Made by a program: the position numbers and the translations under genes. This document shows, one piece after another, positions 1-64,000 of a DNA stretch of 64,000 bases. This DNA comes from Candidatus Baltobacteraceae bacterium. Its GTDB lineage: Bacteria > Vulcanimicrobiota > Vulcanimicrobiia > Vulcanimicrobiales > Vulcanimicrobiaceae. The stretch lies in the NCBI GenBank assembly GCA_036489885.1, contig DASXEW010000001.1, forward strand, positions 248,001 through 312,000. The letters run 5' to 3'. How positions within the stretch are numbered: position 1 is the stretch's first letter; the number at the start of each line of letters is the position of its first letter. The notes under the pieces were generated by a model. That model was not told where the DNA came from and searched no databases. It was given only the letters and a program-made list of their open reading frames with translations.

Positions 1-261
1 ATTCCGTTCTATCTCCAGCACAAGATTCTCAAAGAAGATCCGTTCCAGGTACTCGATCGGGTCGGCGTCGGCGAGCTGATGCGTGAAGGCATCGGCAAGG
101 GCCGCGGAACGCGTCCCGATTTGAAGATCGGGATCTGCGGTGAGCACGGCGGAGATCCGTCGAGCGTCGAGTTCTGTCACGAAGTCGGTCTCGACTACGT
201 GTCGTGCTCGCCGTATCGGGTTCCGATCGCGCGACTCGCAGCTGCGCAAGCCGCACTCTAA
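1..261 (+). CDS. ppdK: Pyruvate phosphate dikinase, C-terminal end (partial)
   Basis: The window opens inside this gene; only the last 86 residues are present, ending in TAA. The segment carries the PEP/pyruvate-domain signature around [14 protein letters not shown] and the closing [17 protein letters not shown], which is characteristic of pyruvate phosphate dikinase and of PEP-utilising enzymes of the PtsI/PpsA superfamily. The enzyme interconverts pyruvate, ATP and phosphate with PEP, AMP and pyrophosphate in the cytoplasm. The CGEHGGDP form, with its Cys before the GEH, favours PpdK over enzyme I. The chromate-type transporter begins about 35 bases downstream on the same strand, so co-transcription is possible. 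Confidence 0.9.
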
Positions 262-296
262 GCAACCTCCGCTTCGATTTCATCGTCTTCCACAGT

Positions 297-851
297 GTGG
301 AGGTAGATCGCCCGCGAGTTTCGCTCGCCGAAATTTTCTTGGTCTTTACGAAAATCAGTCTGACGAGTTTCGGCGGTGGTCTCTCAGGATGGATGTACCG
401 GGAATTCGTTGAGGTCCGTAGCTGGTTCTCAGAATCGGAATTTCTGAGCAGTCTCGCGATCTGCCAAGCCATGCCGGGCGTCAACGTCGTGAACCTCGCG
501 GTGTGGCTCGGCTTTCGGCTGCGCGGCACGCTCGGGGCAATCGTCGGCTTTTGCGCCATGATCGTGCCCGCGTTGATCGTGATCATTCCGATCTCGATCG
601 CGTACGGTTATTGGGGCAAGTATCCCGCCGTCCACCATGCGCTAGCCGGCGTCGCTGCCGCGGCTCTGGCGCTGACGCTCAACATGGTTTCGCGCGTCAC
701 GGTCTCGGCCGTGCGCGATGCGGTCACCTTGGCGATTGTTGCGATCGTGTTCGTCGGGATCGGTTTGCTGCGTTGGTCGATGTTTGAGCTTGTCATCGTC
801 ATTGCACCACTCAGCATTGCGTGGGCGTTCTATCGGCAGCGTCCGGCATGA
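297..851 (+). CDS. chrA: Chromate transporter-type permease, N-terminal half protein
   Basis: This is one half of a split CHR-family transporter. It begins with the family signature around FTKISLTSFGGGLSGWM, followed by SSLAICQAMPGVNVVNLAVW and several hydrophobic helices. Short-chain CHR proteins of about 180-190 residues work as pairs encoded by adjacent genes, and the second half follows with an ATGA overlap. I chose the GTG at 297 because longer versions would run into the ppdK end; no strong ribosome site separates the options. Family members export chromate or related oxyanions, but many homologues have no proven substrate, so the substrate is inferred. Confidence 0.83.
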   Translation: MEVDRPRVSLAEIFLVFTKISLTSFGGGLSGWMYREFVEVRSWFSESEFLSSLAICQAMPGVNVVNLAVWLGFRLRGTLGAIVGFCAMIVPALIVIIPISIAYGYWGKYPAVHHALAGVAAAALALTLNMVSRVTVSAVRDAVTLAIVAIVFVGIGLLRWSMFELVIVIAPLSIAWAFYRQRPA

Positions 852-1390
852 GCTGGTCGCTGATCTCCCTGCTGCTGCGCGTCATTACGCCGCTCTCGTT
901 TGTTACGATCGGCGGCGGCGCGAGCATCATCGCGGACCTCGAGCGCCAGTCGGTTAGCGTCAATCACTGGATGACCGCGGGACAGTTTCTCGATCTTTTT
1001 GCAATTTCGCGCGCTGCGCCGGGACCGGGGTCGTTGCTTGTTTCGCTTATCGGCTTTCAAGTCGACGGCGTCATCGGAGCGATCGTCGCGTCCCTGGCGA
1101 TCTTCGTGCCAACGTCGGCGATCCTGTACGTGCTCGCACGCATCTGGCGGCATTATCGCGATGCGAAGTGGCAGCAAGCAGTCGAGCGTGGCCTCGCGCC
1201 GGTCGCTGCCGGCCTGATCCTCGCCGGTCTTTACAGCATCTTTCGCATTGCGGAAGGCGGCATCTTGGCGTGGATCGTGGCGGTCGCAGCATTCGTCGCG
1301 TTGCGTTGGCTGCGTTTCAATCCTCTTGCGCTCATGGCTTTGGGCGGTACGATATTTGCTATCGTCGGGATTTATTGGTGGCCTGCATGA
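848..1390 (+). CDS. chrA: Chromate transporter-type permease, second half protein
   Basis: This 180-residue membrane protein is the partner of the preceding gene. It repeats the CHR signature (PLSFVTIGGGASIIADLE, then FAISRAAPGPGSLLVSLIG), as expected from the inverted-duplication architecture of the family. Its ATG lies inside the stop of the upstream half (ATGA), which implies translational coupling and equal expression of both halves. Its own stop overlaps the ATG of the TPP enzyme in the same way. The chain ends in a hydrophobic segment, IVGIYWWPA. Substrate is not determinable from sequence. Confidence 0.83.
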   Translation: MSWSLISLLLRVITPLSFVTIGGGASIIADLERQSVSVNHWMTAGQFLDLFAISRAAPGPGSLLVSLIGFQVDGVIGAIVASLAIFVPTSAILYVLARIWRHYRDAKWQQAVERGLAPVAAGLILAGLYSIFRIAEGGILAWIVAVAAFVALRWLRFNPLALMALGGTIFAIVGIYWWPA

Positions 1391-2910
1391 GACCGGTTTT
1401 CTCCGTTTCCGGAAATCAGATTCTCTCGCTGTACGAGGGCCTTGCTTCGGCAGACGTGCGAATCGTGCACACGCGGCACGAATCGGCTGCCGCATATGCG
1501 GCCGCCGGCTGGAGCGAGGCCACGGGCGAGATTGGCGTTGCGCTCGTCGCAGGCGGTCCGGGTTTTCTTGCGTCGTTAACCGGAGTTGCCGTCACGGCAA
1601 CGATGGAGCTGCCCGTTCTGCTCTTGAGCGGTGGCCCGCCGTCGACCAGCGATCGTCCCGGCGCATTTCAATATCTCGATCAGGCGACGATCGCTTCGAA
1701 AGTGTGCAAAGGCACGCACAAACTTGCGCGCGTGGACACGATCGAAGAAGACCTCGTGCGCGCTGCAGTTGAAGCGCAAAGCGGCATCCCCGGTCCCGTC
1801 CACGTGATGATTCCGGCTGACATTGCTGCGAGAGGTGCGAATCGCATTGGCACGACACTCGCGAGCTTGCCCGGCGCCCCCAATGCCGCTTCTCTCGAGG
1901 ACGGCGACGTACAACTGTTGGCGAAGATCGCTGATAGACTCGCAAATGCGCGCAGGCCCGTCGTCATCGTTCGACCGTCTGCGGCGCGCGGACGAGCCGG
2001 GGCAGCATTGCACGAGCTTGCTTCGCGCCTCGGAATTCGGCCGGTCATCATGGAGTCACCGCGCGGCACCGAAGACTTGAAATACCGTTTCGAGACGCGC
2101 GGTTATGCGAGCGCGGATTTCGCTCTCGTCATCGGTCCGGCGGATTTTGCGGTTCATTCTCTCTCGCAAGAGGCGCTTGCCTCGAACGGAGCTGTTGCGC
2201 TCATCGATGCCGAGGACGATCCGCAGCACGATCGCAAGCCGGACGTTCACCTTCGTCTCGAGCCTACTCGGGCGCTCGAAGCGATCGTTGCGCGTCTTCC
2301 CGAGAAACGGCGCGCGCGTCCGGTCGAGGATCGTGCTAGCGACAATGCGCCGCCGTCCGGTGGTGCGCTCCACCCGCTGTATGTCGGGGCGATCTTACGC
2401 GAGACGCTCGGGTCCGATGATCTTGTGATTCTCGACGGCGGCGAGTTTTGTCAGTGGGTTCGGCTCGCATTGGCTGCAGTCCCGAATCAAGTCGTCTGGA
2501 ACAGCCGGCTCGGCGCGATCGGCGGCGCGCTTCCGCTCGCGCTCGGCGCCGCAGTCGGACAGCCGCAGCGTCGCATCGTCGCGCTCGTCGGCGACGGGGC
2601 CTTCGGCTATCATCTTGCGGAAATCGAAACGGCAGTCCGCGAGGGCGTCAAGCTTACGGTCGTCGTCGGCAACGACGATCGCTGGGGAGCCGAATGGCAT
2701 ACGCAGCGGGAAAAATACGGACGCGCGGTTGCCACGATGCTCGGCGCCGTGCGTTACGATGAAGTTGCTCGCGGGTTTGGGGCGCGCGGTTTCGACGTCT
2801 CCTCGGAATCCGAGCTACGTTCGGCGCTGGGAAAAGCGCGCGAGATGGAGCACGTCGTATGCCTCAACACGCGGATCGCGTCGGTTCGAAGTCCGGCTAC
2901 GGCACCGTAG
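1387..2910 (+). CDS. Thiamine-pyrophosphate-dependent enzyme (acetolactate synthase-like)
   Basis: The 507-residue protein has the three-domain layout of the acetolactate synthase, benzoylformate decarboxylase and glyoxylate carboligase superfamily. The N-terminal pyrimidine-binding domain has the catalytic Glu at residue 32 in HTRHESAAAYAAAG. A central domain follows, and then a C-terminal pyrophosphate domain with the metal/TPP motif VALVGDGAFGYHLAEIETA and the downstream NDDRWGAEW. The ATG overlaps the stop of the second chrA half. No small regulatory subunit is adjacent, which argues against a biosynthetic acetolactate synthase; an oxo-acid decarboxylase or carboligase acting on an unknown substrate is more likely. 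The 3' end overlaps the convergent HPt gene by 14 bases. Confidence 0.8.
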   Translation: MRPVFSVSGNQILSLYEGLASADVRIVHTRHESAAAYAAAGWSEATGEIGVALVAGGPGFLASLTGVAVTATMELPVLLLSGGPPSTSDRPGAFQYLDQATIASKVCKGTHKLARVDTIEEDLVRAAVEAQSGIPGPVHVMIPADIAARGANRIGTTLASLPGAPNAASLEDGDVQLLAKIADRLANARRPVVIVRPSAARGRAGAALHELASRLGIRPVIMESPRGTEDLKYRFETRGYASADFALVIGPADFAVHSLSQEALASNGAVALIDAEDDPQHDRKPDVHLRLEPTRALEAIVARLPEKRRARPVEDRASDNAPPSGGALHPLYVGAILRETLGSDDLVILDGGEFCQWVRLALAAVPNQVVWNSRLGAIGGALPLALGAAVGQPQRRIVALVGDGAFGYHLAEIETAVREGVKLTVVVGNDDRWGAEWHTQREKYGRAVATMLGAVRYDEVARGFGARGFDVSSESELRSALGKAREMEHVVCLNTRIASVRSPATAP

Positions 2911-3259
2911 CAGGGCGTAGACCGCGCGCGGCGGATTCGAGGCGATCGAGCGCCTCATTGAATTCTTGGATGCGTGCTGCAGCCAGTGTCGTGGCGTTCT
3001 GAATCTCGAGCTCGTCTTCGAGCGCGGATGCAAGTGATGCGATCTCGGTCGCACCGACGCTGCTACACGAACCGCGCAACTCGTGCGCGATGATACCGAG
3101 TTCGTTGATATCGCCCTGGTCGAGCGCGTAGCGCATACGTTCAATCAGGTCGCGTACCGAATCGGCCGCGAGCTGCAACAGTGCGAGAGCAGCATCGCTG
3201 TCGCCGCCGCACACAGACATCAAGCGATCTTCATCTAAAGAAATCATTCGGCTAACCAC
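2897..3259 (-). CDS. Stand-alone HPt (histidine phosphotransfer) protein
   Basis: The 120-residue all-helical protein carries the HPt signature IIAHELRGSCSSVGA, with the phosphoacceptor His at residue 59 and the small residues that normally follow it. The surrounding helices (SVRDLIERMRYALDQGD before, LASALEDELE after) fit a four-helix HPt bundle. Such proteins shuttle phosphate between hybrid kinases and response regulators. No kinase is nearby; the closest candidate partner is the single-domain response regulator at 27476-27883, and that link is speculative. An internal Met at residue 5 could be the true start. The stop lies within the end of the convergent TPP enzyme gene. Confidence 0.8.
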   Translation of the reverse strand: MVSRMISLDEDRLMSVCGGDSDAALALLQLAADSVRDLIERMRYALDQGDINELGIIAHELRGSCSSVGATEIASLASALEDELEIQNATTLAAARIQEFNEALDRLESAARGLRPATVP

Positions 3260-3317
3260 CCTGAGGACGTATGCGCGAGCGAGGTGCGGACCTCATTCCC
3301 GGATACGGTGACGGTCA

Positions 3318-4472
3318 TCACAAGGTCGTGAATGCCGCGCGCAAATCCTCGATTAAATCTACCGGGTCTTCCAAACCAACGTGCAGGCGGACGATTGCGC
3401 CTGCATCTTTCCATCGCGGCGACGTTCGCGCGGGTCTGCTGAGAAGCACCAGGCTCTCATAGCCTCCCCAGCTTGCGCCAAGTCCGAAAAGCTTTAAGCG
3501 CTCTATCATCGCGATCGCTGCGCGTTCGGAAATTTCGCGTTTGAATAGGAAGGAGAAGAGCCCTGTAGCTCCTTGGAAATCCCGCTTCCAAAGCGCGTGT
3601 CCCGGCGCTCCCGGTAACGCGGGATATAAAACCCGCTCGATTTCCGGGCGGGTACTCAGGAACTCCGCAACCGCAAGTGCGCGTTTCGCATGTGCACTGA
3701 GCCGGACACCGAGCGTGCGCAATCCGCGAAGCCCGAGCCAGCAATCGTCGGGCGACGCGGTATAGCCAAGCTGCGCGACGGCTCTGCGGACTTGCGCGAA
3801 ATAGCGCTCGTTGGTCACGATCCCGCCAAGTATTACGTCGGAATGTCCGGCGATGTATTTGGTTGCGGCATGGATCGACACGTCAACGCCGTGCGCGATC
3901 GCGTTGAAATAGTAGCCCGTCGCCCACGTGTTGTCTATCGCCGTGGGAATGTCGCGGGATCTCGCGACGGCGACGATGGCGGGAACGTCCTGTACCTCGA
4001 ACGTCATCGATCCCGGCGATTCCATGTAGATCAGCCGCGTGTTGGGCTTGATGAGCTCAGCAATGCCGCTGCCGATCAGCGGATCGTAGTATGTCGTCTC
4101 GATGCCGAGCTCTTTGAGAACGCCATCGCACGCAATACGCCCGGGATGATAGACGGAGTCCGGTATCAAGAGATGCTGGCCGCTTCCGACAAACGCCTGG
4201 ATCGTTGCGATGATCGCGGCAAGTCCGGATGAGACGGCGATTGCTCCGTAGGCATTTTCGAGCGCCGCGAGCGCGGTCGAGAACGCGAACGACGTCTCGG
4301 TACCGTACGTGCCGTAAAAGAGCACGTCACGTTCTGCGCGCGTCTTTTGCGCAGCCTCGAAATCCGCGACCGTCTCGAATAGGATCGTTGATGCGCGTTG
4401 TACGGGCGTATTCACGGGAACGCGCCCGGGCTTGGGCCGTGCGACATGCCCGAGGAGCGTGTCTTTGTTCAC
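3318..4472 (-). CDS. metC: Cystathionine beta-lyase (PLP-dependent)
   Basis: The 384-residue protein is a Cys/Met-metabolism PLP enzyme. It has the cofactor-binding Tyr/Gly stretch YGTYGTETSFAF, the serine-rich PLP pocket AVSSGLAAIIAT, AIDNTWATGYYF, and the Schiff-base lysine K205 in SIHAATKYIAGHSD. The WATGYYFN form and the C-terminal ASWGGYESL are typical of cystathionine beta-lyases, which convert cystathionine to homocysteine in methionine biosynthesis. It follows a peptide-type substrate-binding protein by six bases in the same direction, an unusual partner that suggests joint regulation or salvage of sulfur-containing compounds. Confidence 0.88.
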   Translation of the reverse strand: MNKDTLLGHVARPKPGRVPVNTPVQRASTILFETVADFEAAQKTRAERDVLFYGTYGTETSFAFSTALAALENAYGAIAVSSGLAAIIATIQAFVGSGQHLLIPDSVYHPGRIACDGVLKELGIETTYYDPLIGSGIAELIKPNTRLIYMESPGSMTFEVQDVPAIVAVARSRDIPTAIDNTWATGYYFNAIAHGVDVSIHAATKYIAGHSDVILGGIVTNERYFAQVRRAVAQLGYTASPDDCWLGLRGLRTLGVRLSAHAKRALAVAEFLSTRPEIERVLYPALPGAPGHALWKRDFQGATGLFSFLFKREISERAAIAMIERLKLFGLGASWGGYESLVLLSRPARTSPRWKDAGAIVRLHVGLEDPVDLIEDLRAAFTTL

Positions 4473-4478
4473 GGCGAC

Positions 4479-6107
4479 CTAAATGTCTACGTTCATCATG
4501 TCATCGAACGGCGTCACGGCGTTCGGATGGAAGTTCTGCAGATCGTCGTTGAACCCGTACATGTCTTCGCGGAAACTCGTCACGATCGTAGCGACGTCTT
4601 TCACGACTTGTCCTTGGACTTTCCACGAAAGATCGCGTTGTCGCGAGACGTCGTATGTATGACGAAAATCAGCGAGCAGTTTGTCAACTTGCGGATTGCG
4701 GTAGCGCTCGTCGTTCTGCCCGTTGGGCGGAATCTCTTTCGATGAGAAGACGTTACTCATATCGCCGACGACGTCGTTTTGCCACGCAAAGAAGATGACG
4801 TCGAATTTCCCGTTATAGAGGATCCCGCCGTCTGCATACGGCGCGAAGAAGAGCGGCGGAGCGTAACGGTGGATTTCGAGATCGACGCCAATCTGTTTCC
4901 ACCAATCCTGAATGAGCTCGATCTGTGAATCTGCGTCGGGCGTTCCGGTTGTCGAGGCGGCGACGAGAGCAAGCCGCAACCCATTCTTTGCGCGCACGCC
5001 GTCACTTCCGCGTTTCCATCCGTCGCCGTCGAGCAGCTTATTCGCCTTATTGAGATTAAACGGAATAATGGCGATGTGCGGATCGTACATTGGATGGGTC
5101 GGCGCCATCAACGATTCCTGGATAATACCGACGCCATGACCGATTTTGTCGCGTATGAGAGGGCGGTTGATCGCGTACCGCAACGCCTCCCGCACCGCGA
5201 GGTCTTTGAAAACGTCGCGGCTTAGATTCATGTCGATGTGGTTGTAGATGTATCCGGCCTGCCGCAGGATTTTCACGCCGGAGATAGCCTTTATGCGATC
5301 GAGGTACGCACCGCCGAAGGGATACCAAAAGTCGACTTCGTGCGTCGTCAACTGGGTGACGACGGTATTGCGGTCCGGAATGACCTTGAAGATAACTTTG
5401 TCGAGCTTGGGACGCCCGCGCCAATATTTGTCGTTGGCGACCATCTCGATCTGAACGGTACGCTGCCAGGAGCTGTATTTGAACGGTCCTATCCCGACGG
5501 GAAGGCTGTTATACGGCGCGTTGTTTATGTTGGGAAGACCGCCGAGAATGTGCTCGGGAAGAATGCATGGATTTGCGCCGGCGCTTCCGCAGAAGGTTGG
5601 CAAAAAGGCCGCGTAGGGCTCCTTCAAGTGGATGACCAGCGTATACGGGTTCGGCGTTTCGACTTTTGTGATCAAATCCCAACCGCTGCGGTCTGTGATG
5701 TTGTTCGCGTCGTTCATCATGGTTTTCCATGTGAACACGAAGTCGCGCGCATCGAACGGCGCGCCGTCCGACCAGACGACGCCCTTACGAAGATGGAAGG
5801 TAATCGTCTTGCCGTCCGCGCTGATCCCGCCGTTACGTTGCGTCGGGACGACCGTAGCTAGTTCCGGTACCGGCTGATTGCGGAAGTCATAGCGGACGAG
5901 CCATGCCATGGTGAGGCTGCCAAGTAGCCCCAAATTGAAATCTTGCAGCAGCAGCGGATTGAGCGTGTTGATATCCGACGCCGTCGTGTAGCGCAGCGTG
6001 TGCGGAACCGTGTACGGATGCCGCGAGCCTTGCGCGCTCGCTCGACTCGCGCCGGCCGCAACGAATCCGGCCATCGCGAGAGCGGCCTCGCGTCGTCTAA
6101 TCTTCAT
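4479..6107 (-). CDS. ABC transporter substrate-binding protein, family 5 (peptide/nickel type)
   Basis: The mature protein of about 520 residues has the family 5 fold: TASDINTLNPLL near the N-terminus, then FHLRKGVVWSDGAPFDARDF, the classic motif of OppA/DppA/NikA proteins. I prefer the ATG at 6107, which starts with a twin-arginine-like export signal (MKIRRREAALAMAGF, cleavage near SRASAQ). An ATG at 6143 would add 12 residues in frame. The only SD-like GGGGGAG lies in the loop of the strong hairpin at 6108-6135. No permease or ATPase gene is adjacent; two matching permeases lie at 29997-31891. Ligand unknown; metC follows by six bases. Confidence 0.85.
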   Translation of the reverse strand: MKIRRREAALAMAGFVAAGASRASAQGSRHPYTVPHTLRYTTASDINTLNPLLLQDFNLGLLGSLTMAWLVRYDFRNQPVPELATVVPTQRNGGISADGKTITFHLRKGVVWSDGAPFDARDFVFTWKTMMNDANNITDRSGWDLITKVETPNPYTLVIHLKEPYAAFLPTFCGSAGANPCILPEHILGGLPNINNAPYNSLPVGIGPFKYSSWQRTVQIEMVANDKYWRGRPKLDKVIFKVIPDRNTVVTQLTTHEVDFWYPFGGAYLDRIKAISGVKILRQAGYIYNHIDMNLSRDVFKDLAVREALRYAINRPLIRDKIGHGVGIIQESLMAPTHPMYDPHIAIIPFNLNKANKLLDGDGWKRGSDGVRAKNGLRLALVAASTTGTPDADSQIELIQDWWKQIGVDLEIHRYAPPLFFAPYADGGILYNGKFDVIFFAWQNDVVGDMSNVFSSKEIPPNGQNDERYRNPQVDKLLADFRHTYDVSRQRDLSWKVQGQVVKDVATIVTSFREDMYGFNDDLQNFHPNAVTPFDDMMNVDI

Positions 6108-6135
6108 GGCCGCCCGGGTTCTCCCCCGGGCGGCC
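6108..6135 (-). promoter_or_regulatory. Perfect 11-bp hairpin directly before a start codon
   Basis: GGCCGCCCGGG at 6108-6118 pairs perfectly with 6125-6135 around a 6-nt loop. On the minus-strand RNA the stem ends immediately before the ATG at 6107, and the only SD-like stretch (GGGGGAG) is in the loop side. There is no T-run after it, so it is not a canonical terminator. It could control translation of the binding protein or stabilise mRNA processed from the upstream gene. Confidence 0.6.
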
Positions 6136-6143
6136 GTGCTCAT

Positions 6144-6440
6144 TTAGCGGTGAGCGCCGATCAATTGGACGCGACGCGCGTCAAGATGCCAGTGTGAATA
6201 CCGCGTTCCGAACACGCGAACGCGCATCCCGCGGTAAAGCGTCACGCCGGTTGGGTTGATGACCGTGCCTTCATGCAAGTAGACCGTCATACCGTTGTCG
6301 AGCGTAACCTGATTTGCCTGAACGTCCGTGATGAGTCCGACGCGTGACGCATACTGACCGTTTTGCGCTGAAGCAACAAACGGCATCATCAGCGTGAGCG
6401 CGGATCCCATGAGCGTGGCAATGAGCGCGTGTCTTTTCAT
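6144..6440 (-). CDS. Secreted small protein with GTVINPTG motif
   Basis: Using the ATG at 6440, this is a protein of 98 residues with a clear signal peptide (MKRHALIATLMGSALTLMM, cleavage after VASAQ). The mature part is a small beta-rich domain: GLITDVQANQVTLDNGMTVY, then LHEGTVINPTG and LYRGMRVRVFG. The same domain, including the identical GTVINPTG core, occurs in the secreted protein at 8413-8874, so the two are paralogues. It resembles small OB-like DUF5666-type secreted domains; function unknown. It precedes the family 5 binding protein on the same strand and diverges from the sedolisin at 6581. Confidence 0.75.
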   Translation of the reverse strand: MKRHALIATLMGSALTLMMPFVASAQNGQYASRVGLITDVQANQVTLDNGMTVYLHEGTVINPTGVTLYRGMRVRVFGTRYSHWHLDARRVQLIGAHR

Positions 6441-6580
6441 GCCAGCATCCTGCCCGAGCCGGCGTGTATACAAACATCTCGGCGCTTGCTCACTGCGACG
6501 GAGATCACTGAATGCGAGCGAGCGCTGTAACGCTCGCGCACATGGGTAGCATAGCCCTCGTCATGCTTGGGAGTAAATGT

Positions 6581-8371
6581 ATGCAAACTCGCGCTCTCGC
6601 GCCTCTCCTCCTGGTCATGGCGTTGGCAGCTTGCTCGCACGGTGGATCATCTTCGCTTCCCACAACGACGAGTGACGGAATGTCCGCATCGTCGACGACA
6701 ACGACGACTCAAGCTTCGGCGCCACGCAACTCGCAACTCAGCCGCGTCGCGCAGTCGATCTCCGTACCATCGGGATGGGCTGCAACAAACACAGTCGCCC
6801 TCAATCTCCTTAACGCAACTTCTCTTGGTGCAGTCCCCGCGACGACGCAAATCAATGTTGCAGTCGCGCTTGCGCTGCGCGACGCCGCCGACGCGCAAAC
6901 AGTCGCGACCCGCGTCAATAACCCGACTGATTCGATGTACGGGCAGTTTCTATCGCCAGCGCAATTTACGGCTTCTTATGGACCGACGTCGAGTCAAGTT
7001 AGCGCCGTGACGGCGTACCTTACGAGCAAGGGCTTCACGAACGTATCAGCCGAGCCGAACAATCTTTTCGTCTCGGCAACGGGTACGCCCGGGGTAATTC
7101 AGGCCGCGTTCAATACGTCGCTGGGGCAATTCACGTGGAACGGACTGCATGTCTTCGCGAATACGAGTCCGGCGCTGGTTCCGAGCTCGCTAAGCGGAAT
7201 CGTACTTTCGGTACTGGGACTCAACAACGTCCCCGCCAAGACGCCGAATCACCAAGCTCCGGGCCTCGCCTGCGATATTACGGTTACGACCAACTGCATC
7301 CGTAGCTATAATGCGACAGGCTTCCAGCTGGCGTACGACGCCGGCTCAACGCCGACCGGTTCGAACACGACGATCGCCGTCATGTCCGAAGGAAACGTCG
7401 CATCGGTCATCACCGATCTGCGTTACTTCGAACAGCAGAACGGCTTGCCGCAAGTTCCCGTCTCGATCGTGCAGGTTGGCCTGGCATCGACCGATACGTC
7501 CGGCGCCGACGAATGGGATCTGGATTCCCAAACGTCCACCGGTGTTGCCGGTAACGTGAAGCACCTGTACTTCTACGTGACGACGTCGCTTTCGGATTCC
7601 GATCTGGCCCTCGACTTCAATCGTTGGGCCGAGCAAGACGTCGCCAAGATCGGAAACGCGTCGCTCGGACTCTGCGAGTTCTTCGCGTATCTCGACGGCT
7701 CGATGATGGCGGACGATCAAGTCTTCTTGCAGGCCGCGGCACAAGGCCAAACGCTCTTCGCATCGACCGGAGATCAAGGTTCGTCATGCGGCGTCGGCGC
7801 GCCGAACGGCGTCCCGGCAGCGGGTCCACCCTTCGTTGAATATCCGGCTGCATCACCGTACGTGGTCGGCGTCGGTGGAACGACGTTGACGACCGACACG
7901 GCGGGCAACTACGACGGCGAGGTCGCGTGGTACGCGGGCGGTGGCGGAATCTCGCAATTCGAGCCATCTCCGTATTGGCAAAGCAGCATCGCGACGATCG
8001 GCGGGAAGTGCAATTGCAAATCCTTGCCCGACATCTCGATGGTCGCCGATCCGAATACGGGCGCGCAGATCTTCATGGGTGGCGCTGCAGAGTACTACGG
8101 CGGAACGAGCCTCTCGTCGCCGCTCGCCATGGGCTCGTATGCGCGTCTGCAAACGGCGAAGGGCAATAAACTCGGCTTCGCCGCGCCACGTCTCTATAGT
8201 TTGTACGTCGGTTCCGACACGGGGCCGACGGGCACGCCTCCAACGGACATGTTGGGGCCGTACCATGACGTCATCACCGGCGCGAACGGTCTGTTCACCG
8301 CGCTACCCGGTTACGACATGACGACGGGGATGGGGACGCTCGACATCGCGAAACTCGCAGCCCAGATCTAG
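6581..8371 (+). CDS. Lipoprotein S53 peptidase (sedolisin/kumamolisin family)
   Basis: The ATG at 6581 has an SD-like GGGAG about eight bases upstream and gives a lipoprotein signal, LLLVMALAACSHG, with the lipobox Cys at residue 18. A pro-kumamolisin activation domain spans roughly residues 55-220 (DSMYGQFLSPAQFTASYGPT). The catalytic domain then shows E311 and D315 in ADEWDLDSQTS, the oxyanion Asp D398 in STGDQGSS, and the nucleophile S510 in GGTSLSSPLAMG. A C-terminal GYDMTTGMGTLD matches the calcium site. Sedolisins are usually secreted acid-active serine-carboxyl endopeptidases; membrane anchoring as a lipoprotein is less usual. A terminator follows at 8381-8410. Confidence 0.92.
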   Translation: MQTRALAPLLLVMALAACSHGGSSSLPTTTSDGMSASSTTTTTQASAPRNSQLSRVAQSISVPSGWAATNTVALNLLNATSLGAVPATTQINVAVALALRDAADAQTVATRVNNPTDSMYGQFLSPAQFTASYGPTSSQVSAVTAYLTSKGFTNVSAEPNNLFVSATGTPGVIQAAFNTSLGQFTWNGLHVFANTSPALVPSSLSGIVLSVLGLNNVPAKTPNHQAPGLACDITVTTNCIRSYNATGFQLAYDAGSTPTGSNTTIAVMSEGNVASVITDLRYFEQQNGLPQVPVSIVQVGLASTDTSGADEWDLDSQTSTGVAGNVKHLYFYVTTSLSDSDLALDFNRWAEQDVAKIGNASLGLCEFFAYLDGSMMADDQVFLQAAAQGQTLFASTGDQGSSCGVGAPNGVPAAGPPFVEYPAASPYVVGVGGTTLTTDTAGNYDGEVAWYAGGGGISQFEPSPYWQSSIATIGGKCNCKSLPDISMVADPNTGAQIFMGGAAEYYGGTSLSSPLAMGSYARLQTAKGNKLGFAAPRLYSLYVGSDTGPTGTPPTDMLGPYHDVITGANGLFTALPGYDMTTGMGTLDIAKLAAQI

Positions 8372-8380
8372 GGCACGAAA

Positions 8381-8410
8381 AAAATCGCCCGGCTTGTGCC
8401 GGGCGATTTT
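8381..8410. terminator. Bidirectional rho-independent terminator
   Basis: A perfect 13-bp stem (AAAATCGCCCGGC at 8381-8393 with 8398-8410) closes a TTGT loop. The stem is flanked by A-runs and T-runs on both sides, so it can stop transcription of the sedolisin from the left and of the convergent secreted protein (stop codon at 8413) from the right. Confidence 0.88.
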
Positions 8411-8412
8411 CC

Positions 8413-8874
8413 TTATGGATGCCAGTTTCCGTTTTGATCGTACCAGCCGTTCGAATACGCGTGCCAGTTACCGCCCGAGTCATACCAACCGTTAGCGGCG
8501 CGACCTTCGTGCCAATTGCCATCGCGGTCGTACCAACCGTTGTGATAGGAGGGAGCCGGCTGACGATAGTAGTTCGCCGGCGCACCGACGTTGATCGTGT
8601 CGGCGTTCATCGTGCCATCACCGTTGTAGTGTCCGACGATCGCCACGCTCATACCGGGTTCGAGATCTGTTCCGGTCGGATTGATCACGGTGCCCGGATG
8701 CATGAAGACAGTCTCGCCGTTACCCAGCGTAAAGCTGCTCCCGTCGCGAGCCGCGATCGTTCCGTTCGCGCGTCCATACGCAGCCTGTGCCGACGCCGGC
8801 TGGGCAGTCGCCGTAAATGCCGTCGTCAGCACGAACGCGGTTAGCAAGGTGAGAGTCAGCGTGCGAAGTTTCAT
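8413..8874 (-). CDS. Secreted protein with GTVINPTG domain and three NGWYD-GNWH repeats
   Basis: The start at 8874 is supported by AAAGGAG about 13 bases upstream and yields a signal peptide (MKLRTLTLTLLTAFVLTTAF, cleavage near ASAQ). The N-terminal mature domain is paralogous to the protein at 6144-6440 (TLGNGETVFMHPGTVINPTG, then PGMSVAIVGHY). The C-terminus has three tandem copies of NGWYDxxGNWH, with the copies reading NGWYDRDGNWH, NGWYDSGGNWH and NGWYDQNGNWH. Such aromatic Trp/Tyr repeats suggest carbohydrate or surface binding, but this is inference. It converges on the sedolisin across a shared terminator. Confidence 0.78.
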   Translation of the reverse strand: MKLRTLTLTLLTAFVLTTAFTATAQPASAQAAYGRANGTIAARDGSSFTLGNGETVFMHPGTVINPTGTDLEPGMSVAIVGHYNGDGTMNADTINVGAPANYYRQPAPSYHNGWYDRDGNWHEGRAANGWYDSGGNWHAYSNGWYDQNGNWHP

Positions 8875-8956
8875 TTGCCGAGGGAGCTCCTTTCGAGAAC
8901 TCCCCATACCCCGAACCACGTAGAGAACTACGTGTACAAGACAACACCTCGCCCGC

Positions 8957-9787
8957 TTACCTGTTGGGCGTTGCTGCACTCCGTTCGCTCCACCGAGCGT
9001 ACAAATCGATTCTACCGTTGTCCAGGCTCGGATTTTTGCTACGGGCTTCTGCGACGCGATGGGGATCGAGCTCGCCGATCGCAACACCCGATGCCTCACC
9101 AAGTGAGATGACGCACACTCCGAGCGGGTCATACAGCACGCTGTTGCCACAATAGCCGGGTGGGCACTGATCGGCAGCGCCGACATAAACGGTATTTTCG
9201 ATTGCACGTGCGCGCAGCAGCGTCGCAAGGTGCATTTCTTTGAGCGGGCCTGCTAGCCAGGCGGTCGGCAAGAGCAGCGTTTGCGCGCCTTGGCGAACGA
9301 GATCGCGCGCGAGTTCCGGAAAGCGCAGATCGTAGCACGTCATCGCGCCGAAGCACATTCCGTCGAGCATGAACACGAGTGTGTCGCCCTCGCCGGCGCG
9401 CATGCGGTTGGATTCGCGATAGCCGAAGGCATCGTAGAGATGGATTTTTCGATAAACACCATGAAGTTTGCCGTCGTCCCCGGTAAGGACGAGCGTGTTG
9501 TAAACGTGCTTGGCGCCTTCGATCTTTTCGAACATGCCGGCGAGAATCCAAAGGTTGTGGCGATGTGAGAGTTCGCGCAACATCGAGACGAACGCTCCGT
9601 CCAGTGTTTCGGCCGCGCCGTCGAGCGGATCGTTCGGTTTGCCGAACCCAAACATTGATGCTTCGGGAAAAACGAGAAGCCGCGCGCCATGACGCGCCGC
9701 CGTCATCGTCGTGTCTGAAATATTTTGCCGGTTGAGCGCTTTATCGCTCCCAACGATGAGTTGCCCGAGGGCAAGCTTGAGGCTCAT
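8957..9787 (-). CDS. Carbon-nitrogen hydrolase (nitrilase superfamily amidase)
   Basis: The 276-residue cytoplasmic protein contains the full nitrilase-superfamily triad: E42 in VFPEASMFG, K114 in VYRKIHLYD and C151 in MTCYDLRFPELAR. The RKIHLYDAFGYRES context resembles omega-amidase and deaminated-glutathione amidase branches, which hydrolyse small amides, but these cannot be separated reliably by eye. It is the last gene of a three-gene minus-strand operon with the HD hydrolase (4-bp overlap) and the metallo-hydrolase, a combination suggestive of metabolite repair. Confidence 0.87.
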   Translation of the reverse strand: MSLKLALGQLIVGSDKALNRQNISDTTMTAARHGARLLVFPEASMFGFGKPNDPLDGAAETLDGAFVSMLRELSHRHNLWILAGMFEKIEGAKHVYNTLVLTGDDGKLHGVYRKIHLYDAFGYRESNRMRAGEGDTLVFMLDGMCFGAMTCYDLRFPELARDLVRQGAQTLLLPTAWLAGPLKEMHLATLLRARAIENTVYVGAADQCPPGYCGNSVLYDPLGVCVISLGEASGVAIGELDPHRVAEARSKNPSLDNGRIDLYARWSERSAATPNR

Positions 9788-11034
9788 CGGACGAAGGGCA
9801 GCGGCAAACTTTCGCGCCGCAAACGCGCATCGATGTCACCGCACAGGGCACGCGCCTCATCGATCGGCACGCGTTTCTTGTCGGCGAAGATTTTGCGCCA
9901 GTAGGCCTTGCCTGAAAGTTTTGCGATCAAATCGGAAGCCTCACGTGCGTCGACGATTCCGCGTCGCGTTCCGACCCAAACCGTGGGAGTCGTAGGGTGG
10001 CTGGAAAGCGTCGGGACGCCGAGCGGTAAGCGGTGCAGCAGCTCCTCTTGCGCATCGATCCAAATCGCGTCTCCCCAGCGTTCGCGCAATGTCCGTTCAT
10101 GCGCTGCGAATATGGTCAGGTCCCGCTCGGCCGTGAATTCGGCGATCAGAGCGTAGGGGGTCTCCCGGTCACGAAGTGCCCGCGCTGACTCCGTGTTGAC
10201 CGTCCGCAGCGCATCGAAGACACGAAAATCGTCCCAGGCAAGATACTCGTCGATCGGATCGAGCTTCGATGGGTCGGGCCAAAGCTCGCTGAGCGCCTCT
10301 TGTAGTACATGCTCGAACATCCGGGTCGTGTGGTGGAAGTACACGGTCGCGAACATCATGTAGCGCGCCAAGACGAACGACTCGAGGGCAACGACGCCAC
10401 GTCCGTCGACGCCGAGCAACGGCTCGCCTCGCACGTCGAGGATGCGCAGGGAGCCGATCAGCTGATCGACATCGTAGCTCCCGCCGGAGACGCCGGTAAA
10501 GTACGCGTCGCGCAGCAGATAATCCATGCGATCGCAGTCGAGGTTCGGGCCGCTGACGAGCTCGCGCAATACCGGATAGCGCGTCGCGCCCCCGGCGACC
10601 AGCGAGAGCACTTCGAACGAATCCAGCTCCATGTCCGCAAGCGCACGATCAACTTGCGGGAGCGCGAGGATGGCTGCCGTCCGCGTTTCGTGACGCCGGC
10701 CGAGCACGGCTTCGCAAGCGTGCGAGAACGGACCGTGTCCGATGTCGTGCAGAAGCAGGCTCGCCCGCAACAGCCGGCGCTGCTTCTTGAAGTCGGCTTC
10801 GTCTGAAAAGAATTCCGACGAATGCTGCCAGAGCGTCGCAAAGACGCGCTCGCCGACGGCAAGCGCACCGAGTGCATGCGTGAAGCGCGAATGTTCGGCG
10901 GACGGAAATGCAAGATATGCGAGCCCGAGCTGCCGCAACCGTCGGAGTCGTTGAAACGCGACCAACCCGACGAGCTGCATTTCGGCATCGTCGAGTTCGA
11001 TGAACCGGTGAATCGGATCGAAGATCCGCTTCAA
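9784..11034 (-). CDS. HD-domain phosphohydrolase (dGTPase/SAMHD1-like)
   Basis: The 416-residue protein starts with the family opening DPIHRFIELDDAE and carries an HD metal site: H53 in HSRFTHALG, H96-D97 in LLHDIGHGPFSHA, and an Asp near residue 167 in NLDCDRMDYLLRDA. The DPIH start and CDRMDYLLRD motif are those of the SAMHD1/YdhJ-like branch, whose members cleave dNTPs or related phosphoesters. Overlaps of 4 bp with the genes on both sides show tight coupling in an operon with a nitrilase and a metallo-hydrolase. The substrate remains inferred. Confidence 0.85.
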   Translation of the reverse strand: MKRIFDPIHRFIELDDAEMQLVGLVAFQRLRRLRQLGLAYLAFPSAEHSRFTHALGALAVGERVFATLWQHSSEFFSDEADFKKQRRLLRASLLLHDIGHGPFSHACEAVLGRRHETRTAAILALPQVDRALADMELDSFEVLSLVAGGATRYPVLRELVSGPNLDCDRMDYLLRDAYFTGVSGGSYDVDQLIGSLRILDVRGEPLLGVDGRGVVALESFVLARYMMFATVYFHHTTRMFEHVLQEALSELWPDPSKLDPIDEYLAWDDFRVFDALRTVNTESARALRDRETPYALIAEFTAERDLTIFAAHERTLRERWGDAIWIDAQEELLHRLPLGVPTLSSHPTTPTVWVGTRRGIVDAREASDLIAKLSGKAYWRKIFADKKRVPIDEARALCGDIDARLRRESLPLPFVR

Positions 11035-11963
11035 ACTTGCGTCGTCTCTCCCGGCTTCATTACGATTGCTCGTGCGCGCGGGGCAGTTTGTTTCAGCGCG
11101 GCTGCGAATTTATCGCCGGCTTCGGTGCCTATCACGAGACCGTTGTGCGCGTAGTGAACCGGGATCGCAACCGTCGCGCCCAGCATGCGCACGGCCTCGG
11201 CGGCATCCGCGGGTCCCATCGTGAACGCACCGTTCCCCACGCAAACGATCGCGAGATCCGGTTTGTAGCGCCGTCCGATCAGCGCCATGTCGCCGAAGAG
11301 GTCGGTGTCACCGGACGCATAGACGTTCAGACCGCCGATTTGTGCGACGAAGCCGATCGACGGCAAGCCGAACGTTGTTGAATGGACAGCCGGAACGACG
11401 ACCGCGCGCATCCCACCGTGCGACCCAACGCCGCCGATATTGCCGCCCGCGCCGCTGTTGACGACGATCGCCGTTTCGTCGAGTCCGGCTTCTTTGAATT
11501 TCGGGACGAGTGCGTAGCGCATCAGGTCGCTAAAGCCCATCGTTTTCACATTCAGCCCGCGTTCGTGTAGCGTTTTCAGCAACTCGAAATAGTCGCCGAT
11601 GTGGTCGCCGTGGTCGTGCGTGAGCAAGACCAGAATCGCTTCCGGCTTGCGCGCAGCGACATGATCGGCATATGCGGCTGCGCTGGACAGCTCGGGCGGC
11701 TTCTTGAGGTTAAAGCGATCGTATCCGGCATTGTTCCAGATCCACGCGTCGACCAGCATGATCTGCTTGCTGTCGGGGGTCGATAGTTCGGTTACACCGC
11801 CGCCGAGCCAACGAACGTTGATCGGGACGCGCGGGCCGGCTTGCGCAATTTGCTCGGCTCCGGCAAACGATGCTATCGGCGCCAGTGCCGCGGCGGTCCC
11901 AAGACCAGTCGCGGTCGATGCCTTTAGAAAATCAGCGCGTGTAAATGGCGATTCGAGGCACAT
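11031..11963 (-). CDS. Exported metallo-beta-lactamase-fold hydrolase (UlaG-like)
   Basis: GAGGGGAG lies five bases before the ATG at 11963 and decides this start; the in-frame ATG at 11978 would place that ribosome site inside the gene. The N-terminus (FTRADFLKASTATGLGTAAA, ending ASFAGAEQ) looks like an export signal. Metal-binding motifs are LTHDHGDHIGDY, the later VVPAVHSTTFG, ASGDTDLFGD and PVHYAHNG, which is the UlaG/L-ascorbate-lactonase-like arrangement. It probably hydrolyses a lactone or phosphodiester; substrate unknown. It leads the operon with the HD hydrolase and nitrilase. Confidence 0.82.
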   Translation of the reverse strand: MCLESPFTRADFLKASTATGLGTAAALAPIASFAGAEQIAQAGPRVPINVRWLGGGVTELSTPDSKQIMLVDAWIWNNAGYDRFNLKKPPELSSAAAYADHVAARKPEAILVLLTHDHGDHIGDYFELLKTLHERGLNVKTMGFSDLMRYALVPKFKEAGLDETAIVVNSGAGGNIGGVGSHGGMRAVVVPAVHSTTFGLPSIGFVAQIGGLNVYASGDTDLFGDMALIGRRYKPDLAIVCVGNGAFTMGPADAAEAVRMLGATVAIPVHYAHNGLVIGTEAGDKFAAALKQTAPRARAIVMKPGETTQV

Positions 11964-12026
11964 GTCGGCTCCCCTCAAGGTCCGTTTTAATTGAAGGGAG
12001 GTAGACTACGAGCCGGTGTCCTTCCT

Positions 12027-13025
12027 TTATCTCGCCGCGCGGAGCCGCTCGCGTCGTTTAAGTGCCGACAGTTCCGCTCCAAGATAGCCCGCGATCGCCT
12101 TCATCCCGAATTCTCCGGCAGCCGCCTCGGCTTCAGGATTGTAATTCGTGTTGAAGTTGGCGTCGTAAACGAATGGCCGGCCGTGCTCGTCTTGGATGAA
12201 CTCGATGCCGGCGATTTGCGCGTCGTGCGCGGCGAGAAATGCCTCGCACTTCTCGATCAGCGGGCTCGCAAATTCGGGCTGGATCGCAAAGCGCGGACGC
12301 GGGGCTTCCTGTGGCGCGCAGATCGCGGCGTCGGGAGCGCAGACGTCCGCCGGGCACAGCTCGAAGCCTTGAGACGTATCGACGTTCACGGCGTAGAAGA
12401 AATCGCCGCCGATAAACTCCAGGCGTGTGATCGTCGGCGTCGCCGCCTGGATGTATTGCTGCACCAGCGTCACGCCGTCAACCGGAGCGGGAAGCTCCCC
12501 GCCGCCGAGCGCCGTAACGAGTGCGTCGACGTTGCGGAAGAGCCGCACGCCGAGGCCTTTGCCGCCGCGATTCGGCTTGACGACAAACGGGCCCGCAAAC
12601 GTTTGCGCTGCGGCGATGATCGCCTGATCGCCCACCGCCGCAAGCGTGGCGGGCGTCCAGATGTCAAAGGGTGCGAGGGCCGCATACTGCGCGATCTTGC
12701 TGCGCTCGAGCGCGAGTGATTTACGGCCGTTGACGACGCGGCGTCCATGTTCGTCGAGCCATGCCAGCAAAACGTCGGTTAGCTCGATTGCGTAGCGATG
12801 GTCGCGCGTGTGCGATGAGGCGCTCATGCGGTTGTAGAAGACGCCGCGCGGCGGCGCTTGCGCAAAATCGATCAGCCCGGTGTCTACGAAGATGTCTTCG
12901 TAGGGCAGGTGCAGCTCGTCGAGTGCTGCGTGCAACGGAACGACCCACGCGTCATTCTCGTGGATGATGTAGATTTTAGATTCGGCGTACTGCGATAGCT
13001 CTGCGGAGAGCATTATTTTCCTCAT
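12027..13025 (-). CDS. ATP-grasp ligase, RimK-like
   Basis: Downstream of the ATG at 13025 (MRKIMLSAEL) the protein has about 332 residues. The ATP-grasp core is visible in FAGPFVVKPNRGGKGLGVRLF (the nucleotide-binding Lys and Gly-rich loop) and IAGIEFIQDEHGRPFVYDAN, followed by NTNYNPEAE, which supplies the Mg-binding acidic and Asn residues. RimK-type enzymes join an amino acid to a carboxylate using ATP. The conserved NFNTNYN end is typical of small-molecule ligases rather than ribosomal modification, but the substrate is unknown. A terminator just upstream (13045-13078) isolates it from the micro-ORF and the peroxiredoxin gene. Confidence 0.8.
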   Translation of the reverse strand: MRKIMLSAELSQYAESKIYIIHENDAWVVPLHAALDELHLPYEDIFVDTGLIDFAQAPPRGVFYNRMSASSHTRDHRYAIELTDVLLAWLDEHGRRVVNGRKSLALERSKIAQYAALAPFDIWTPATLAAVGDQAIIAAAQTFAGPFVVKPNRGGKGLGVRLFRNVDALVTALGGGELPAPVDGVTLVQQYIQAATPTITRLEFIGGDFFYAVNVDTSQGFELCPADVCAPDAAICAPQEAPRPRFAIQPEFASPLIEKCEAFLAAHDAQIAGIEFIQDEHGRPFVYDANFNTNYNPEAEAAAGEFGMKAIAGYLGAELSALKRRERLRAAR

Positions 13026-13044
13026 CGGCTTCACGTAAGTGCTG

Positions 13045-13078
13045 AAAAACAAAAGGCCCCCACCGGTCGGTGAGGGTC
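13045..13078 (-). terminator. Rho-independent terminator or attenuator upstream of the ATP-grasp gene
   Basis: On the minus strand, an 8-bp stem with one mismatch (positions 13069-13076 against 13057-13064), extended by a G-U and a G-C pair, has a four-base loop. It is followed by TTTTGTTTTT at 13054-13045. It lies between the end of the micro-ORF (13088) and the ATP-grasp start (13025). It either ends the peroxiredoxin transcript or acts as an attenuator. Confidence 0.75.
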
Positions 13079-13087
13079 TCGTGAAGC

Positions 13088-13162
13088 CTACGAGGCTGCG
13101 CGAACGACCGCTACGCCGACCCCAGCAAGGGCGACATACAACAGGCCATTTTTTCGCAGCAC
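13088..13162 (-). CDS. Possible 24-residue hydrophobic micro-protein
   Basis: A GTG-started frame encodes VLRKNGLLYVALAGVGVAVV followed by RAAS and a TAG. The composition (basic start, one hydrophobic Gly/Ala/Val helix) looks like a single-pass membrane micro-protein, and the frame ends ten bases before a terminator stem. It lies 19 bases downstream of the peroxiredoxin-like gene. No good ribosome site is visible, so this could equally be untranslated spacer. Confidence 0.3.
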   Translation of the reverse strand: MLRKNGLLYVALAGVGVAVVRAAS

Positions 13163-13181
13163 GCGTTCATTGCGCCAAACA

Positions 13182-13829
13182 CTAACACAGTTCCCGAAGG
13201 AACGCAACCGTCGCATCTGGTTCGGGTCGGCGCGTGTAGTCCGGGTCTGCGTCAACCTTTCGGATGATGCCGTCCGTCGACACGATAAAGCGCGCCGGAA
13301 CCGGCAGCGTCCACGATTCGTCAGCGTTGTAATCAGGAAGATTCAGTGGAAAACTCTTGTAGATTTTGATGAGATAATCGGGGAGCCGGAAGACCAAACC
13401 GAAGCGAGCGGCGACTTCGTTCCGCAAATCGGAGAGGACGTCGAACGGTAGGCTATGCTGGTCGTGGACGACCTTTGCGAACTCTCGGGTCGTTGGCGAG
13501 ATCGCGACCAAATCCGCGCCGAGCGCGCGGATGTCGTTATACGAGCGGCCTAGAGCTGACAGCTCTAGATTGCAGTACGGTCACCATTTGCCCCGATAGA
13601 AAGTAACGACGAGCGGCCCTTTTGTGAGGAAAGTCGCGGAGTCAATTTCGTGTCCATCTTGATTCGGCAGGCGAAAAGCCGGCATCGACTGACCAACCTT
13701 GAGGATTCGCTCGAGCGCTCGTGACTTACGGAGCTCGTCAACCGCTCGGTGCATCTCCGCGACCACTTCAGGCGGTCTCTTAGCCTCGGCGGCGGTACGC
13801 GTGCGATCGAGTATCTCAGCCAGTGACAT
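13182..13829 (-). CDS. Probable selenoprotein: AhpC/TSA-type peroxiredoxin-like protein with in-frame UGA
   Basis: One continuous frame of 215 residues runs from an ATG with an excellent ribosome site (AAGGAGAG, 3 bases upstream) to TAG at 13182, interrupted only by TGA at 13581-13583. Reading TGA as residue 83 gives VTFYRGKW-U-PYCNLELSAL, exactly where this thioredoxin-fold family has FYRGxWCPYCN. The frame downstream continues perfectly (IRALGADLVAISPTTREF, then PVPARFIVSTDGIIRKVD), so this is not a decayed gene. Selenocysteine replaces the peroxidatic Cys of a CxxC-type site and a SECIS-like hairpin follows. The protein should reduce peroxides or disulfides in the cytoplasm. It diverges from the permease at 13858 with only 28 bases between. 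Sec assignment is inference; no sel genes are in this window. Confidence 0.88.
13550..13568 (-). promoter_or_regulatory. Candidate bacterial SECIS element
   Basis: On the mRNA, CTAGAGCT and AGCTCTAG form a perfect 8-bp stem with a GUC loop. The stem begins 12 nt after the UGA, so the loop starts 20 nt after it, and the first loop base is G. The bacterial SECIS consensus calls for a small loop with an early G, 16-37 nt after the UGA, and this hairpin satisfies all of it. It lies inside the coding region. Confidence 0.82.
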
Positions 13830-13857
13830 TTTCTCTCCTTCGCGAAGTCTTGTGACA

Positions 13858-15090
13858 ATGATGGTCTTGAATGCGGTTGCGGCCGGCCTGCTCCAGTCGC
13901 TGCAGTTTTTCTGGGACAGTCTCTTCGGGCTGATCTTCGGCTTCTTGATTTCCGCAGTGGTTCAAGTCGTGCTGACGCCCGCGATGATGCATCGCTATCT
14001 AGGCGGCAATCTGCGCGGCATTCTATCTGCCGCCGGATTCGGCATCATCGCATCGGCATGTTCGTACGGCGCTTCCGCTGCAGCCAAAGGGTTCTATCAG
14101 CGCGGCGCCGACATTCGCGCGGTCTTTTCGTTCCTGATTTCGTCGACGAACATGAATCTGGCGATTTTGATTCTCTTTTGGAGTCTGCTCGGTTGGAAGT
14201 TTGCGTTCGCCGAGTTTTTCGGCGGGGTCATCATCATCGCGGTCGTGGTTACGGGATTCAGCGTGGTTTTCGGGCGCGATGAACTGGAACGGCTGCGCCG
14301 CGAGCGTCCAGCCCCTGGTGGTGCGCAGCCCGGGATCGTCACAGAGTGTCCGATTTGCGGGATGGAAGGCGAGCCTGATCTCGCAGTGACTTGCGAGGGG
14401 CGGACATATCTTGCGTGCGGGCAGAAGCACGCAAAAGATCTCGCGGCAGATCCCAGACGATGGGTGGGCGACGGGAACACAGACGCAGCCGATGGTGCCG
14501 CGGGTTGGCGCGCCCTGCGCGATCCGGCGACGTGGCGAACGATCGCCGAAACTGCGCTAGCCGACGTCGCAATGCTTCGCAACGAACTGATCGTCGGCTA
14601 CGTAATTGCCGGATTCGCCGCCGCGCTCGTTCCGCAAGATTGGTTTGCGCGCGCGCTGCAGAGTGTCGGCTCAGTTCCCTACGCTGGTTATATCTTGCTT
14701 CTTGCAGTTGGCCTACTATTAGCGGTCATCTCGTTCATCTGCTCGATGGGGAACGTTCCGATCGCGCGGTTTCTCGCGCAAGCCGGAATCCCGCTTGGAG
14801 CGAATACAACGTTTATCTATGGCGATCTGCTGATTCCGCCGCTTATCGCCATCTACATGAAATCGTTTCCCGCGCGCGTCGTTCGATGGTTCATCATCTT
14901 GTTCGTCCTGGGCGCAATGCTTGCGGGTGCAGTGATGGAGCGCGCGATCGGCGACGTCTTTGGAGGAGTCTCGATGGGGTCGATGGAGCTGAACGATCGC
15001 GTTACGCTCCTGTTGAACGGCATCGGGATCATTGCGGTCGCGTTCGTTTTCGTGGCGTCGCGCGCGGCGCGCTCGGAAGCGACCTCGTAG
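13858..15090 (+). CDS. ArsP/DUF318-type permease with an internal YHS-like metal-binding insert
   Basis: The protein of about 410 residues has two similar membrane halves: SAAGFGIIASACSYGASAAA in the first and VISFICSMGNVPIARFLAQ in the second. This is the layout of the ArsP_1 (PF03773) permease family, known for organoarsenical or metal efflux. Between the halves, near residues 160-200, sits a soluble segment CPICGMEGEP...YLACGQKHAKDL, which resembles a YHS/metal-binding module with a CxxCxM site. Cysteines also lie in the membrane motifs (ACSYG, ICSMG). The ATG at 13858 is preferred; GTG at 13852 is possible. It is divergent from the selenoprotein candidate, so both may respond to metalloid or oxidative stress (inference). 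Confidence 0.82.
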   Translation: MMVLNAVAAGLLQSLQFFWDSLFGLIFGFLISAVVQVVLTPAMMHRYLGGNLRGILSAAGFGIIASACSYGASAAAKGFYQRGADIRAVFSFLISSTNMNLAILILFWSLLGWKFAFAEFFGGVIIIAVVVTGFSVVFGRDELERLRRERPAPGGAQPGIVTECPICGMEGEPDLAVTCEGRTYLACGQKHAKDLAADPRRWVGDGNTDAADGAAGWRALRDPATWRTIAETALADVAMLRNELIVGYVIAGFAAALVPQDWFARALQSVGSVPYAGYILLLAVGLLLAVISFICSMGNVPIARFLAQAGIPLGANTTFIYGDLLIPPLIAIYMKSFPARVVRWFIILFVLGAMLAGAVMERAIGDVFGGVSMGSMELNDRVTLLLNGIGIIAVAFVFVASRAARSEATS

Positions 15091-15122
15091 CGGGGTAGCC
15101 GAGGCCCGGCGCGAAGATTCAA

Positions 15123-16964
15123 GTGGTGCGGATCGACCAGTCGGTGACGCGAGAAATACTTGCAAGAACCGACCTCGCGGCTCTGATCGGTCAATACGTT
15201 TCGCTGCACAAACGCGGACGTGACCTGGTCGGGCTCTGCCCGTTTCACGGCGAGAAGACACCGTCGTTTCACGTGCATCCGGATCGTGGCTTTTTCAAAT
15301 GCTTCGGCTGTGGAAAAGGCGGCGATGCGATCCGCTTCATGATGGAGCTTGAAAATCTCCGCTTTCCGGATGCGGCACGAATGCTCGCGAAGCGCGCAGG
15401 CGTCGAGCTCGTCGAAGAAGATCCGCGCGAATCGCGCCGCCGTAGCGAGCGCGAATCAATTTATGACGCCAACAAGATCGCGGCAGCATTCTTCCATCGC
15501 TTGCTGCTGAACGACCCGCGCGGTGAGGCCGCGCGGCGTTATTGTGAAGGCCGGGGCATCACGGCCGCGACGATTGAGGCGTTCCAACTGGGCTTTTCGT
15601 TGCCGGAGTGGAGTGCGCTCGCCGACGAGCTGCGGCGTGAGGGCGTCGACGTTCAGATCGCGCTGGCCGCCGGCCTTGTCAAAGCGCGCGGCGAGGGACG
15701 CGGCGTCTACGACGTCTTCCGCAACCGCATTATGGTTCCGACATACGCCACGACCGGCGAGGTCGTCGCTTTTGGCGGACGCGCGCTCGCAGACGAGAAC
15801 CCGAAGTATCTCAATACCGGGACGACGCCTGTTTATACGAAGGGCCGTTTTGTCTACGCGCTCAACGTGGCGCGCCGAAACGCTGCCAAAGACGGCACGC
15901 TGATCGTGGTTGAGGGATATCTCGACTGCATCGCGCTGCACCAGGCGGGGTTCGGAAATGCCGTAGCGGCGCTCGGAACGGCCTTTACACCTGAGCAGGC
16001 CGTTGAGCTGCAAAAATATGCCACGACGATCTTCGTCTGCTACGACGCTGACGTCGCCGGGCAAGCGGCTGCGCGGAAATCGATCGGCATCCTCGCTGCG
16101 AATAAAGAGTTGAGCGTCAAGATCGTGGCGCTTCCCGTCGGCGAGGATCCGGATAGCTTCGTGCGCTCGCAGGGTGCAGCCGGATTCCAAACCTTACTCG
16201 ACCATGCAGTCGACGCGGTGGAATTTGCACTCGACCGGGCCATTGGGCCCCTCGCCGCTTCGCACCGAACGCCCGCGCAAAAGGCGCGCGAGGGCGAGCG
16301 AATCATGCGCGAGCTTTCACCGCGCGAAGAATGGCATCAACGCCGCATCTACGTCGCCGGGCTTCTCAAACTGCACCCGAGCGACTTAGAGAGCAGCATT
16401 ACGATGGGCGATCCGACGCGATTCGCTCCCAGAACCCCGCCGGGCGCTCGCTTTACCCGCCATCTTGCCCCGGCGCCCAAGCGTGTCACGTTCGAGCGCG
16501 ACGTCGTCGCAGCGTTCGTCGAAGAACCGTTGTTATTAGACGAGTACGTCGGCGGCATCGCTCCTGAAGCGTTTGTCGATCCCGTCCTTCGTGAGGTTCT
16601 CGAGCAGTTGTATGCCGCGCGAGCCGACCTGCGGACGGCCGCCGACGTTTCGGCACTTTTTTCGGAGCGTGGAGACGTGGTCACGCTCCTCGCCGAGTTG
16701 GAGCTCGGCGAGCGTTCGAAGCTTCGCCGTTTCGAGGACAGCTCGCAACGGCGTGCGTTTCTCGACCGGGTCGCGGTGCGGCTCGACGGCGATCGCCGGG
16801 CTGCTCAGGTTCGCTCGGAGCTGGCGACGCTCGAGCACGAGATCACATCACTCCTTTCCGAAGGCAGGCCGATACCAAAGGAGATCAAGGAACGTCAGGT
16901 TCAATTGGAAGACGCGCTGCGGGAAGCGCAGCACAAACGCGAGAGAAGGGAGGTGAATACGTAA
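15123..16964 (+). CDS. dnaG: DNA primase
   Basis: The 613-residue protein is a canonical bacterial primase that makes RNA primers at the replication fork. The CHC2 zinc finger uses C39, H42, C60 and C63 (LCPFHGEKTPSFH, then FFKCFGCGKGG). The catalytic core has EGRGVYDVFRNRIMVP and the Toprim motif VVEGYLDCIALHQAG with the metal Glu, followed by FVCYDADVAGQAAA. The C-terminal region is the DnaB-binding part and is rich in charged helices. Translation starts at one of two consecutive GTG codons. Three bases separate its stop from rpoD, the classical macromolecular-synthesis gene pair. Confidence 0.95.
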   Translation: MVRIDQSVTREILARTDLAALIGQYVSLHKRGRDLVGLCPFHGEKTPSFHVHPDRGFFKCFGCGKGGDAIRFMMELENLRFPDAARMLAKRAGVELVEEDPRESRRRSERESIYDANKIAAAFFHRLLLNDPRGEAARRYCEGRGITAATIEAFQLGFSLPEWSALADELRREGVDVQIALAAGLVKARGEGRGVYDVFRNRIMVPTYATTGEVVAFGGRALADENPKYLNTGTTPVYTKGRFVYALNVARRNAAKDGTLIVVEGYLDCIALHQAGFGNAVAALGTAFTPEQAVELQKYATTIFVCYDADVAGQAAARKSIGILAANKELSVKIVALPVGEDPDSFVRSQGAAGFQTLLDHAVDAVEFALDRAIGPLAASHRTPAQKAREGERIMRELSPREEWHQRRIYVAGLLKLHPSDLESSITMGDPTRFAPRTPPGARFTRHLAPAPKRVTFERDVVAAFVEEPLLLDEYVGGIAPEAFVDPVLREVLEQLYAARADLRTAADVSALFSERGDVVTLLAELELGERSKLRRFEDSSQRRAFLDRVAVRLDGDRRAAQVRSELATLEHEITSLLSEGRPIPKEIKERQVQLEDALREAQHKRERREVNT

Positions 16965-16967
16965 ATT

Positions 16968-18128
16968 ATGGCTCGTAAGAAGTCCGCCGCTGCAGTAGCC
17001 GAGAAGCCCGAATTGTCGCTTGATGAGTTGATCAAGCGCCTGATTGAACGCGGGAAAAAGCGCCGTTCGGTCACCTGGGACGAAGTCAATGCGATTTTTG
17101 AGAACAGCGAAGAAGAGACGAACTCCGAGAAAATGGACGACGTCCTCGCGGAACTCGAGACGCTCGGCATTGCGGTCGTCGACGAACAAACGAAGGAAGA
17201 AAAGCGCGAAGCCGAAGAGGACGATTCCCTTCCGGCCGGTCTGTCGCTTGATGATCCGGTTCGCATGTATCTCAAGGAGATCGGCCGCGTCCCGCTCCTC
17301 TCAATGGAGGACGAGAAGCGACTGGCGATGGCGATCGAGCGCGGCGAGCTGGAAGCTGCCAAGAACGGCAGCGCCGATTCGGTCATCTTGCACGAGGGCG
17401 AGCAAGCTAAACGGCAGCTCACCGAAGCCAATCTACGGCTCGTGGTCTCGATCGCGAAGAAGTACGTCGGGCGCGGCATGCTCTTCTTGGATTTGATCCA
17501 GGAAGGGAACCTCGGATTGATCAGGGCGGTCGAGAAATTCGACTATCGCAAGGGCTACAAGTTCTCGACGTACGCGACATGGTGGATTCGCCAAGCGATC
17601 ACACGCGCGCTCGCCGATCAAGCCCGAACGATTCGCATCCCCGTGCACATGGTCGAGACGATCAACCGTCTGATCAAGATCTCACGCCAGCTGCTGCAAG
17701 AGCTTGGCCGCGATCCGTCGGTCGAAGAGATCGCAACCGAGATGGGCTTAACGCCCGAAAAGGTTCGCGAGGTCATCAAGATCTCCCAAGAGCCGATCTC
17801 GCTCGAGACGCCGATCGGTGAAGAGGAAGACTCGCATCTCGGTGACTTCATCGAGGATCAGGAAGCGGTCGCGCCCGCGGAAGCCGCCTCGGTCATGCTC
17901 CTCAAAGAAAAGATGGCGGACGTCCTTAAAAACCTCACCGAGCGTGAGCGCAAAGTGCTGGTTCTGCGCTTCGGTCTCGAAGACGGCCACCAGCGTACGC
18001 TCGAAGAAGTCGGCCAAGAGTTCGGCGTCACGCGCGAACGCATCCGTCAAATCGAAGCGAAAGCTTTGCGGAAGCTACGCCACCCGTCGAGAGGCAAAGC
18101 CCTCAAAGACTACTGGAGCAATGAGTAG
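16968..18128 (+). CDS. rpoD: RNA polymerase primary sigma factor
   Basis: The 386-residue sigma-70 has a short acidic region 1.1, region 1.2 ([18 protein letters not shown]) and region 2 with the -10-recognition helices ([20 protein letters not shown] and [16 protein letters not shown]). It also has region 3 and region 4.2 with the -35 helix ([20 protein letters not shown]). The length and absence of a long non-conserved insert fit non-proteobacterial primary sigma factors. The SD AAGGGAGGTGA overlaps the end of dnaG and lies about 11 bases before the ATG. The two genes form one operon ending in a terminator at 18207-18243. Confidence 0.95.
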
Positions 18129-18135
18129 CCCCCGT

Positions 18136-18178
18136 TGTCATCCTGAGCGTAGCGTCGAAGGCGCGTAGTCGAAGGACA
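18136..18178. repeat. Dispersed-type repeat, copy 1
   Basis: The stretch starts TGTCATCCTGAGCGTAGCG and ends GTAGTCGAAGGACA. This pattern is familiar as an intergenic dispersed repeat in several soil bacterial genomes (recollection, not checked). A related inverted copy lies at 18711-18756, on the other side of the grpB-like gene. Confidence 0.6.
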
Positions 18179-18182
18179 GCGA

Positions 18183-18731
18183 TCATCTCGATCGATAGAA
18201 ACTAATCGCCGCGGATTCCACAGAACGAATCCACGGCGTTTTTGCGTCCGCATATTCGAGGACGTCATTTCCATACTCGGCGGCTAGGCGAATCTTTAGC
18301 GCTTCGTACTCTCGCGCAACCTCCGGATGCGCGCGAAGGTAGTCGCGAAAGGCGACGTGCCGTTCGATCTGCGGATTTCCCACAGCATAGAAGTGGGCAT
18401 TGACGAGGCGGCGACCGAAGTCGTCAAGCGTGCAATAGCGGCGTTCGGCGATGCCGAACTCGCCCCACCAGCTATAGCCGAGCGCTTCGATCTTCGCGCG
18501 CGCCGCATCGAGACTTGGGAGGTCGCGGACGACGGGAATGAGGTCGACAACGGGCTTTGCGACGATCCCGGAGATCGCGGTCGATCCGATGTGATAAACC
18601 TCAAGCAGAATCGCGCCAAGCGATTCGCGCATTCTCGCAGCCTCACGTTCGGTGAGCGCTGACCACGCCGGGTCGTGCGCCACGAGTCTGACCGGCCCTG
18701 AGTTTGGTCGCTGACCTTCGACTTCGCTCAC
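18183..18731 (-). CDS. GrpB/UPF0157 family protein (nucleotidyltransferase-like)
   Basis: The 182-residue protein has the UPF0157 signature: VAHDPAWSALTEREAARM, VYHIGSTAISGIVAKPVVDL with the nucleotidyltransferase-like GSTA...D pattern, and NAHFYAVGNPQIERHVAFRDYLR. Homologues are stand-alone or fused to dephospho-CoA kinase; biochemical role not established. The first ten codons overlap a dispersed repeat, so the true start may be slightly downstream or the N-terminus may derive from repeat insertion. The 3' end contains the terminator of the convergent rpoD operon. Confidence 0.82.
   Translation of the reverse strand: MSEVEGQRPNSGPVRLVAHDPAWSALTEREAARMRESLGAILLEVYHIGSTAISGIVAKPVVDLIPVVRDLPSLDAARAKIEALGYSWWGEFGIAERRYCTLDDFGRRLVNAHFYAVGNPQIERHVAFRDYLRAHPEVAREYEALKIRLAAEYGNDVLEYADAKTPWIRSVESAAISFYRSR
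18207..18243 (+). terminator. Rho-independent terminator of dnaG-rpoD, inside grpB-like gene
   Basis: CGCCGCGGATTC at 18207-18218 pairs with 18227-18238 (11 of 12 positions) around an 8-nt loop and is followed by TTTTT at 18239-18243. It is oriented to stop transcription from rpoD. It lies entirely within the coding region of the convergent grpB-like gene, near its 3' end. Confidence 0.8.
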
Positions 18732-18756
18732 TTCGTTCGCTGCGCTCAGTCTGACA
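18711..18756. repeat. Dispersed-type repeat, copy 2 (inverted)
   Basis: CTGACCTTCGACTTCGCTC through GCTGCGCTCAGTCTGACA is related, in the opposite orientation, to the repeat at 18136-18178. It overlaps the start of the grpB-like reading frame and fills part of the gap to the hydroxyacid dehydrogenase gene. Confidence 0.5.
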
Positions 18757-18775
18757 TTGGGGGCGTGATCGCTTG

Positions 18776-19744
18776 TTACGTTCGCGCCGCGATGCTATTA
18801 CACGGATTTCGGGGCTTCTCGCCGGCGAGAACACGCACGACTTCTTCGCTCGCGCGTGTGCGCAGATCGCCGACCGCGAGATCCGAGGCGTAGGCGACGT
18901 GCGGCGTGACGATCGCGTCCGGGTGCTCGACGAGCGCGCGGGGTGGGTTCGGTTCGCCCTCGACCACATCGAGTCCGACGCCACTCAGTTTCCCGGAGCG
19001 TAGGCCTTCGAGGACGGCATCATTGTCGACGAGCGGTCCGCGACTCACGTTGACGAGGATCGCACCGTTGCGCATCTTGCCGACGAAAGCGCGATCGACC
19101 ATGTGATGCGTCGACGCATCCAAGGGCGTGTGCAAGATGACGACATCGCTACCTGTGATCAGCTCATCGAGCCCGACCATTTTTGCGGGTCCGCGATCGC
19201 TTACGCTCATCACATCGTACGCGAGTACGCTCGCCCCCAGTCCGTGCAGCTTACGCGCCGTGGCGCGTCCGATGCGGCCATAGCCAATCACGCCCACGGT
19301 GAGTTTGTTCGTGCGCCGGAGCCGTTCCGCAGCCAGCAATCCCCAACGCCCCGCGTGCACTTCGCGATCGTATTCGTTGATGCGGCGTGTGAAAGCAAGC
19401 ATGAGCGCGATTGCGTGGTCTGAGACTTCCTCAATGCAGTAATCCGGGACGTTCGTGACGAGCACGCCGCGTTCCGTAGCGGCTGGAATCGCAACGTTAT
19501 CTGTCCCGATCCCGACACGTGCAATGTGCCGCAGGTTCGTCGCCTGTGCGATAACCTGCGACGTAATCTGCGTGTAAGTTACCATGATCGTCTCAGGATC
19601 GTGCTGCTTGATAAACGCTTCGAGCGCCGACGGATCGCCGGATTTCAACGGTCCCTCGATGAGTGTGTGCCCTGCGCCGCCGACGATCGCGCGCTCGATC
19701 GCCAAATCCGGCCACGAATAGTCGATAAGCGCGACGGTCGCCAT
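18776..19744 (-). CDS. D-isomer-specific 2-hydroxyacid dehydrogenase
   Basis: The 322-residue NAD-dependent dehydrogenase shows HIARVGIGTDNVAIPAA, the nucleotide-binding loop VGVIGYGRIGRATARKL, the catalytic Arg in LVNVSRGPLVD, the Glu in GLDVVEGEPNPP, and the catalytic His in VTPHVAY. Its overall form resembles C-terminal-binding-protein-like and phosphoglycerate dehydrogenase-like members without an ACT domain. It reduces a 2-oxoacid or oxidises a D-2-hydroxyacid; substrate unresolved. It starts three bases after the stop of the HEAT-cyclophilin gene, so they share a transcript. Confidence 0.87.
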   Translation of the reverse strand: MATVALIDYSWPDLAIERAIVGGAGHTLIEGPLKSGDPSALEAFIKQHDPETIMVTYTQITSQVIAQATNLRHIARVGIGTDNVAIPAATERGVLVTNVPDYCIEEVSDHAIALMLAFTRRINEYDREVHAGRWGLLAAERLRRTNKLTVGVIGYGRIGRATARKLHGLGASVLAYDVMSVSDRGPAKMVGLDELITGSDVVILHTPLDASTHHMVDRAFVGKMRNGAILVNVSRGPLVDNDAVLEGLRSGKLSGVGLDVVEGEPNPPRALVEHPDAIVTPHVAYASDLAVGDLRTRASEEVVRVLAGEKPRNPCNSIAART

Positions 19745-19747
19745 GTG

Positions 19748-21271
19748 TTAGGAGCCGATCTGTTCGTCGGGCAATCGGCGGATCGTGATGATCTTGTCCG
19801 ACTCGAGCAACCGTCCGAGTACGTCGAAGCCGTCCTCGACGTGGCCGAAGACCGTGAACGCCATGTCGAGGTGCAGTTGCGGTGAGAGCGTGATGTAGAA
19901 CTGCGAGCCCGCCGAGTCGCGCTTCGCGCCGGCCTTGGTGTACTCGAGCCCCATCGAGATAACGCCCGAGTCTTGCTCGATCGGATTTTCCTCTGCCGGA
20001 ATCGTGAAGCCGGCATCTCCGTCGCCCGTGTTGGTGCGGTCACCGGTTTGCACGACGAAGTCGGGGACGATTCGGAACCAGCGGTTATTGTTGTAATAAC
20101 CTGTCTTGGCAAGGTTCAAGAAGCTCGCGACCGTGCTCGGCGCCCATTCAGGATAGAGTACGAGCGTGAGCGTGCCTTGCGTCGTGACGATCGCAACGCG
20201 CGGATGCGGCCCATTCGCCGGACCCGTCATCTGTGCGAGCGTGCGCGGCAGAACGTGCGGCCTGTAGATGAGTTGATCGAGGTTCGGAGCGTGCAGTTTT
20301 TTCGTCGGCACGGCAAGGTTCGCAGGTTGTTCGCTCGGTGACACCTGTGGTGGCGGCGTGACGACACCGTTGGGCAGCGTCTTCAAATGCTCCGTCCGTT
20401 TGCCGCCGTTCATCACCTTGATCGCGTCGTGCGCTTCTTCGTTCACTTGCCAGCGCGGATCGTGCGCGAGCGGCTCAACCTGTGGAATCCACCCTTTGCT
20501 CAACCGTCGCTCGAGGACGTGCAGCGTTTGAATTTGCACGAGCTCGGACTTGTCGGCAAGTCCAGCCGCGATCGTTTTGCCGTCGACTTCTTTTGCGAAT
20601 CCGCGCCCGAGCGCCCACATCTCGTGCCAACGTGCCGTGTCGTCGTCTTCGTGCGCGAACGCGGCTTGGAGCGCTTGCAATGCACGGGAGTGAAGCGAGC
20701 GATTTGCCGGCGGATACCAGGCGAGCGTGAACGCAGCGCGTCCGCGCAACACTGGTGATGCATCGGCGCGTAAGATGTGTGTCACGCGCTCGAACGAAGC
20801 GCTCGTTAGTTGCGGTGAGAGATCGCCGGCGACCGCAAAACGTGCAGTCGCGTCGAGCGCCGCAACGCAAACCGCGTCGGAAGAATCCGAGAGTGCATCG
20901 ACGATTGCGGTCCCGGCGCGCGCCTTGCGATCGGCAGCCAGCGGCTGCAGCATCGCCGAGAGCGACGTTCCGCCGAGAGCCGGCGCGAGGAGGCCCAAGC
21001 CGTACACGGACATAGCTCTGATTGCGGCGTCGCTCGCCTGGGTATGCTGTAGCAGGGGATCGGCTGCCAGCAACTTGCCGGTCCTCCCTAACGCCAAGGC
21101 AGCGCGTGCTGCCACTGCTGGGTCGCCCTGGTTAATAAGGGAAGCGAGTTGGTTGCCGCCCGGCGACCGATTCAGTTCCCAGTATTCAATCGTACGATAG
21201 GGGTTGCCCGAAGCGGCGACCCCAGCAACTGTCAAGATTGCAAGAAGAACGAAGCAAGTGAGCAGCTTCAC
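19748..21271 (-). CDS. Exported HEAT-repeat protein fused to a cyclophilin peptidyl-prolyl isomerase
   Basis: The 507-residue chain starts with a signal peptide (MKLLTCFVLLAILTVAGVAA). Residues of about 40-290 are alpha-helical HEAT-like repeats (DPAVAARAALALGRTGKL; SDAAIRAMSVYGLGLLAP; SELVQIQTLHVLERRLS). A linker leads to a C-terminal cyclophilin domain from about residue 350: FRIVPDFVVQTGDRTNTGDG, SAGSQFYITLSPQLHLDMAF and TVFGHVEDGFDVLGRL contain the expected Arg, Gln, Phe and His positions. It probably folds or remodels exported proteins, with the HEAT part as client binder. The hydroxyacid dehydrogenase follows by three bases. Confidence 0.87.
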   Translation of the reverse strand: MKLLTCFVLLAILTVAGVAASGNPYRTIEYWELNRSPGGNQLASLINQGDPAVAARAALALGRTGKLLAADPLLQHTQASDAAIRAMSVYGLGLLAPALGGTSLSAMLQPLAADRKARAGTAIVDALSDSSDAVCVAALDATARFAVAGDLSPQLTSASFERVTHILRADASPVLRGRAAFTLAWYPPANRSLHSRALQALQAAFAHEDDDTARWHEMWALGRGFAKEVDGKTIAAGLADKSELVQIQTLHVLERRLSKGWIPQVEPLAHDPRWQVNEEAHDAIKVMNGGKRTEHLKTLPNGVVTPPPQVSPSEQPANLAVPTKKLHAPNLDQLIYRPHVLPRTLAQMTGPANGPHPRVAIVTTQGTLTLVLYPEWAPSTVASFLNLAKTGYYNNNRWFRIVPDFVVQTGDRTNTGDGDAGFTIPAEENPIEQDSGVISMGLEYTKAGAKRDSAGSQFYITLSPQLHLDMAFTVFGHVEDGFDVLGRLLESDKIITIRRLPDEQIGS

Positions 21272-21351
21272 GGGTCGGTACCCAACTTTCGGGGACGTTT
21301 GTGCGTTATAAGGTATAGTCCATCCGAAAACACGAGGTTTAAAATCCAGTT

Positions 21352-21690
21352 ATGTCGACCCCAGCGAAAAAGCCCGGCGGCGGAATGACCGTTCGGGAAG
21401 CCGGCCAAAAAGGCGGCGAGACCGTCAAACGTAAGTACGGCCCGGAATTCTACGAGAATATCGGGCGCAAGGGCGGTCAGGCCACCAAGGCCGCGCACGG
21501 ACACGCGTTTTACGAAACGATTGGTAAGAAGGGCGGAAAGAAAGGCGGCGAGGCGACTCGCGACCGTTACGGCCCGAGCTTCTACGAAGAGATCGGTCAG
21601 AAGGGTGGCCAGAAGGTCAAAGCCCTGATCGAGCAAGGCAAGCGCGCGGCCGCAGCCGCCGCTCCCGAGAGCGAAAAGCGAGCTTCCTAA
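21352..21690 (+). CDS. KGG-repeat (Em/LEA group 1-like) stress protein
   Basis: The 112-residue hydrophilic protein consists of repeats of the form IGxKGGxxxKxxxGxxFYE: AGQKGGETVKRKYGPEFYEN, IGRKGGQATKAAHGHAFYET and ATRDRYGPSFYEEIGQKGGQ. These match the KGG motif shared by bacterial stress proteins such as GsiB and plant Em/LEA1 proteins, which protect cells during desiccation or general stress. The Lys-rich, Ala-rich tail may bind nucleic acid. A TATAGT at 21314-21319 could be a -10 box, but no clear -35 is seen. A secreted protein starts seven bases after its stop. Confidence 0.82.
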   Translation: MSTPAKKPGGGMTVREAGQKGGETVKRKYGPEFYENIGRKGGQATKAAHGHAFYETIGKKGGKKGGEATRDRYGPSFYEEIGQKGGQKVKALIEQGKRAAAAAAPESEKRAS

Positions 21691-21697
21691 CCCAGTC

Positions 21698-22438
21698 GTG
21701 AGGGCGACGCGCAAAGGCGCCGCGTTGGCGGCGCTCGTTGCGAGCGTCGCCATCCCGCTTTTAGTTCGTGCCGACCCGTCGCAGCCGGCTGCGGCGGGCT
21801 TCCTTTTATTTGCCGGGTCCGTGGAAACGATCGTGCTCGACCATACGGTCAGCACGGCCGAGCTGGAGCCCGGCGCGATCGTACCCGCGCATTTGCGCGA
21901 CGCGATCGTGTTGCGCGGGAAAACGCTCGCGAAGGCGGGCACGCCGCTGCATCTCATCGTCACCGAAGTACGGCGCGCCGGAAACGGCGTCGGGGGTGAA
22001 GTCGTGCTTCGCGTTGAGTCGCTCCGTTTGGATGACGAGCTCAATCTGCCGTTGCGATTGCAGCATCCGGCACTGAGTGCGACGCTGGTACTCGCGAATC
22101 CCGACGACGTCGTGCTGCCCGCGAAGGCGAGAAGCTCGCCGCCGGTGCGCGGCTCGGATCTCACGCTCGCGCCCGGAACGCAGCTGCGCGCGCGGACGAC
22201 GGTGACGGTTGATGCCACTGACCCGAACAAAACCGTTCTCGCTACTCCTTTGCCGTACACGATCTCGACAGACCGGCCGTTTGCGGCGTTCACACCGATC
22301 CCGCTGACCACCTACAACCCGGCCGCTTTCACCCCACGGCCACGCCGGCGGCGCCGCGGCAAAGCGACGCCCTCGCCGAGTCCGTCGCCGAGCTCCTCGG
22401 AAACAGCGAGCCCGACGCCGAATCCCACGCCATCATGA
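21698..22438 (+). CDS. Secreted protein of unknown function with Pro/Ser-rich tail
   Basis: A GTG start gives a 246-residue protein with a signal peptide (AALAALVASVAIPLLVRADP). The middle is beta-rich (FAGSVETIVLDHTVSTAELE, GGEVVLRVESLRLDDELNLP), and the C-terminus passes through a run of arginines (PRPRRRRRGK) into a Ser/Pro/Thr-rich tail (ATPSPSPSPSSSETASPT). I do not recognise a family. It follows the KGG gene closely and its stop overlaps the ATG of the next exported protein, suggesting a short operon. Confidence 0.7.
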   Translation: MRATRKGAALAALVASVAIPLLVRADPSQPAAAGFLLFAGSVETIVLDHTVSTAELEPGAIVPAHLRDAIVLRGKTLAKAGTPLHLIVTEVRRAGNGVGGEVVLRVESLRLDDELNLPLRLQHPALSATLVLANPDDVVLPAKARSSPPVRGSDLTLAPGTQLRARTTVTVDATDPNKTVLATPLPYTISTDRPFAAFTPIPLTTYNPAAFTPRPRRRRRGKATPSPSPSPSSSETASPTPNPTPS

Positions 22439-23115
22439 TGCATCGGCGAGAATTCATTTTGTCCGCCTCGAGCGCACTTTTGGTTGCGACGCAGGTTCCC
22501 GTCTTCGCGCAAATGGGGGCATCGAAACTCTCACCGCATGCGGACGCAGCGGAACACGCGTTTATCACGCAGTCATCGCGCTTCGTTCATAAGCACTATT
22601 CGACGACCGAGAAGGCTGCTCGCGCCGGCTTCGTTCGATTCACGAACGAGGACAAAAGCGGCGCGATTTCATGGGCCAATCAACAATGGACTTCGGCCGA
22701 CGTGGATCACCCGAGCCAAGTTTGGTATGACTCCGCAGGCCATTTGATCGGCGTCGATTACTCGGTGCTTCAAAACGACACCACTGTGCCGCCGAATCTG
22801 TGGGGAATCAATCCCCCGCGTTGGTCGGTTATTCACGCGCACATCCATTACGGTTTGCACACGCCGGACGGCATCAAGTACGGCGGCGCGGGCACGAAGC
22901 GCTTCTCGGATGCGGGTGGCTCCGTGGCGTCGCCGACAAAACAAACGCTGGTCAATATGGGCATCGCGAAGAGTCCCGGCGAGGTCGCGTTCGTGTTTCT
23001 CTTCCCCGCGATTTGGGACATCAATTTTTGGGTCATTCCGAATCCGAGGGGCGAATTTGCTGACTTAAACCCCAACGTCAAGCCGGCGAACGCACAACCG
23101 CACCCCTCGATGTAG
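22435..23115 (+). CDS. Exported protein of unknown function (twin-arginine-like signal)
   Basis: The 226-residue protein begins MHRREFILSASSALLVATQ, an export signal with an RR motif, cleaved near PVFAQ. The mature part is rich in aromatic and His residues (FVHKHYSTTEKAARAGFVRF, RWSVIHAHIHYGLHTPDGIK) and ends in a Pro/Asn-rich tail. The HAHIHYG cluster might bind metal, which is speculation. Its ATG overlaps the stop of the preceding secreted protein, so it is translationally coupled. It converges on proline dehydrogenase one base from its stop. Confidence 0.7.
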   Translation: MMHRREFILSASSALLVATQVPVFAQMGASKLSPHADAAEHAFITQSSRFVHKHYSTTEKAARAGFVRFTNEDKSGAISWANQQWTSADVDHPSQVWYDSAGHLIGVDYSVLQNDTTVPPNLWGINPPRWSVIHAHIHYGLHTPDGIKYGGAGTKRFSDAGGSVASPTKQTLVNMGIAKSPGEVAFVFLFPAIWDINFWVIPNPRGEFADLNPNVKPANAQPHPSM

Positions 23116-23116
23116 G

Positions 23117-23971
23117 TTAGCGCCCGACGAGGGCTCGTAATGCCAGTAAGGCGTTTTCGCGCCGCTCGCGGATGCGGCGATAGAAATATTGCGCCCAGTG
23201 CGTCCCGTACGGAACGTACACGCGTACGTTGTAGCCTTCGGCGTTGAGCCGTTCTTGTAAATCGGGCCGTACACCGTAGAGCATCTGAAATTCAAATCGG
23301 TCCTTCGCGATGCCGCGTTCGGTCGTGAATGCTTTGACGGCTTTGTGCAAGGACTCATCGTGCGTCGCGATCGCCGGGTAATTTCCGCGCGTGATTAGGT
23401 TCTCGGAAAGCTGTACGAATGCGCTCCGAATTGCAGGCATGTCGCGGATTGCGATCTGCGCCGGTTCTTTGTAGGCGCCCTTGCAGAGGCGCACGCGTGC
23501 GCCGAGCGCGATGGTGCGCGCCACATCTGCGGGAGTACGGTGGAGATAAGCTTGAAGCACGATGCCCACGTTTTTTCGCTCGGCGAAAACGTCTTCGAAC
23601 ACTTGCAGCGTCGTATCGGTGAGCGCTGAGCCTTCCATATCGATGCGGACGAAGGGATCGATCAGGCTACGCCGCGTCGTGTCCGCAGCTCGCACGACGA
23701 TCGCGTGCAAGTTCTCGGTGCAAAGTCCTCGATCGACGAGCAAACCGAGCGCCGTCAGCTTGACGGAGACGTTGCTGCGTGCGCCCGCGTCGGCAAGCGC
23801 GTCGAGCAGAAGCAGGTACTCGCCGCGAACGGCGATTGCGTCTTGCATGCTGTGCACGTCTTCACCGAGGAAATCGATTGACGCCGACATCCCGCGATCG
23901 TTCAGCCGTCGAACGGCTGCAATCGCGTCTTCAATTTGTTCACCGGCGACGAAACGGCGGGCGATGTTCAC
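23117..23971 (-). CDS. putA: Proline dehydrogenase
   Basis: I place the start at the GTG at 23971, which overlaps the stop of the ABC ATPase gene (GTGA); this gives 284 residues. The FAD-dependent TIM-barrel signatures are RFVAGEQIEDAIAAVRRLND, SIDFLGEDV, VSVKLTALGLLVD, VRIDMEGS, RVRLCKGAYKEP, IATHDESL, FEFQMLYGVRP, and the C-terminal VRVYVPYGTHWAQYFYRRIR with the substrate-binding Arg pair. It oxidises proline to pyrroline-5-carboxylate. It lacks some N-terminal residues seen in other monofunctional enzymes. No pyrroline-5-carboxylate dehydrogenase is in the window, and its place at the end of a molybdate-type operon is unexpected. Confidence 0.9.
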   Translation of the reverse strand: MNIARRFVAGEQIEDAIAAVRRLNDRGMSASIDFLGEDVHSMQDAIAVRGEYLLLLDALADAGARSNVSVKLTALGLLVDRGLCTENLHAIVVRAADTTRRSLIDPFVRIDMEGSALTDTTLQVFEDVFAERKNVGIVLQAYLHRTPADVARTIALGARVRLCKGAYKEPAQIAIRDMPAIRSAFVQLSENLITRGNYPAIATHDESLHKAVKAFTTERGIAKDRFEFQMLYGVRPDLQERLNAEGYNVRVYVPYGTHWAQYFYRRIRERRENALLALRALVGR

Positions 23972-24666
23972 AATGGGGTCAGAAGTTGAGCCAGAAGCGG
24001 CGTGGCGGGGTGTGCATGTAATAGGTCCCATCTCGCGTCTTGCACGACTCGACCCTCCTCGAGGACGATCGCGCGGTCACACAGGCGCTCGAGGATCTCG
24101 GCCTTGTGGTCAACGACGAGCATCGTGAAGCGTAGCTCTCGCTGCCATGTCACGAGCGTTGCGAGCAACTCGCGGACGAGATGCCTGTCGAGGCCGCTGA
24201 ACGGCTCATCAAGTAAGACGAGTGCGGGCTTGCGGGCCAGCGTGCGCGCCAATGCGACGCGCCGCGCTTGGCCGCCGGAAATTGCATGCGCCGGCTGATT
24301 CCAAACCGATTCGAGCTGCAGGCGTTCGCGCAGCTGCGCGACCCAGGCTTCGTTCTCATCACGCGCGCCGTTCGTTAGGCCAAAGCGGACGTTCTCGCTA
24401 ACGCGCAGATGCGGAAAGATGTTCGCATCCTGCGTCAGGTATCCGATGGAGCGTTCGTGCAATGCACGCTGCGGCGGAAACAATGTCTCGCCGCCGAGCC
24501 GCACGAAACCGTCATCGGGACGTTCGGTCCCGGCAATGCACGCGAGCGTCGTGCTCTTACCGGCGCCGGATGCGCCGAAGAGACCGCAGGCTTCGCCGGC
24601 GCTGACTGCGACTAGGCAGTCGATGCGAAAGTGCGCGCGCTGCTTGACGACATGCACGTCAAGCAC
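23968..24666 (-). CDS. ABC transporter ATPase, molybdate/tungstate type
   Basis: The 232-residue ATPase has Walker A FGASGAGKSTTLACIAG, the signature ISGGQARRVALARTLA, Walker B ALVLLDEPFSGLD and a switch His in MLVVDHKAEIL. It lacks the C-terminal molybdopterin-binding extension of long ModC proteins. Together with the adjacent permease and binding protein it would power oxyanion import. The start overlaps the permease stop by 8 bases. The stop overlaps the proline dehydrogenase GTG. Confidence 0.87.
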   Translation of the reverse strand: MLDVHVVKQRAHFRIDCLVAVSAGEACGLFGASGAGKSTTLACIAGTERPDDGFVRLGGETLFPPQRALHERSIGYLTQDANIFPHLRVSENVRFGLTNGARDENEAWVAQLRERLQLESVWNQPAHAISGGQARRVALARTLARKPALVLLDEPFSGLDRHLVRELLATLVTWQRELRFTMLVVDHKAEILERLCDRAIVLEEGRVVQDARWDLLHAHPATPLLAQLLTPL

Positions 24667-25435
24667 GCTGCACGCTCCGCCGCTGCGCGAGCAGATGTGC
24701 GAGCCACGGCAGCGGAAGCGCGGTGACGAGAAAGACGATCATCAGCGGCATCACGGCCGGCAAGCCAAAGTTTTCGAGATTCGTCCAGATCGCAACAGGC
24801 AGACCGGCCGGATAGTACGCGGTGATCACAACGGCGCCGAACTCGGTCAGCGCGCGGACCCACGCGAGGCTTAGCGCGACCGCGAACCCGAGCCGGGCAA
24901 TCGGAAACGTCACTCGCCAGAAAACGCTCCACGGCGCGTGACCGAGCAGCGCGGCTTGCAGCTCGAGCGGACGTGGCACCGAGTCGAGCGCAGCGATCGC
25001 GCCCAGAACGTAATACCCGACGCTGACATAGACCTGCGTGACGACGAAGGCCAGCGGAGTGTTCGTCATCGAGAGACCGAACTGTTCGAGAAAAAGCCCC
25101 AGGCCGTGCTGTCCGAACGCGAGCGATATCAAGATGCCGAGCGCCAGCGGCGGAAGAAGCACGGATACCAGCAAGACCGCTTGCCACAGCAGGCGTTCGC
25201 GTGCCGAGCAGCGCGCGACGTAGAGCGCCATCGGCGTTCCGAGCGCAACCACGATCACCATCGCGATCGCGGTTAGTCCAATCGATACGCGCGCAGCGTC
25301 GAGCGTTCCGCTGCCTTCCCAACGCCACGAGCCGACCCGAACGAATAGGCCGGCCAGCGGAAAGAGAACGACGATTGCAAACAGAACCGCGCCTGCGCGC
25401 GCGAGGCTACCTTTCAGAGAGTGCGACCGCCCCAA
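24659..25435 (-). CDS. ABC transporter permease, molybdate/tungstate type
   Basis: The protein has about six membrane helices and the permease EAA-type loop (LQAALLGHAPWSVFWRVTFP) of ModB/WtpB and CysT/U families. The start is unclear. The frame is open well into the binding-protein gene, and TTG at 25435 or CTG at 25417 would leave a short overlap consistent with translational coupling; I list the TTG. The first helix begins near LARAGAVLFAIVVLFPLAGL. It forms the membrane channel for the ATPase at 23968 and the binding protein at 25407. Confidence 0.82.
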   Translation of the reverse strand: MGRSHSLKGSLARAGAVLFAIVVLFPLAGLFVRVGSWRWEGSGTLDAARVSIGLTAIAMVIVVALGTPMALYVARCSARERLLWQAVLLVSVLLPPLALGILISLAFGQHGLGLFLEQFGLSMTNTPLAFVVTQVYVSVGYYVLGAIAALDSVPRPLELQAALLGHAPWSVFWRVTFPIARLGFAVALSLAWVRALTEFGAVVITAYYPAGLPVAIWTNLENFGLPAVMPLMIVFLVTALPLPWLAHLLAQRRSVQRA

Positions 25436-26333
25436 CCGGTGAATCGTACGCGTATTGCCGGAAGATCGCCTGGCCGCCAGTGCTCGAGAGCCATTGTACA
25501 AATGCCGCAGCCTTGTCGGCACGTGCCGAGCCGGTAATCACCGCCGCATAGTACACGAGTGCTTCGGGATGTGACGTTCGCTCGCCCAGCGTCCGCGTCG
25601 CTTGTTGGTAGCGGTCGTGCATCGACTGGTTCCCTAAGTTGATTTCGTCGGGCAAGTTGATGTACGGAAGATTGAACGGCCCAGGTTGAATCTTATAGGC
25701 TGAGGCCGCATCGAGCTCACCACTTTGCAGGCGTGCTTCGACGGTCGGCTCGGCGAAGATTTGCGCGGTGTTGATGTTGTCGCCCAAAACTTTTTGCGCG
25801 AGACCCGGCTGTTTGTAGTACGCCTCCGCGAGCTGGAACGTGTAGATGATGTTGCGGCCCTGCGGATCGGTCATCGGATCGGTACGGCCGAAACGAATCC
25901 CAGGTTGCTGCAAAACCGCGTACCACGGCATCCCGCCGCGTTTACCGGAAGCCGCATCGGCGAACTGCTGCGCGTATTTGCTCTTCGGGCTATATGCAAT
26001 CACCATCTCGGTTCGCGCAATCGGTACCGCCGTCTGCGCTTTGCCCGCCTTGAGTACCGTCATCGCCGGGCCAGGCGTTACGGGAATGAAGACGTCGGCG
26101 GTGATGCTGCCGCCTACGATGAGTTTTGCAAGCGCATCCGAGCCTTGCGCGCGTCCGTGCATGTCAACCGCAAGCGCGCTGGCTGCCGTCGACTTGATCG
26201 GGCCTTCCATCATCGAGCCCATCGAGCCGGCGTATGCTACGTCGAGCACGGTGAGTGTCTGCGCGAGCGATTTCGTAGCAAACCCGCCGAGCAGCGTTGC
26301 GGCACTTGCAGCGATCCAGGCGGAACGATTCAC
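25407..26333 (-). CDS. Tungstate/molybdate-type substrate-binding protein (WtpA/ModA-like)
   Basis: A GTG at 26333 overlaps the regulator stop (GTGA) and gives a signal peptide (MNRSAWIAASAATLLGGFAT, cleavage after SLAQ). The mature protein shows LDVAYAGSMGSMMEGPIK, ADVFIPVTPGPAM, PIARTEMVIAYSPKSKYAQQ, and FGRTDPMTDPQGRNIIYTFQ with the anion-contacting residues, then ELDAASAYKIQPG. These resemble WtpA, the tungstate/molybdate binder. The end FRQYAYDSPVGAVALSER is less usual. Order of the operon is regulator, binding protein, permease, ATPase, proline dehydrogenase. Confidence 0.85.
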   Translation of the reverse strand: MNRSAWIAASAATLLGGFATKSLAQTLTVLDVAYAGSMGSMMEGPIKSTAASALAVDMHGRAQGSDALAKLIVGGSITADVFIPVTPGPAMTVLKAGKAQTAVPIARTEMVIAYSPKSKYAQQFADAASGKRGGMPWYAVLQQPGIRFGRTDPMTDPQGRNIIYTFQLAEAYYKQPGLAQKVLGDNINTAQIFAEPTVEARLQSGELDAASAYKIQPGPFNLPYINLPDEINLGNQSMHDRYQQATRTLGERTSHPEALVYYAAVITGSARADKAAAFVQWLSSTGGQAIFRQYAYDSPVGAVALSER

Positions 26334-27334
26334 AGAGTTTCTCCTAGTCGGGTGATGTCGTAAGGTCCGAATGCCGCGAGATCGCGGCGAAACGCCGTCG
26401 AGCGCAACGCGCTCACCATCGCCGCGACGCCGGTGTGGCCGCAATCGCTGCGCCGAATCACGAGAACGCAGCGCTCGTTACGTAGCGGGATGAACGATAG
26501 GCGAAATGCGTCGGCGACGCCGGCGACTCCGAGACCGACATCGGCGTATCCGAACGCGACGGCACGCGCGACGTCGGCGTGACCGGCAACCGCGTGTCCG
26601 TAGCCGGCGATCGTTTGCGATGCCACGCCCGCACGTCGAAGCTCCGTGTCGAGGAGCGTGCGGGCTCCGGCGCCAACGGCTCGATTCGCGAGCCGCATAC
26701 TGCCGCGGGCGAGATCGCGAGCTCCCCGAAATTTTTTCGGATTGCCGCGGCCGATGATCCAGCCTTCCTCTATCATCGCGAACTCGTAGACGTCGAAGGC
26801 GTCGTCACCCGCGCGCCGCACGAGCCGCTGCACTTCCTCGTTCGAACCGTGCACTAGCGCGGCGTGAACGCGGCGCTCGCGCAGGTCCGCAAGTGCATCG
26901 CGATTACTGGTTGCAAACCAGACCGCGTCCGAATCGACGTTCTTGACGTGCGCCGCTAAGAGGGCGAGCGCGGGTTCGCAACCGGCGACGAAGGCCACGG
27001 ATTCGGTCCGCTCGGGGGTAGCGAGCGGGTCGAGCGGGTCAAGTTGGCGATTTACGCGCCGGCCGGCGACCGTCGCGGTAGCCGCTCGGCGTCCGGCGAG
27101 CGTGGCCGGATCCGGCTCAATGCTCGCCCCCGAAGCTAGGCCGAAGAGATCCTCAACGCTCGCATCGAGCGCGCGAGCGACCGAGAGCGCCAAACCGACG
27201 CCGGGTTGAGCGCGCCCGGACTCGATTGCACTGATTGCCTGGCGGCTGACGCCGGCGGCTTTGGCCAAGTCGCCTTGCGAAAGTCCCCGAACTCGCCGTC
27301 GAGACGAGACACCGTTAGCAACAGCACTTGGCAT
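26330..27334 (-). CDS. HTH regulator fused to a periplasmic-binding-protein-like sensor domain
   Basis: The 334-residue protein starts with an XRE-type helix-turn-helix (LSQGDLAKAAGVSRQAISAI, then ESGRAQPGVGLALSVARALD). From about residue 95 it has a substrate-binding-protein-like domain: VAFVAGCEPALALLAAHV, VHAALVHGSNEEVQRLV, GWIIGRGNPKKFRGARDLA and GYGHAVAGHADVARAVAFGY. This architecture occurs in one-component regulators beside molybdate/tungstate transporters, where the PBP-like half senses the anion. It heads the operon and presumably autoregulates it from the 141-bp gap shared with the divergent response regulator. Confidence 0.85.
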   Translation of the reverse strand: MPSAVANGVSSRRRVRGLSQGDLAKAAGVSRQAISAIESGRAQPGVGLALSVARALDASVEDLFGLASGASIEPDPATLAGRRAATATVAGRRVNRQLDPLDPLATPERTESVAFVAGCEPALALLAAHVKNVDSDAVWFATSNRDALADLRERRVHAALVHGSNEEVQRLVRRAGDDAFDVYEFAMIEEGWIIGRGNPKKFRGARDLARGSMRLANRAVGAGARTLLDTELRRAGVASQTIAGYGHAVAGHADVARAVAFGYADVGLGVAGVADAFRLSFIPLRNERCVLVIRRSDCGHTGVAAMVSALRSTAFRRDLAAFGPYDITRLGETL

Positions 27335-27475
27335 GATGGAAGGTATCTTTGCGGGGCAAACCTCTCCCTGCGTGCGGCGCCGGCCTGCGAGCGGCCAAGC
27401 AAGCGTTAAAATTTCGTCAACCCGCTCACCGAGGCGAGGCGGGGGGAGTCAGGGCCCGTAAACACGCCTTTACAG

Positions 27476-27883
27476 ATGACTCCGCAGACGTACCGCGTCT
27501 TAGTAGCCGACGACGATGCCGACATGCGAACGCTCATGGCAACGGTCTTGCGGACCCCGACCTACGAGGTCGTTTTGTGTTCGGACGCAGAGTCGGCACT
27601 GGTTCGCGCCAACGACAAGAAGCCGTACGATGTCATCATTAGCGACTTCATGCTTCCCGGGATGTCCGGTCTCGAGCTCATCCAGCGCTTGCGCGCCAAT
27701 CGGATGACTGCGAAAGTCCCGATTCTCATGATCAGCGCACACACGAACTACGGCATGGAAGATCGCGCGAAAGCCGCCGGCGCAAATCATTTTCTGAACA
27801 AACCCTTCACGCTTTCGCAACTGCGAAGCGCCTTGACCGGCCTTTTGGCCTCGAAGAGTGAAAGCGCGCTAACCGCCCAATAA
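27476..27883 (+). CDS. Single-domain response regulator (CheY-like)
   Basis: The 135-residue protein is a lone receiver domain. It has the acidic triplet VLVADDDADMRTLM, the phosphoacceptor Asp in YDVIISDFMLPGMSGLELI, the conserved Ser in PILMISAHTNYG and the Lys in NHFLNKPFTLSQL. There is no output domain, so it acts through protein contacts or as a phosphate relay; the lone HPt protein at 2897 could be a partner (speculative). It starts an operon-like run with the MntP-like gene 9 bases downstream. Confidence 0.9.
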   Translation: MTPQTYRVLVADDDADMRTLMATVLRTPTYEVVLCSDAESALVRANDKKPYDVIISDFMLPGMSGLELIQRLRANRMTAKVPILMISAHTNYGMEDRAKAAGANHFLNKPFTLSQLRSALTGLLASKSESALTAQ

Positions 27884-27892
27884 GCGAACCGC

Positions 27893-28450
27893 ATGGTTTC
27901 AGCGGTTCTCAAGGTCGCCGTCCTCGCGGTTTCTCTTGCGCTCGACGTATTCGCCGTTTCAGTCGGCGTTGGCGTTCGCGGTCACACGCGTGCAGAAAAA
28001 GTGCGTATCGGTGCGGCATTCGGCGCCGCCGAAGTTATCATGAATCTGATCGGGGCGGGAATCGGCCGTGGCGTCGGACAGCTGATCGGCGCCGCCGCCG
28101 CATATCTTGGATTCGTGGCGCTCATCGGCGTCGGCGTCTACATGATCGTCGAAAGCGTGCGCGAGGAATCGGGTGAGCTCGACCTGTCGACGGGCTGGGG
28201 ACTTTTCGTTGCAGCGATCTCGATCAGTTTGGATTCACTCGGCGTCGGCTTTACGTTACCGTACCTCGGTGTTAATATCGTCTTCGCGTTGGCAGCGGTG
28301 TTCGCCGCATCGATCGTAGCGACGACCAGCGGTTTGGCACTCGGACGCATCGTCGGCAATCGCGTCGGCGGAGCGACGGGACTCATTGCGGGAATCTTGC
28401 TCGCCCTGACGGGCATCGTTTTCGCGATCGCGCGCGCACTCGGTTTCTAG
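27893..28450 (+). CDS. mntP: Manganese efflux pump MntP-like membrane protein
   Basis: The 185-residue protein has six hydrophobic helices arranged as two repeats. Each carries the acidic motif of MntP: AVSLALDVFAVSVGVGVRG in the first and AAISISLDSLGVGFTLPY in the second, with the Asp residues placed inside the membrane. MntP exports Mn(II). The protein is slightly divergent, so the ion is inferred. It is preceded by the response regulator and followed by a P-loop protein whose TTG start lies two bases after its stop. Confidence 0.8.
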   Translation: MVSAVLKVAVLAVSLALDVFAVSVGVGVRGHTRAEKVRIGAAFGAAEVIMNLIGAGIGRGVGQLIGAAAAYLGFVALIGVGVYMIVESVREESGELDLSTGWGLFVAAISISLDSLGVGFTLPYLGVNIVFALAAVFAASIVATTSGLALGRIVGNRVGGATGLIAGILLALTGIVFAIARALGF

Positions 28451-28452
28451 CG

Positions 28453-29166
28453 TTGAGCGTAGCGGAAGAGCTTTTCGATCGCTGGGAAGCCACCGGCGCA
28501 CGTTCGCTGATCGTCGTCGGGACCGCCAAGAATGTCGGCAAAACAACGACTGTCACATCGCTTCTGCGGGTTGCCGACTCGCGCGATTTGCGGATTGGCC
28601 TTACGTCTATCGGACGCGACGGCGAAGCCTTCGACGCCGTCGACGAAGCGCCGAAGCCGCGCATCTTTGTCGAGGCCGGCACGATCGTGGCGGCCGGCCG
28701 CGCGCTCGTTCCGCAACCGCGCACGATCGAGATTCTCGACGAGCACGAGCGCAGCGCACTTGGTCCGATCGTGTTTTATCGGACGAACATTCCGCAGTAT
28801 GTCGAAATCTCCGGTGCGCCGACGGCGCGTGGCATGCGATCCGTTATCGAACGCCTCGTGCATCTCGGCGTCGATCGCGTCATCGTCGACGGTGCGATCG
28901 ATCGTGTCGCCGTCGTCGCAACGGGTTTCGATCCTTTGTTCGTCGCAACCGGAATGGCGCTTGCGTCGACGATCGAGGGGGTTGCCGAAACGACGCAGCG
29001 TTTTGTGGCGAGTGAACGGATCGGTTCGGAGCGCGTGCTTGCGTGCACGACCTGTCCGGTTGGAGAAGGGTGCAGCGTCGATGCGAAGGCGCTGGGTGAT
29101 GCGGTTTCGCGCGCCACGGGTCTTCCGTGTTACGACGTGCAAGCAGGATTACGATGGATCCCTTGA
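28453..29166 (+). CDS. P-loop ATPase, KamB-like (aminomutase reactivase-type)
   Basis: A TTG start gives 237 residues. A Walker A loop VVGTAKNVGKTTTVTSLL is followed by GLTSIGRDGEAFDA, and near the C-terminus is a Cys-containing stretch RVLACTTCPVGEGCSVD that could hold a metal or cofactor. The pattern resembles the OrfE/KamB proteins that accompany B12-dependent lysine 5,6-aminomutase as reactivation factors (from memory, moderate certainty). In support, the next gene encodes a BKACE enzyme, another lysine-fermentation-type protein. No aminomutase genes are present here. It overlaps the BKACE gene by 13 bases. Confidence 0.55.
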   Translation: MSVAEELFDRWEATGARSLIVVGTAKNVGKTTTVTSLLRVADSRDLRIGLTSIGRDGEAFDAVDEAPKPRIFVEAGTIVAAGRALVPQPRTIEILDEHERSALGPIVFYRTNIPQYVEISGAPTARGMRSVIERLVHLGVDRVIVDGAIDRVAVVATGFDPLFVATGMALASTIEGVAETTQRFVASERIGSERVLACTTCPVGEGCSVDAKALGDAVSRATGLPCYDVQAGLRWIP

Positions 29167-29981
29167 TCGTCACCGTTGCGCCCGTCGGTGCCGAGTTGAC
29201 GCCGGATCAGACGCCGTATCTGCCGGTAACGCCGGAGCAGCTCGGCGAAACCGCCGCCGCGTGCGAAGCCGCGGGCGCGTCGATCGTGCACGTTCACTGT
29301 CGCACGGACGACGGCGCGAATACGCAGGCGGTTGCGCGCTTCCGTGATGCATTGCGTGCAATCCGGTCGCGCAGCAAATTGATCGTGCAATTTTCAACCG
29401 GCGGCGCGATTGGGATGACGCCCGATGAGCGTGCTGCTCCGCTCGAATTGCAACCCGAGATGGCGACTCTCACGTGCGGGACCGTCAATTTCGGCGACGA
29501 CGTTTTCGAGAACAGCTTCCCGATCATGCGGGGCATCTTGTCTGTGATGCAGCGTTACGACGTGCGCCCCGAGCTCGAGATCTTTGATGCCGGACATCTC
29601 ACAAACGCGAAGCGGCTCGCGGTCGAGGGCCTGCTGCGCTTTCCGCAACACGTCGATTTCGTGCTCGGCGTTCCGGGCGGACTCGAGGCAAGCGCCGAGG
29701 CTTTGCTCGACTGCGTGCGAGCGCTTCCGCCGGGGTGTACCTGGTCGGTTGCGGCGATCGGGCGGATGCAGCTACCGATGGCGACGATCGCGGTCGCGAT
29801 GGGCGGCCACGTCCGCGTCGGCCTCGAGGACAACATTTGGTATACGAAGGGTAAGCTAGCTCGAAATGAAGAGCTGGTCGCGCGCGTTACCCGGATTGCG
29901 GCAGAGCTTGGGCGCCCCGTGGCTACGCCCGACGACGCTCGCCGCATCCTTCGATTGCCAGGATTCAACACCGCTGCTTAG
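29154..29981 (+). CDS. Beta-keto acid cleavage enzyme (BKACE/DUF849 family)
   Basis: The 275-residue TIM-barrel protein shows VTVAPVGAELTPDQTPYLPV, GASIVHVHCRTDDG with the zinc His pair, IVQFSTGGAIGMTPDERA, EMATLTCGTVNFGDDVF, PELEIFDAGHLTN and GHVRVGLEDNIW. These are the zinc- and substrate-binding motifs of the DUF849 family. Members condense a beta-keto acid with acetyl-CoA, releasing acetoacetate and a CoA ester; the prototype is 3-keto-5-aminohexanoate cleavage enzyme of lysine fermentation. The start ATG at 29154 lies inside the end of the P-loop gene. Confidence 0.88.
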   Translation: MDPLIVTVAPVGAELTPDQTPYLPVTPEQLGETAAACEAAGASIVHVHCRTDDGANTQAVARFRDALRAIRSRSKLIVQFSTGGAIGMTPDERAAPLELQPEMATLTCGTVNFGDDVFENSFPIMRGILSVMQRYDVRPELEIFDAGHLTNAKRLAVEGLLRFPQHVDFVLGVPGGLEASAEALLDCVRALPPGCTWSVAAIGRMQLPMATIAVAMGGHVRVGLEDNIWYTKGKLARNEELVARVTRIAAELGRPVATPDDARRILRLPGFNTAA

Positions 29982-29996
29982 AACGCCGATGCCGAC

Positions 29997-30971
29997 TTGA
30001 TAACGTACGTCATCCGCCGGACGCTCTTGAACATACCTCTGCTGATTCTGATCAGCTTGGTGATCTTCATAATTCTGTCCAATGCGCCGGGCGGCGCGCT
30101 GACGCCATATCTGCAGAACCCGCATATCACGCAAGCCGATATCGAGCGCCTCAAACACAATCTCGGCCTCGATCAACCGCTCCCGATTCAGTACGTGCAC
30201 TGGCTGGGCAAGGTTCTCACCGGCGATCTCGGATACTCGACGTCGAACTCTGAGACCGTCACGCAGGCGATCTTCGAACGGCTTCCCGCCACACTCGAGC
30301 TCATGGGTGCGGCGTTTTTATTTTCGCTGGGCATCGGCGTGACGTTTGGGATTCTCTCGGCGCTCAAGCCGTACTCGTGGCTCGACTATGTGGTGACGAC
30401 GTTCGCGTTCTTCGGACAGTCGATGCCCGTGTTCTGGTTCGCATTGATGCTGCAGCTCGCGTTCGCGGTCTATGGCATTCCGTTGCCCGACGGCTACAAG
30501 ATTCAGCTGCCCTCGGCCAGCATGTGCTCGACCGACGCGTGCGGCTTCGGCGATCGCATCGAGCATTTGATTTTGCCCACGATCGTGCTCTCTCTACTTT
30601 TCATAGCAACTTGGAGCCGCTTCATGCGCTCCTCGATGCTCGAAGTGATCAACACAGATTACATGCGTACGGCGACCGCCAAGGGTCTTTCAAAAGTCAA
30701 AGTCGTGCTCAAACACGGTCTGAAGAACGCGCTAATCCCACTCGTCACGATCGTTGCACTTGGATTACCCGGCCTCGTCGCGGGCGCCGTCGTGACTGAG
30801 ACGATTTTCGCGTGGCCGGGAATGGGGCGCTTGTTCATCAACGCGCTCACGCAATTCGATTTTGCGCTACTCATGGGCTATTTGATGCTCGTCTCGTTCT
30901 TGGTCGTGCTCTTCAATTTGCTGGCCGACATTGCGTACGCGTGGCTTGATCCGCGTGTGAAGTACAGCTAA
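29997..30971 (+). CDS. Peptide-type ABC transporter permease (OppB/DppB family)
   Basis: The 324-residue protein begins at a TTG with the standard opening ITYVIRRTLLNIPLLILISL. It has six membrane helices, the EAA-type loop TDYMRTATAKGLSKVKVVLK and the end IAYAWLDPRVKYS, all typical of DppB/OppB permeases. It overlaps the ATG of the OppC-type partner by one base (TAATG). No binding protein or ATPase follows; the orphan family 5 binding protein at 4479-6107 could be the partner, which is inference. Confidence 0.9.
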   Translation: MITYVIRRTLLNIPLLILISLVIFIILSNAPGGALTPYLQNPHITQADIERLKHNLGLDQPLPIQYVHWLGKVLTGDLGYSTSNSETVTQAIFERLPATLELMGAAFLFSLGIGVTFGILSALKPYSWLDYVVTTFAFFGQSMPVFWFALMLQLAFAVYGIPLPDGYKIQLPSASMCSTDACGFGDRIEHLILPTIVLSLLFIATWSRFMRSSMLEVINTDYMRTATAKGLSKVKVVLKHGLKNALIPLVTIVALGLPGLVAGAVVTETIFAWPGMGRLFINALTQFDFALLMGYLMLVSFLVVLFNLLADIAYAWLDPRVKYS

Positions 30972-31891
30972 TGCAAACGACGCTGCCGACCACCGCTACG
31001 CTTCCGGCCGACGACCACTTCGAGCTTCGCAAGCACGTCACGTGGAATCGCTTCCGCAAGCACAAGCTGGCACTCGTGGGTGGCGTTGTCTTCGCGTTTA
31101 CGATTCTCATTGCGGTGTGCGCCCACTGGATCGCACCGTGGGATCCGAACTTCATCGATCAAGCTCACTGGAGCGGCTATCCGCTCGCACCGGGCGTCGC
31201 GGGACACATTCTCGGGACCGACGAGAACGGTCGAGATTTGCTTTCGCGTCTGATTTTCGGAGCGCAAATCTCGTTGACGGTCGCGATCTTCGCGGTGACG
31301 ATGGAGATCGTGCTCGGCACGGTGCTTGGCGCGATCGCCGGGTACTACGGCGGGGTCATCGACTTCACGATCATGCGGATGACCGACGTCGTGCTCTCGA
31401 TACCGCTCCTGCCGTTGTTGCTCGTGTTGACCGCAATCGTCGCCGAGACGTCGAACAAAGCCGCGCTCAATTTTGCATCGATCGTCTTGATCATCGGATT
31501 CGTCAGTTGGCCGCCCGTCGCGCGTATCGTCCGGGCGGTTTTTTTGAGCTTGCGCGAACGGGAGTATGCGGAAGCTGCGCGCGCGCTCGGCAACAACGAC
31601 GGTCGAATCATTTTCCGCCACCTCCTGCCGAACGCCATGGCGCCGATTATCGTGCAGGCGACGCTCGAGGTCGCGAACGTCATCATCTTGGAGTCGACGC
31701 TGTCGTTCCTCGGCTTTGGTATACAGCCGCCGACCGCAAGCTGGGGCAACATGCTCGCGAACGCGCAGGCCAACATGGCGATCGCGCCCTGGGCTGCGAT
31801 TTTCCCCGGCCTCTGCATCCTCATCACCGTTTTGGCGATCAATTATCTGGGCGACGGCCTGCGGGATGCTCTTGACCCCAATATGAGGTAG
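30971..31891 (+). CDS. Peptide-type ABC transporter permease (OppC/DppC family)
   Basis: The 306-residue protein has the OppC N-terminus (VTWNRFRKHKLALVGGVVFA), the periplasmic motif HILGTDENGRDLLSRLIFGA, the EAA-type loop EYAEAARALGNNDGRIIFRH and the conserved ESTLSFLGFGIQPPTASWG. It forms a heterodimer channel with the OppB-type protein encoded immediately upstream. The transcript ends before the tRNA-Leu gene, with only a short gap and no obvious terminator between. Confidence 0.92.
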   Translation: MQTTLPTTATLPADDHFELRKHVTWNRFRKHKLALVGGVVFAFTILIAVCAHWIAPWDPNFIDQAHWSGYPLAPGVAGHILGTDENGRDLLSRLIFGAQISLTVAIFAVTMEIVLGTVLGAIAGYYGGVIDFTIMRMTDVVLSIPLLPLLLVLTAIVAETSNKAALNFASIVLIIGFVSWPPVARIVRAVFLSLREREYAEAARALGNNDGRIIFRHLLPNAMAPIIVQATLEVANVIILESTLSFLGFGIQPPTASWGNMLANAQANMAIAPWAAIFPGLCILITVLAINYLGDGLRDALDPNMR

Positions 31892-31915
31892 GCCCTAGAC
31901 TCTCTTGGCCCCCGT

Positions 31916-31999
31916 GCGCGAGTGGCGGAATTGGTAGACGCACTAGCTTGAGGGGCTAGCGCCGGCAACGGCGTGCAGGTTCAAGTCCTGTCTCGCGCA
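31916..31999 (+). tRNA. tRNA-Leu (anticodon GAG)
   Basis: The 84-nt gene folds as a class II tRNA. The acceptor arm pairs GCGCGAG with CTCGCGC, the D-loop region reads GGCGGAATTGGTAGACGC, the anticodon stem CTAGC/GCTAG encloses loop TTGAGGG (anticodon GAG), the long variable arm follows, and the T-arm contains GGTTCAAGTCC. Discriminator A is at 31999; CCA is not encoded. Confidence 0.96.
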
Positions 32000-32007
32000 T
32001 GACTCAC

Positions 32008-32033
32008 AAACCCTGATGGAATCAGGGTTTTTT
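32008..32033 (+). terminator. Terminator after tRNA-Leu
   Basis: AAACCCTGAT and ATCAGGGTTT form a perfect 10-bp stem with a GGA loop, followed by more T residues (six in a row in total). It sits nine bases past the tRNA. Confidence 0.92.
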
Positions 32034-32287
32034 ACTTGTCTGTCGATGTGGATAACTTTGGTGGGCTGGCACTCTGCGGGAGCAATGGAGCGCATTGCTT
32101 GGACTCCCGTAGACTCTGGGAAACATGCTTGGACTTGCCGGTCGAAGGAAGCCGCGAGTGGGCCCTGGTCGGCAGGCATTTACGGGCGCATAGATATCTA
32201 GCGTTATGGAGGAAGTGAAACCCCACGACTCAACGACCTTACGCCTTCAAGTGCACTTGAAGTCAAGGGCCCGAAAAAGGGAGGCAG
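32034..32287. other. Gene-free stretch with an 18-bp perfect palindrome
   Basis: No convincing reading frame is visible here between the tRNA terminator and the crotonase-family gene. The notable item is a perfect palindrome, CTTCAAGTGCACTTGAAG, at 32245-32262, about 25 bases past the stop of the convergent operon. It has no T-run and could be an operator, a transcript end structure or a remnant. Its place downstream of a tRNA makes an old integration site conceivable, but no integrase or duplicated tRNA end is seen. Confidence 0.5.
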
Positions 32288-33112
32288 TCAGCCTGAGCGG
32301 TTTGTCGTTCTGAAGCTCGGAAAGTTCGGCTTGCGCTTGGCGCTGAACGCGGTCACGCCCTCGATGAAGTCGGGTGTTGTGCGCAGTCGTGCGTATTCTC
32401 GGCCCTCCAGATCCATCGCGACGTGTAAGGGAGCGTCGTACGCGGCGTTCAGCACGCGTTTGAGCGTGCGGAGCGCAGGCTGCGGAAGCGCCGTCAATTC
32501 AGCTGCGAGGTTGGCGACGGTTTCGTCGAGCTGCGTTTGTGGGACGACGCTCGTCACGAGTCCCCACGCGAGCGCTTCCGCGGCGCTAATGCGACGGCCG
32601 CGCATCACCATGTCCTTGGCGCGACCGAGTCCCGCCATCCGCGCAATGCGCTGACTTCCGCCGCTGCCGGGGATCATGCCGAGGCGAATCTCCGGAAGCG
32701 CCATCAGCGTACCTTCGGCGGCAATTCGCCAATCGCACGCGAGCGCAATCTCGAGGCCAACACCGAACGTGAACCCTTGCAGCTGCGCGATCACCGGCTT
32801 TGGACAGCGTTCGGAAGCGCCGATGTTCCACGCCAAGTCGGAGAGCGCTTCGGGATCTTGCTCGAGGAATTGCGCGATGTGTCCACCGGCGCTGAACGCT
32901 TCGTTTCCGGCGCCTTTGATGACGATGACCCAAACGTCGTCGTCGTTGGTCAACTCGTCGAACAGCGATGCGAGCACGCGCCGTGCAGCGAAAGGAACCG
33001 TGTTGTGATGTTCGGCATCGTCGAGAACGATCGTCGCAACGTGACGCTGCGGCTCGCGCTCGAGGTGCAGGGCGTATTCGCGCAATTTCGCTGCGTCGTC
33101 AATGAGATTCAC
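32288..33112 (-). CDS. Enoyl-CoA hydratase/isomerase family protein (HmfE-like candidate)
   Basis: A GTG at 33112 overlaps the stop of the CoA-ligase gene (GTGA), giving 274 residues. Crotonase motifs are present: the oxyanion region GAGNEAFSAGGHIAQFLE, the first Glu in GFTFGVGLEIALACDWRIA and the second in MALPEIRLGMIPGSGGSQR, so hydratase or hydrolase chemistry is possible. It is the last gene of a five-gene operon. In the furoate pathway the corresponding HmfE acts on the oxoglutaryl-CoA intermediate; that role here is inferred from gene order. Confidence 0.87.
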   Translation of the reverse strand: MNLIDDAAKLREYALHLEREPQRHVATIVLDDAEHHNTVPFAARRVLASLFDELTNDDDVWVIVIKGAGNEAFSAGGHIAQFLEQDPEALSDLAWNIGASERCPKPVIAQLQGFTFGVGLEIALACDWRIAAEGTLMALPEIRLGMIPGSGGSQRIARMAGLGRAKDMVMRGRRISAAEALAWGLVTSVVPQTQLDETVANLAAELTALPQPALRTLKRVLNAAYDAPLHVAMDLEGREYARLRTTPDFIEGVTAFSAKRKPNFPSFRTTNRSG

Positions 33113-34524
33113 GATCGTAGGCTCACTCCTCGGCGCTCGTATTCTCCGGCGCGCAGTTTGGTACGAAGGATCTTTCCCGACGGTGACTGGGGAATCGCGC
33201 GAACGAAGATATACTCGCGCGGACGCTTGAACTGAGTCATGCCGCAGGAACGCGCGTATGTTTCCAGATGTTCTTCCTTCACCTCGCCGTTCGCTGGTTC
33301 GACGAAAGCGACGATTTTCTGGCCTAAGCGTTCGTCCGGCATTCCGATGACCGCGATGCGCGCAATCGCCGGGCAATGAGCCATCGCGTCTTCGACCTCG
33401 GCGGGATAGATGTTTTCGCCGCCGCTGATGATCATGTCGTCGATGCGGCCCAAGACAAAGAGATCACCGTCCTCGTCGATCTTGCCGGCATCTCCGGTGT
33501 GATACCATCCGTCACGAATTGCGCGCGCTTGCGCATCCGGCCGCTTCCAATATCCCGAGAATGCCTCCGGGGAACTCATGTGAACGGCAATCTCGCCATC
33601 GATGACGCTCAAGCGCTCGTTGATCCCGGCTTTGCCGGCCGACGCCGGCTTCGCGCGCAGCGTGTCGTTGATCGAGAACGTGTAAATTTCCGTCGAGCCA
33701 TAATGGTTGACGAACACGTCCGGGTTGAACGTTGCAAAGCAGCGTTCGACCAGCACCGGCGTCATCGGCGCACCGGCGAACCCGATCTTCCGCAGCGCCC
33801 TCAGATCGCGCTCCTCGAGGCTCGAATCGGCGAGCAGATCGTAAAACAGTGTGGGAGCGAGGTAGAGATTCGTAATGCGCTCCCGTTCGAGCAGGTCGAG
33901 CGCTTGCGTGGGGTCCCACCGTGGCATTGCAACGAATCTGCCGTTGAGCATCGTCATCGCGATGAGCGAACGGATCCCCATCGTATGATAGAGCGGCATC
34001 ACGCCAAGCGTTCGTTCGGAGCGGCCATAATGATTTTGCGCGATGTGCGCGAGCGCTGCGGCGCGTTCCGCGCGATGCGTTCGCAAGACACCTTTGGGAC
34101 GTCCGGTCGTCCCGGACGTGTAGAGCATGATGGAGTACGTCTCTTCGGAGACGGAGTCCGTGCTCGTCGCGGACGTGCCGTCCAGGAGCTCTTCGAAAGA
34201 AGTCGCCGCTTCGCCTATGACGCAGCGCGGCTCCGCATCTTCGATGATGAATTCGAGTTCGTCCCGTGAAAGCCGCCAATTCACCGGCGTTAACGTCGCG
34301 CCCAGCAACTGGGTTGCCCAATAGAGCGTCGCCATGGGCTCGCTGTTCCGCAGCACGGTGACGACGCGATCGCCGCGACCGACGCCACGTTGCTGCAAAC
34401 CCGAAACGACGCGCATGACACGTTCTTTCCACTGCGCGTACGTAAGCCGTATGGCTCCGTCAACGATCGCGAGCGCATTCGGTTCGCGTTCTACGGCAGC
34501 GCAAAACGTTGTACCGAGATCCAT
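33109..34524 (-). CDS. AMP-binding acyl-CoA ligase (furoyl-CoA synthetase candidate)
   Basis: The start ATG at 34524 overlaps the stop of the [2Fe-2S] subunit gene (TGATG), giving 471 residues. Adenylation motifs are LYTSGTTGRPKGVLRTHRA, NHYGSTEIYTF, GWYHTGDAGKIDEDG and the C-terminal ligase Lys in PQSPSGKILRTKLR. It activates a carboxylic acid with ATP and CoA. Sitting between a molybdo-hydroxylase and a crotonase, it fits HmfD, which makes 2-furoyl-CoA. An aromatic or heteroaromatic acid is the likely substrate. Confidence 0.9.
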   Translation of the reverse strand: MDLGTTFCAAVEREPNALAIVDGAIRLTYAQWKERVMRVVSGLQQRGVGRGDRVVTVLRNSEPMATLYWATQLLGATLTPVNWRLSRDELEFIIEDAEPRCVIGEAATSFEELLDGTSATSTDSVSEETYSIMLYTSGTTGRPKGVLRTHRAERAAALAHIAQNHYGRSERTLGVMPLYHTMGIRSLIAMTMLNGRFVAMPRWDPTQALDLLERERITNLYLAPTLFYDLLADSSLEERDLRALRKIGFAGAPMTPVLVERCFATFNPDVFVNHYGSTEIYTFSINDTLRAKPASAGKAGINERLSVIDGEIAVHMSSPEAFSGYWKRPDAQARAIRDGWYHTGDAGKIDEDGDLFVLGRIDDMIISGGENIYPAEVEDAMAHCPAIARIAVIGMPDERLGQKIVAFVEPANGEVKEEHLETYARSCGMTQFKRPREYIFVRAIPQSPSGKILRTKLRAGEYERRGVSLRS

Positions 34525-35012
34525 CAGGCCGTCGTCTCCTCGGTCGCCATGATTGCATCGACGATCGAGGTGTAACCGGTGCAGCGGCAAAGGTGACCCG
34601 CGAGGAGCTCTTCGACTTCGCGTCGCGTCGCCGAAGGACGCTCGGTCAGAAACGCCTGCGCGGAGATCAGGATACCGGGCGTGCAAAACCCGCACTGCAG
34701 TGCGTGATGTGCGCGGAAGGCTTCTTGCAACGGTGAGAGATTATCGTGGGAACCTAGCGAGGCGACGGTCTTGACCTCGGCCCCTTCCGCCTGCACCGCA
34801 AACATCAGACACGATCGCACCGCGCGACCATCGACGAGAATCGTGCACGCGCCGCAGACGCCGTGCTCGCACCCGACGTGCACGCCTTTGGCTCCGCATT
34901 GACTGCGCAAGAAATCACACAGGAGCAGACGCGGTGGTACGTCAGCCTTGACCGGCTTTCCATCGACGCGCAGGTTGATCGATGCGTGCTCGCTCTTGGA
35001 GGTTCGAATCAT
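34524..35012 (-). CDS. [2Fe-2S] subunit of a molybdenum hydroxylase (CoxS-type)
   Basis: The ATG at 35012 overlaps the stop of the FAD subunit gene (ATGA), giving 162 residues. The N-terminal plant-type ferredoxin cluster is bound by Cys in VGCEHGVCGACTILVDG with a further Cys in RSCLMF. The C-terminal cluster uses QCGFCTPGILIS and LCRCTGYTSIV. It passes electrons from the Mo site to FAD. It is translationally coupled on both sides. Confidence 0.92.
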   Translation of the reverse strand: MIRTSKSEHASINLRVDGKPVKADVPPRLLLCDFLRSQCGAKGVHVGCEHGVCGACTILVDGRAVRSCLMFAVQAEGAEVKTVASLGSHDNLSPLQEAFRAHHALQCGFCTPGILISAQAFLTERPSATRREVEELLAGHLCRCTGYTSIVDAIMATEETTA

Positions 35013-35869
35013 CGGGCACCCTCGAGCGCGCGGGACAGCGTGCGCCGGATCTGACCTTGCGCAAGCCATCGGCGATACTTCGCCGTGCCGCGCAGATCGC
35101 TGGGGGGATCGATGCGAGCGGAAGCCGTTTGTGCGACGTCTTCAATGTCGTCCGCGGTCAACGCGCGGCCGAGCCAGGCATCGGTGTCGCAACGATACGG
35201 CCGCTCGCCGACGCCGCCGAGCACGATGGAGAGTGTATCCGTCTTGCCGTCGGCATCGATGCGAACGGCACATGCCGTCGCCACGATCGCAAAGTCGCCA
35301 TGCCGTAACGCAAACTCTTCGAAGGCATATCCACAGCCTTCGCTATGCGCGGGGAACGTCGCGGCGGTTACGAGCTCATCTGCCGCAAGCGTCGTCGTGA
35401 AAAAGGAGTCGAAAAACGCGTCGGCTGCGATGCGGCGCGCCCCACGTGACGATTGCGCTTCGATCTGTGCGTTGACTGCTACGGCGACCAGTGGAACCTC
35501 GGCACTCGGATCCGCGTGCGCGAGCGAGCCACAGATCGTCCCGCGATTGCGCGTCTGGCGATGCCCGACATGTGGAAGTGCAAGCGCCAAAAGTGGAATC
35601 GCCTGTGGTATGCGCTGTTCGCGTTCGGCATCGGCTTGGCGGACGAGTGCGCCGATGTGGATGCTGCCGTTGTGGCTGCGAATGTCCGCGAGTCGAGGCA
35701 GACGATTGATATCGACGATCATCGCAGGACGCGCGAGTCGCATATTCATGGTCGGCACAAGCGATTGGCCACCGGCCAAGACCTTGGCATCCTCGCCGAA
35801 CTCGCTCAGGATCGAAAGCGCTTCTTCGAGCGTCTCGGGGCACACGTAGTCGAAGGGGGCGGGCTTCAT
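35009..35869 (-). CDS. FAD-binding subunit of a molybdenum hydroxylase (CoxM-type)
   Basis: The 286-residue protein has the FAD/pyrophosphate motif AKVLAGGQSLVPTMNMRLA and the second FAD motif NRGTICGSLAHADPSAEVP, typical of CoxM/CutM subunits. It carries electrons to the final acceptor. It overlaps the large subunit and the iron-sulfur subunit by 4 bp each, which implies fixed stoichiometry. Confidence 0.92.
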   Translation of the reverse strand: MKPAPFDYVCPETLEEALSILSEFGEDAKVLAGGQSLVPTMNMRLARPAMIVDINRLPRLADIRSHNGSIHIGALVRQADAEREQRIPQAIPLLALALPHVGHRQTRNRGTICGSLAHADPSAEVPLVAVAVNAQIEAQSSRGARRIAADAFFDSFFTTTLAADELVTAATFPAHSEGCGYAFEEFALRHGDFAIVATACAVRIDADGKTDTLSIVLGGVGERPYRCDTDAWLGRALTADDIEDVAQTASARIDPPSDLRGTAKYRRWLAQGQIRRTLSRALEGAR

Positions 35870-38310
35870 TCCGGCGTCTGCGCCTGCATGAGCGAAAAGA
35901 CGCGGCTCGGCGTCAACGGGAGCGCGACCGTGTCGATCCCGAGTGCGTCCGCAACGGCATTCGCGATCGCCACCGGAACGCTCATCGCGTTTCCTTCGCC
36001 AACACCCTTTGCTCCGAGCGGCGTAAAAGGTGATTTGACGTCAACGTGATCGATCGACACGAGCGGAATTTCGGTAGCTGACGGGATGACGTAGTCGACG
36101 AGCGTCCCGCTACGCGGACCGCCGTCTTCCTCGTAGACGAGCTCTTCGAAAAGTGCGCCACCCAAACCGTGAGCAAATCCACCGCGGATTTGACCTTCGA
36201 CGATCTTGGAATTCAAGACCGTTCCACAATCGTGCACCGTAACGTAAGAGCGAACGTCGACTCGTGATGTGTCCGGGTCAATCTCGACGTAGCAGATGTC
36301 GGACATAAATCCGTAGACGGCGGAGGAATCGACGCGATCGTTCGCATCCGGCGGCGCAAGCACGTCGATCGTGAAATGCGCCGTCTCGTAGATTCCGGGC
36401 TCCATGCCGGGTGGAAGGCCGAGCGGATGCCAATGCGCGGTGCCGGCGAGCCGCTTGAGCGACGCGTTGTGACTGCCGTCGAGCGTGTACGCCGCCGCTT
36501 CCGCGAGCACGACGTCCTCGGGCGCGACCTCAAATTGATGCGCAGCGATGGCACGAAGTTTGCGGCCAACCTTTCGCGCGGCGTCGCGAATCGCGACGGC
36601 TGCCACGGGCGCAAAGCGGCTCGAATACGAGCCCGAAGCGATCGACCATGCCGACGTTCGGGTATCCATTTCGGCTACAACATCGACCGCGTCGGGTGTT
36701 ACGCCGAGCTCTTCGGCCACGATCTGCGCCGCTACGGTCGCGTGACCTTGACCTTGTGGCGTGGTTGAAAGCCGTACCGTAATCGAACCGAGCGGATCGA
36801 TTGCGACCGTCGCGCCCTCCGTGCAACCTGATTTCGGCAGCGATCGCTCGCGAAGCTCGCGCGGTAATGCAACCGAGATATAGCCCATGTTCGAGCCGGA
36901 CGGTTCGACGACGCACGCAATTCCGATTCCGGAGTGGCGACCTTCGGCGCGCGCGTGTGCGCGTCGCGCGATCAACGCGTCGTACCCGGCGAGCTCGAGC
37001 GCGCGCTCGAACGCCGCTTCGTAGTCGCCGCTGTCATAGATTGACCCAGCCGGTGCGTGGTATGGAAACTCGTCCTTTCGAATCAAGTTTTGCCGCACGA
37101 CCTCGGCATGATCGAGACGGAGCTCGCGCGCGGTGAGCGCGATCAAGCGTTCCAGCGTGAAATATTGCTCTTGTCCGCCGTAACCCCGGTTGAGGCCGGT
37201 TGGCAGCTTGTTTGTCGTCACCAGTCGATTTCGGATTCCGACGACGGGAATGCGATAGGCTCCCGTCACCGTGCCATGCATACGATAGAGGCACGCAGGC
37301 TCAGGCGCACGGACATAGGCGCCGACGTTGTCGACTTGATCGAGACGAAGTCCTAGGATCGTCCCGTCTCGCAGCACCGCGGCTTGCGCCCACGTGACAC
37401 GATCGGTCGAGCTCGAGGCAGCGATCAGGTGCTCCAAGCGGTCTTCGATCCACTTCACAGCGACGCCGCAAAGTTTGCTCGCGAGCGAGATCAACACGAT
37501 GTACGGATAGACGTGGGCTTTTATCCCGAACGAGCCGCCGATGTCGGGAGGCACGATGATCCGCAGACGGTGGCTCGGAACACTTAGCGCGCCGGCCATG
37601 ACTGCTTGTAAGACAAACGGACCATGGAAGTTGGCGTGAACGACGTAGCTGTCGTTGCCACGCTCGTGTTTTGCGATAACGCCGTACGTTTCGATCGGCG
37701 TCGACGCGTATTTGGGGAAGTCAAAGCGCGCGCGAACTACGTGCTCGGCATTAGCGAATGCGCCGTCGACATCTCCGTAGACGAACGTACGGTCGTGAAC
37801 GACGTTCGATCCGATGTTCTCGTGCAATGCTGGGCCGTGCTCCAACGCATCATCGATCGATACGACCGCATCCAAAGGCTCATACACGACCTGGATCAGC
37901 TCGAGCGCATCTTCAGCGACGTACCGGTCGCGCGCGACGACGACGGCAACCGGTTCGCCCACGTAACGCACTTTATCGATGGCGCAGGGATAGAAAACCG
38001 GCTGCGTTTCGATTCCGACGGCGAACGGCTTGCACGCAGCCGCGACCTCCCGGCCGGTTACGACGCCGGCGACGCCGTCGAGCGCGAGTGCCCCGCTTAC
38101 GTCGATGCTTTTTATTCGCGCGTGTGCGTACGGGCTGCGCAGAATCGCTGCGTGGTGGATGTTCGGGAAGGGCTCGAGATCATCGATGAAGTGTCCCTCG
38201 CCGACCAGCAGCGCGGGATCTTCTTTGCGCGGCACCGGCTCGCCGATCCATCGTCGCGGTTTCGGGACCTTGCTTACGACCCTAGTATACGAATCTGCCA
38301 CGGCTCGCAT
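35866..38310 (-). CDS. Molybdopterin-binding large subunit of a xanthine-dehydrogenase-family hydroxylase (furoyl-CoA dehydrogenase candidate)
   Basis: The 814-residue protein has WIGEPVPRKEDPALLVGEGH, VRYVGEPVAVVVARDRYVAE, DIGGSFGIKAH and the active-site loop LPTGLNRGYGGQEQYFTLER. It lacks the Cys-containing loop of true CO dehydrogenase. TTPQGQGHATVAAQIVAEEL and the catalytic Glu in GAKGVGEGNAM are present. It holds the Mo-cytosine-dinucleotide cofactor and hydroxylates a ring or CoA ester. With the four downstream genes the order equals hmfABCDE of furoate degradation. Substrate assignment is inference; nicotinate-type hydroxylases are alternatives. Confidence 0.9.
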   Translation of the reverse strand: MRAVADSYTRVVSKVPKPRRWIGEPVPRKEDPALLVGEGHFIDDLEPFPNIHHAAILRSPYAHARIKSIDVSGALALDGVAGVVTGREVAAACKPFAVGIETQPVFYPCAIDKVRYVGEPVAVVVARDRYVAEDALELIQVVYEPLDAVVSIDDALEHGPALHENIGSNVVHDRTFVYGDVDGAFANAEHVVRARFDFPKYASTPIETYGVIAKHERGNDSYVVHANFHGPFVLQAVMAGALSVPSHRLRIIVPPDIGGSFGIKAHVYPYIVLISLASKLCGVAVKWIEDRLEHLIAASSSTDRVTWAQAAVLRDGTILGLRLDQVDNVGAYVRAPEPACLYRMHGTVTGAYRIPVVGIRNRLVTTNKLPTGLNRGYGGQEQYFTLERLIALTARELRLDHAEVVRQNLIRKDEFPYHAPAGSIYDSGDYEAAFERALELAGYDALIARRAHARAEGRHSGIGIACVVEPSGSNMGYISVALPRELRERSLPKSGCTEGATVAIDPLGSITVRLSTTPQGQGHATVAAQIVAEELGVTPDAVDVVAEMDTRTSAWSIASGSYSSRFAPVAAVAIRDAARKVGRKLRAIAAHQFEVAPEDVVLAEAAAYTLDGSHNASLKRLAGTAHWHPLGLPPGMEPGIYETAHFTIDVLAPPDANDRVDSSAVYGFMSDICYVEIDPDTSRVDVRSYVTVHDCGTVLNSKIVEGQIRGGFAHGLGGALFEELVYEEDGGPRSGTLVDYVIPSATEIPLVSIDHVDVKSPFTPLGAKGVGEGNAMSVPVAIANAVADALGIDTVALPLTPSRVFSLMQAQTPE

Positions 38311-38450
38311 TCATTCGCCGGGGCAGAGAAGCGCTCCCATTCGAGCAATAATCGTGAAGTCGTCCCTCAGTGTCGCTCGAAGTGTCATCCAGCATGCCTG
38401 AGGCCCGCGTCAGGGCCTGTCTTTGGTGCAGATCTTAGGAGAGTACGATC

Positions 38451-38627
38451 GTGCAAAAAATAGTGGTCGCTGGGTTTTTGACGCTCGCTGCAATACTATT
38501 GCCGGACAGGGGATCAAAAATCGGCGACGTCTCTTACATCACGGACGTGTCGAGCGATCGCCTAAGCTTGATCATGCACCCGGCAGAAAATTCCAGATAT
38601 TGCGCCGCTGAAGCATACAGCGCGTAA
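38451..38627 (+). CDS. Small exported peptide of 58 residues, unknown function
   Basis: A GTG start with an excellent ribosome site (AGGAGAG, seven bases upstream) opens a 58-residue frame with a signal-like N-terminus, MQKIVVAGFLTLAAILLPD. The mature part includes IGDVSYITDVSSDRLSLIMH and ends in NSRYCAAEAYSA with one Cys. I recognise no family. It occupies most of the 349-bp gap between the large Mo subunit and the S9 peptidase and is convergent with the latter. The rest of the gap holds a short GC-rich inverted repeat near 38401-38418. Confidence 0.62.
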   Translation: MQKIVVAGFLTLAAILLPDRGSKIGDVSYITDVSSDRLSLIMHPAENSRYCAAEAYSA

Positions 38628-38659
38628 ACGTCAGCCAAGATAAGTAGCTCGAGGGTAGG

Positions 38660-40519
38660 CTACTTGCGTGCGTACTGCTGTACGAACGCCATCATCCATT
38701 GATACGCTGCCATGAGATCCTTGAGATTCGAGATGCCGTGGCCTTCGTTCGGGAATACACGCAACTGCACTGGGACGCCGTTACGGCGAAGTGCCGCTGC
38801 GATGCGTTCGCTCTGCGCGACGGGTACGATTGTGTCGTTCTTGCCGGCGACGATGAAGACGGGGCGCTTGATCTCGGAGACATGTTTGAGCGGTGAAATT
38901 GATTCTAGAAACGTCCGATCGTGGGCTAGGCTTCCGTAGATGCTTTCCCGCGCTGATCGAACCTCGCCGGTGTTTTGAAGGAAGCTCACCCAATCCGCAA
39001 CGCCGTAAAAGTCGATTCCCCCCGCGAACGCGTAGGGGTAGTGATATAAACTCGCCAGCACGATGTAGCCACCGTAAGATGCACCATCAATGAAAATATT
39101 TCCGGCGTCGGCGCCACCGGAGGCAACGAGCCAATCGTGCAAGGCGCCGATGTCCTTGACGGCATTCTCGCGTTTGCGGCCATTGGCCGCATGCAAGTAG
39201 GTTCGACCGTACCCCTCACTTCCGCGGATGTTGGGATCGAGCAATGCGTAGCCGCGCGACACGACGTATTGGGCGAACGGATAGAACCAAGCGCGGTCCT
39301 GAAGTTCAGGGCCACCATGAATATCGAGAAAAACTGCCGGCTTGCCGCTGTTTTTCTTCGGTTTGAAATACCACGCGGGAATCATCCTGCCGTCAAAGCT
39401 GCGCACGTGGATAATCTGAGGTTCTGATAAACTTGCCGGCGGAATACCGTGGAAATTCGGCTTCAGAATCTGCGTCGTCTTGTGCGATTGAAGGTCATAA
39501 GACCAAATGACTTTCGGGAACGTTGGACCGGACGCTGCGTACAGCAGCAGAGTACCGTGCTTCGCGTAAATGAGGTTCTCCGCAATGTAGGGAGGCATCG
39601 AGGGTTGGTCGATTGCACGTCCCGATGAGTCGGCGACTATGACGTTGCCGTAACCGTCATTGTTCACAATATATGTCATGAGTCGGCCATCAGGCGAAAC
39701 GAGAACCTGATCGATATCGTGCGGAATGTCGACGATTGGCCGCGTCGTGCGCGTTGCGAGATCTATGCGCTGAATCGCGTGGAATTCGTTGTGTAAATCG
39801 CTAACACAGACGACGGCCCGCATGTCGGGCGTGAACTGTGAGCTATCGAAATTTGCTTCTCCCGTGTGCGGCGTAAGCAGAGTCGGCCTGCCGCTCCGCA
39901 GATCGACCGCATACAGGTCGGCATTGTACGGATTGTGGACGACCTGCACTAGGAGTCTGCGGGCGTCCGGTGACCAAGCAGTTGCGTTGGCAGATTGTGT
40001 GCTGGTATAGACGCGCCGGGCCGTTGCCGTTTTGCGGTCCAGGACGTATACGTCGAAGGCTTGTTCGTTTCGGCGGTTCGATGAGAATGCGATTTTGGAA
40101 CCGTCGGGCGAGAATGCGCCGAAGAGATGCGTGACGTTCTTTTCATGCGGAAGCAATGCCACAGAGCCGGAACGATCGTCGCGAATCGTGTAGAGTTGAT
40201 CGACGTCGCTCCCGCCGTGCGACATGGTGTACAGAATCGTGTGCGCGTCGCCGGGAATCCACCACGCGCCATGCACCGAATCCACGCCCCTCGTAAGTTG
40301 CCTTCGATGCGATCCGTCGGTGTCGACGACCCAGAGTTGCCAGCTGCCACTTTCCTCCGACGTGTACGCGATGCGCAAACCGTCCGGAGAAGTCGATATC
40401 CATGCGACGTCGGTCAGGCTGAGATAGGTTTTGAGAGGAATGCCGGGGCTGCTGCCTGCCGCGGTTTGCGGGACGAGAAGCAGCAGGGCGAGGAGTCCCA
40501 CCACGCTTCGAATCATCAT
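38660..40519 (-). CDS. S9 family (prolyl oligopeptidase-like) peptidase, exported
   Basis: The 619-residue protein begins with a signal peptide (SVVGLLALLLLVPQTAAGSS). Residues of about 35-350 are a beta-propeller with TolB/WD-like repeats (SPDGLRIAYTSEESGSWQLW; SPDGSKIAFSSNRRNEQAF). The C-terminal alpha/beta-hydrolase domain has the catalytic Ser in IDGASYGGYIVLA, Asp in VAGKNDTIVPVAQ and His in PNEGHGISN. It would cleave small peptides outside the cytoplasm. It lies between the small exported peptide and the AraC regulator; no shared operon is evident. Confidence 0.92.
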   Translation of the reverse strand: MMIRSVVGLLALLLLVPQTAAGSSPGIPLKTYLSLTDVAWISTSPDGLRIAYTSEESGSWQLWVVDTDGSHRRQLTRGVDSVHGAWWIPGDAHTILYTMSHGGSDVDQLYTIRDDRSGSVALLPHEKNVTHLFGAFSPDGSKIAFSSNRRNEQAFDVYVLDRKTATARRVYTSTQSANATAWSPDARRLLVQVVHNPYNADLYAVDLRSGRPTLLTPHTGEANFDSSQFTPDMRAVVCVSDLHNEFHAIQRIDLATRTTRPIVDIPHDIDQVLVSPDGRLMTYIVNNDGYGNVIVADSSGRAIDQPSMPPYIAENLIYAKHGTLLLYAASGPTFPKVIWSYDLQSHKTTQILKPNFHGIPPASLSEPQIIHVRSFDGRMIPAWYFKPKKNSGKPAVFLDIHGGPELQDRAWFYPFAQYVVSRGYALLDPNIRGSEGYGRTYLHAANGRKRENAVKDIGALHDWLVASGGADAGNIFIDGASYGGYIVLASLYHYPYAFAGGIDFYGVADWVSFLQNTGEVRSARESIYGSLAHDRTFLESISPLKHVSEIKRPVFIVAGKNDTIVPVAQSERIAAALRRNGVPVQLRVFPNEGHGISNLKDLMAAYQWMMAFVQQYARK

Positions 40520-40566
40520 CGAAGCGAGCCTAGCAAGGCCGCTGTTCGCGCGCTAGTACGCCCGTC

Positions 40567-41376
40567 TCATTCGGTTACGCGCCGGTATGCCGACGGCGAG
40601 ACACCCCACGTTTCGCGGAAGCTGCGGCCAAAGTGACACTGGTCGAAGAAGCCGCATGCGGCGGAAATCTCGCTGACCGGCATTTTTGTTTTGCGCAGCA
40701 GAGTCGCGGCGGCAGTCAGTCGAGTTTGCCGGAGAAAGTCACCGGGAGTGTAGCCGAACGCAGATTTGAAATCGCGATAGAGTGTCGCACGCGAGACGCC
40801 GATCTGATTGGACAGGACTGTTAAAGAAACCGGATATCGTAGCGACGAACGTATGAAGGCACGGGCATTGAGCGCTCGTCTGCGGCTGCCGCCGCCTGAA
40901 CCCTCGGCGTGGAGCGCCATGCCCGTTAACTCGTACGCCAAACCTTCCATGATCATCTCAGACGATTCGTCGGTGCGTCCGAGCTCATCGTGCATATGCG
41001 AGACGATGCGAGCGATCGAGGAGCTCGTTATGCAGAGTGGGTTTTCGAGGGCGGCTTCTACTTCGGGTTCGGCTTCGCCCGGCGCCAGCGCGACTCGAAT
41101 CAGGAGTGCGGGTTCGTCTGCGAATTCTTGCGCATGCGTTTCGAATGCGGGATGGGCGACTGCGGTCCCCGGTGTGCAAAGACGCTGGCGAGGGCCGCAG
41201 CGTTCACGATATCTTCCACGCAGCGTGAAGGTGAAATACGGAATGTCGTGCGAGTGCGCCGGCAACGCAGAACCGCTGCTGAAAGCGCCTTCGGTGATGA
41301 CAAATGGACCCGCAACGCTGCGTCGGAGCAGGTTCCCGAAGTAATCTGAGGCTCCCAGCGGGTGGTCAGTAAGCAA
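40567..41376 (-). CDS. AraC family transcriptional regulator
   Basis: The N-terminal cupin-like sensor is recognisable in LPAHSHDIPYFTFTLRGRYR. The C-terminus has two helix-turn-helix motifs (LTVLSNQIGVSRATLYRDF and VSEISAACGFFDQCHFGRSF, then RETWGVSPSAYRR). The start is uncertain: the open frame extends back into the gamma-glutamyltransferase gene, and TTG at 41376 leaves a short overlap with that gene's stop, compatible with coupling. The target is unknown; the adjacent peptidases are candidates. Confidence 0.82.
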   Translation of the reverse strand: MLTDHPLGASDYFGNLLRRSVAGPFVITEGAFSSGSALPAHSHDIPYFTFTLRGRYRERCGPRQRLCTPGTAVAHPAFETHAQEFADEPALLIRVALAPGEAEPEVEAALENPLCITSSSIARIVSHMHDELGRTDESSEMIMEGLAYELTGMALHAEGSGGGSRRRALNARAFIRSSLRYPVSLTVLSNQIGVSRATLYRDFKSAFGYTPGDFLRQTRLTAAATLLRKTKMPVSEISAACGFFDQCHFGRSFRETWGVSPSAYRRVTE

Positions 41377-43069
41377 GAGCAGCTCCCGTTGGACTATCCG
41401 GGTCGTGCGCTCCCATGCGCACGCCGTTTGCCAGTATGCCCACGGCGTTAGCGTCGGTACCGCTCCGACCGATCTTGACGGTGTAACCGGATGCACTAAG
41501 CTGCGCTAACGTCGTCGGATCGAACGTCGCGGTCTCCGCATATACGAGATCTGGAAGCCATTGCATGTGCATCCGTGGAGCGGCTAACGCGGTGACTGTA
41601 TCCTGATGAAAATCCACGACGGCGCGAATGGCGTCGAGCGTTGTCGTAATGATCCGCGGACCACCAGCTGCTCCAACGACGAGCATGGGATGTCCCGATC
41701 CGTTTACGACAACGGATGGCGCCATCGAGGATAGTGGGCGCTTCCCAGGTGCGATCGCGTTTGCGATCCCTTGAACGAGGCCGAACATGTTTGGCGCACC
41801 AGGCTTTGTTGCAAAATCGTCCATCTCGTCATTGAGCAGAACGCCTGTGCTCCCCGCCACAAAGTCGCTTCCAAAGCCATTGTTGAGCGTATACGTCACG
41901 TCGACCGCATTGCCCGCAACGTCGACGACGCTGTAGTTCGTCGTATTAGACCCTTCGTGCGTGGCGATTCCGGGGGACAACGAGCTTGACGTCGTCGCGC
42001 GATCCGTAGCTATCGACTTCCGCAGACGTGATAGATATGACGCATTGAGCAAAGCTGTCGCTCTAGATGGGACGAACGCAGGATCGCCGAGCTGCGTATT
42101 TCGGTCAAGGAAGGCGCGCCGCTCAGCTTCGATCTCGAGGTGCGCATTCATAAAGCTCCGTACGGGTGGCGCCGGCCTATCGTTGGCGAGGATGCCCGGG
42201 ATTTCGCACATCGTGACGCCGCCGGAACTTGGAAGAGGGGCAGTCACAATTGTCACGCCGTGGTACTTGCATTTTAGCGGAACGCGTTCAACGATGCGGT
42301 ACGCAGCCAAGTCGGCCTCCGTGATAATTCCGCCAGAATCGCGGACCGCGGAGGCCAGCTCTTTCGCAATTGCGCCTTGATAAGAGCCTGCTGCGCCTTC
42401 CGTGTCGATTCGGTGAAGCGTCTGCGCCAAATCCGGCTGCCGAAAAACCGAACCCGCTTTTGGTGTTTCACCACCAGCTACCAAGATAGCGGCCGTTGTA
42501 GGAAACCACATCAGCGCTTTCCGGGCGCGAGCGAACACCGCAGCATCAGCATCCGAAAGGAGGAAGCCTTGTTCTGCATCATCGATCGCATCACGCATCA
42601 GCTCGTGCCGCGAGCGCGTGCCATACTTCGCGCGCGCGTATTCGAGCCCGGCAACGGTGCCTGGAACGCCGCCTGATAGTGGACCGACTGTGCTGGCGTC
42701 AGGAATTATGCCGCCGGTTGCGTCGAGATACATGTTGGTCGTTGCTGCGGCCGGTGCCGTTTCGCGAAAATCGACAAAGTGTGAATCGCCGTTGGCTAAA
42801 CGCACGGTCATGAAACCGCCGCCGCCCAGATTGCCGGCGCTCGGGTAGGTCACCGCAAGCGTGTATCCTATGGCAACGGCGGCATCAACCGCGTTTCCGC
42901 CTTGCCGGAGAATGCGCAATCCCGTCTCTGATGCCAATCGCTGATCGGTCGCTACCGCTGCATGAGCACCGGTCGCGACCGTATTCCGCGGAGTTTCGCG
43001 TGCGCCGATCGTCGACGAGATTAGTATAAGAAGAAGGACGGCGACGGCGTAGAGGTTCGCGACTAGCCC
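41366..43069 (-). CDS. ggt: Gamma-glutamyltransferase, start codon unresolved
   Basis: The protein has the GGT core: GGNAVDAAVAIGYTLAVTYP, GNLGGGGFMTVRLANG, and the autocleavage Thr in NTTNYSVVDVAGNAVDVTY followed by NGFGSDFVAGSTGVLLNDEM and SSMAPSVVV. It hydrolyses or transfers gamma-glutamyl groups, such as those of glutathione, outside the cytoplasm. The first standard start codon (TTG at 42937) would delete essential N-terminal sequence. The same frame continues upstream through GAHAAVATDQRL and a good signal peptide (LYAVAVLLLILISSTIGARE) to about 43069 without ATG, GTG or TTG. A frameshift, sequencing error or unusual start is therefore likely; an ATG at 43088 is in another frame. Confidence 0.85.
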   Translation of the reverse strand, partial: GLVANLYAVAVLLLILISSTIGARETPRNTVATGAHAAVATDQRLASETGLRILRQGGNAVDAAVAIGYTLAVTYPSAGNLGGGGFMTVRLANGDSHFVDFRETAPAAATTNMYLDATGGIIPDASTVGPLSGGVPGTVAGLEYARAKYGTRSRHELMRDAIDDAEQGFLLSDADAAVFARARKALMWFPTTAAILVAGGETPKAGSVFRQPDLAQTLHRIDTEGAAGSYQGAIAKELASAVRDSGGIITEADLAAYRIVERVPLKCKYHGVTIVTAPLPSSGGVTMCEIPGILANDRPAPPVRSFMNAHLEIEAERRAFLDRNTQLGDPAFVPSRATALLNASYLSRLRKSIATDRATTSSSLSPGIATHEGSNTTNYSVVDVAGNAVDVTYTLNNGFGSDFVAGSTGVLLNDEMDDFATKPGAPNMFGLVQGIANAIAPGKRPLSSMAPSVVVNGSGHPMLVVGAAGGPRIITTTLDAIRAVVDFHQDTVTALAAPRMHMQWLPDLVYAETATFDPTTLAQLSASGYTVKIGRSGTDANAVGILANGVRMGAHDPDSPTGAALAY

Positions 43070-43305
43070 TCGCGAGCGGCGGGATCATTCGAGGCGTCGA
43101 CGATCTCGACGAACGACTCGGCCCCGTGAATCATTTCCTGAACTTTGCCTTGGCCAGGCTTAACGGAATCACTTACGATTACATAGTGTGCGTGACCGTG
43201 TCCATGAACGTCTTCTGCGTGAAGAGTTCCGGCGATCACGCGGCCGTCCGCAAGTGTTGCGCGTACGGCTTTCCCCACCCAAGGATGAACTTCTGCGTCA
43301 GTCAT
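43063..43305 (-). CDS. Small hypothetical protein, 80 residues
   Basis: The sequence VGKAVRATLADGRVIAGTLH, then HGHAHYVIVSDSVKPGQGKV, resembles a small beta-barrel (Sm-like) domain by its GxxVxxTLxDGRVxxGxL pattern, but I cannot name a family. The His-rich segment EDVHGHGHAHY may be incidental. It is coupled to the upstream gene by 4 bp and its stop lies within the presumed N-terminus of gamma-glutamyltransferase. Confidence 0.6.
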   Translation of the reverse strand: MTDAEVHPWVGKAVRATLADGRVIAGTLHAEDVHGHGHAHYVIVSDSVKPGQGKVQEMIHGAESFVEIVDASNDPAAREG

Positions 43306-43613
43306 CTGCGACGGATCCCGAGTCCACGCCGTAAGGTTTCGATGATTTGCGTCGCAACGGTCGCGGGTGCGTTTTCACCGATGACGGCTTTCGAACTATG
43401 ATCGACGGTTGCCCCATCGAGCCACTGGATGATTGACTGAACCGGAGTCGCGCCGCGCATGACGCGAGCGCCGAGATTCCCTTTGCGCCACGTCCATTCT
43501 CCGTCGAACGTGCGATTGTAGCTTCCGTCCGTATACGCGAGCGTAATCTCGTTTTTGACGTCGCGCTCGCGAATGGCCGTTTCGATGCCGGCCAGGTAGG
43601 TCTTAAAATCCAT
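43302..43613 (-). CDS. Hypothetical protein, 103 residues
   Basis: The acidic and basic residues are balanced and there is no signal or membrane segment. Notable stretches are YLAGIETAIRERDVKNEITL and GEWTWRKGNLGARVMRGATP. The protein is not recognised. It heads a run of overlapping minus-strand genes (the 80-residue protein, then gamma-glutamyltransferase, then the AraC regulator). Confidence 0.55.
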   Translation of the reverse strand: MDFKTYLAGIETAIRERDVKNEITLAYTDGSYNRTFDGEWTWRKGNLGARVMRGATPVQSIIQWLDGATVDHSSKAVIGENAPATVATQIIETLRRGLGIRRR

Positions 43614-43677
43614 GCTTTACTCCAGACTCATCTGCCAACCGCGTTTGCAGGCCCTCTGGTTGCAAATAGCGTGACAG

Positions 43678-44173
43678 GTGACGATGCACCTTGAAACTGC
43701 GCGCCTGGTCATCCGCTCGTTCGAGCCGGGCGATGGTGAAGCGTGGGTCGCAATATTGAACGATCCCCTCGTGCGTCGTTTCTTGCCGCCGTTTCCGGAT
43801 CGGACGATCGAGAGCTTCTACGACGCGCTCGAGCAACGGAGGACAAGAGAAGACGAGCTCGGCTAATACGATGTGGGCAGTCGCGCTGAAGTCAACCGGC
43901 GCGCTTGTCGGACAATGTGGGTTGAATCCGGTTGAAGGCAAAGGACCGGAAGTCGAGGTGGCTTATCATTTCGGCTCAGCTGCATGGAACAACGGATACG
44001 CAACTGAAGCGGTGGCTGCCGTTCTCGACTATGTGTTTAGGTCCGAGATGCTCGACAGTGTAATCGCGATCGTTATGCCGGAAAATATCGGATCGCGACG
44101 CGTCGCCGAAAAGTCCGGCATGCGACCCGCAGGCACCGGAACGTATTACGGCATCTCGGATTTCAAGACATGA
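43678..44173 (+). pseudogene. GNAT acetyltransferase, frameshifted
   Basis: The first 62 codons (LETARLVIRSFEPGDGEAWV, then DPLVRRFLPPFPDRTIESFY) match the RimJ/RimL-type N-acetyltransferase N-terminus and run into a TAA at 43864-43866. The family continues at once in the next frame with TMWAVALKSTGALVGQCGLN, HFGSAAWNNGYATEAVAAVL (acetyl-CoA loop) and NIGSRRVAEKSGMRP. A single extra base in TAAT near 43865 explains the break: removal restores GYTMWAV. It is either a recent pseudogene or a sequencing error. Start is GTG at 43678 or ATG at 43684. Confidence 0.82.
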
Positions 44174-44251
44174 ACGCGACTCTGCCGCTCGCAAATCGAA
44201 GATGATATTTTGCGCGCTCAGACTAGAAGAAGAACTATCGCCAAACCTGCC

Positions 44252-45313
44252 CTAAGCAAAGTCGACGAAGACGCCTTTGCCCTTCGTTTGTGTGTCGAAG
44301 ACCTCGTACGCGTGTTCTGCATCAGCGAGACGCCAGCGATCGGTGAACAGTGCGTCGACATCAATGTTTCGGTCGGCGATGAAGCGTGCGCATTCGGCTT
44401 GGCCGGTAATCGAGAAAGTCCACGATCCGATCAGCGTCACCTGACGCCGAAGCAGATCGGGGCTCACGTCGAGCGTAACGTCGCCGCCCTCCCCGACGAA
44501 GCACGCTTTTCCCCAGGTTCGCACGCACCGCACGGCTTGCGCGCGCGCCACAGGCGACGACGACGCGTCGAGCGAGACATCGGCTCCCGGACCATGTGTC
44601 AGCTCGCGAATCGCGCCGACGACGTCATCGGTTTGCGACGGATTAACCGTCGCATCGGCGCCGAACTTGCGGGCAGCTTCGAGGCGTTCGCGTCCAACAT
44701 CGATGGCGATGACGCGCGCCCCAAGTGTAACCGCGAGCTGCGTTGCGGACAAACCGACGGGACCTTGTCCGAAAATTGCGATCGTGTGCTGGCCGCCGAG
44801 TCCTAGGCGGTGCAGCGCCGCCCACGCCGTGCCCGTGCCGCACGAGATCGCAGCACCGGTTTCAAACGAAAGCTCGTCCGGCAGATGCACAAGCGTATTT
44901 GCAGGGCACTTGAGATATTTTGCGTGCGCGCCGTTCCCCGTAACACCGAAGATCGTTTTCACGCCTTCGAGGCATAGCTGTCCCCAGCCCGAACGGCACT
45001 GCGCGCAGAAACCGCAGCCGGCATAATGAAATTGCATCACGCGAGCCCCAATGCGGGCTTGCTTTTCCGTGACGTCGGCGCCGACAGCCGCCACGATGCC
45101 GCACGGTTCATGTCCCGCGATGATCTCTCCGGGATCCGCGAATCCGAACGCTAAGTCCCCGCCCGCGCTTTTCGAGTGACGGTAGACCTTCAAATCGCTG
45201 CCGCACATCCCGGATGCCTTGAGCTCAATGACGACCTCGCCGGGTCCTGGTGCGGGATCGGGAAAAGTGCGGAGCTCTAGGTTGCGATCTCCGGTAAAAA
45301 CGACGCCTCGCAT
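44252..45313 (-). CDS. Zinc-dependent alcohol dehydrogenase (MDR family)
   Basis: The 353-residue protein has the catalytic zinc site SGMCGSDLKVYRH and IIAGHEPCGIVAAVG. It also has a partial structural zinc Cys set in YAGCGFCAQCRSGWGQLC and the NAD(P)-binding loop AIFGQGPVGLSATQLAV. It oxidises an alcohol or polyol such as a sugar alcohol or threonine; substrate unknown. A UTRA-type GntR repressor gene starts upstream on the same strand and ends 24 bases before it, suggesting control by a small-molecule effector. Confidence 0.9.
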   Translation of the reverse strand: MRGVVFTGDRNLELRTFPDPAPGPGEVVIELKASGMCGSDLKVYRHSKSAGGDLAFGFADPGEIIAGHEPCGIVAAVGADVTEKQARIGARVMQFHYAGCGFCAQCRSGWGQLCLEGVKTIFGVTGNGAHAKYLKCPANTLVHLPDELSFETGAAISCGTGTAWAALHRLGLGGQHTIAIFGQGPVGLSATQLAVTLGARVIAIDVGRERLEAARKFGADATVNPSQTDDVVGAIRELTHGPGADVSLDASSSPVARAQAVRCVRTWGKACFVGEGGDVTLDVSPDLLRRQVTLIGSWTFSITGQAECARFIADRNIDVDALFTDRWRLADAEHAYEVFDTQTKGKGVFVDFA

Positions 45314-45337
45314 CCATACGAGTATATATGAAAAGCC

Positions 45338-46117
45338 CTAGTTGTGCTGGGCCCCGTTGTGGCGCGCGCTTCCCGATTGTTCGAAAGACGCCGAGACCGA
45401 TGCGCCATCCCGCACGGTCAGCACGAAATCGATTGCATCCGAGCGCATAAAACATTCCGTGTGCTCGAGCGCCTCATTGGCATCCGAATAGCTGGTGCGT
45501 TCGAGCACCAGAACGGGTGCGTGTACTTCGATGTGGAGCGCCTGCGCGATCTTGCGGTCGGCGCGTTCTGCGCGCAGTTTGAGATGCGCGCGGTCGACGC
45601 GATGACCGACTGATTCCAAGAGCATGTATCCCGGATTTTGCTCCGCTTGCTCATGCGAGATCGAGCGCGTCGCCGGGTGCAGATATGCGAACGTGAAAGC
45701 TATGGGCGTTTTGCCGACCGACCAGAGCCGGCTCAAGCGCATTGCTTCGGAAAAGCCGAGTGTACGCGCAGTCTGCGCATCAACGGACGTCCACTGATAT
45801 TCGAGCAACTCCGCCGACGATGCAATGCCGGCCTTTGTGAACTGCGCAAACATGCTCTCGAGAATCGTGGGATCGTGATGGAGGCGTGGCATCGCGACGA
45901 ATGTGCCCGCACCGGCGCGCCGCACGATAAGCTCTTTTTTCTCGAGCAGGGCGAGCGCCGTCCGGATCGTTACGCGGCTGACACGGAATACGCGCGCAAG
46001 CTCGTTCTCGCCCGACATGCGTTCGCCGGGGCGCAGTTCGCCCGAAGCGATCCGGCGCTCGAGCTCATCAGCGACCGTGCGATAGCGAATAGCTCCGGCC
46101 GCGACCTGTGGCATCAT
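45338..46117 (-). CDS. GntR/UTRA family transcriptional regulator
   Basis: The 259-residue protein has the N-terminal winged helix of the GntR family (VADELERRIASGELRPGERM, SGENELARVFRVSRVTIRTA) and a C-terminal UTRA effector domain (LEYQWTSVDAQTARTLGFSE, PVLVLERTSYSDANEALEHT). UTRA regulators sense sugars, amino sugars or phosphonates. No ribosome site is visible before the ATG at 46117, and a CCGG-type double site lies directly upstream, consistent with autorepression. The alcohol dehydrogenase downstream is the likely target. Confidence 0.88.
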   Translation of the reverse strand: MMPQVAAGAIRYRTVADELERRIASGELRPGERMSGENELARVFRVSRVTIRTALALLEKKELIVRRAGAGTFVAMPRLHHDPTILESMFAQFTKAGIASSAELLEYQWTSVDAQTARTLGFSEAMRLSRLWSVGKTPIAFTFAYLHPATRSISHEQAEQNPGYMLLESVGHRVDRAHLKLRAERADRKIAQALHIEVHAPVLVLERTSYSDANEALEHTECFMRSDAIDFVLTVRDGASVSASFEQSGSARHNGAQHN

Positions 46118-46580
46118 ACCGGTTTGATACAGTTTGCAGACCGGTCAAGTCAAGCGGTTTTGCCGATATGCCGGTCTGATCGAAGAATTTGCGCTCGCGT
46201 TGACCGAAGCGGCCAGCCGTCACGAGGATGACGACATTCGGCATCCGCATGGCCAGGCGGAGCGTCTCGAGATGCGCGATCCGGTCGCTTGCCTCGAGCA
46301 GCTCGAAGCCTTCGACGATGAGAAGAAGACGCTCGGCGCGGCGCGGAAGCTTGCTTGCGATCGCGTCCATAAAGTGCGCGCGGAGACTCATTGCGTCCAA
46401 GCGCGGAGCGACGTACGTGCGGACGATCCTCAATCCATACTCATTCTCGGGTAGTAACCAGCGCGCGCGTTCGACGAACGCGTCGTTGACCGCCTCATCC
46501 GTTCGCCCGTCGGTCTCTAAGCCGAAAAGCAATCCGCGATCTGCGTTGGCGACGAAGACTTGCCACGCGAGTTCGTTCAC
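46068..46580 (-). CDS. Hypothetical protein coupled to the CGNR regulator
   Basis: A GTG start overlaps the stop of the CGNR gene (GTGA) and opens a 170-residue frame. Internal features are MNELAWQVFVANADRGLLFG, LLLIVEGFELLEASDRIAHL and MPNVVILVTAGRFGQRERKF, the last two looking like strands of a Rossmann-type fold. No P-loop is visible and I recognise no family. The last 16 codons overlap the start of the GntR gene, unusual for independent genes, so the C-terminus may be poorly conserved. Confidence 0.55.
   Translation of the reverse strand: MNELAWQVFVANADRGLLFGLETDGRTDEAVNDAFVERARWLLPENEYGLRIVRTYVAPRLDAMSLRAHFMDAIASKLPRRAERLLLIVEGFELLEASDRIAHLETLRLAMRMPNVVILVTAGRFGQRERKFFDQTGISAKPLDLTGLQTVSNRYDATGRGRSYSLSHGR
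46118..46145 (-). promoter_or_regulatory. Candidate GntR operator: two ACCGGT sites
   Basis: ACCGGT at 46118-46123 and ACCGGT at 46140-46145 are spaced exactly 22 bp, two helical turns, immediately upstream of the GntR start codon at 46117. A further CCGGTC lies at 46171-46176. The position suggests autorepression by the UTRA regulator. Confidence 0.45.
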
Positions 46581-47167
46581 GATCTTTCTTCCTTTTGACG
46601 TTTACGGAATGCGGCAACTTTAGCGCGGTTACCGCAACGCGCCATCGAACACCAGCGGCGGCGTTCGCCTCGCGAGCGATCGAGAAAAAGGCCTCCGCAA
46701 TCGGATTGCTCGCACGTGCGAAGAAGCGATCGTTCAGAGTCGCTGCCGAAAATCGCAATTGCGTCGCGCGCGAGCGTCGCAATGGCTGTATTGAACGCGC
46801 CCGCGCGCAAGGTACGCACCGACCAGTCGTCGCCGAGCTGCGGAAGCGCTTCGCTGCGGCGCGCGGCTTGATTGAGAAGTCGAAGATCGCTCGCTGATGG
46901 TGGGCGTTGCTCCGATGCGGCGTGGCCGATGCAATAGATAGCGTCGCGCAGTTCGCGAAGCTCGAGCAGCTCGCTCTCGCGAATTCGAACCGGCTCTTCG
47001 AAGAGCCCCGCGGCGTTCAGCCAACGGCTGGCGTCTTCCGGCGTGACCAGTAACTCAACGGGCTCGGACGCGCGCCGCCGCAGGGTCACCGCGAGATTCA
47101 GAGCGTTCGAACCGTATGTGAACCGGAACTTGGCATTCGCGAGGCGCTGAAGGGCGGCCGGAGTCAT
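46577..47167 (-). CDS. CGNR zinc-finger protein (ABATE domain), putative regulator
   Basis: The 196-residue protein has an N-terminal ABATE-type ligand-binding region (ALNLAVTLRRRASEPVELLV, DASRWLNAAGLFEE). Its C-terminal zinc finger reads RTCEQSDCGGLFLD and RRWCSMARCGNRAKVAAF, the CGNR signature. Members are thought to be stress-responsive transcription regulators. It leads a two-gene unit with the hypothetical protein. Two tandem dyad elements sit just upstream, probably its own operators. Confidence 0.9.
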   Translation of the reverse strand: MTPAALQRLANAKFRFTYGSNALNLAVTLRRRASEPVELLVTPEDASRWLNAAGLFEEPVRIRESELLELRELRDAIYCIGHAASEQRPPSASDLRLLNQAARRSEALPQLGDDWSVRTLRAGAFNTAIATLARDAIAIFGSDSERSLLRTCEQSDCGGLFLDRSRGERRRWCSMARCGNRAKVAAFRKRQKEERS

Positions 47168-47177
47168 GCGTAGACTG

Positions 47178-47218
47178 TAACCTTCTAAAGCGGTTATGTC
47201 AACCTGTTAAAGGGGTTA
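47178..47218 (-). promoter_or_regulatory. Tandem dyad operators upstream of CGNR gene
   Basis: Two copies of AACC-N9-GGTT occur at 47179-47195 and 47201-47217, exactly 22 bp apart. Their spacers, TTCTAAAGC and TGTTAAAGG, are also related. Each unit is an inverted repeat, and the pair lies on one DNA face, 11 bases upstream of the CGNR start. Autoregulation is the natural reading. Confidence 0.62.
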
Positions 47219-47304
47219 CATCCATCCAGGAGCGCTTATATCGGAGGGCGACAGACCGAGCATCGCTCGCGGGGTGGGAACAACCAGGCGGGAGACTTCG
47301 AACC

Positions 47305-47646
47305 ATGAGAGACACAAAAACCGACCGCTACACCGACGAGCACATCATTTCTTCCGAGGAACGCGAGAAGCCGCGGCGTCGTACGCAAACGACGCGCGAT
47401 CACGAGCTGATTCGGAGGTGGGCGGAAGATCGCGGCGCCCAACCTGCGAGCAGTGTCCGCTCACAGAACACGGGCATCGGAGTCCTGCGGCTCGACATCC
47501 CAGGAGAGACGGGGCGTGCGCTCAAGCGCATTGACTGGAATGACTGGTTCCAGGCCTTTGACGATCGCGACCTATGCTTCGTCTATCAAGAGAAGAGCGA
47601 GGACGGGAGGCGGAGCGATTTCTTCCGCTTGGAGCTCTCAGGCTAG
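47305..47646 (+). CDS. Small charged hypothetical protein, 113 residues
   Basis: The protein is strongly charged, with a disordered N-terminal third (SSEEREKPRRRTQTTRDHEL) followed by a compact part, GIGVLRLDIPGETGRALKRI and WFQAFDDRDLCFVYQEKSED. The layout is that of small cytoplasmic proteins annotated as hypothetical in soil bacteria. A GGGAG ribosome site precedes the ATG by about twelve bases. It is divergent from the CGNR gene across a 137-bp region containing the tandem operators, so it may share that control. Its 3' end overlaps the convergent MmgE/PrpD gene by 9 bases. Confidence 0.65.
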   Translation: MRDTKTDRYTDEHIISSEEREKPRRRTQTTRDHELIRRWAEDRGAQPASSVRSQNTGIGVLRLDIPGETGRALKRIDWNDWFQAFDDRDLCFVYQEKSEDGRRSDFFRLELSG

Positions 47647-49032
47647 AAGGCGAGCAACCCTTCGCGCGTCGTCGATCTCGTCCAAGTGCAGCACGGCGTC
47701 GCGGAGTTGCGTTACCTTTTCGCGCGGTAGCGAGGCACCGGCGAGCTTCTCGAATTTCGCAATGACCTGAGCATCGCTCGCGAAGTCTTTGTCGCTGCCG
47801 CGCGCGATTTCGCACGTCTCTTCCAAGCGCCGGCCGTCTTTGAGCTCGACGTGGACGCGGACGTAGTGCCGGCGTTCGCGCCCGAGTGCAGTGATCGCAG
47901 GATCCTCGACGACTCTTACGCGTTTGGCGAGCGCCATACGTGCCGGATCGGTGCAGGCTGCCTCCGTGTATTCATCGACGAACGCATCGCCTTCGATCAA
48001 AAGCGTAGCAACCGAGAACGGCAAGTTGAGCTGTGCCGCTACGAGTCCATTGGGCTCGTAGATCCAACCCGCGTGTTCGACGGTAACATGCGATGCCGCA
48101 ACGTTGATCGTCTCGACGTCCCCGGCCGTAAATTTGTGTTTCGCTTGTAACGAGCGCACCGCATCGAGCGTCGTATGATTGCTTGCCACGCACGAATAAA
48201 ACTTGAGCGAGATGCGGAGCGTCTCCCAGCGCTCGCCGAGTCCACCGGTGAGCTCTTCGAGATCGAAGCGATCGGTCGAACGTGAGAACGTCGTGCAAAA
48301 GCCTCCGTACTCGCTCTCGAAGATCGTCTCGATCCCGGTGAACCCATTGGCCGCAAATAGAGCTCCGTACAACCCGCTCTGTGCCGCGCGTCCGGCATGC
48401 ATGCGTTTCACCATTGCGCCGTACTGCGCAGCCATGAGACCCGCGGCTTGCGTTCCGCCAATGCCGAGGGCGTGAACGGTTTGCCGTTCGTCGAGACCGA
48501 GCGCTCGCGCGGCGCCGGCCGCAGCGGAAAATACGCCGACCGTCGCGCCGGAATGCCAACCCTGACCGATGTGTTCTTGCCCCATGCACATCCCGACGCG
48601 CGGACCGACTTCATATCCGGCGACCGCCGACGTGAGGAACGCCCGCCCATCGAGCAGATGCGCGGAATCGATCAGCGCAAACAGCGGCGGAAGCGTGACG
48701 GCTCCCACATGAAGCACGCCGTATCGATGCACGTCGTCGAGCTCGAAGCCCTGAACTGCCGTTCCGTTGACGAGCGCTGCGTGTGGACCGGAAAGCTTTG
48801 CCGGCGTCCCCCACACCGAGCACGTGCGCGTTGCGTCGATTCCGGTGAGCGTGTCGATGAGAATCTTCGTCCACTCCATCCGCACGCCGTAGAGCGCGCA
48901 GCCAAGCGAATCGAGGATGAGGAGTTTGATGCGATGCCGGACGTCTTCCGGAATCTGCTCGTAACGAAGGCCCGCGACGAATGCCGCGAGCCCCCGCGTG
49001 TATGGATTTGCTGCCGTTGCCGTGGTCGACAC
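47638..49032 (-). CDS. MmgE/PrpD family protein
   Basis: The 464-residue protein has the PrpD fold signatures: RIKLLILDSLGCALYGVRME, HAALVNGTAVQGFELDDVHR, WHSGATVGVFSAAAGAARAL and FKFYSCVASNHTTLDAV-type substrate contacts (here LKFYSCVASNHTTLD). PrpD dehydrates 2-methylcitrate; other members act on cis-aconitate-like or related carboxylates. A GTG start lies one base after the stop of the second binding-protein gene, so it belongs to the ABC transporter operon. Aconitase and a PrpB-type lyase lie just beyond the transporter on the other strand, which supports a tricarboxylate or C4-C7 carboxylate role. Confidence 0.88.
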   Translation of the reverse strand: MSTTATAANPYTRGLAAFVAGLRYEQIPEDVRHRIKLLILDSLGCALYGVRMEWTKILIDTLTGIDATRTCSVWGTPAKLSGPHAALVNGTAVQGFELDDVHRYGVLHVGAVTLPPLFALIDSAHLLDGRAFLTSAVAGYEVGPRVGMCMGQEHIGQGWHSGATVGVFSAAAGAARALGLDERQTVHALGIGGTQAAGLMAAQYGAMVKRMHAGRAAQSGLYGALFAANGFTGIETIFESEYGGFCTTFSRSTDRFDLEELTGGLGERWETLRISLKFYSCVASNHTTLDAVRSLQAKHKFTAGDVETINVAASHVTVEHAGWIYEPNGLVAAQLNLPFSVATLLIEGDAFVDEYTEAACTDPARMALAKRVRVVEDPAITALGRERRHYVRVHVELKDGRRLEETCEIARGSDKDFASDAQVIAKFEKLAGASLPREKVTQLRDAVLHLDEIDDARRVARLLA

Positions 49033-49033
49033 G

Positions 49034-50044
49034 CTACATCGTGGCGGGAAGCGATGTTCGCATCGTGCTTGCGAGCGCGCTTTGGTCGATGAGCTTGCTC
49101 AGGTCGAGTTTGTCCGGGCCGAGCAACTTACCGATGCGCATGCCCTCGACGGCGGTCGCCAGCGCGTCGCGGTTGAGGTCGCCTTTGCCGAAATACTGCG
49201 CGGGCTGCTCGTGCTGAAGCGTCGTAAGAACGACGCTGTAGTCAGCCGACGTCGCTTTTGCGAAAATCCGTGCCGATTCGGGAATGTGCGACGTGATGTA
49301 ATCGACGCCGTACGTCCAGCCCCGTAGGAACCCGGCGATCTCCGCGCTCTTGTCGTGAAGCGTTGCGGAATCCGTCACCCAGACCGATTGCATGAAGTGC
49401 GGAACGTACTGACGTGCATAAAAGACCACGCGAATCTCATTCGCCTTTTGCGTCAGCAGCGGATCGACGGTGAAGACCGCATCGAGGTCCCCGCTCATCA
49501 GGAGCGCATAATTTTCACCGATGCCGCCCGCAGCCCGCGTTTTGACGCTCGCGGTGTCGACGTTTGCGGCACGCAGGCTCAGTGCAAGCAGCGATTCGCT
49601 TGCGGAGCCGGGTTGCGTGAATCCGACGCTCTTGCCGACGAGATCGTGGATCGTTTTGATCGGCGAGTTTTTCTTGACGCTCCATGAGATCGTGCCGGCC
49701 GTCATGACGCCGCCGCCGATGATCTTGAGATCCTCGCCGGCCAAGATCGCTTTGATTGCAGCCGGGGTCGCAACTTGACCGATGGCGAGTCCGCCCTGCG
49801 CGACGTTACGAACCGTCGTCCCGCCGCCGCTCGAGCCGGTAATCGCCTTGATGTCTAGGCCTTGCTTCGCCATGAAGCCGTTTTGCTGCGCCACAATGAT
49901 CGGAAGCGCGTAGTCCTGCTCGGGATAGTGCGTGACGGTGATGTTCAGCGGAATGAGGTCGGCCCCCGACGCAGCCGGCCGCAGCGCAAGAGTTGCTGCG
50001 GCAGCCGCACCGGATGTGAGAAATGTTTGTCGTCTTTGCATCAT
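49034..50044 (-). CDS. ABC transporter substrate-binding protein (SsuA/NMT1-like), second paralogue
   Basis: The 336-residue protein starts with an export signal (RRQTFLTSGAAAAATLALRP). It has VTHYPEQDYALPIIVAQQNG, TGSSGGGTTVRNVAQGGLAI and SVGFTQPGSASESLLALSLR, typical of the SsuA/ThiY/TauA-like group. It is about 60-65% identical by eye to the upstream protein at 50041-51048, so the pair arose by tandem duplication. Both would serve the two permeases and single ATPase upstream, perhaps with different ligands. The start overlaps the stop of the first paralogue. Confidence 0.88.
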   Translation of the reverse strand: MMQRRQTFLTSGAAAAATLALRPAASGADLIPLNITVTHYPEQDYALPIIVAQQNGFMAKQGLDIKAITGSSGGGTTVRNVAQGGLAIGQVATPAAIKAILAGEDLKIIGGGVMTAGTISWSVKKNSPIKTIHDLVGKSVGFTQPGSASESLLALSLRAANVDTASVKTRAAGGIGENYALLMSGDLDAVFTVDPLLTQKANEIRVVFYARQYVPHFMQSVWVTDSATLHDKSAEIAGFLRGWTYGVDYITSHIPESARIFAKATSADYSVVLTTLQHEQPAQYFGKGDLNRDALATAVEGMRIGKLLGPDKLDLSKLIDQSALASTMRTSLPATM

Positions 50045-51048
50045 GCCATCGCCGGAAGTGAAGTACGCAAGGAAGCTTGCAGCGCGCTTTGATCGATGAT
50101 CTTGCTCAGGTCGATCTTATCCGGACCCAGCAACTTCCCGAAGCGCATTGCTTCGAGCGCGTTCGTAAGCGCTTCTTGGTCGAGGTTGCCTTTGCCGAAG
50201 TATTGCGCGGGCTGCTCGTGCTGCAGCGTGTACGTCACGGGGCCTTCGTCCTGTTGACCGGCCTTCGCGAAGATCTTTGCTGCGTCGGCCACGTGCGACG
50301 TCGTGTATTCGACGCCCCACGTCCAGCCGCGAAGGAACGCTGCAACTTGCGGACCTTGGTCCTTGAGCGTTGCAGAGTCCGTCACCCAAACCGTTTGCAA
50401 GAAATGCTTGACGTAATCGCGCGCAAAGAAGACGAGGCGAATATCGGCAGCGTGCTGCGTGAGAATCGGGTCGACGGTGAATGCGGCATCGAGTCCGCCG
50501 GTCGAAAGCAGCGTGTAGTTTTCACCGATGCCGCCCGCGGCGCGTGTCTTCACCGATGCAGGGTCCACACCCGCCGCTTTGAGGCTGAGCGCGAGCAGCG
50601 ATTCGCTGACCGAACCCGGTTGCGTGAAGCCGACGGTTTTGCCGACGAAATCTTTGATCGATTTTATCGGTGAATCTTTTTTTACGATCCAGCAGATCGT
50701 ACCGGGCGTCATAACGGCGCCGCCGACGATCTTGAGATCTTCGCCGGCCAAGATGGCTTTGATGCCCGCAGACGTTGCAACTTGTCCGAGTGAGAGTCCG
50801 CCTTGCGTGACGTTACGGACGGTCGTACCGCCGCCGCTCGAACCGGTAATCGACTTGACGTCGATCCCGAGCTTCGCCATTTGACCGAGCTGTTGTGCGA
50901 CGACGATCGGCAAGCCGTAGTCTTGCTCGGGATAGTGCGTGCACGTGATGTTGAACGTTGTGAGTGCCGCTTGCGAAATGCGTGGAAGTGCAAGCGTCGC
51001 AGCGGCCGCGCCGCCGGCGATCAGGAAGTTTCGCCGAGCCTGTTTCAT
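50041..51048 (-). CDS. ABC transporter substrate-binding protein (SsuA/NMT1-like), first paralogue
   Basis: The ATG at 51048 has AAAGGGG just upstream and gives a 335-residue protein with an export signal (QARRNFLIAGGAAAATLALP). Signature regions are CTHYPEQDYGLPIVVAQQLG, SITGSSGGGTTVRNVTQGGL and TVGFTQPGSVSESLLALSLK. The tandem paralogue follows with a 4-bp overlap. Ligands of this family include sulfonates, taurine, pyrimidines and aromatic acids; the MmgE/PrpD gene in the operon points to a carboxylate. It differs from the paralogue mainly in the C-terminal lobe. Confidence 0.88.
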   Translation of the reverse strand: MKQARRNFLIAGGAAAATLALPRISQAALTTFNITCTHYPEQDYGLPIVVAQQLGQMAKLGIDVKSITGSSGGGTTVRNVTQGGLSLGQVATSAGIKAILAGEDLKIVGGAVMTPGTICWIVKKDSPIKSIKDFVGKTVGFTQPGSVSESLLALSLKAAGVDPASVKTRAAGGIGENYTLLSTGGLDAAFTVDPILTQHAADIRLVFFARDYVKHFLQTVWVTDSATLKDQGPQVAAFLRGWTWGVEYTTSHVADAAKIFAKAGQQDEGPVTYTLQHEQPAQYFGKGNLDQEALTNALEAMRFGKLLGPDKIDLSKIIDQSALQASLRTSLPAMA

Positions 51049-51070
51049 ACATGCCCCTTTCATGACGTAG

Positions 51071-51844
51071 CTAGCCGGCAAGCGTCGCTTGACGTTCGGT
51101 GCCCGAGACGGGAGCGACGCGCCGTTCGAGCATGTTGAAGAGAATGTTAACGCCGACGCCGAGGACCGCAAGGATCACGATGACGGCGTTGACCCGTTTG
51201 ACATCGAAAGTCTGATCTGCTGCCGAAAGCAGAAATCCGAGTCCCCCGCGCGATGCGAAGATCTCACCCAGGACGACTCCGATAAAGGTTAGGCTGAAGC
51301 CGAGCCGCAGTCCGACCACGAGCGCTGGGATCAACGCAGGTATCACGACATGTATCAGTGTCTGCGCCGGCGAGAGATTGAGACTGCGAGCGACCTTCAG
51401 ATATACGGGGCGCATGTGCGCGATCGCCGCCTGCGCGATGATCTGCAAAGGAAAGACCCCGTGAAACATTCCGAACGCAATCTTCGAGGCGGCGCCGACC
51501 TTGAAGACCAAGAGGAAGATCGGATAGAGCGTGACCTTCGGAACGGCGTAGACGCCGACGATGAGCGGCTCGAACACTTCGCCCCACACGCGCGAGAGTC
51601 CGAGAACGGCGCCGAAAAAGAGTCCGACGACGGCTGCGATTGCGAACGCCGGCACGACCTCGGAGAGTGTCGTCAGCGTCGCCTTCCAAAGCCAGCCTTC
51701 CGAAAAACCTTGCGCAATCACTTGCAGCGTCAGCCCGGGGCCAGGTAGGAAGTCCTCGCCGAGAATGCGTGCGAAGAACGCCCACAATGCAATGACGGCG
51801 ACGACGGATCCCAAGCGGATCAGATTCGTGCGTTGCGGACTCAT
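51071..51844 (-). CDS. ABC transporter permease (SsuC/TauC-like), second of two
   Basis: The ATG at 51844 overlaps the stop of the other permease (ATGA), giving 257 residues with six helices. The EAA loop is ARSLNLSPAQTLIHVVIPAL, followed by VGLRLGFSLTFIGVVLGEIF and GGLGFLLSAADQTFDVKRV, the C-terminal signature of SsuC/TauC. It forms a heterodimeric channel with the permease at 51841-52590. The ATG of the first binding protein lies 22 bases after its stop. Confidence 0.88.
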   Translation of the reverse strand: MSPQRTNLIRLGSVVAVIALWAFFARILGEDFLPGPGLTLQVIAQGFSEGWLWKATLTTLSEVVPAFAIAAVVGLFFGAVLGLSRVWGEVFEPLIVGVYAVPKVTLYPIFLLVFKVGAASKIAFGMFHGVFPLQIIAQAAIAHMRPVYLKVARSLNLSPAQTLIHVVIPALIPALVVGLRLGFSLTFIGVVLGEIFASRGGLGFLLSAADQTFDVKRVNAVIVILAVLGVGVNILFNMLERRVAPVSGTERQATLAG

Positions 51845-52590
51845 GCGCGCCGGTATCTTCCCAAGCGACGCTCGATCGAGATGAGCACTTGATTGCACAC
51901 GATGCTGACGATCAAAACGAGTAAGATCGTCGCGAACATGATCTTCGATTCGAAGTTGTTATAGGCAAATGCGATCCGGTATCCGACGCCGGCCGTCGCG
52001 AGGATGAACTCGGCCGCGATGACGCCGATCAGTGCGTAGACGAACCCGAGGCGCAGACCAACGAACGCTTGAGGAACGGTCGCCGGGATGATGACGTGGA
52101 CGAGCGTTTGCGCCGGTCGAAGCATGAGGCTGCGCGCGAGCGCCAATTGAACGCGCGGTATCTCGCGCAGACCGACCAGCACGTTCATGGTGATCGCACC
52201 GATGCCGTTGATGACGCCGATCGCAACGATCGGCGCAATGCCCGCGCCGAAAATCTTGATGAACAGCGGATAAAACGCAAACAACGGAATGACGTAGTAC
52301 GCCAAGAGATATGGCTCGATGGCGGTTGCAAGCACGCGCGAGCGCCACAGGATGACGCCAAGCGGCAGTCCGATAATGAGCGCAATTCCATACGCCAATG
52401 CAATTTCGACCGCCGTGCGTGCCACGTCGGGGACGAGGCGTCCGTCTCCGAGCGCTTCGATCATCGTCATGAACATAACGGTCGGCGGTACGGAGAGCGT
52501 CGGTCCGAAGGCGTGCGCGCGCGCAAGCGCTTCCCAAATTCCAATTGCGATTGCGATGATTGCGATCCGTGTCAGGAGTATTTTAGACAC
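51841..52590 (-). CDS. ABC transporter permease (SsuC/TauC-like), first of two
   Basis: A GTG start overlaps the ATPase stop by 8 bases and gives 249 residues. Helices include IAIIAIAIGIWEALARAHAF and YGIALIIGLPLGVILWRS. The EAA loop is ARSLMLRPAQTLVHVIIPAT, followed by VGLRLGFVYALIGVIAAEF and GVGYRIAFAYNNFESKIMF. Most SsuC/TauC systems use one permease as a homodimer; two distinct permeases here imply a heterodimer. Confidence 0.88.
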   Translation of the reverse strand: MSKILLTRIAIIAIAIGIWEALARAHAFGPTLSVPPTVMFMTMIEALGDGRLVPDVARTAVEIALAYGIALIIGLPLGVILWRSRVLATAIEPYLLAYYVIPLFAFYPLFIKIFGAGIAPIVAIGVINGIGAITMNVLVGLREIPRVQLALARSLMLRPAQTLVHVIIPATVPQAFVGLRLGFVYALIGVIAAEFILATAGVGYRIAFAYNNFESKIMFATILLVLIVSIVCNQVLISIERRLGRYRRA

Positions 52591-53332
52591 TGATCAGCTC
52601 GCGTAGCGTTCCGATCATCGCACCGTAGCGCTCCGGTTCGTTCGATTCGCTGCGCGGTCGCGCAAGATCGTTTTCGATCACACGTGCAACACGGCCCGGC
52701 TTTGGCGTTAGGACGACGATGCGGTCGGCGAGCTGCACGGCTTCGTGCAAACTGTGCGTCACGAACAGAATCGTACATCCGCTCTCGCGCCAAATGCGCA
52801 ACAGCTCCTCACCCAGGACGAAGCGCGTCTGTTCGTCGAGTGCTCCGAACGGCTCATCCATCAGAAGAAGGCCGGGATCGAGAACGAGCGTGCGGCCGAT
52901 TGCGACGCGTTGTCGCATGCCGCCCGAGAGCTGGTGAGGATAGTGATGCTCGAAGCCGCGCAACCCGACCATGTCGATCATTTTCTCGACGCGTGCGTCG
53001 CGTGTTTTGGCGTCGACGCCGCGCATCGACAACCCGAAGCCGATGTTTCCCGCGACGGTCCGCCACGGAAACGTTGAATCTTCTTGAAAGACGACGCTGA
53101 CGCGCGGCTGGGGACCACTGTGGGGAACGCCGTCGAACTTCATGGTGCCGCTCGTCGGCTGTTGCAGCCCGGCGACGAGCTCGAGCAGCGTGCTCTTGCC
53201 GCACCCCGAGACACCGATGACGGCGACGAATTCGCCCGACTTGATGTCGAGCGAGACATTTTCGAGCGCGACAAAGCTTCCGGCGTCTTTTGCCGGATAG
53301 GTTTTGCCGAGCCCCTCTAGCGTTACACGCAT
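52583..53332 (-). CDS. ABC transporter ATPase (SsuB/TauB-like)
   Basis: The 249-residue ATPase carries Walker A VIGVSGCGKSTLLELVAG, the Q-loop SVVFQEDSTFPWRTVAGN, signature HQLSGGMRQRVAIGRTLVLD, Walker B GLLLMDEPFGALDEQTR and the switch His in FVTHSLHEAVQLA. These are standard for nitrate/sulfonate/taurine ATPases. It is the first gene of the operon that runs to the MmgE/PrpD gene, and its start lies only 35 bases from the divergent aconitase start. Confidence 0.92.
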   Translation of the reverse strand: MRVTLEGLGKTYPAKDAGSFVALENVSLDIKSGEFVAVIGVSGCGKSTLLELVAGLQQPTSGTMKFDGVPHSGPQPRVSVVFQEDSTFPWRTVAGNIGFGLSMRGVDAKTRDARVEKMIDMVGLRGFEHHYPHQLSGGMRQRVAIGRTLVLDPGLLLMDEPFGALDEQTRFVLGEELLRIWRESGCTILFVTHSLHEAVQLADRIVVLTPKPGRVARVIENDLARPRSESNEPERYGAMIGTLRELISV

Positions 53333-53367
53333 TCGACCGGGCGGTCACTTCGCGCAAGCAGGCCAAG

Positions 53368-56049
53368 ATGCTTCGTCGGGGAAAGCCGCGGCTCGTGAAC
53401 GGGTCGACATTTCGTCGAGAGCTGAACGTCGGCGATCGTCGCTACACTTTCTTCAGTCTTCCGGCGGCAGAAGAGCAGCGATATGCAGGGCTTGGGCGCC
53501 TGCCGTATTCGCTGAAGATACTTTTCGAGAATTTGTTGCGTCATGCCGACGGACATGTGGTCACTGCCGAGCATCTCGACGCGCTTGCCGGTTGGGGTAA
53601 GGAACGTAAAGGCGGCACGGAGATCCCATTTCATCCCGTGCGCGTCCTTGCCGGTGATTCGTCCGGGGTCCCGCTTGCGGCTGATCTCGCAACGATGCGC
53701 TCGGCAATGCGCGATCTGGGCGGAAACCCGAGCGACGTCAATCCACGCATCCCCGTCGATCTCATCATAGACCACTCGTCGATTGTCGACGTTGCCTCGG
53801 TACCGGATGCCGTCAAACAAAATCTCGCGCTCGAATTTCAGCGCAACGGCGAACGTTATGCGTTCATGCGTTGGGCGCAAGATGCGTTCCAACGTTTTCG
53901 TATCATTCCGCCGGGCAACGGCATCTTGCATCAAATAAACCTTGAGGTTCTCGCGACCGTTGTTTGGACGCTGGACAACGCAGACGGCACGACCGTTGCG
54001 TGTCCCGATGCGATGGTCGGTATGGACAGCCATACGCCGATGACGAACGGCCTCGGCGTTCTGGGTTGGGGCGTCGGTGCGATCGAAGCCCTGGCTGCGA
54101 TGCTCGGTCAGCCGTTGCCGCTCGCAATCCCCGCAGTCGTCGGCTGCCGGCTCGTCGGGCGCGCGAAAGCCGGCGTTACGACGACCGATATCGTGTTGAC
54201 GTTGACGCAAGCGCTGCGCAAGCACGGAGTCGTTGCGAAATTCGTCGAGTTTATCGGACCAGGTCTCGAAACGCTGCACTTACCGGAACGTGCGACGCTC
54301 GCGAACATGGCGCCCGAATATGGCGCTACGATCGGATACTTTCCCATCGACAGCGAGACGTTGCGCTATCTGCAGCTCACCGGTCGCAGCGCCGAACACA
54401 TTGCGCTCGTGGAAGCCTATTCGAAAGCGCAAGGTCTGTGGCGCGACGAGACGACGCCAGAGCCGGCTTTCAGCGACGTCATCGAATTCGATCTCTCGTC
54501 AGTCGAGCCGAGTCTCGCCGGTCCGCGCCGGCCGCAAGACCGCGTCGCGCTCGGCCAGGTTCCCGCGAGTTTTAAGGAAGCGTTGCCGACGTTTCCGCGT
54601 CGTGCGAACGGCGGCAATCATAAGGAAGAGGGACTCCACGATGGTGACGTCGTCATTGCCGCACTTACCAGTTGCACCAATACCTCGAACCCATCGGTGA
54701 TGATCGGTGCCGGACTCTTGGCGCGAAACGCCGTCGCGCGCGGCCTGCACAAGAAACCATGGGTGAAGACGTCCCTAGCGCCCGGTTCGCGCGTCGTCAC
54801 CGACTATTTGGAGAAGAGCGGCTTGCAGTCGTCGCTCAGCGAGCTTGGATTTGCTCCGGTCGGTTTCGGCTGCACGACCTGTATGGGAAACTCGGGCCCG
54901 CTCGAGGCGAACGTTGCGCAGCAAGTCGATGATGGCGACCTCGTCGTGGCTGCCGTACTTTCGGGCAATCGCAATTTCGAAGGCCGGATTCATCCGCAAG
55001 CCAAGGCCAGTTACCTCGCCTCGCCGCCGCTCGTCGTCGCGTATGCGATTGCCGGATCCCTCAACGTCGACCTTACGAACGAGCCGCTCGGTGAAGGCAA
55101 CGATGCGGAGCCTGTTTTCCTGCGCGATATTTGGCCGACCGATGAAGAGATCGAACGAACGCTGAACTCTGCGATTTCACCCGATCTCTACCGCGACCGA
55201 TACAATAAGGGATTCTCCGGATCAGACGATTGGAACGCGCTCGATTCGCAAAGCGGCGAAACATTCGATTGGCCTGACGACAGCGAGATCGTCAAGCGAC
55301 CGCCATTCTTCGCCGGCGTAACGCGCGAGACGCCGAAGGTCAACGACATTGTAAACGCGCGGCCACTTGTCATCGTCGGCGATTCGGTCACGACCGATCA
55401 CATCTCGCCGATCGCGACGATTCACAAAGATTCGCCGGCGTGGCAATACTTGCGCAGCCGCGGTATCGAACCGGGTGACATCGGGACCTACAATTTGCGC
55501 CGCATCAACCACGAGGTCATGATCCGCGGCACGTTTGCGAATCCGCGCGTGAAGAACGAACTCGTTTCGCCGACGGAGGGTTGGTTCACGAAGCACATGC
55601 CCGACGGTGCGACGATGAGCACCTACGACGCGGCAAAGAGGTACGAGGCCGAAGGGACGGCGATGGTCGTCGTCGGCGGCGCCGAGTACGGCACGGGCTC
55701 GTCGCGCGATTGGGCGGCGCGCGGCACGCGGCTGCTCGGCGTGCGCGCGGTCATCGCCGAAGGCTTCGAGCGTATTCACCGCTCGAATCTCGTCGGGATG
55801 GGCGTCCTCCCATTGCAGTTCGAGCCGGGAACCACGCGCAAGACGCTCGGTCTCGACGGAACCGAGACGTACACGCTCACCGGTTTACGTGAACTCAAGC
55901 CGCGCGACTCCATCACGTGCACGATTACGCGCGCAAGCGGCAAAGTCGATTCCGTTCGATTGCTGGCGCGCATCGATACGCCGGTCGAGCTGGATTGGTA
56001 TCGTCACGGCGGGATATTACCGTACGTTTTGCGTTCGATGTTGAGCTAG
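53368..56049 (+). CDS. acnA: Aconitate hydratase A
   Basis: The ATG at 53368 gives 893 residues, the normal AcnA length. The [4Fe-4S] ligands are C436 in LTSCTNTSNPSVM and C502 and C505 in GFGCTTCMGNSGP. Other signatures are PDAMVGMDSHTPMTNGLGVL, GNRNFEGRIHPQAKASYLAS and the swivel-domain motif GGAEYGTGSSRDWAARGTRL. It isomerises citrate and isocitrate in the TCA cycle and could also hydrate 2-methylaconitate. It is followed by a PrpB-type lyase and an MFS pump in one operon, and is divergent from the ABC transporter operon. Confidence 0.95.
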   Translation: MLRRGKPRLVNGSTFRRELNVGDRRYTFFSLPAAEEQRYAGLGRLPYSLKILFENLLRHADGHVVTAEHLDALAGWGKERKGGTEIPFHPVRVLAGDSSGVPLAADLATMRSAMRDLGGNPSDVNPRIPVDLIIDHSSIVDVASVPDAVKQNLALEFQRNGERYAFMRWAQDAFQRFRIIPPGNGILHQINLEVLATVVWTLDNADGTTVACPDAMVGMDSHTPMTNGLGVLGWGVGAIEALAAMLGQPLPLAIPAVVGCRLVGRAKAGVTTTDIVLTLTQALRKHGVVAKFVEFIGPGLETLHLPERATLANMAPEYGATIGYFPIDSETLRYLQLTGRSAEHIALVEAYSKAQGLWRDETTPEPAFSDVIEFDLSSVEPSLAGPRRPQDRVALGQVPASFKEALPTFPRRANGGNHKEEGLHDGDVVIAALTSCTNTSNPSVMIGAGLLARNAVARGLHKKPWVKTSLAPGSRVVTDYLEKSGLQSSLSELGFAPVGFGCTTCMGNSGPLEANVAQQVDDGDLVVAAVLSGNRNFEGRIHPQAKASYLASPPLVVAYAIAGSLNVDLTNEPLGEGNDAEPVFLRDIWPTDEEIERTLNSAISPDLYRDRYNKGFSGSDDWNALDSQSGETFDWPDDSEIVKRPPFFAGVTRETPKVNDIVNARPLVIVGDSVTTDHISPIATIHKDSPAWQYLRSRGIEPGDIGTYNLRRINHEVMIRGTFANPRVKNELVSPTEGWFTKHMPDGATMSTYDAAKRYEAEGTAMVVVGGAEYGTGSSRDWAARGTRLLGVRAVIAEGFERIHRSNLVGMGVLPLQFEPGTTRKTLGLDGTETYTLTGLRELKPRDSITCTITRASGKVDSVRLLARIDTPVELDWYRHGGILPYVLRSMLS

Positions 56050-56069
56050 CAACCAGAAAGGACGATGCA

Positions 56070-56969
56070 ATGACCGCGCGCACTACCGAGCTCCGGCGAC
56101 TCCTACGTCAAGACGGAGCGGTCATGGCTCCGGGTGCGACGGATTGCTTCGTCGCGAAATTGATCGAGCAGGCCGGGTTTCCGATGATCTACGTCACGGG
56201 CGCCGGTGTGACGAACACGCTACTGGGCGAGCCCGACATTGGTTTGATCACGCTCACCGAGCTTGCTGCGCGCGCGGGCGCGATCGCGCGTTCGGTGGAC
56301 GTCCCCGTTATCGCCGATTGCGACACGGGCTTCGGCGGCGTGCACAACGTCAAGCGCACGATTCGGATGTACGAGCAAGAGGGCATCGCCGGCTTGCACA
56401 TCGAGGATCAAGTGATGCCCAAGCGTTGCGGGCATTTCGAAGGCAAAGCCGTGGTGCCGATCGATGAGATGCTCTATCGCCTCCAGGCTGCGCTCGACGC
56501 GCGCAGCGATCCCGATTTTCTGATCATCGCGCGCACCGATTCGCGCGCCGTCGAAGGTCTCGACGCCGCGATTCGCCGCGGCCGTGCTTATCTCGAGTTG
56601 GGCGCCGATGCGCTCTTCCTCGAAGCTCCGCAGAGTCTCGAAGAAGTCGAACGCATCGGTTCCGAGTTCAAAGGCCAGATCTTGGTGTTCAATACCGTCG
56701 AGCGCGGGAAGACGCCGCTCTTGCCGGCTTCGAAGCTCGCAGAACTCGGATTCAAACTGTGCATCTTTCCGAACGCGATGCTGTATCTCGGTGCGTATGC
56801 GCAGCGCGAAGGTTTGCGCGTTCTCAAAGAGCAGGGCACGACGGCGAGCCTGCTCGACCGCATGATGTCGTTCCAGGATCGCCAGAAGCTCGTCGGACTT
56901 GCGGAAGCCGACGCCTACGAACGCGAGCTCGTCGAACGTGTCCAGAAGAAAAGTTTGACACCGACGTAA
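56070..56969 (+). CDS. prpB: Methylisocitrate lyase / PEP mutase-family protein (PrpB-like)
   Basis: The ATG at 56070 follows an AAAGGA ribosome site and gives 299 residues. Isocitrate-lyase-superfamily motifs are VMAPGATDCFVAKLIEQAGF, the Mg site in PVIADCDTGFGG, EDQVMPKRCGHFEGK with the catalytic Cys, and FLIIARTDSRAVEGLDAAI. The KRCGH sequence favours methylisocitrate lyase, which splits 2-methylisocitrate into pyruvate and succinate, over phosphonate enzymes. Aconitase precedes it by 20 bases; a methylcitrate synthase is not in this window. Confidence 0.9.
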   Translation: MTARTTELRRLLRQDGAVMAPGATDCFVAKLIEQAGFPMIYVTGAGVTNTLLGEPDIGLITLTELAARAGAIARSVDVPVIADCDTGFGGVHNVKRTIRMYEQEGIAGLHIEDQVMPKRCGHFEGKAVVPIDEMLYRLQAALDARSDPDFLIIARTDSRAVEGLDAAIRRGRAYLELGADALFLEAPQSLEEVERIGSEFKGQILVFNTVERGKTPLLPASKLAELGFKLCIFPNAMLYLGAYAQREGLRVLKEQGTTASLLDRMMSFQDRQKLVGLAEADAYERELVERVQKKSLTPT

Positions 56970-58466
56970 ATGTGGGTGCTCGTTGCCGCCATCCTGGGTA
57001 CTGCGATGGCGCTCATCGACACCACGGCAGTCAACGTTGCTCTTCCGGTCATGCAGCGCGATCTGGGCGCAAGCGCTGCGGGTCTTCAATGGGTCGTTGA
57101 GAGTTATTCGCTGTTTCTCTCAGCACTGATCTTAGTCGGCGGCGCGTTCGGCGATCGGTTCGGGCGTCGCGCCATTTTTTCGCTCGGCACCGCGCTCTTC
57201 ACCGTTGCGTCACTTGGATGCGCGGTTGCGCCGACGCTGGGATTTCTGATCGCTGCGCGCAGCATTCAAGGAATCGGCGCGGCGCTATTGATGCCCGGGA
57301 GTCTCGCGCTGATCACGACGGCGTTTTCCGGCGAGGCGCGCGGGCGTGCCATCGGCACGTGGTCGGGATACACCGCGATCATGGCTGCAATCGGTCCCGT
57401 TTTGGGCGGATGGCTTACGCAGGCCGTCTCATGGCGGGCGGTTTTCCTGATCAACATTCCGCTCGGCATTGCGGTGCTGGCGATAACCTTATCGTACGTG
57501 CCGGAAAGTCGCGACAGCGACGCGCCGCGCGCAATCGACGTGATCGGCGCATCTCTCGTAACCGCCGGTTTGGGTGCGCTCGTCTACGGGTTGATCGCGC
57601 TGCAAAACGCGCGGGCCGATACCTGGGGGTTGACGACCGCAATCGCAGGCCTGGTGCTGGTGGCCGCCTTCGTATACTATGAGCGCCGTCTCGCGCGCGA
57701 CCCGATGCTGAAAGCGGATCTGTTCGCGTCGCGACCGTTTGCGGGCGCAAATCTCTATACGTTTCTTCTGTACGCGGGCTTGAGCGGAAGCTTGTACTTC
57801 ATGCCCTTCGACCTGATCAATGTGCAAGGCTATCCGCCGGTCGCGGCGGGCGCGTCGCTTCTCCCGTTCATTGCGATCATGTTCGTCGCATCGCGTTGGT
57901 CGGGCGGTCTCGTGGTGCGCATCGGCGCGCGAATTCCGCTCGTAGTGGGCGGGCTGTTGGCGGCAGCCGGCTTTGCGCTGTTCGCAGTTCCGGGCATCGG
58001 CGGATCGTATTGGACGACTTTTTTCCCGGCGTCGGTCGTCCTCGGTTGTGCGGGCGCATTTTTCGTCGCGCCGCTGACGACGACCGCAATGAACTCGGTG
58101 CCGGCGGAACAGGCCGGAATCGCATCGGGGATCAACAACGCGGTCGCTCGCACGGCGGGACTGATTGCGATCGCGGGGCTCGGCCTCGCGCTCGCTTCTA
58201 GGTTTGAAATGCGCTTGGACGTTGAGGTGACCAAGCTGAACCTAACGCAGGCGGCGATTGCTCAGGTCGAGCGTCAGCGTGGCAACCTGCTCTCAGGCGA
58301 AAGTCTCGATCTGCGTCTACCGCCGCGAGAAGTGGCAAGTGTTACGCATGCGATTCAGACCTCGTACGTCGCGGGCTTTCGCGTAACAATGATTGCGGCG
58401 GCGATGCTTGCACTTTGTGCTGCAATCATCGCCGCCGTTTGGGATTTACGCGTTAGGACGAACTAG
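56970..58466 (+). CDS. MFS transporter, DHA2 (EmrB/QacA) family
   Basis: The 498-residue protein starts directly after the PrpB stop. It has 14 predicted membrane helices with motif D1/motif A elements (ALIDTTAVNVALPVMQRDLG, GGAFGDRFGRRAIFSLGTAL) and motif C-like AAIGPVLGGWLTQAVSWRAV, placing it among drug:H+ antiporters. A periplasmic loop near residues 425-465 is long, as usual in DHA2. In this operon it may export an organic acid or a toxic metabolite, an inference from context. Its 3' end overlaps the convergent secreted protein by 4 bases. Confidence 0.9.
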   Translation: MWVLVAAILGTAMALIDTTAVNVALPVMQRDLGASAAGLQWVVESYSLFLSALILVGGAFGDRFGRRAIFSLGTALFTVASLGCAVAPTLGFLIAARSIQGIGAALLMPGSLALITTAFSGEARGRAIGTWSGYTAIMAAIGPVLGGWLTQAVSWRAVFLINIPLGIAVLAITLSYVPESRDSDAPRAIDVIGASLVTAGLGALVYGLIALQNARADTWGLTTAIAGLVLVAAFVYYERRLARDPMLKADLFASRPFAGANLYTFLLYAGLSGSLYFMPFDLINVQGYPPVAAGASLLPFIAIMFVASRWSGGLVVRIGARIPLVVGGLLAAAGFALFAVPGIGGSYWTTFFPASVVLGCAGAFFVAPLTTTAMNSVPAEQAGIASGINNAVARTAGLIAIAGLGLALASRFEMRLDVEVTKLNLTQAAIAQVERQRGNLLSGESLDLRLPPREVASVTHAIQTSYVAGFRVTMIAAAMLALCAAIIAAVWDLRVRTN

Positions 58467-58852
58467 CCGCCGGGTTTCGTGTTGGGACTCGTGGTGTTGT
58501 TCCCGTTATTCGGCGGCCCGTTTGCGGGCGTCGAAGGTTTGGAGGCACCGCTATTGTCCGCCGGAGATGCGGTTCCGGGCCCGATATTGTTTGGCGTTGA
58601 CGGCGGCACCGAATTCGGTGTTGCGTTCGGGGTCGTTGTCGTGCTGTCAGTGCTCGTCATGCGCTGCGAATACGTTCCGCCACCCATGTCGGCCGGCAGC
58701 ACCAGATTCGGTGGTGCAACTTTTTGCGCGGCAGCACCGGCGGCGCGCGCCGCTTTGTAGGTTGACGGCGTGGAGTTTTGCGCAAGCGCAGGTCCCGCCG
58801 TCACGGCCAGCGCCGCGACACACGCGCCGAGGGCTATAGATAGCTGTCTCAT
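58463..58852 (-). CDS. Secreted low-complexity protein rich in Thr, Pro, Asn and Ser
   Basis: Starting at the ATG at 58852 (with GAGAGGG nearby), the 129-residue protein has a signal peptide (MRQLSIALGACVAALAVTAG, cleavage after ALAQ). The mature part starts with a short Ala-rich segment (AARAAGAAAQKVAPPNLVLP) and ends in disordered repeats such as PNATPNSVPPSTPNNIGP. No domain is recognised; it may be a cell-envelope or matrix component. It diverges from the RND transporter at 58975. Confidence 0.65.
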   Translation of the reverse strand: MRQLSIALGACVAALAVTAGPALAQNSTPSTYKAARAAGAAAQKVAPPNLVLPADMGGGTYSQRMTSTDSTTTTPNATPNSVPPSTPNNIGPGTASPADNSGASKPSTPANGPPNNGNNTTSPNTKPGG

Positions 58853-58974
58853 ATTGGACCCTCTCTCCGAGGCGGTCCCCAGCGAAACGCGCCCCTTTGG
58901 GGCGGAGAGAAGCGGGCGCCGCCATGCCGGCCCTTGAAACATCAGGCTAACTCTGGCCGTAAGAGCTTTCGAGA

Positions 58975-61900
58975 ATGTGGCTGACTCGCTTCTGCATACA
59001 GAGACCGATTATCGTCGCAATGTTTTTCATTGCGCTCGCGGTCTTTGGTACGCTCTCGTACTTTAAGCTCGGGCGGAGCCTCAATCCGAACGTAACGTTT
59101 CCGATCGTCCTCGTAACCGCGGTCTATCCCGGGGCGTCGCCGGCCGACATGGAGCGGTTCGTCATCAAACCGATCGAAGACCAAATGGACGGTATCGAGA
59201 ATCTCGACCGTCTCAGCGCGACCGCGCAAGAAGGTACCGCCGCGGTCATCGTGCAGTTCAAGATCGATACGGACATCAACTTCGCGGCGATTGATGTGCA
59301 GCGGCGTGTCGACATTGCGCGCACGTACATGCCTACCGATCTCGATCCTCCAATCGTCGACAAGAGTGCGGGTGGATCGCAAGCCCCGGTCTTGACGATG
59401 GCGCTCTTCTCGAAGAGTCTGTCTCCGACCGGCTTATCAGATGTCGTGCGCGAGAAGATCGTTCCGGACATTCTGCGCATCCCGAATATTCAATCCGTCG
59501 ACGAGCGCGGTGAAGTGAAGCGGGAATTCCACGTCTTCCCGATTCCGGAGCGAATGCTCGCGACTGGCGAGACGCTCCCCGACATCTTTTACACTCTGCA
59601 GCAGAACAACGCGACCCTTCCTGGCGGCCGTATGGATTCTCCGTCGTCCGAGACGACGGTTTCGGTGCACAGTGAGATCGATCGCGCAAGCGATATGCTG
59701 CCGATTCCGCTTTCAGCCACCTTCTATGCGCAAAAGGGACTGCGCATTCAGGATGTTGCGACCGTCGAGGACGGTCACGTCGATCAGCGCTCGATCTCGC
59801 GCTTCAACGGCGCTCCGACCGTTCTGCTCGACCTGAATCGCGTCGTCACATCCGATGAGATCGCGACCACGAAGGTCGCGCGCGATAGGCTCAAGGACAT
59901 CGCGAAGAAGTATTCGCAGGTAACTTTCACCGAGGTCGACGCCCCGGCCGAATATACGATGGCGTCACTCGCCGGCGTCTTGCAGACCCTTGGTGAGGGC
60001 GTTTTGCTTACGGCGCTCGTTCTTATGGTGTTCCTGCACGCATGGCGGAACGCGATCGTGGTCATGGTTGCGATCCCGTCCTCGCTGCTCGCGACCGTCA
60101 TCGCGATGCGGCTCTTCGGATTCACGCTCGACGTGATCTCATTGATGGGCCTATCGCTCACGATCGGTATCCTCGTCGACGACTCGATCGTCGTGCTCGA
60201 GAACATCACGCGACATCGTGATTTGGGCGAGAAGCCCATGGACGCCGCGCTTAGCGGCCGCGCAGAGATCGGCGGCGCTGCCATTGCGATAACACTCGTC
60301 GACGTCGTCGTGTTCCTTCCGATGGCGTTCCTCTCCGGTATCGTCGGCAAGTACATGAAGGAGTTCGGCGTCGTCGTTGTCGTCGCGACGATGTTCTCGC
60401 TGTTCGTTTCCTTTACGCTGACGCCGGTGCTCGCCGCAAAGTGGTCGATGCTGAAGCGCAGCTCCGGGCCGCCGTCCTGGCTAGGCTGGTTCCAAGTTGC
60501 CTACGAGCGGGTGCTGCGGACGTATCACGATCGCATGCTGCCGTATGCGCTCGCGCACGGCAAACGCACCGTAGCCTTTTGCGCCGTTTTGGTCGTGGCT
60601 GCGATCGCTCTCATACCACTCGGTGCCATTCAATCCGAGTTCGTCCCTTCGACGCAAGACGGAGAGGTGGACATGACGTTCTCCTATCCGGTTGGAACGC
60701 CGATCGGGATCACGGCCAAAGCGGTATCGCAATTCGAGCAAGAGGTCATGCAGGTTCCGGGGATCGAGAAGACGATCTCGACCGTTGGTTACAAGCCGGC
60801 TGGCTGGGGCTCGACGCAGGGCGGAAGCTATGCGACGCTTCACGCGCTGCTCTATAAGAACCGTCGCCGCGAAACGAATCGCGCCGCCGCTGACATCCGT
60901 AAGCTCGCCGCAGCCTTTCCAAGTGCAAAGATCACCGTCGGCGATGATAACGGCGATCCGATATCTTACACGGTCGGTGGACCCGACAACTCGATCGACG
61001 GAGCGGCGGAGAAGCTCGCCGATTTCATTCGATCGGTTCCAGGGACGGTCAACGTCCAAACAGGTGCAGAAGCAGCAGCGCCCCGCTTGAACATCAATGT
61101 CGATAGTAGGAAGGCCGCTTTCGTTGGGCTCAATCCTGGTGATGTCGCGACGGCTGCGCGCATTGCGATCGGTGGTGCTGTGGCAACGCGCGTACGCACA
61201 TCCAGCGGTCTCGTCGACGTCCGCGTCCAGCTGCCCCCGCAATATCGTAATCGGCTCGAAGAAATCCGCAATATTCGGGTGCGTGCCGGCGACGGATCGA
61301 TCTATCGCGTCGGCGATGTAGCCACGTTCTCGTATGACAAGGCGCCTACGAAGATCGAGCGTCTCGACAAGCAACGCGTCGTCCGCGTCACCGGCGGCAT
61401 AGAGCCGGGGGCGACGACGCTGGGCGCAGTTTCGCAGAAGATCGATAAAGCCATAAAGTCGCCCGGTTTCTTCCCGCCGGGAATCGCGTTGCGCACACAG
61501 GGTGATTCGCAATTCTTCGAAGAGACGATGAGCAGCATGTCGATCGCGATGCTGACCTCCTTCTCGCTGGTTTATGCGCTGATGGTCGTCCTGTATGGAT
61601 CGTTCTGGATGCCATTCATCGTGATGTTCTCGGTCCCGCTGGCGATCATCGGCGCGCTGTTCGGTCTTGCGATCGCGCACCAGACGCTGAACCTGTTCTC
61701 GATGATCGGTATCATCATGCTCTTCGGACTCGTCTCCAAGAACGGGATACTGCTCGTCGACTACGCCAACACGTTGCGCCGCCGCGGTCTGAAATACGAC
61801 GAAGCGATCATGCAAGCCGCAAATACACGGTTCCGCCCAATCGTCATGACGACGTTCTCTATGGTGTTCGGCATGTTGCCGCTTGCTCTCGGTCTTGCGG

Positions 61901-62091
61901 AAGGAGCGGAGTTCCGCATGTCGATGGGCACGGTTCTGATCGGCGGACTGCTTAGCTCGCTGATCCTGACGCTGTTCCTCGTACCGGTAATCTACACGTG
62001 GGTGGTTGGCCGCATCGACCGCAAAGCGCAGAAACGGGCTGCGCGTCAGCTCAAGGATCTGCCGGAGCTTACCGGCATCGGAACGCTATAG
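58975..62091 (+). CDS. RND efflux transporter (HAE1, AcrB-like)
   Basis: The 1038-residue protein has the RND layout: an N-terminal helix (FCIQRPIIVAMFFIALAVFG), porter domain part 1, helices 2-6 with the proton-relay DD pair in TIGILVDDSIVVLENITRHR, a second helix (TVAFCAVLVVAAIALIPLGA), porter part 2 and helices 8-12 (IIMLFGLVSKNGILLVDYAN, ANTRFRPIVMTTFSMVFGML). It pumps drugs, solvents or signalling molecules with proton influx. No membrane-fusion or outer-membrane partner gene is adjacent, so it may work with partners encoded elsewhere. Its stop shares the palindromic CTATAG with that of the convergent hydrolase. Confidence 0.93.
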   Translation: MWLTRFCIQRPIIVAMFFIALAVFGTLSYFKLGRSLNPNVTFPIVLVTAVYPGASPADMERFVIKPIEDQMDGIENLDRLSATAQEGTAAVIVQFKIDTDINFAAIDVQRRVDIARTYMPTDLDPPIVDKSAGGSQAPVLTMALFSKSLSPTGLSDVVREKIVPDILRIPNIQSVDERGEVKREFHVFPIPERMLATGETLPDIFYTLQQNNATLPGGRMDSPSSETTVSVHSEIDRASDMLPIPLSATFYAQKGLRIQDVATVEDGHVDQRSISRFNGAPTVLLDLNRVVTSDEIATTKVARDRLKDIAKKYSQVTFTEVDAPAEYTMASLAGVLQTLGEGVLLTALVLMVFLHAWRNAIVVMVAIPSSLLATVIAMRLFGFTLDVISLMGLSLTIGILVDDSIVVLENITRHRDLGEKPMDAALSGRAEIGGAAIAITLVDVVVFLPMAFLSGIVGKYMKEFGVVVVVATMFSLFVSFTLTPVLAAKWSMLKRSSGPPSWLGWFQVAYERVLRTYHDRMLPYALAHGKRTVAFCAVLVVAAIALIPLGAIQSEFVPSTQDGEVDMTFSYPVGTPIGITAKAVSQFEQEVMQVPGIEKTISTVGYKPAGWGSTQGGSYATLHALLYKNRRRETNRAAADIRKLAAAFPSAKITVGDDNGDPISYTVGGPDNSIDGAAEKLADFIRSVPGTVNVQTGAEAAAPRLNINVDSRKAAFVGLNPGDVATAARIAIGGAVATRVRTSSGLVDVRVQLPPQYRNRLEEIRNIRVRAGDGSIYRVGDVATFSYDKAPTKIERLDKQRVVRVTGGIEPGATTLGAVSQKIDKAIKSPGFFPPGIALRTQGDSQFFEETMSSMSIAMLTSFSLVYALMVVLYGSFWMPFIVMFSVPLAIIGALFGLAIAHQTLNLFSMIGIIMLFGLVSKNGILLVDYANTLRRRGLKYDEAIMQAANTRFRPIVMTTFSMVFGMLPLALGLAEGAEFRMSMGTVLIGGLLSSLILTLFLVPVIYTWVVGRIDRKAQKRAARQLKDLPELTGIGTL

Positions 62092-62787
62092 CGTTCGTTC
62101 GATCCAGGCTATAGCGCGCGCGAGCAGCTCGGGAGATTTCTCGCGCACGAGTGCGATGCCGGTCGATGTCGTTCCCGCGTAAGCGAACGATTCAGTCGGC
62201 CGCGATGCTGTTCGCAGCATCGTCTCGGCTCCGCGAGCACTGATAGCGTCTTCCGCTGCGTACATTAAATAAACATTGCGCGGCGCGAACGGTCCCGAAC
62301 CCGCGAGGTCGCGCGCGCGGCTGTCATCGAGCCCGATCAGAACGGTGCTTGCGGTTCCCCATCCGCGCGCGGCTGCCGCGTATGAAAGATCGGCCCCGAG
62401 TCCGACGCCAATCGCGGCAATCGTCCCACTTTCGGTGTGCGGCTGTCGTTCGATGAACGCAAGTGCAGCTTTGGTGTCGTTCGGATATGCAGTCGGCGAA
62501 CGCAGATCGGACTGCTCCGGTATGAGGTCTTGCTGGTGCTGGTCCTGATGTACCGACTCGCCGTGTCCGCGCAGATCGAACGCAAGTATCGCCCATCCGC
62601 GCGAACGAAAAAAAGGCACGAACGGAAGCCAATCATTGCGTGAGCCACCGAAGTCGTGAATCAGCGCGACGGAGGAGCGCCCCGATTGCCGCGGCGGCCA
62701 ATACGTTCCTTTTAGGTGAACGCTGTCTTCGCTTAGAAACGAGACTTCACGACCATTTTGGGCCGTGGCTGCGGAACCAGAGACCAC
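62086..62787 (-). CDS. Alpha/beta-hydrolase-fold protein lacking the catalytic Ser
   Basis: The 233-residue protein follows the dienelactone-hydrolase/peptidase S9-like fold: VALIHDFGGSRNDWLPFVPF is the oxyanion strand and GWAILAFDLRGHGES the next strand. The nucleophile elbow, usually GxSxG, reads IGVGLGADLSY, so the Ser position is Gly, and the expected His region (YAGTTSTGIALV) has no His. An Asp-containing strand YLMYAAEDAISARG remains. It is probably a non-enzymatic or binding member of the fold. It converges on the RND gene with a 6-base overlap. Confidence 0.75.
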   Translation of the reverse strand: MVSGSAATAQNGREVSFLSEDSVHLKGTYWPPRQSGRSSVALIHDFGGSRNDWLPFVPFFRSRGWAILAFDLRGHGESVHQDQHQQDLIPEQSDLRSPTAYPNDTKAALAFIERQPHTESGTIAAIGVGLGADLSYAAAARGWGTASTVLIGLDDSRARDLAGSGPFAPRNVYLMYAAEDAISARGAETMLRTASRPTESFAYAGTTSTGIALVREKSPELLARAIAWIERTL

Positions 62788-62892
62788 GAACCCCGGTTGG
62801 CAAGGACCGGACGGTTGTCCTGCCCTACCTTAGTACCGCTATGAATTTAGCGCGAGAAAATCGCGCGCATCCAGGGGCGGAGCGGCGTTAAT

Positions 62893-63633
62893 TTGGGAAG
62901 GCTCGCGCTCGTTACCGGCGGTGCCGGCGGGCTAGGGAGAGGTATAACCTTTGGCCTCGCGCGTGCGGGTTTCCGGATTGCGTTCACGCATCGGCCCGGC
63001 GGGACGCCGCCGAACGAGACCCTCGAGCTCGTCCGCCGACATGACGCGGAGGCGCTGGCAATTCCGGCGGATGCAACGCGCGAAGCAGAAGCAGCGCGTG
63101 TTGTTCGCATCGCATCAGAGCGCGGTCCGGTAGAAGTGTTGGTGCACGTCGTCGGTCCGATGGTCGTCGGATCGTTTGCGCGCTCGTCTCCCGACGATTA
63201 CCGTGCAATGGTCGACGGCAATTTTGGCAGTGCCGTGTGGATGGCGCGAGCGGTTCTCCCATCGATGCGCGAACGCAACTTTGGACGTCTGATCTTTTTT
63301 GGCACGAACGGTTCGTCGACGACGACGCCGTCGCCGGTCCTCTCACTCTATGCAGCATCAAAGTCTGCGGTTACGTCGTTCGCGCGCACGCTCGCGGCGG
63401 AAGAGGCGAAGCGCGGAATCACCGTCAACGTCGTCGAGCCGGGTGATATCCGGGAGAAGCACGCCGACCGGGAACAGGCGACGCGTCTCCCCGGAAAAAA
63501 TCCGACTGGGCGTGCCGGATCCTGGGAGGACATCGCTGAGGCAGTCGTGTTTTTTGCTTCTGATGGAGCGAGCTTTGTTAACGGACAATCTCTCGCCGTG
63601 ACCGGCGGTTTGCTCGAGGCATACGAAGGGTGA
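62893..63633 (+). CDS. Short-chain dehydrogenase/reductase
   Basis: A TTG start gives 246 residues. The Rossmann glycine motif is LVTGGAGGLGRGITFGLARA, the helix-4 residue region is VLVHVVGPMVVGSF, and the active site contains LIFFGTNGSSTTTPSPVLSL followed by YAASKSAVTSFARTLAAE with the Tyr and Lys of YxxxK. The C-terminal FVNGQSLAVTGGLLE matches FabG-like reductases. It is NAD(P)-dependent; substrate unknown. The next gene starts at GTG overlapping its TGA, so the two are coupled. Confidence 0.9.
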   Translation: MGRLALVTGGAGGLGRGITFGLARAGFRIAFTHRPGGTPPNETLELVRRHDAEALAIPADATREAEAARVVRIASERGPVEVLVHVVGPMVVGSFARSSPDDYRAMVDGNFGSAVWMARAVLPSMRERNFGRLIFFGTNGSSTTTPSPVLSLYAASKSAVTSFARTLAAEEAKRGITVNVVEPGDIREKHADREQATRLPGKNPTGRAGSWEDIAEAVVFFASDGASFVNGQSLAVTGGLLEAYEG

Positions 63634-64000
63634 TCGTCTTCGTGTGGATTGTCATCGCGGTCGTCACGCTGATGCGCGCGATAACGATCTTCAACGTTCC
63701 TCTCGTCGGCGATGAAGCATACTATTGGGAGTGGAGCCGCAGGCTCGCCTTCGGTTACGTCGACGATCCGCCGATGGTCGCGTGGACGATCGCAGCGTTT
63801 TCTTGGATCGGACAGAATGCGGGATTCGTACGGTTTGGCTTCGTGCTCTCCGGAGTCGTCGCAACACTGGCGGCAGCGGCGTGTGCAACCGAGATTACGC
63901 GGGATCGTCGCGCCGGCGCTGCGGCTGCGCTTGCGCTGACGCTCACGCCGTTCATGTCGCTGGCATTCGGTACCGCGCAGCCGGACGGCCCGAGTATCGC
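63630..64000 (+). CDS. Membrane glycosyltransferase, GT39/ArnT-like (partial, 3' end cut)
   Basis: A GTG overlapping the stop of the SDR gene (GTGA) opens a frame that runs off the window after 123 codons. The N-terminus has a membrane helix (VIVFVWIVIAVVTLMRAITI) followed by VPLVGDEAYYWEWSRRLAFG, YVDDPPMVAWTIAAFSWIG and later AFGTAQPDGPS. The DEAYYWEWS...DDPPM pattern is typical of polyprenyl-phosphate-sugar transferases such as ArnT and dolichyl-phosphate-mannose transferase-like proteins, where the Asp-Glu pair is catalytic. It likely modifies a cell-envelope component. Confidence 0.82.
   Translation, partial: MIVFVWIVIAVVTLMRAITIFNVPLVGDEAYYWEWSRRLAFGYVDDPPMVAWTIAAFSWIGQNAGFVRFGFVLSGVVATLAAAACATEITRDRRAGAAAALALTLTPFMSLAFGTAQPDGPSI

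Follow-up and report, generated by a model that had tools for sequence, protein, structure and literature searches.

In the window, i.e., the complete 64,000-nucleotide stretch of DNA analyzed here, a gene on the minus strand very probably encodes a selenoprotein, in which, judged by sequence comparison, the in-frame UGA at codon 83 would be read as selenocysteine (Sec83). The gene and its signals are located at the following window positions:

13182 to 13829, minus strand: predicted selenoprotein coding sequence of 215 codons plus stop, with a single in-frame TGA; the product matches PF00578 (AhpC-TSA) with 93.6 bits versus a gathering cut-off of 26.

13581 to 13583, minus strand: UGA codon of the predicted Sec83, first residue of U-P-Y-C, in a column holding C or U in homologues.

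13572 to 13574, minus strand: codon of Cys86, second residue of the UxxC pair, aligning with the peroxidatic Cys in alignments to PDB chains.

13835 to 13839, minus strand: Shine-Dalgarno sequence AGGAG, 5 nt upstream of the ATG, as read from the sequence.

13057 to 13076, minus strand: terminator-like hairpin of 8 pairs and T-rich tail (CCTTTTGTTT) on the 3' side of the gene, identified by consensus match only.

An earlier, sequence-only reading of this DNA had described a 216-codon frame with a single TGA and left its strand unstated; the frame was recovered on the minus strand, and the plus strand of the same interval contains TAA, TAG and TGA stops. The ribosome binding site pointed out in that reading corresponds to the AGGAG listed above, and its estimated product size of approximately 24 kDa agrees with 215 residues. 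Codon 83 (TGA at 13583-13581) lies in the context VVTFYRGKW-U-PYCNLELSAL (minus-strand translation) and falls where the family motif FYRGxW[U/C]PYCN has its first Cys, the corresponding column being C or U in all aligned homologues. Intact, family-like flanks had also been claimed, and indeed the 132 codons past the TGA are open and retain the family-invariant residues P84, C86, N87, L90, P112, L132, D134 and R201. Since the internal stop hits the C/U column and is followed by 132 open codons retaining invariant residues, it exceeds what chance would produce. The G+C content of the gene (57.6% versus 60.7% for the window) is no outlier, as 10.7% of windows are equally low. The divergently oriented neighbor at 13858-15090 on the plus strand encodes a permease of the ArsP_1 type (PF03773), and a Cys-rich insert in the middle of this protein (TECPICGMEGEPDLAVTCEGRTYLACGQKHAKDL) resembles a small metal-binding domain.

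The host genome (3.48 Mb in four contigs, 95.9% complete) contains selA (503 bits, stop-free), selB directly downstream of selA (over its cut-off and without internal TGA), selD (375 bits) and a tRNA-Sec gene scoring 74.8 bits versus a gathering score of 47, with the anticodon TCA as determined by ARAGORN; all four score above their respective cut-offs. Thus, all four components of the Sec machinery, whose absence the sequence-only reading had set in advance as a finding on which its proposal would fail, are present, and the organism is equipped for decoding UGA as Sec. The selD gene (L018, G000:C3:303143-304069) features an in-frame TGA of its own (STSGUASKVGA), and because this SGUASK codon is followed by a strong SECIS-like hairpin on its 3' side, the host SelD is probably itself a selenoprotein. 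A second PF00578 gene of the host (L175, G000:C3:260140-260520) harbors one TGA at the peroxidatic position within FTPVUSSQL, as in a TxxU peroxiredoxin; the strict hairpin test found no SECIS at this locus, despite a favorable folding energy (-16.0 kcal/mol).

The taxonomic family of the host generally uses Sec, selA being above cut-off in 82 of its 99 genomes. The earlier proposal of a UxxC enzyme in a lineage with few described selenoproteins accordingly stands for the motif and needs correction for the lineage. A literature search for WPS-2/Eremiobacterota together with selenocysteine returned no paper linking them. Furthermore, selA is missing from all eight genomes of genus g18 (G018, G044, G054, G061, G066, G071, G076 and G081) while most of the family carries it, so that Sec use has probably been lost in this genus.

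Orthologues were searched in 292 related and distant genomes, and apart from the window itself the top matches came from G007, G009 and G243. Within the host family, a genome of another genus (G007) encodes a protein of 49% identity with one TGA (FYRGKWUPYCNLELSAL), and G009 encodes a Cys form of 45% identity (FFRGKWCPYCNLELSAL). The orthologue of G243, which belongs to a different phylum, shows 43% identity and again one TGA (FYRGAWUPYCNLQL); a search of that phylum yielded nothing new. Cys at residue 83 was likewise found in G099, G053 and plasmid homologues, the latter annotated as 'peroxiredoxin-like family protein'. Both Cys- and Sec-containing orthologues, for which the sequence-only reading had proposed to look, thus exist and differ at exactly codon 83. 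In the genus-mate G001, whose genome is only 80% complete, no orthologue was found. tRNA-Sec scored above the gathering threshold in seven of eight orthologue-bearing genomes checked; the exception, G079, also lacks selA and carries a Cys form.

The pattern [FY]RGxWUP[YF]CN, searched in a collection with one genome per species, matched at least 119 DNA stretches, and in all 80 loci listed from this search family-like protein is encoded on both sides of the UGA. Together with G007 and G243, UGA was observed at the position of codon 83 in 82 other loci examined, distributed over many phyla. Among the matches listed, Sec forms were labeled Thermodesulfobacteriota, Myxococcota, Acidobacteriota, Rokuibacteriota, Pseudomonadota, Planctomycetota, Chloroflexota and Verrucomicrobiota, among others, these labels being the depositors' own and the records mostly metagenome bins. 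One contig (L065, CAMATU010000054.1) is titled Klebsiella pneumoniae and carries a Sec form closely resembling those from marine Alphaproteobacteria; the bin is probably mislabeled.

Several related loci were also noticed. Prx-like W-U-P-x-C genes occur in the host family (L040, L044) and the host order (L043, L049), with the motifs FYRGHWUPFCLRQL and FFRGTWUPRCRKQL, and by sequence they would represent at least two more Prx-like selenoprotein subgroups in the lineage. The Prx-like gene L053 (G196:C9:76059-76418) contains two in-frame TGAs (WUPKUQVQL), i.e., the UxxU form. Genes for short-chain dehydrogenases (SDR) are often located near orthologues of either the Sec or the Cys type (L025, L026, L193, L194, L196); the window gene has no SDR neighbor, and the proximity seen in the orthologues is a possible lead to the substrate.

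Downstream of the UGA, a hairpin of the form expected for a bacterial SECIS element (bSECIS) was identified:

13549 to 13569, minus strand: bSECIS hairpin UCUAGAGCU-GUC-AGCUCUAGG with 9 bp and the loop GUC at 13560-13558.

In mRNA order the elements are UGA CCGUACUGCAA UCUAGAGCU GUC AGCUCUAGG, with the hairpin beginning 11 nt and the loop 20 nt past the UGA. Under the published bSECIS model (PMC13188914), the loop measures 3-9 nt and the stem 4-16 bp, G occurs within the first two loop positions, UGA and loop are 16-37 nt apart, and the energy is at most -7.5 kcal/mol. The window hairpin lies within all of these bounds (loop of 3 nt beginning with GU, stem of 9 bp, distance of 20 nt, -10.6 kcal/mol). 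The suspected selenoprotein was hence borne out both by the Sec/Cys exchange among orthologues and by a canonical bSECIS following the UGA.

As a control, the same peptide was recoded with synonymous codons at the frequencies found in eight genes of the window. The local fold was matched by 10 of 5000 recodings, and all nine pairs were retained in 645 of 100,000. Of the 51 Sec homologues of the subgroup, 50 carry a correctly shaped and positioned hairpin; it reaches -7.5 kcal/mol or lower in 33 of these, versus 9.4% of recoded sequences. Across Sec homologues, pairing amounts to 78.0% in register, compared with 36-48% in slid registers; in recoded sequences it is 65.5% (sd 1.6). The Ala codon within the hairpin is GCT in 37 of 47 homologues and in 35 of 386 Ala codons of the eight window genes. 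Since swapping codons for the same residue between alignment rows hardly reduces pairing (77.0% versus 78.0% unswapped), the pairing signal reflects mostly fixed codon choice, and true covariation is limited. Two-sided changes are few, e.g., C-G versus G-C at pair 16-34, and are supportive only.

Among 20 Cys homologues, 4.5 of 9 pairs are retained versus 6.0 of 9 in Sec homologues, two of the Cys forms reaching 8. In the Cys orthologue L026, which encodes the same NLELSAL peptide, the hairpin is not formed. The full-length fold in the window is only moderately better than that of shuffled sequence (z -1.9; 12/200), and for L025 the folding energy of the whole stretch gave z +0.56. Competing structures make whole-stretch folding energy a weak SECIS test, and the better measure is the local hairpin. 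A shorter Prx-like Sec subgroup, mostly from Acidobacteriota and featuring FYRGYWUPFCNSELR (L060, L061, L062, L083, L099 and others), carries its SECIS in another register, approximately 2-4 bases closer to the UGA.

Three readings without Sec were weighed against these data, and all appear highly improbable. If a Cys gene had acquired a true nonsense mutation, the result would be a pseudogene with one internal stop, as observed, and the lack of the gene in the genus-mate G001 would fit such decay. However, the stop coincides exactly with the Cys that is Sec in the other loci examined, a SECIS follows it on the 3' side, the open codons beyond it keep their conserved residues and the genome possesses complete Sec machinery, leaving this explanation with very little probability. 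Even less can be assigned to a Cys gene with an error of sequencing or assembly at 13581-13583; such an error could neither produce a 9-bp SECIS at the correct distance nor account for the same UGA in independent genomes. A general reassignment of TGA without Sec, e.g., to Trp or Gly, is just as improbable: the open frame alone speaks for it, whereas selA and selB lack internal TGAs, a single TGA is found in selD and in the window gene, in both cases at a Sec position, the Cys orthologue L026 of the host family terminates with TGA, and the genomic tRNA-Sec bears the TCA anticodon.

With UGA decoded as Sec83, the protein structure was predicted with Cys substituted for Sec (pLDDT 97.1, pTM 0.93), revealing a peroxiredoxin fold with two extra N-terminal helices. 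Top structural matches are peroxidases, namely Bcp/PrxQ and AhpE peroxiredoxins, and ResA thiol-disulfide oxidoreductases also match. The segment FYRGKWUPYC aligns with FFPAAFSPVC of Aeropyrum PrxQ (2cx3), also in a profile alignment, which places Cys86 at the peroxidatic position. The peroxiredoxin active-site motif is PxxxT/SxxC; the window protein deviates from it in Arg79 for Pro and Sec83 for Thr/Ser, and Arg79, C/U83 and Cys86 are invariant across the family alignment. From the predicted fold and the UxxC motif, the protein would thus be a peroxiredoxin fold carrying a thioredoxin-type active site. The earlier claim of a UGA at the active-site Cys of a peroxiredoxin-like gene accordingly holds as far as the redox Cys of UxxC is concerned, with the correction that Sec is not at the peroxidatic position, which aligns with Cys86.

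Motif and fold make a role as thiol:disulfide oxidoreductase reasonably likely. A smaller, still appreciable probability is given to a selenoprotein that works chiefly in reducing peroxides, with Sec83 and Cys86 together serving as a two-residue peroxidase on the peroxiredoxin scaffold in place of a disulfide reductase. The peroxiredoxins heading the structural matches and the alignment of their peroxidatic Cys with Cys86 argue for the peroxidase, whereas the replacement of Pro and Thr/Ser of PxxxT/SxxC by the family-invariant Arg79 and Sec83, and the thioredoxin-type character of UxxC, argue against it.

For the selenoprotein, the following route is proposed. SelD would supply selenophosphate and SelA would make Sec on tRNA-Sec(UCA); SelB would bind the hairpin 11 nt past the UGA and bring the Sec-tRNA to the ribosome, where UGA would be translated as Sec83. 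In the product of 215 residues, a helical N-terminal part would be joined to a thioredoxin fold of the AhpC/TSA type, with the active site Sec83-Pro-Tyr-Cys86. Most likely, the Sec83 selenolate would attack a disulfide or hydroperoxide, Cys86 would resolve the intermediate to a Se-S bond, and a cellular thiol reductant would reduce this bond again. The enzyme would then be a thiol oxidoreductase of the UxxC type, its Sec occupying the nucleophile position of thioredoxins.

The literature has included UxxC-type Prx-like selenoproteins (PF00578) since 2005 (PMC1088965, PMC1794560, PMC2398784, PMC13188914) under the names 'Prx-like protein' (PMC1088965, PMC1794560) and 'Prx-like 1' (PMC2398784), and in Table 1 of PMC13188914. 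Like the Prx-like UxxC/UxxU thiol:disulfide oxidoreductase selenoproteins, the window protein is bacterial, contains the PF00578 domain, has UxxC where TxxU would stand and is encoded with a SECIS after the UGA; in a comparison by published domain and motif, no difference was found. By these sequence features, it belongs to this known family and is not a new kind of selenoprotein.

None of the NCBIfam models reaches its cut-off for the window protein. PrxU (TxxU; NF040737) is likewise a Sec-containing PF00578 protein, and a TxxU peroxiredoxin is present in the host genome; however, PrxU carries Sec at the peroxidatic position, whereas Sec in the window protein is located three residues earlier, and the NF040737 score is 33.9 versus a cut-off of 270 bits. 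The SelL-related redox protein (NF040769) resembles the window protein in its Prx-like fold and UxxC/UxxU-type redox motif, but contains two Sec residues instead of one; its model scores 26.4 versus 120 bits and matches weakly in all 35 members of the alignment. The Cys forms named 'peroxiredoxin-like family protein' by NCBI have the FYRGxW-PYCN motif in common with the window protein at no more than 50% full-length identity and differ at residue 83, which is Cys and not Sec. This family presumably equals CDD cd02970. In a 2026 review, cd02970 is listed with UxxS, not UxxC.

A tree built from 76 proteins joins the window protein to a Sec protein labeled Rokuibacteriota (support 95/80, bootstrap incompletely settled), while homologues from the host family are scattered and none pairs with it. 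The Sec label changes at least six times across well supported branches. Since the nearest relative is the Rokuibacteriota-labeled protein and not a host-family homologue, the tree suggests horizontal transfer between Sec-using lineages. A broader view is advanced only tentatively and is rather doubtful as a whole: the FYRGxWUPYCN proteins might make up a single large subfamily of selenoproteins that lacks a curated model and has spread horizontally along with its own portable SECIS in the E-L-x-A-L codons. Its members would be hybrid enzymes in which a thioredoxin-type Sec nucleophile cooperates with the residue that serves peroxiredoxins as peroxidatic Cys.

The finding is one more member of a widespread selenoprotein type. 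With it, a well supported selenoprotein is gained for a lineage with selA in most genomes of the family. As this broad subgroup of Prx-like selenoproteins passes no NCBIfam cut-off, automatic annotation may miss the Sec and split or truncate such genes. Sec at the thioredoxin position on a peroxiredoxin fold introduces no new principle and poses a testable question of mechanism.
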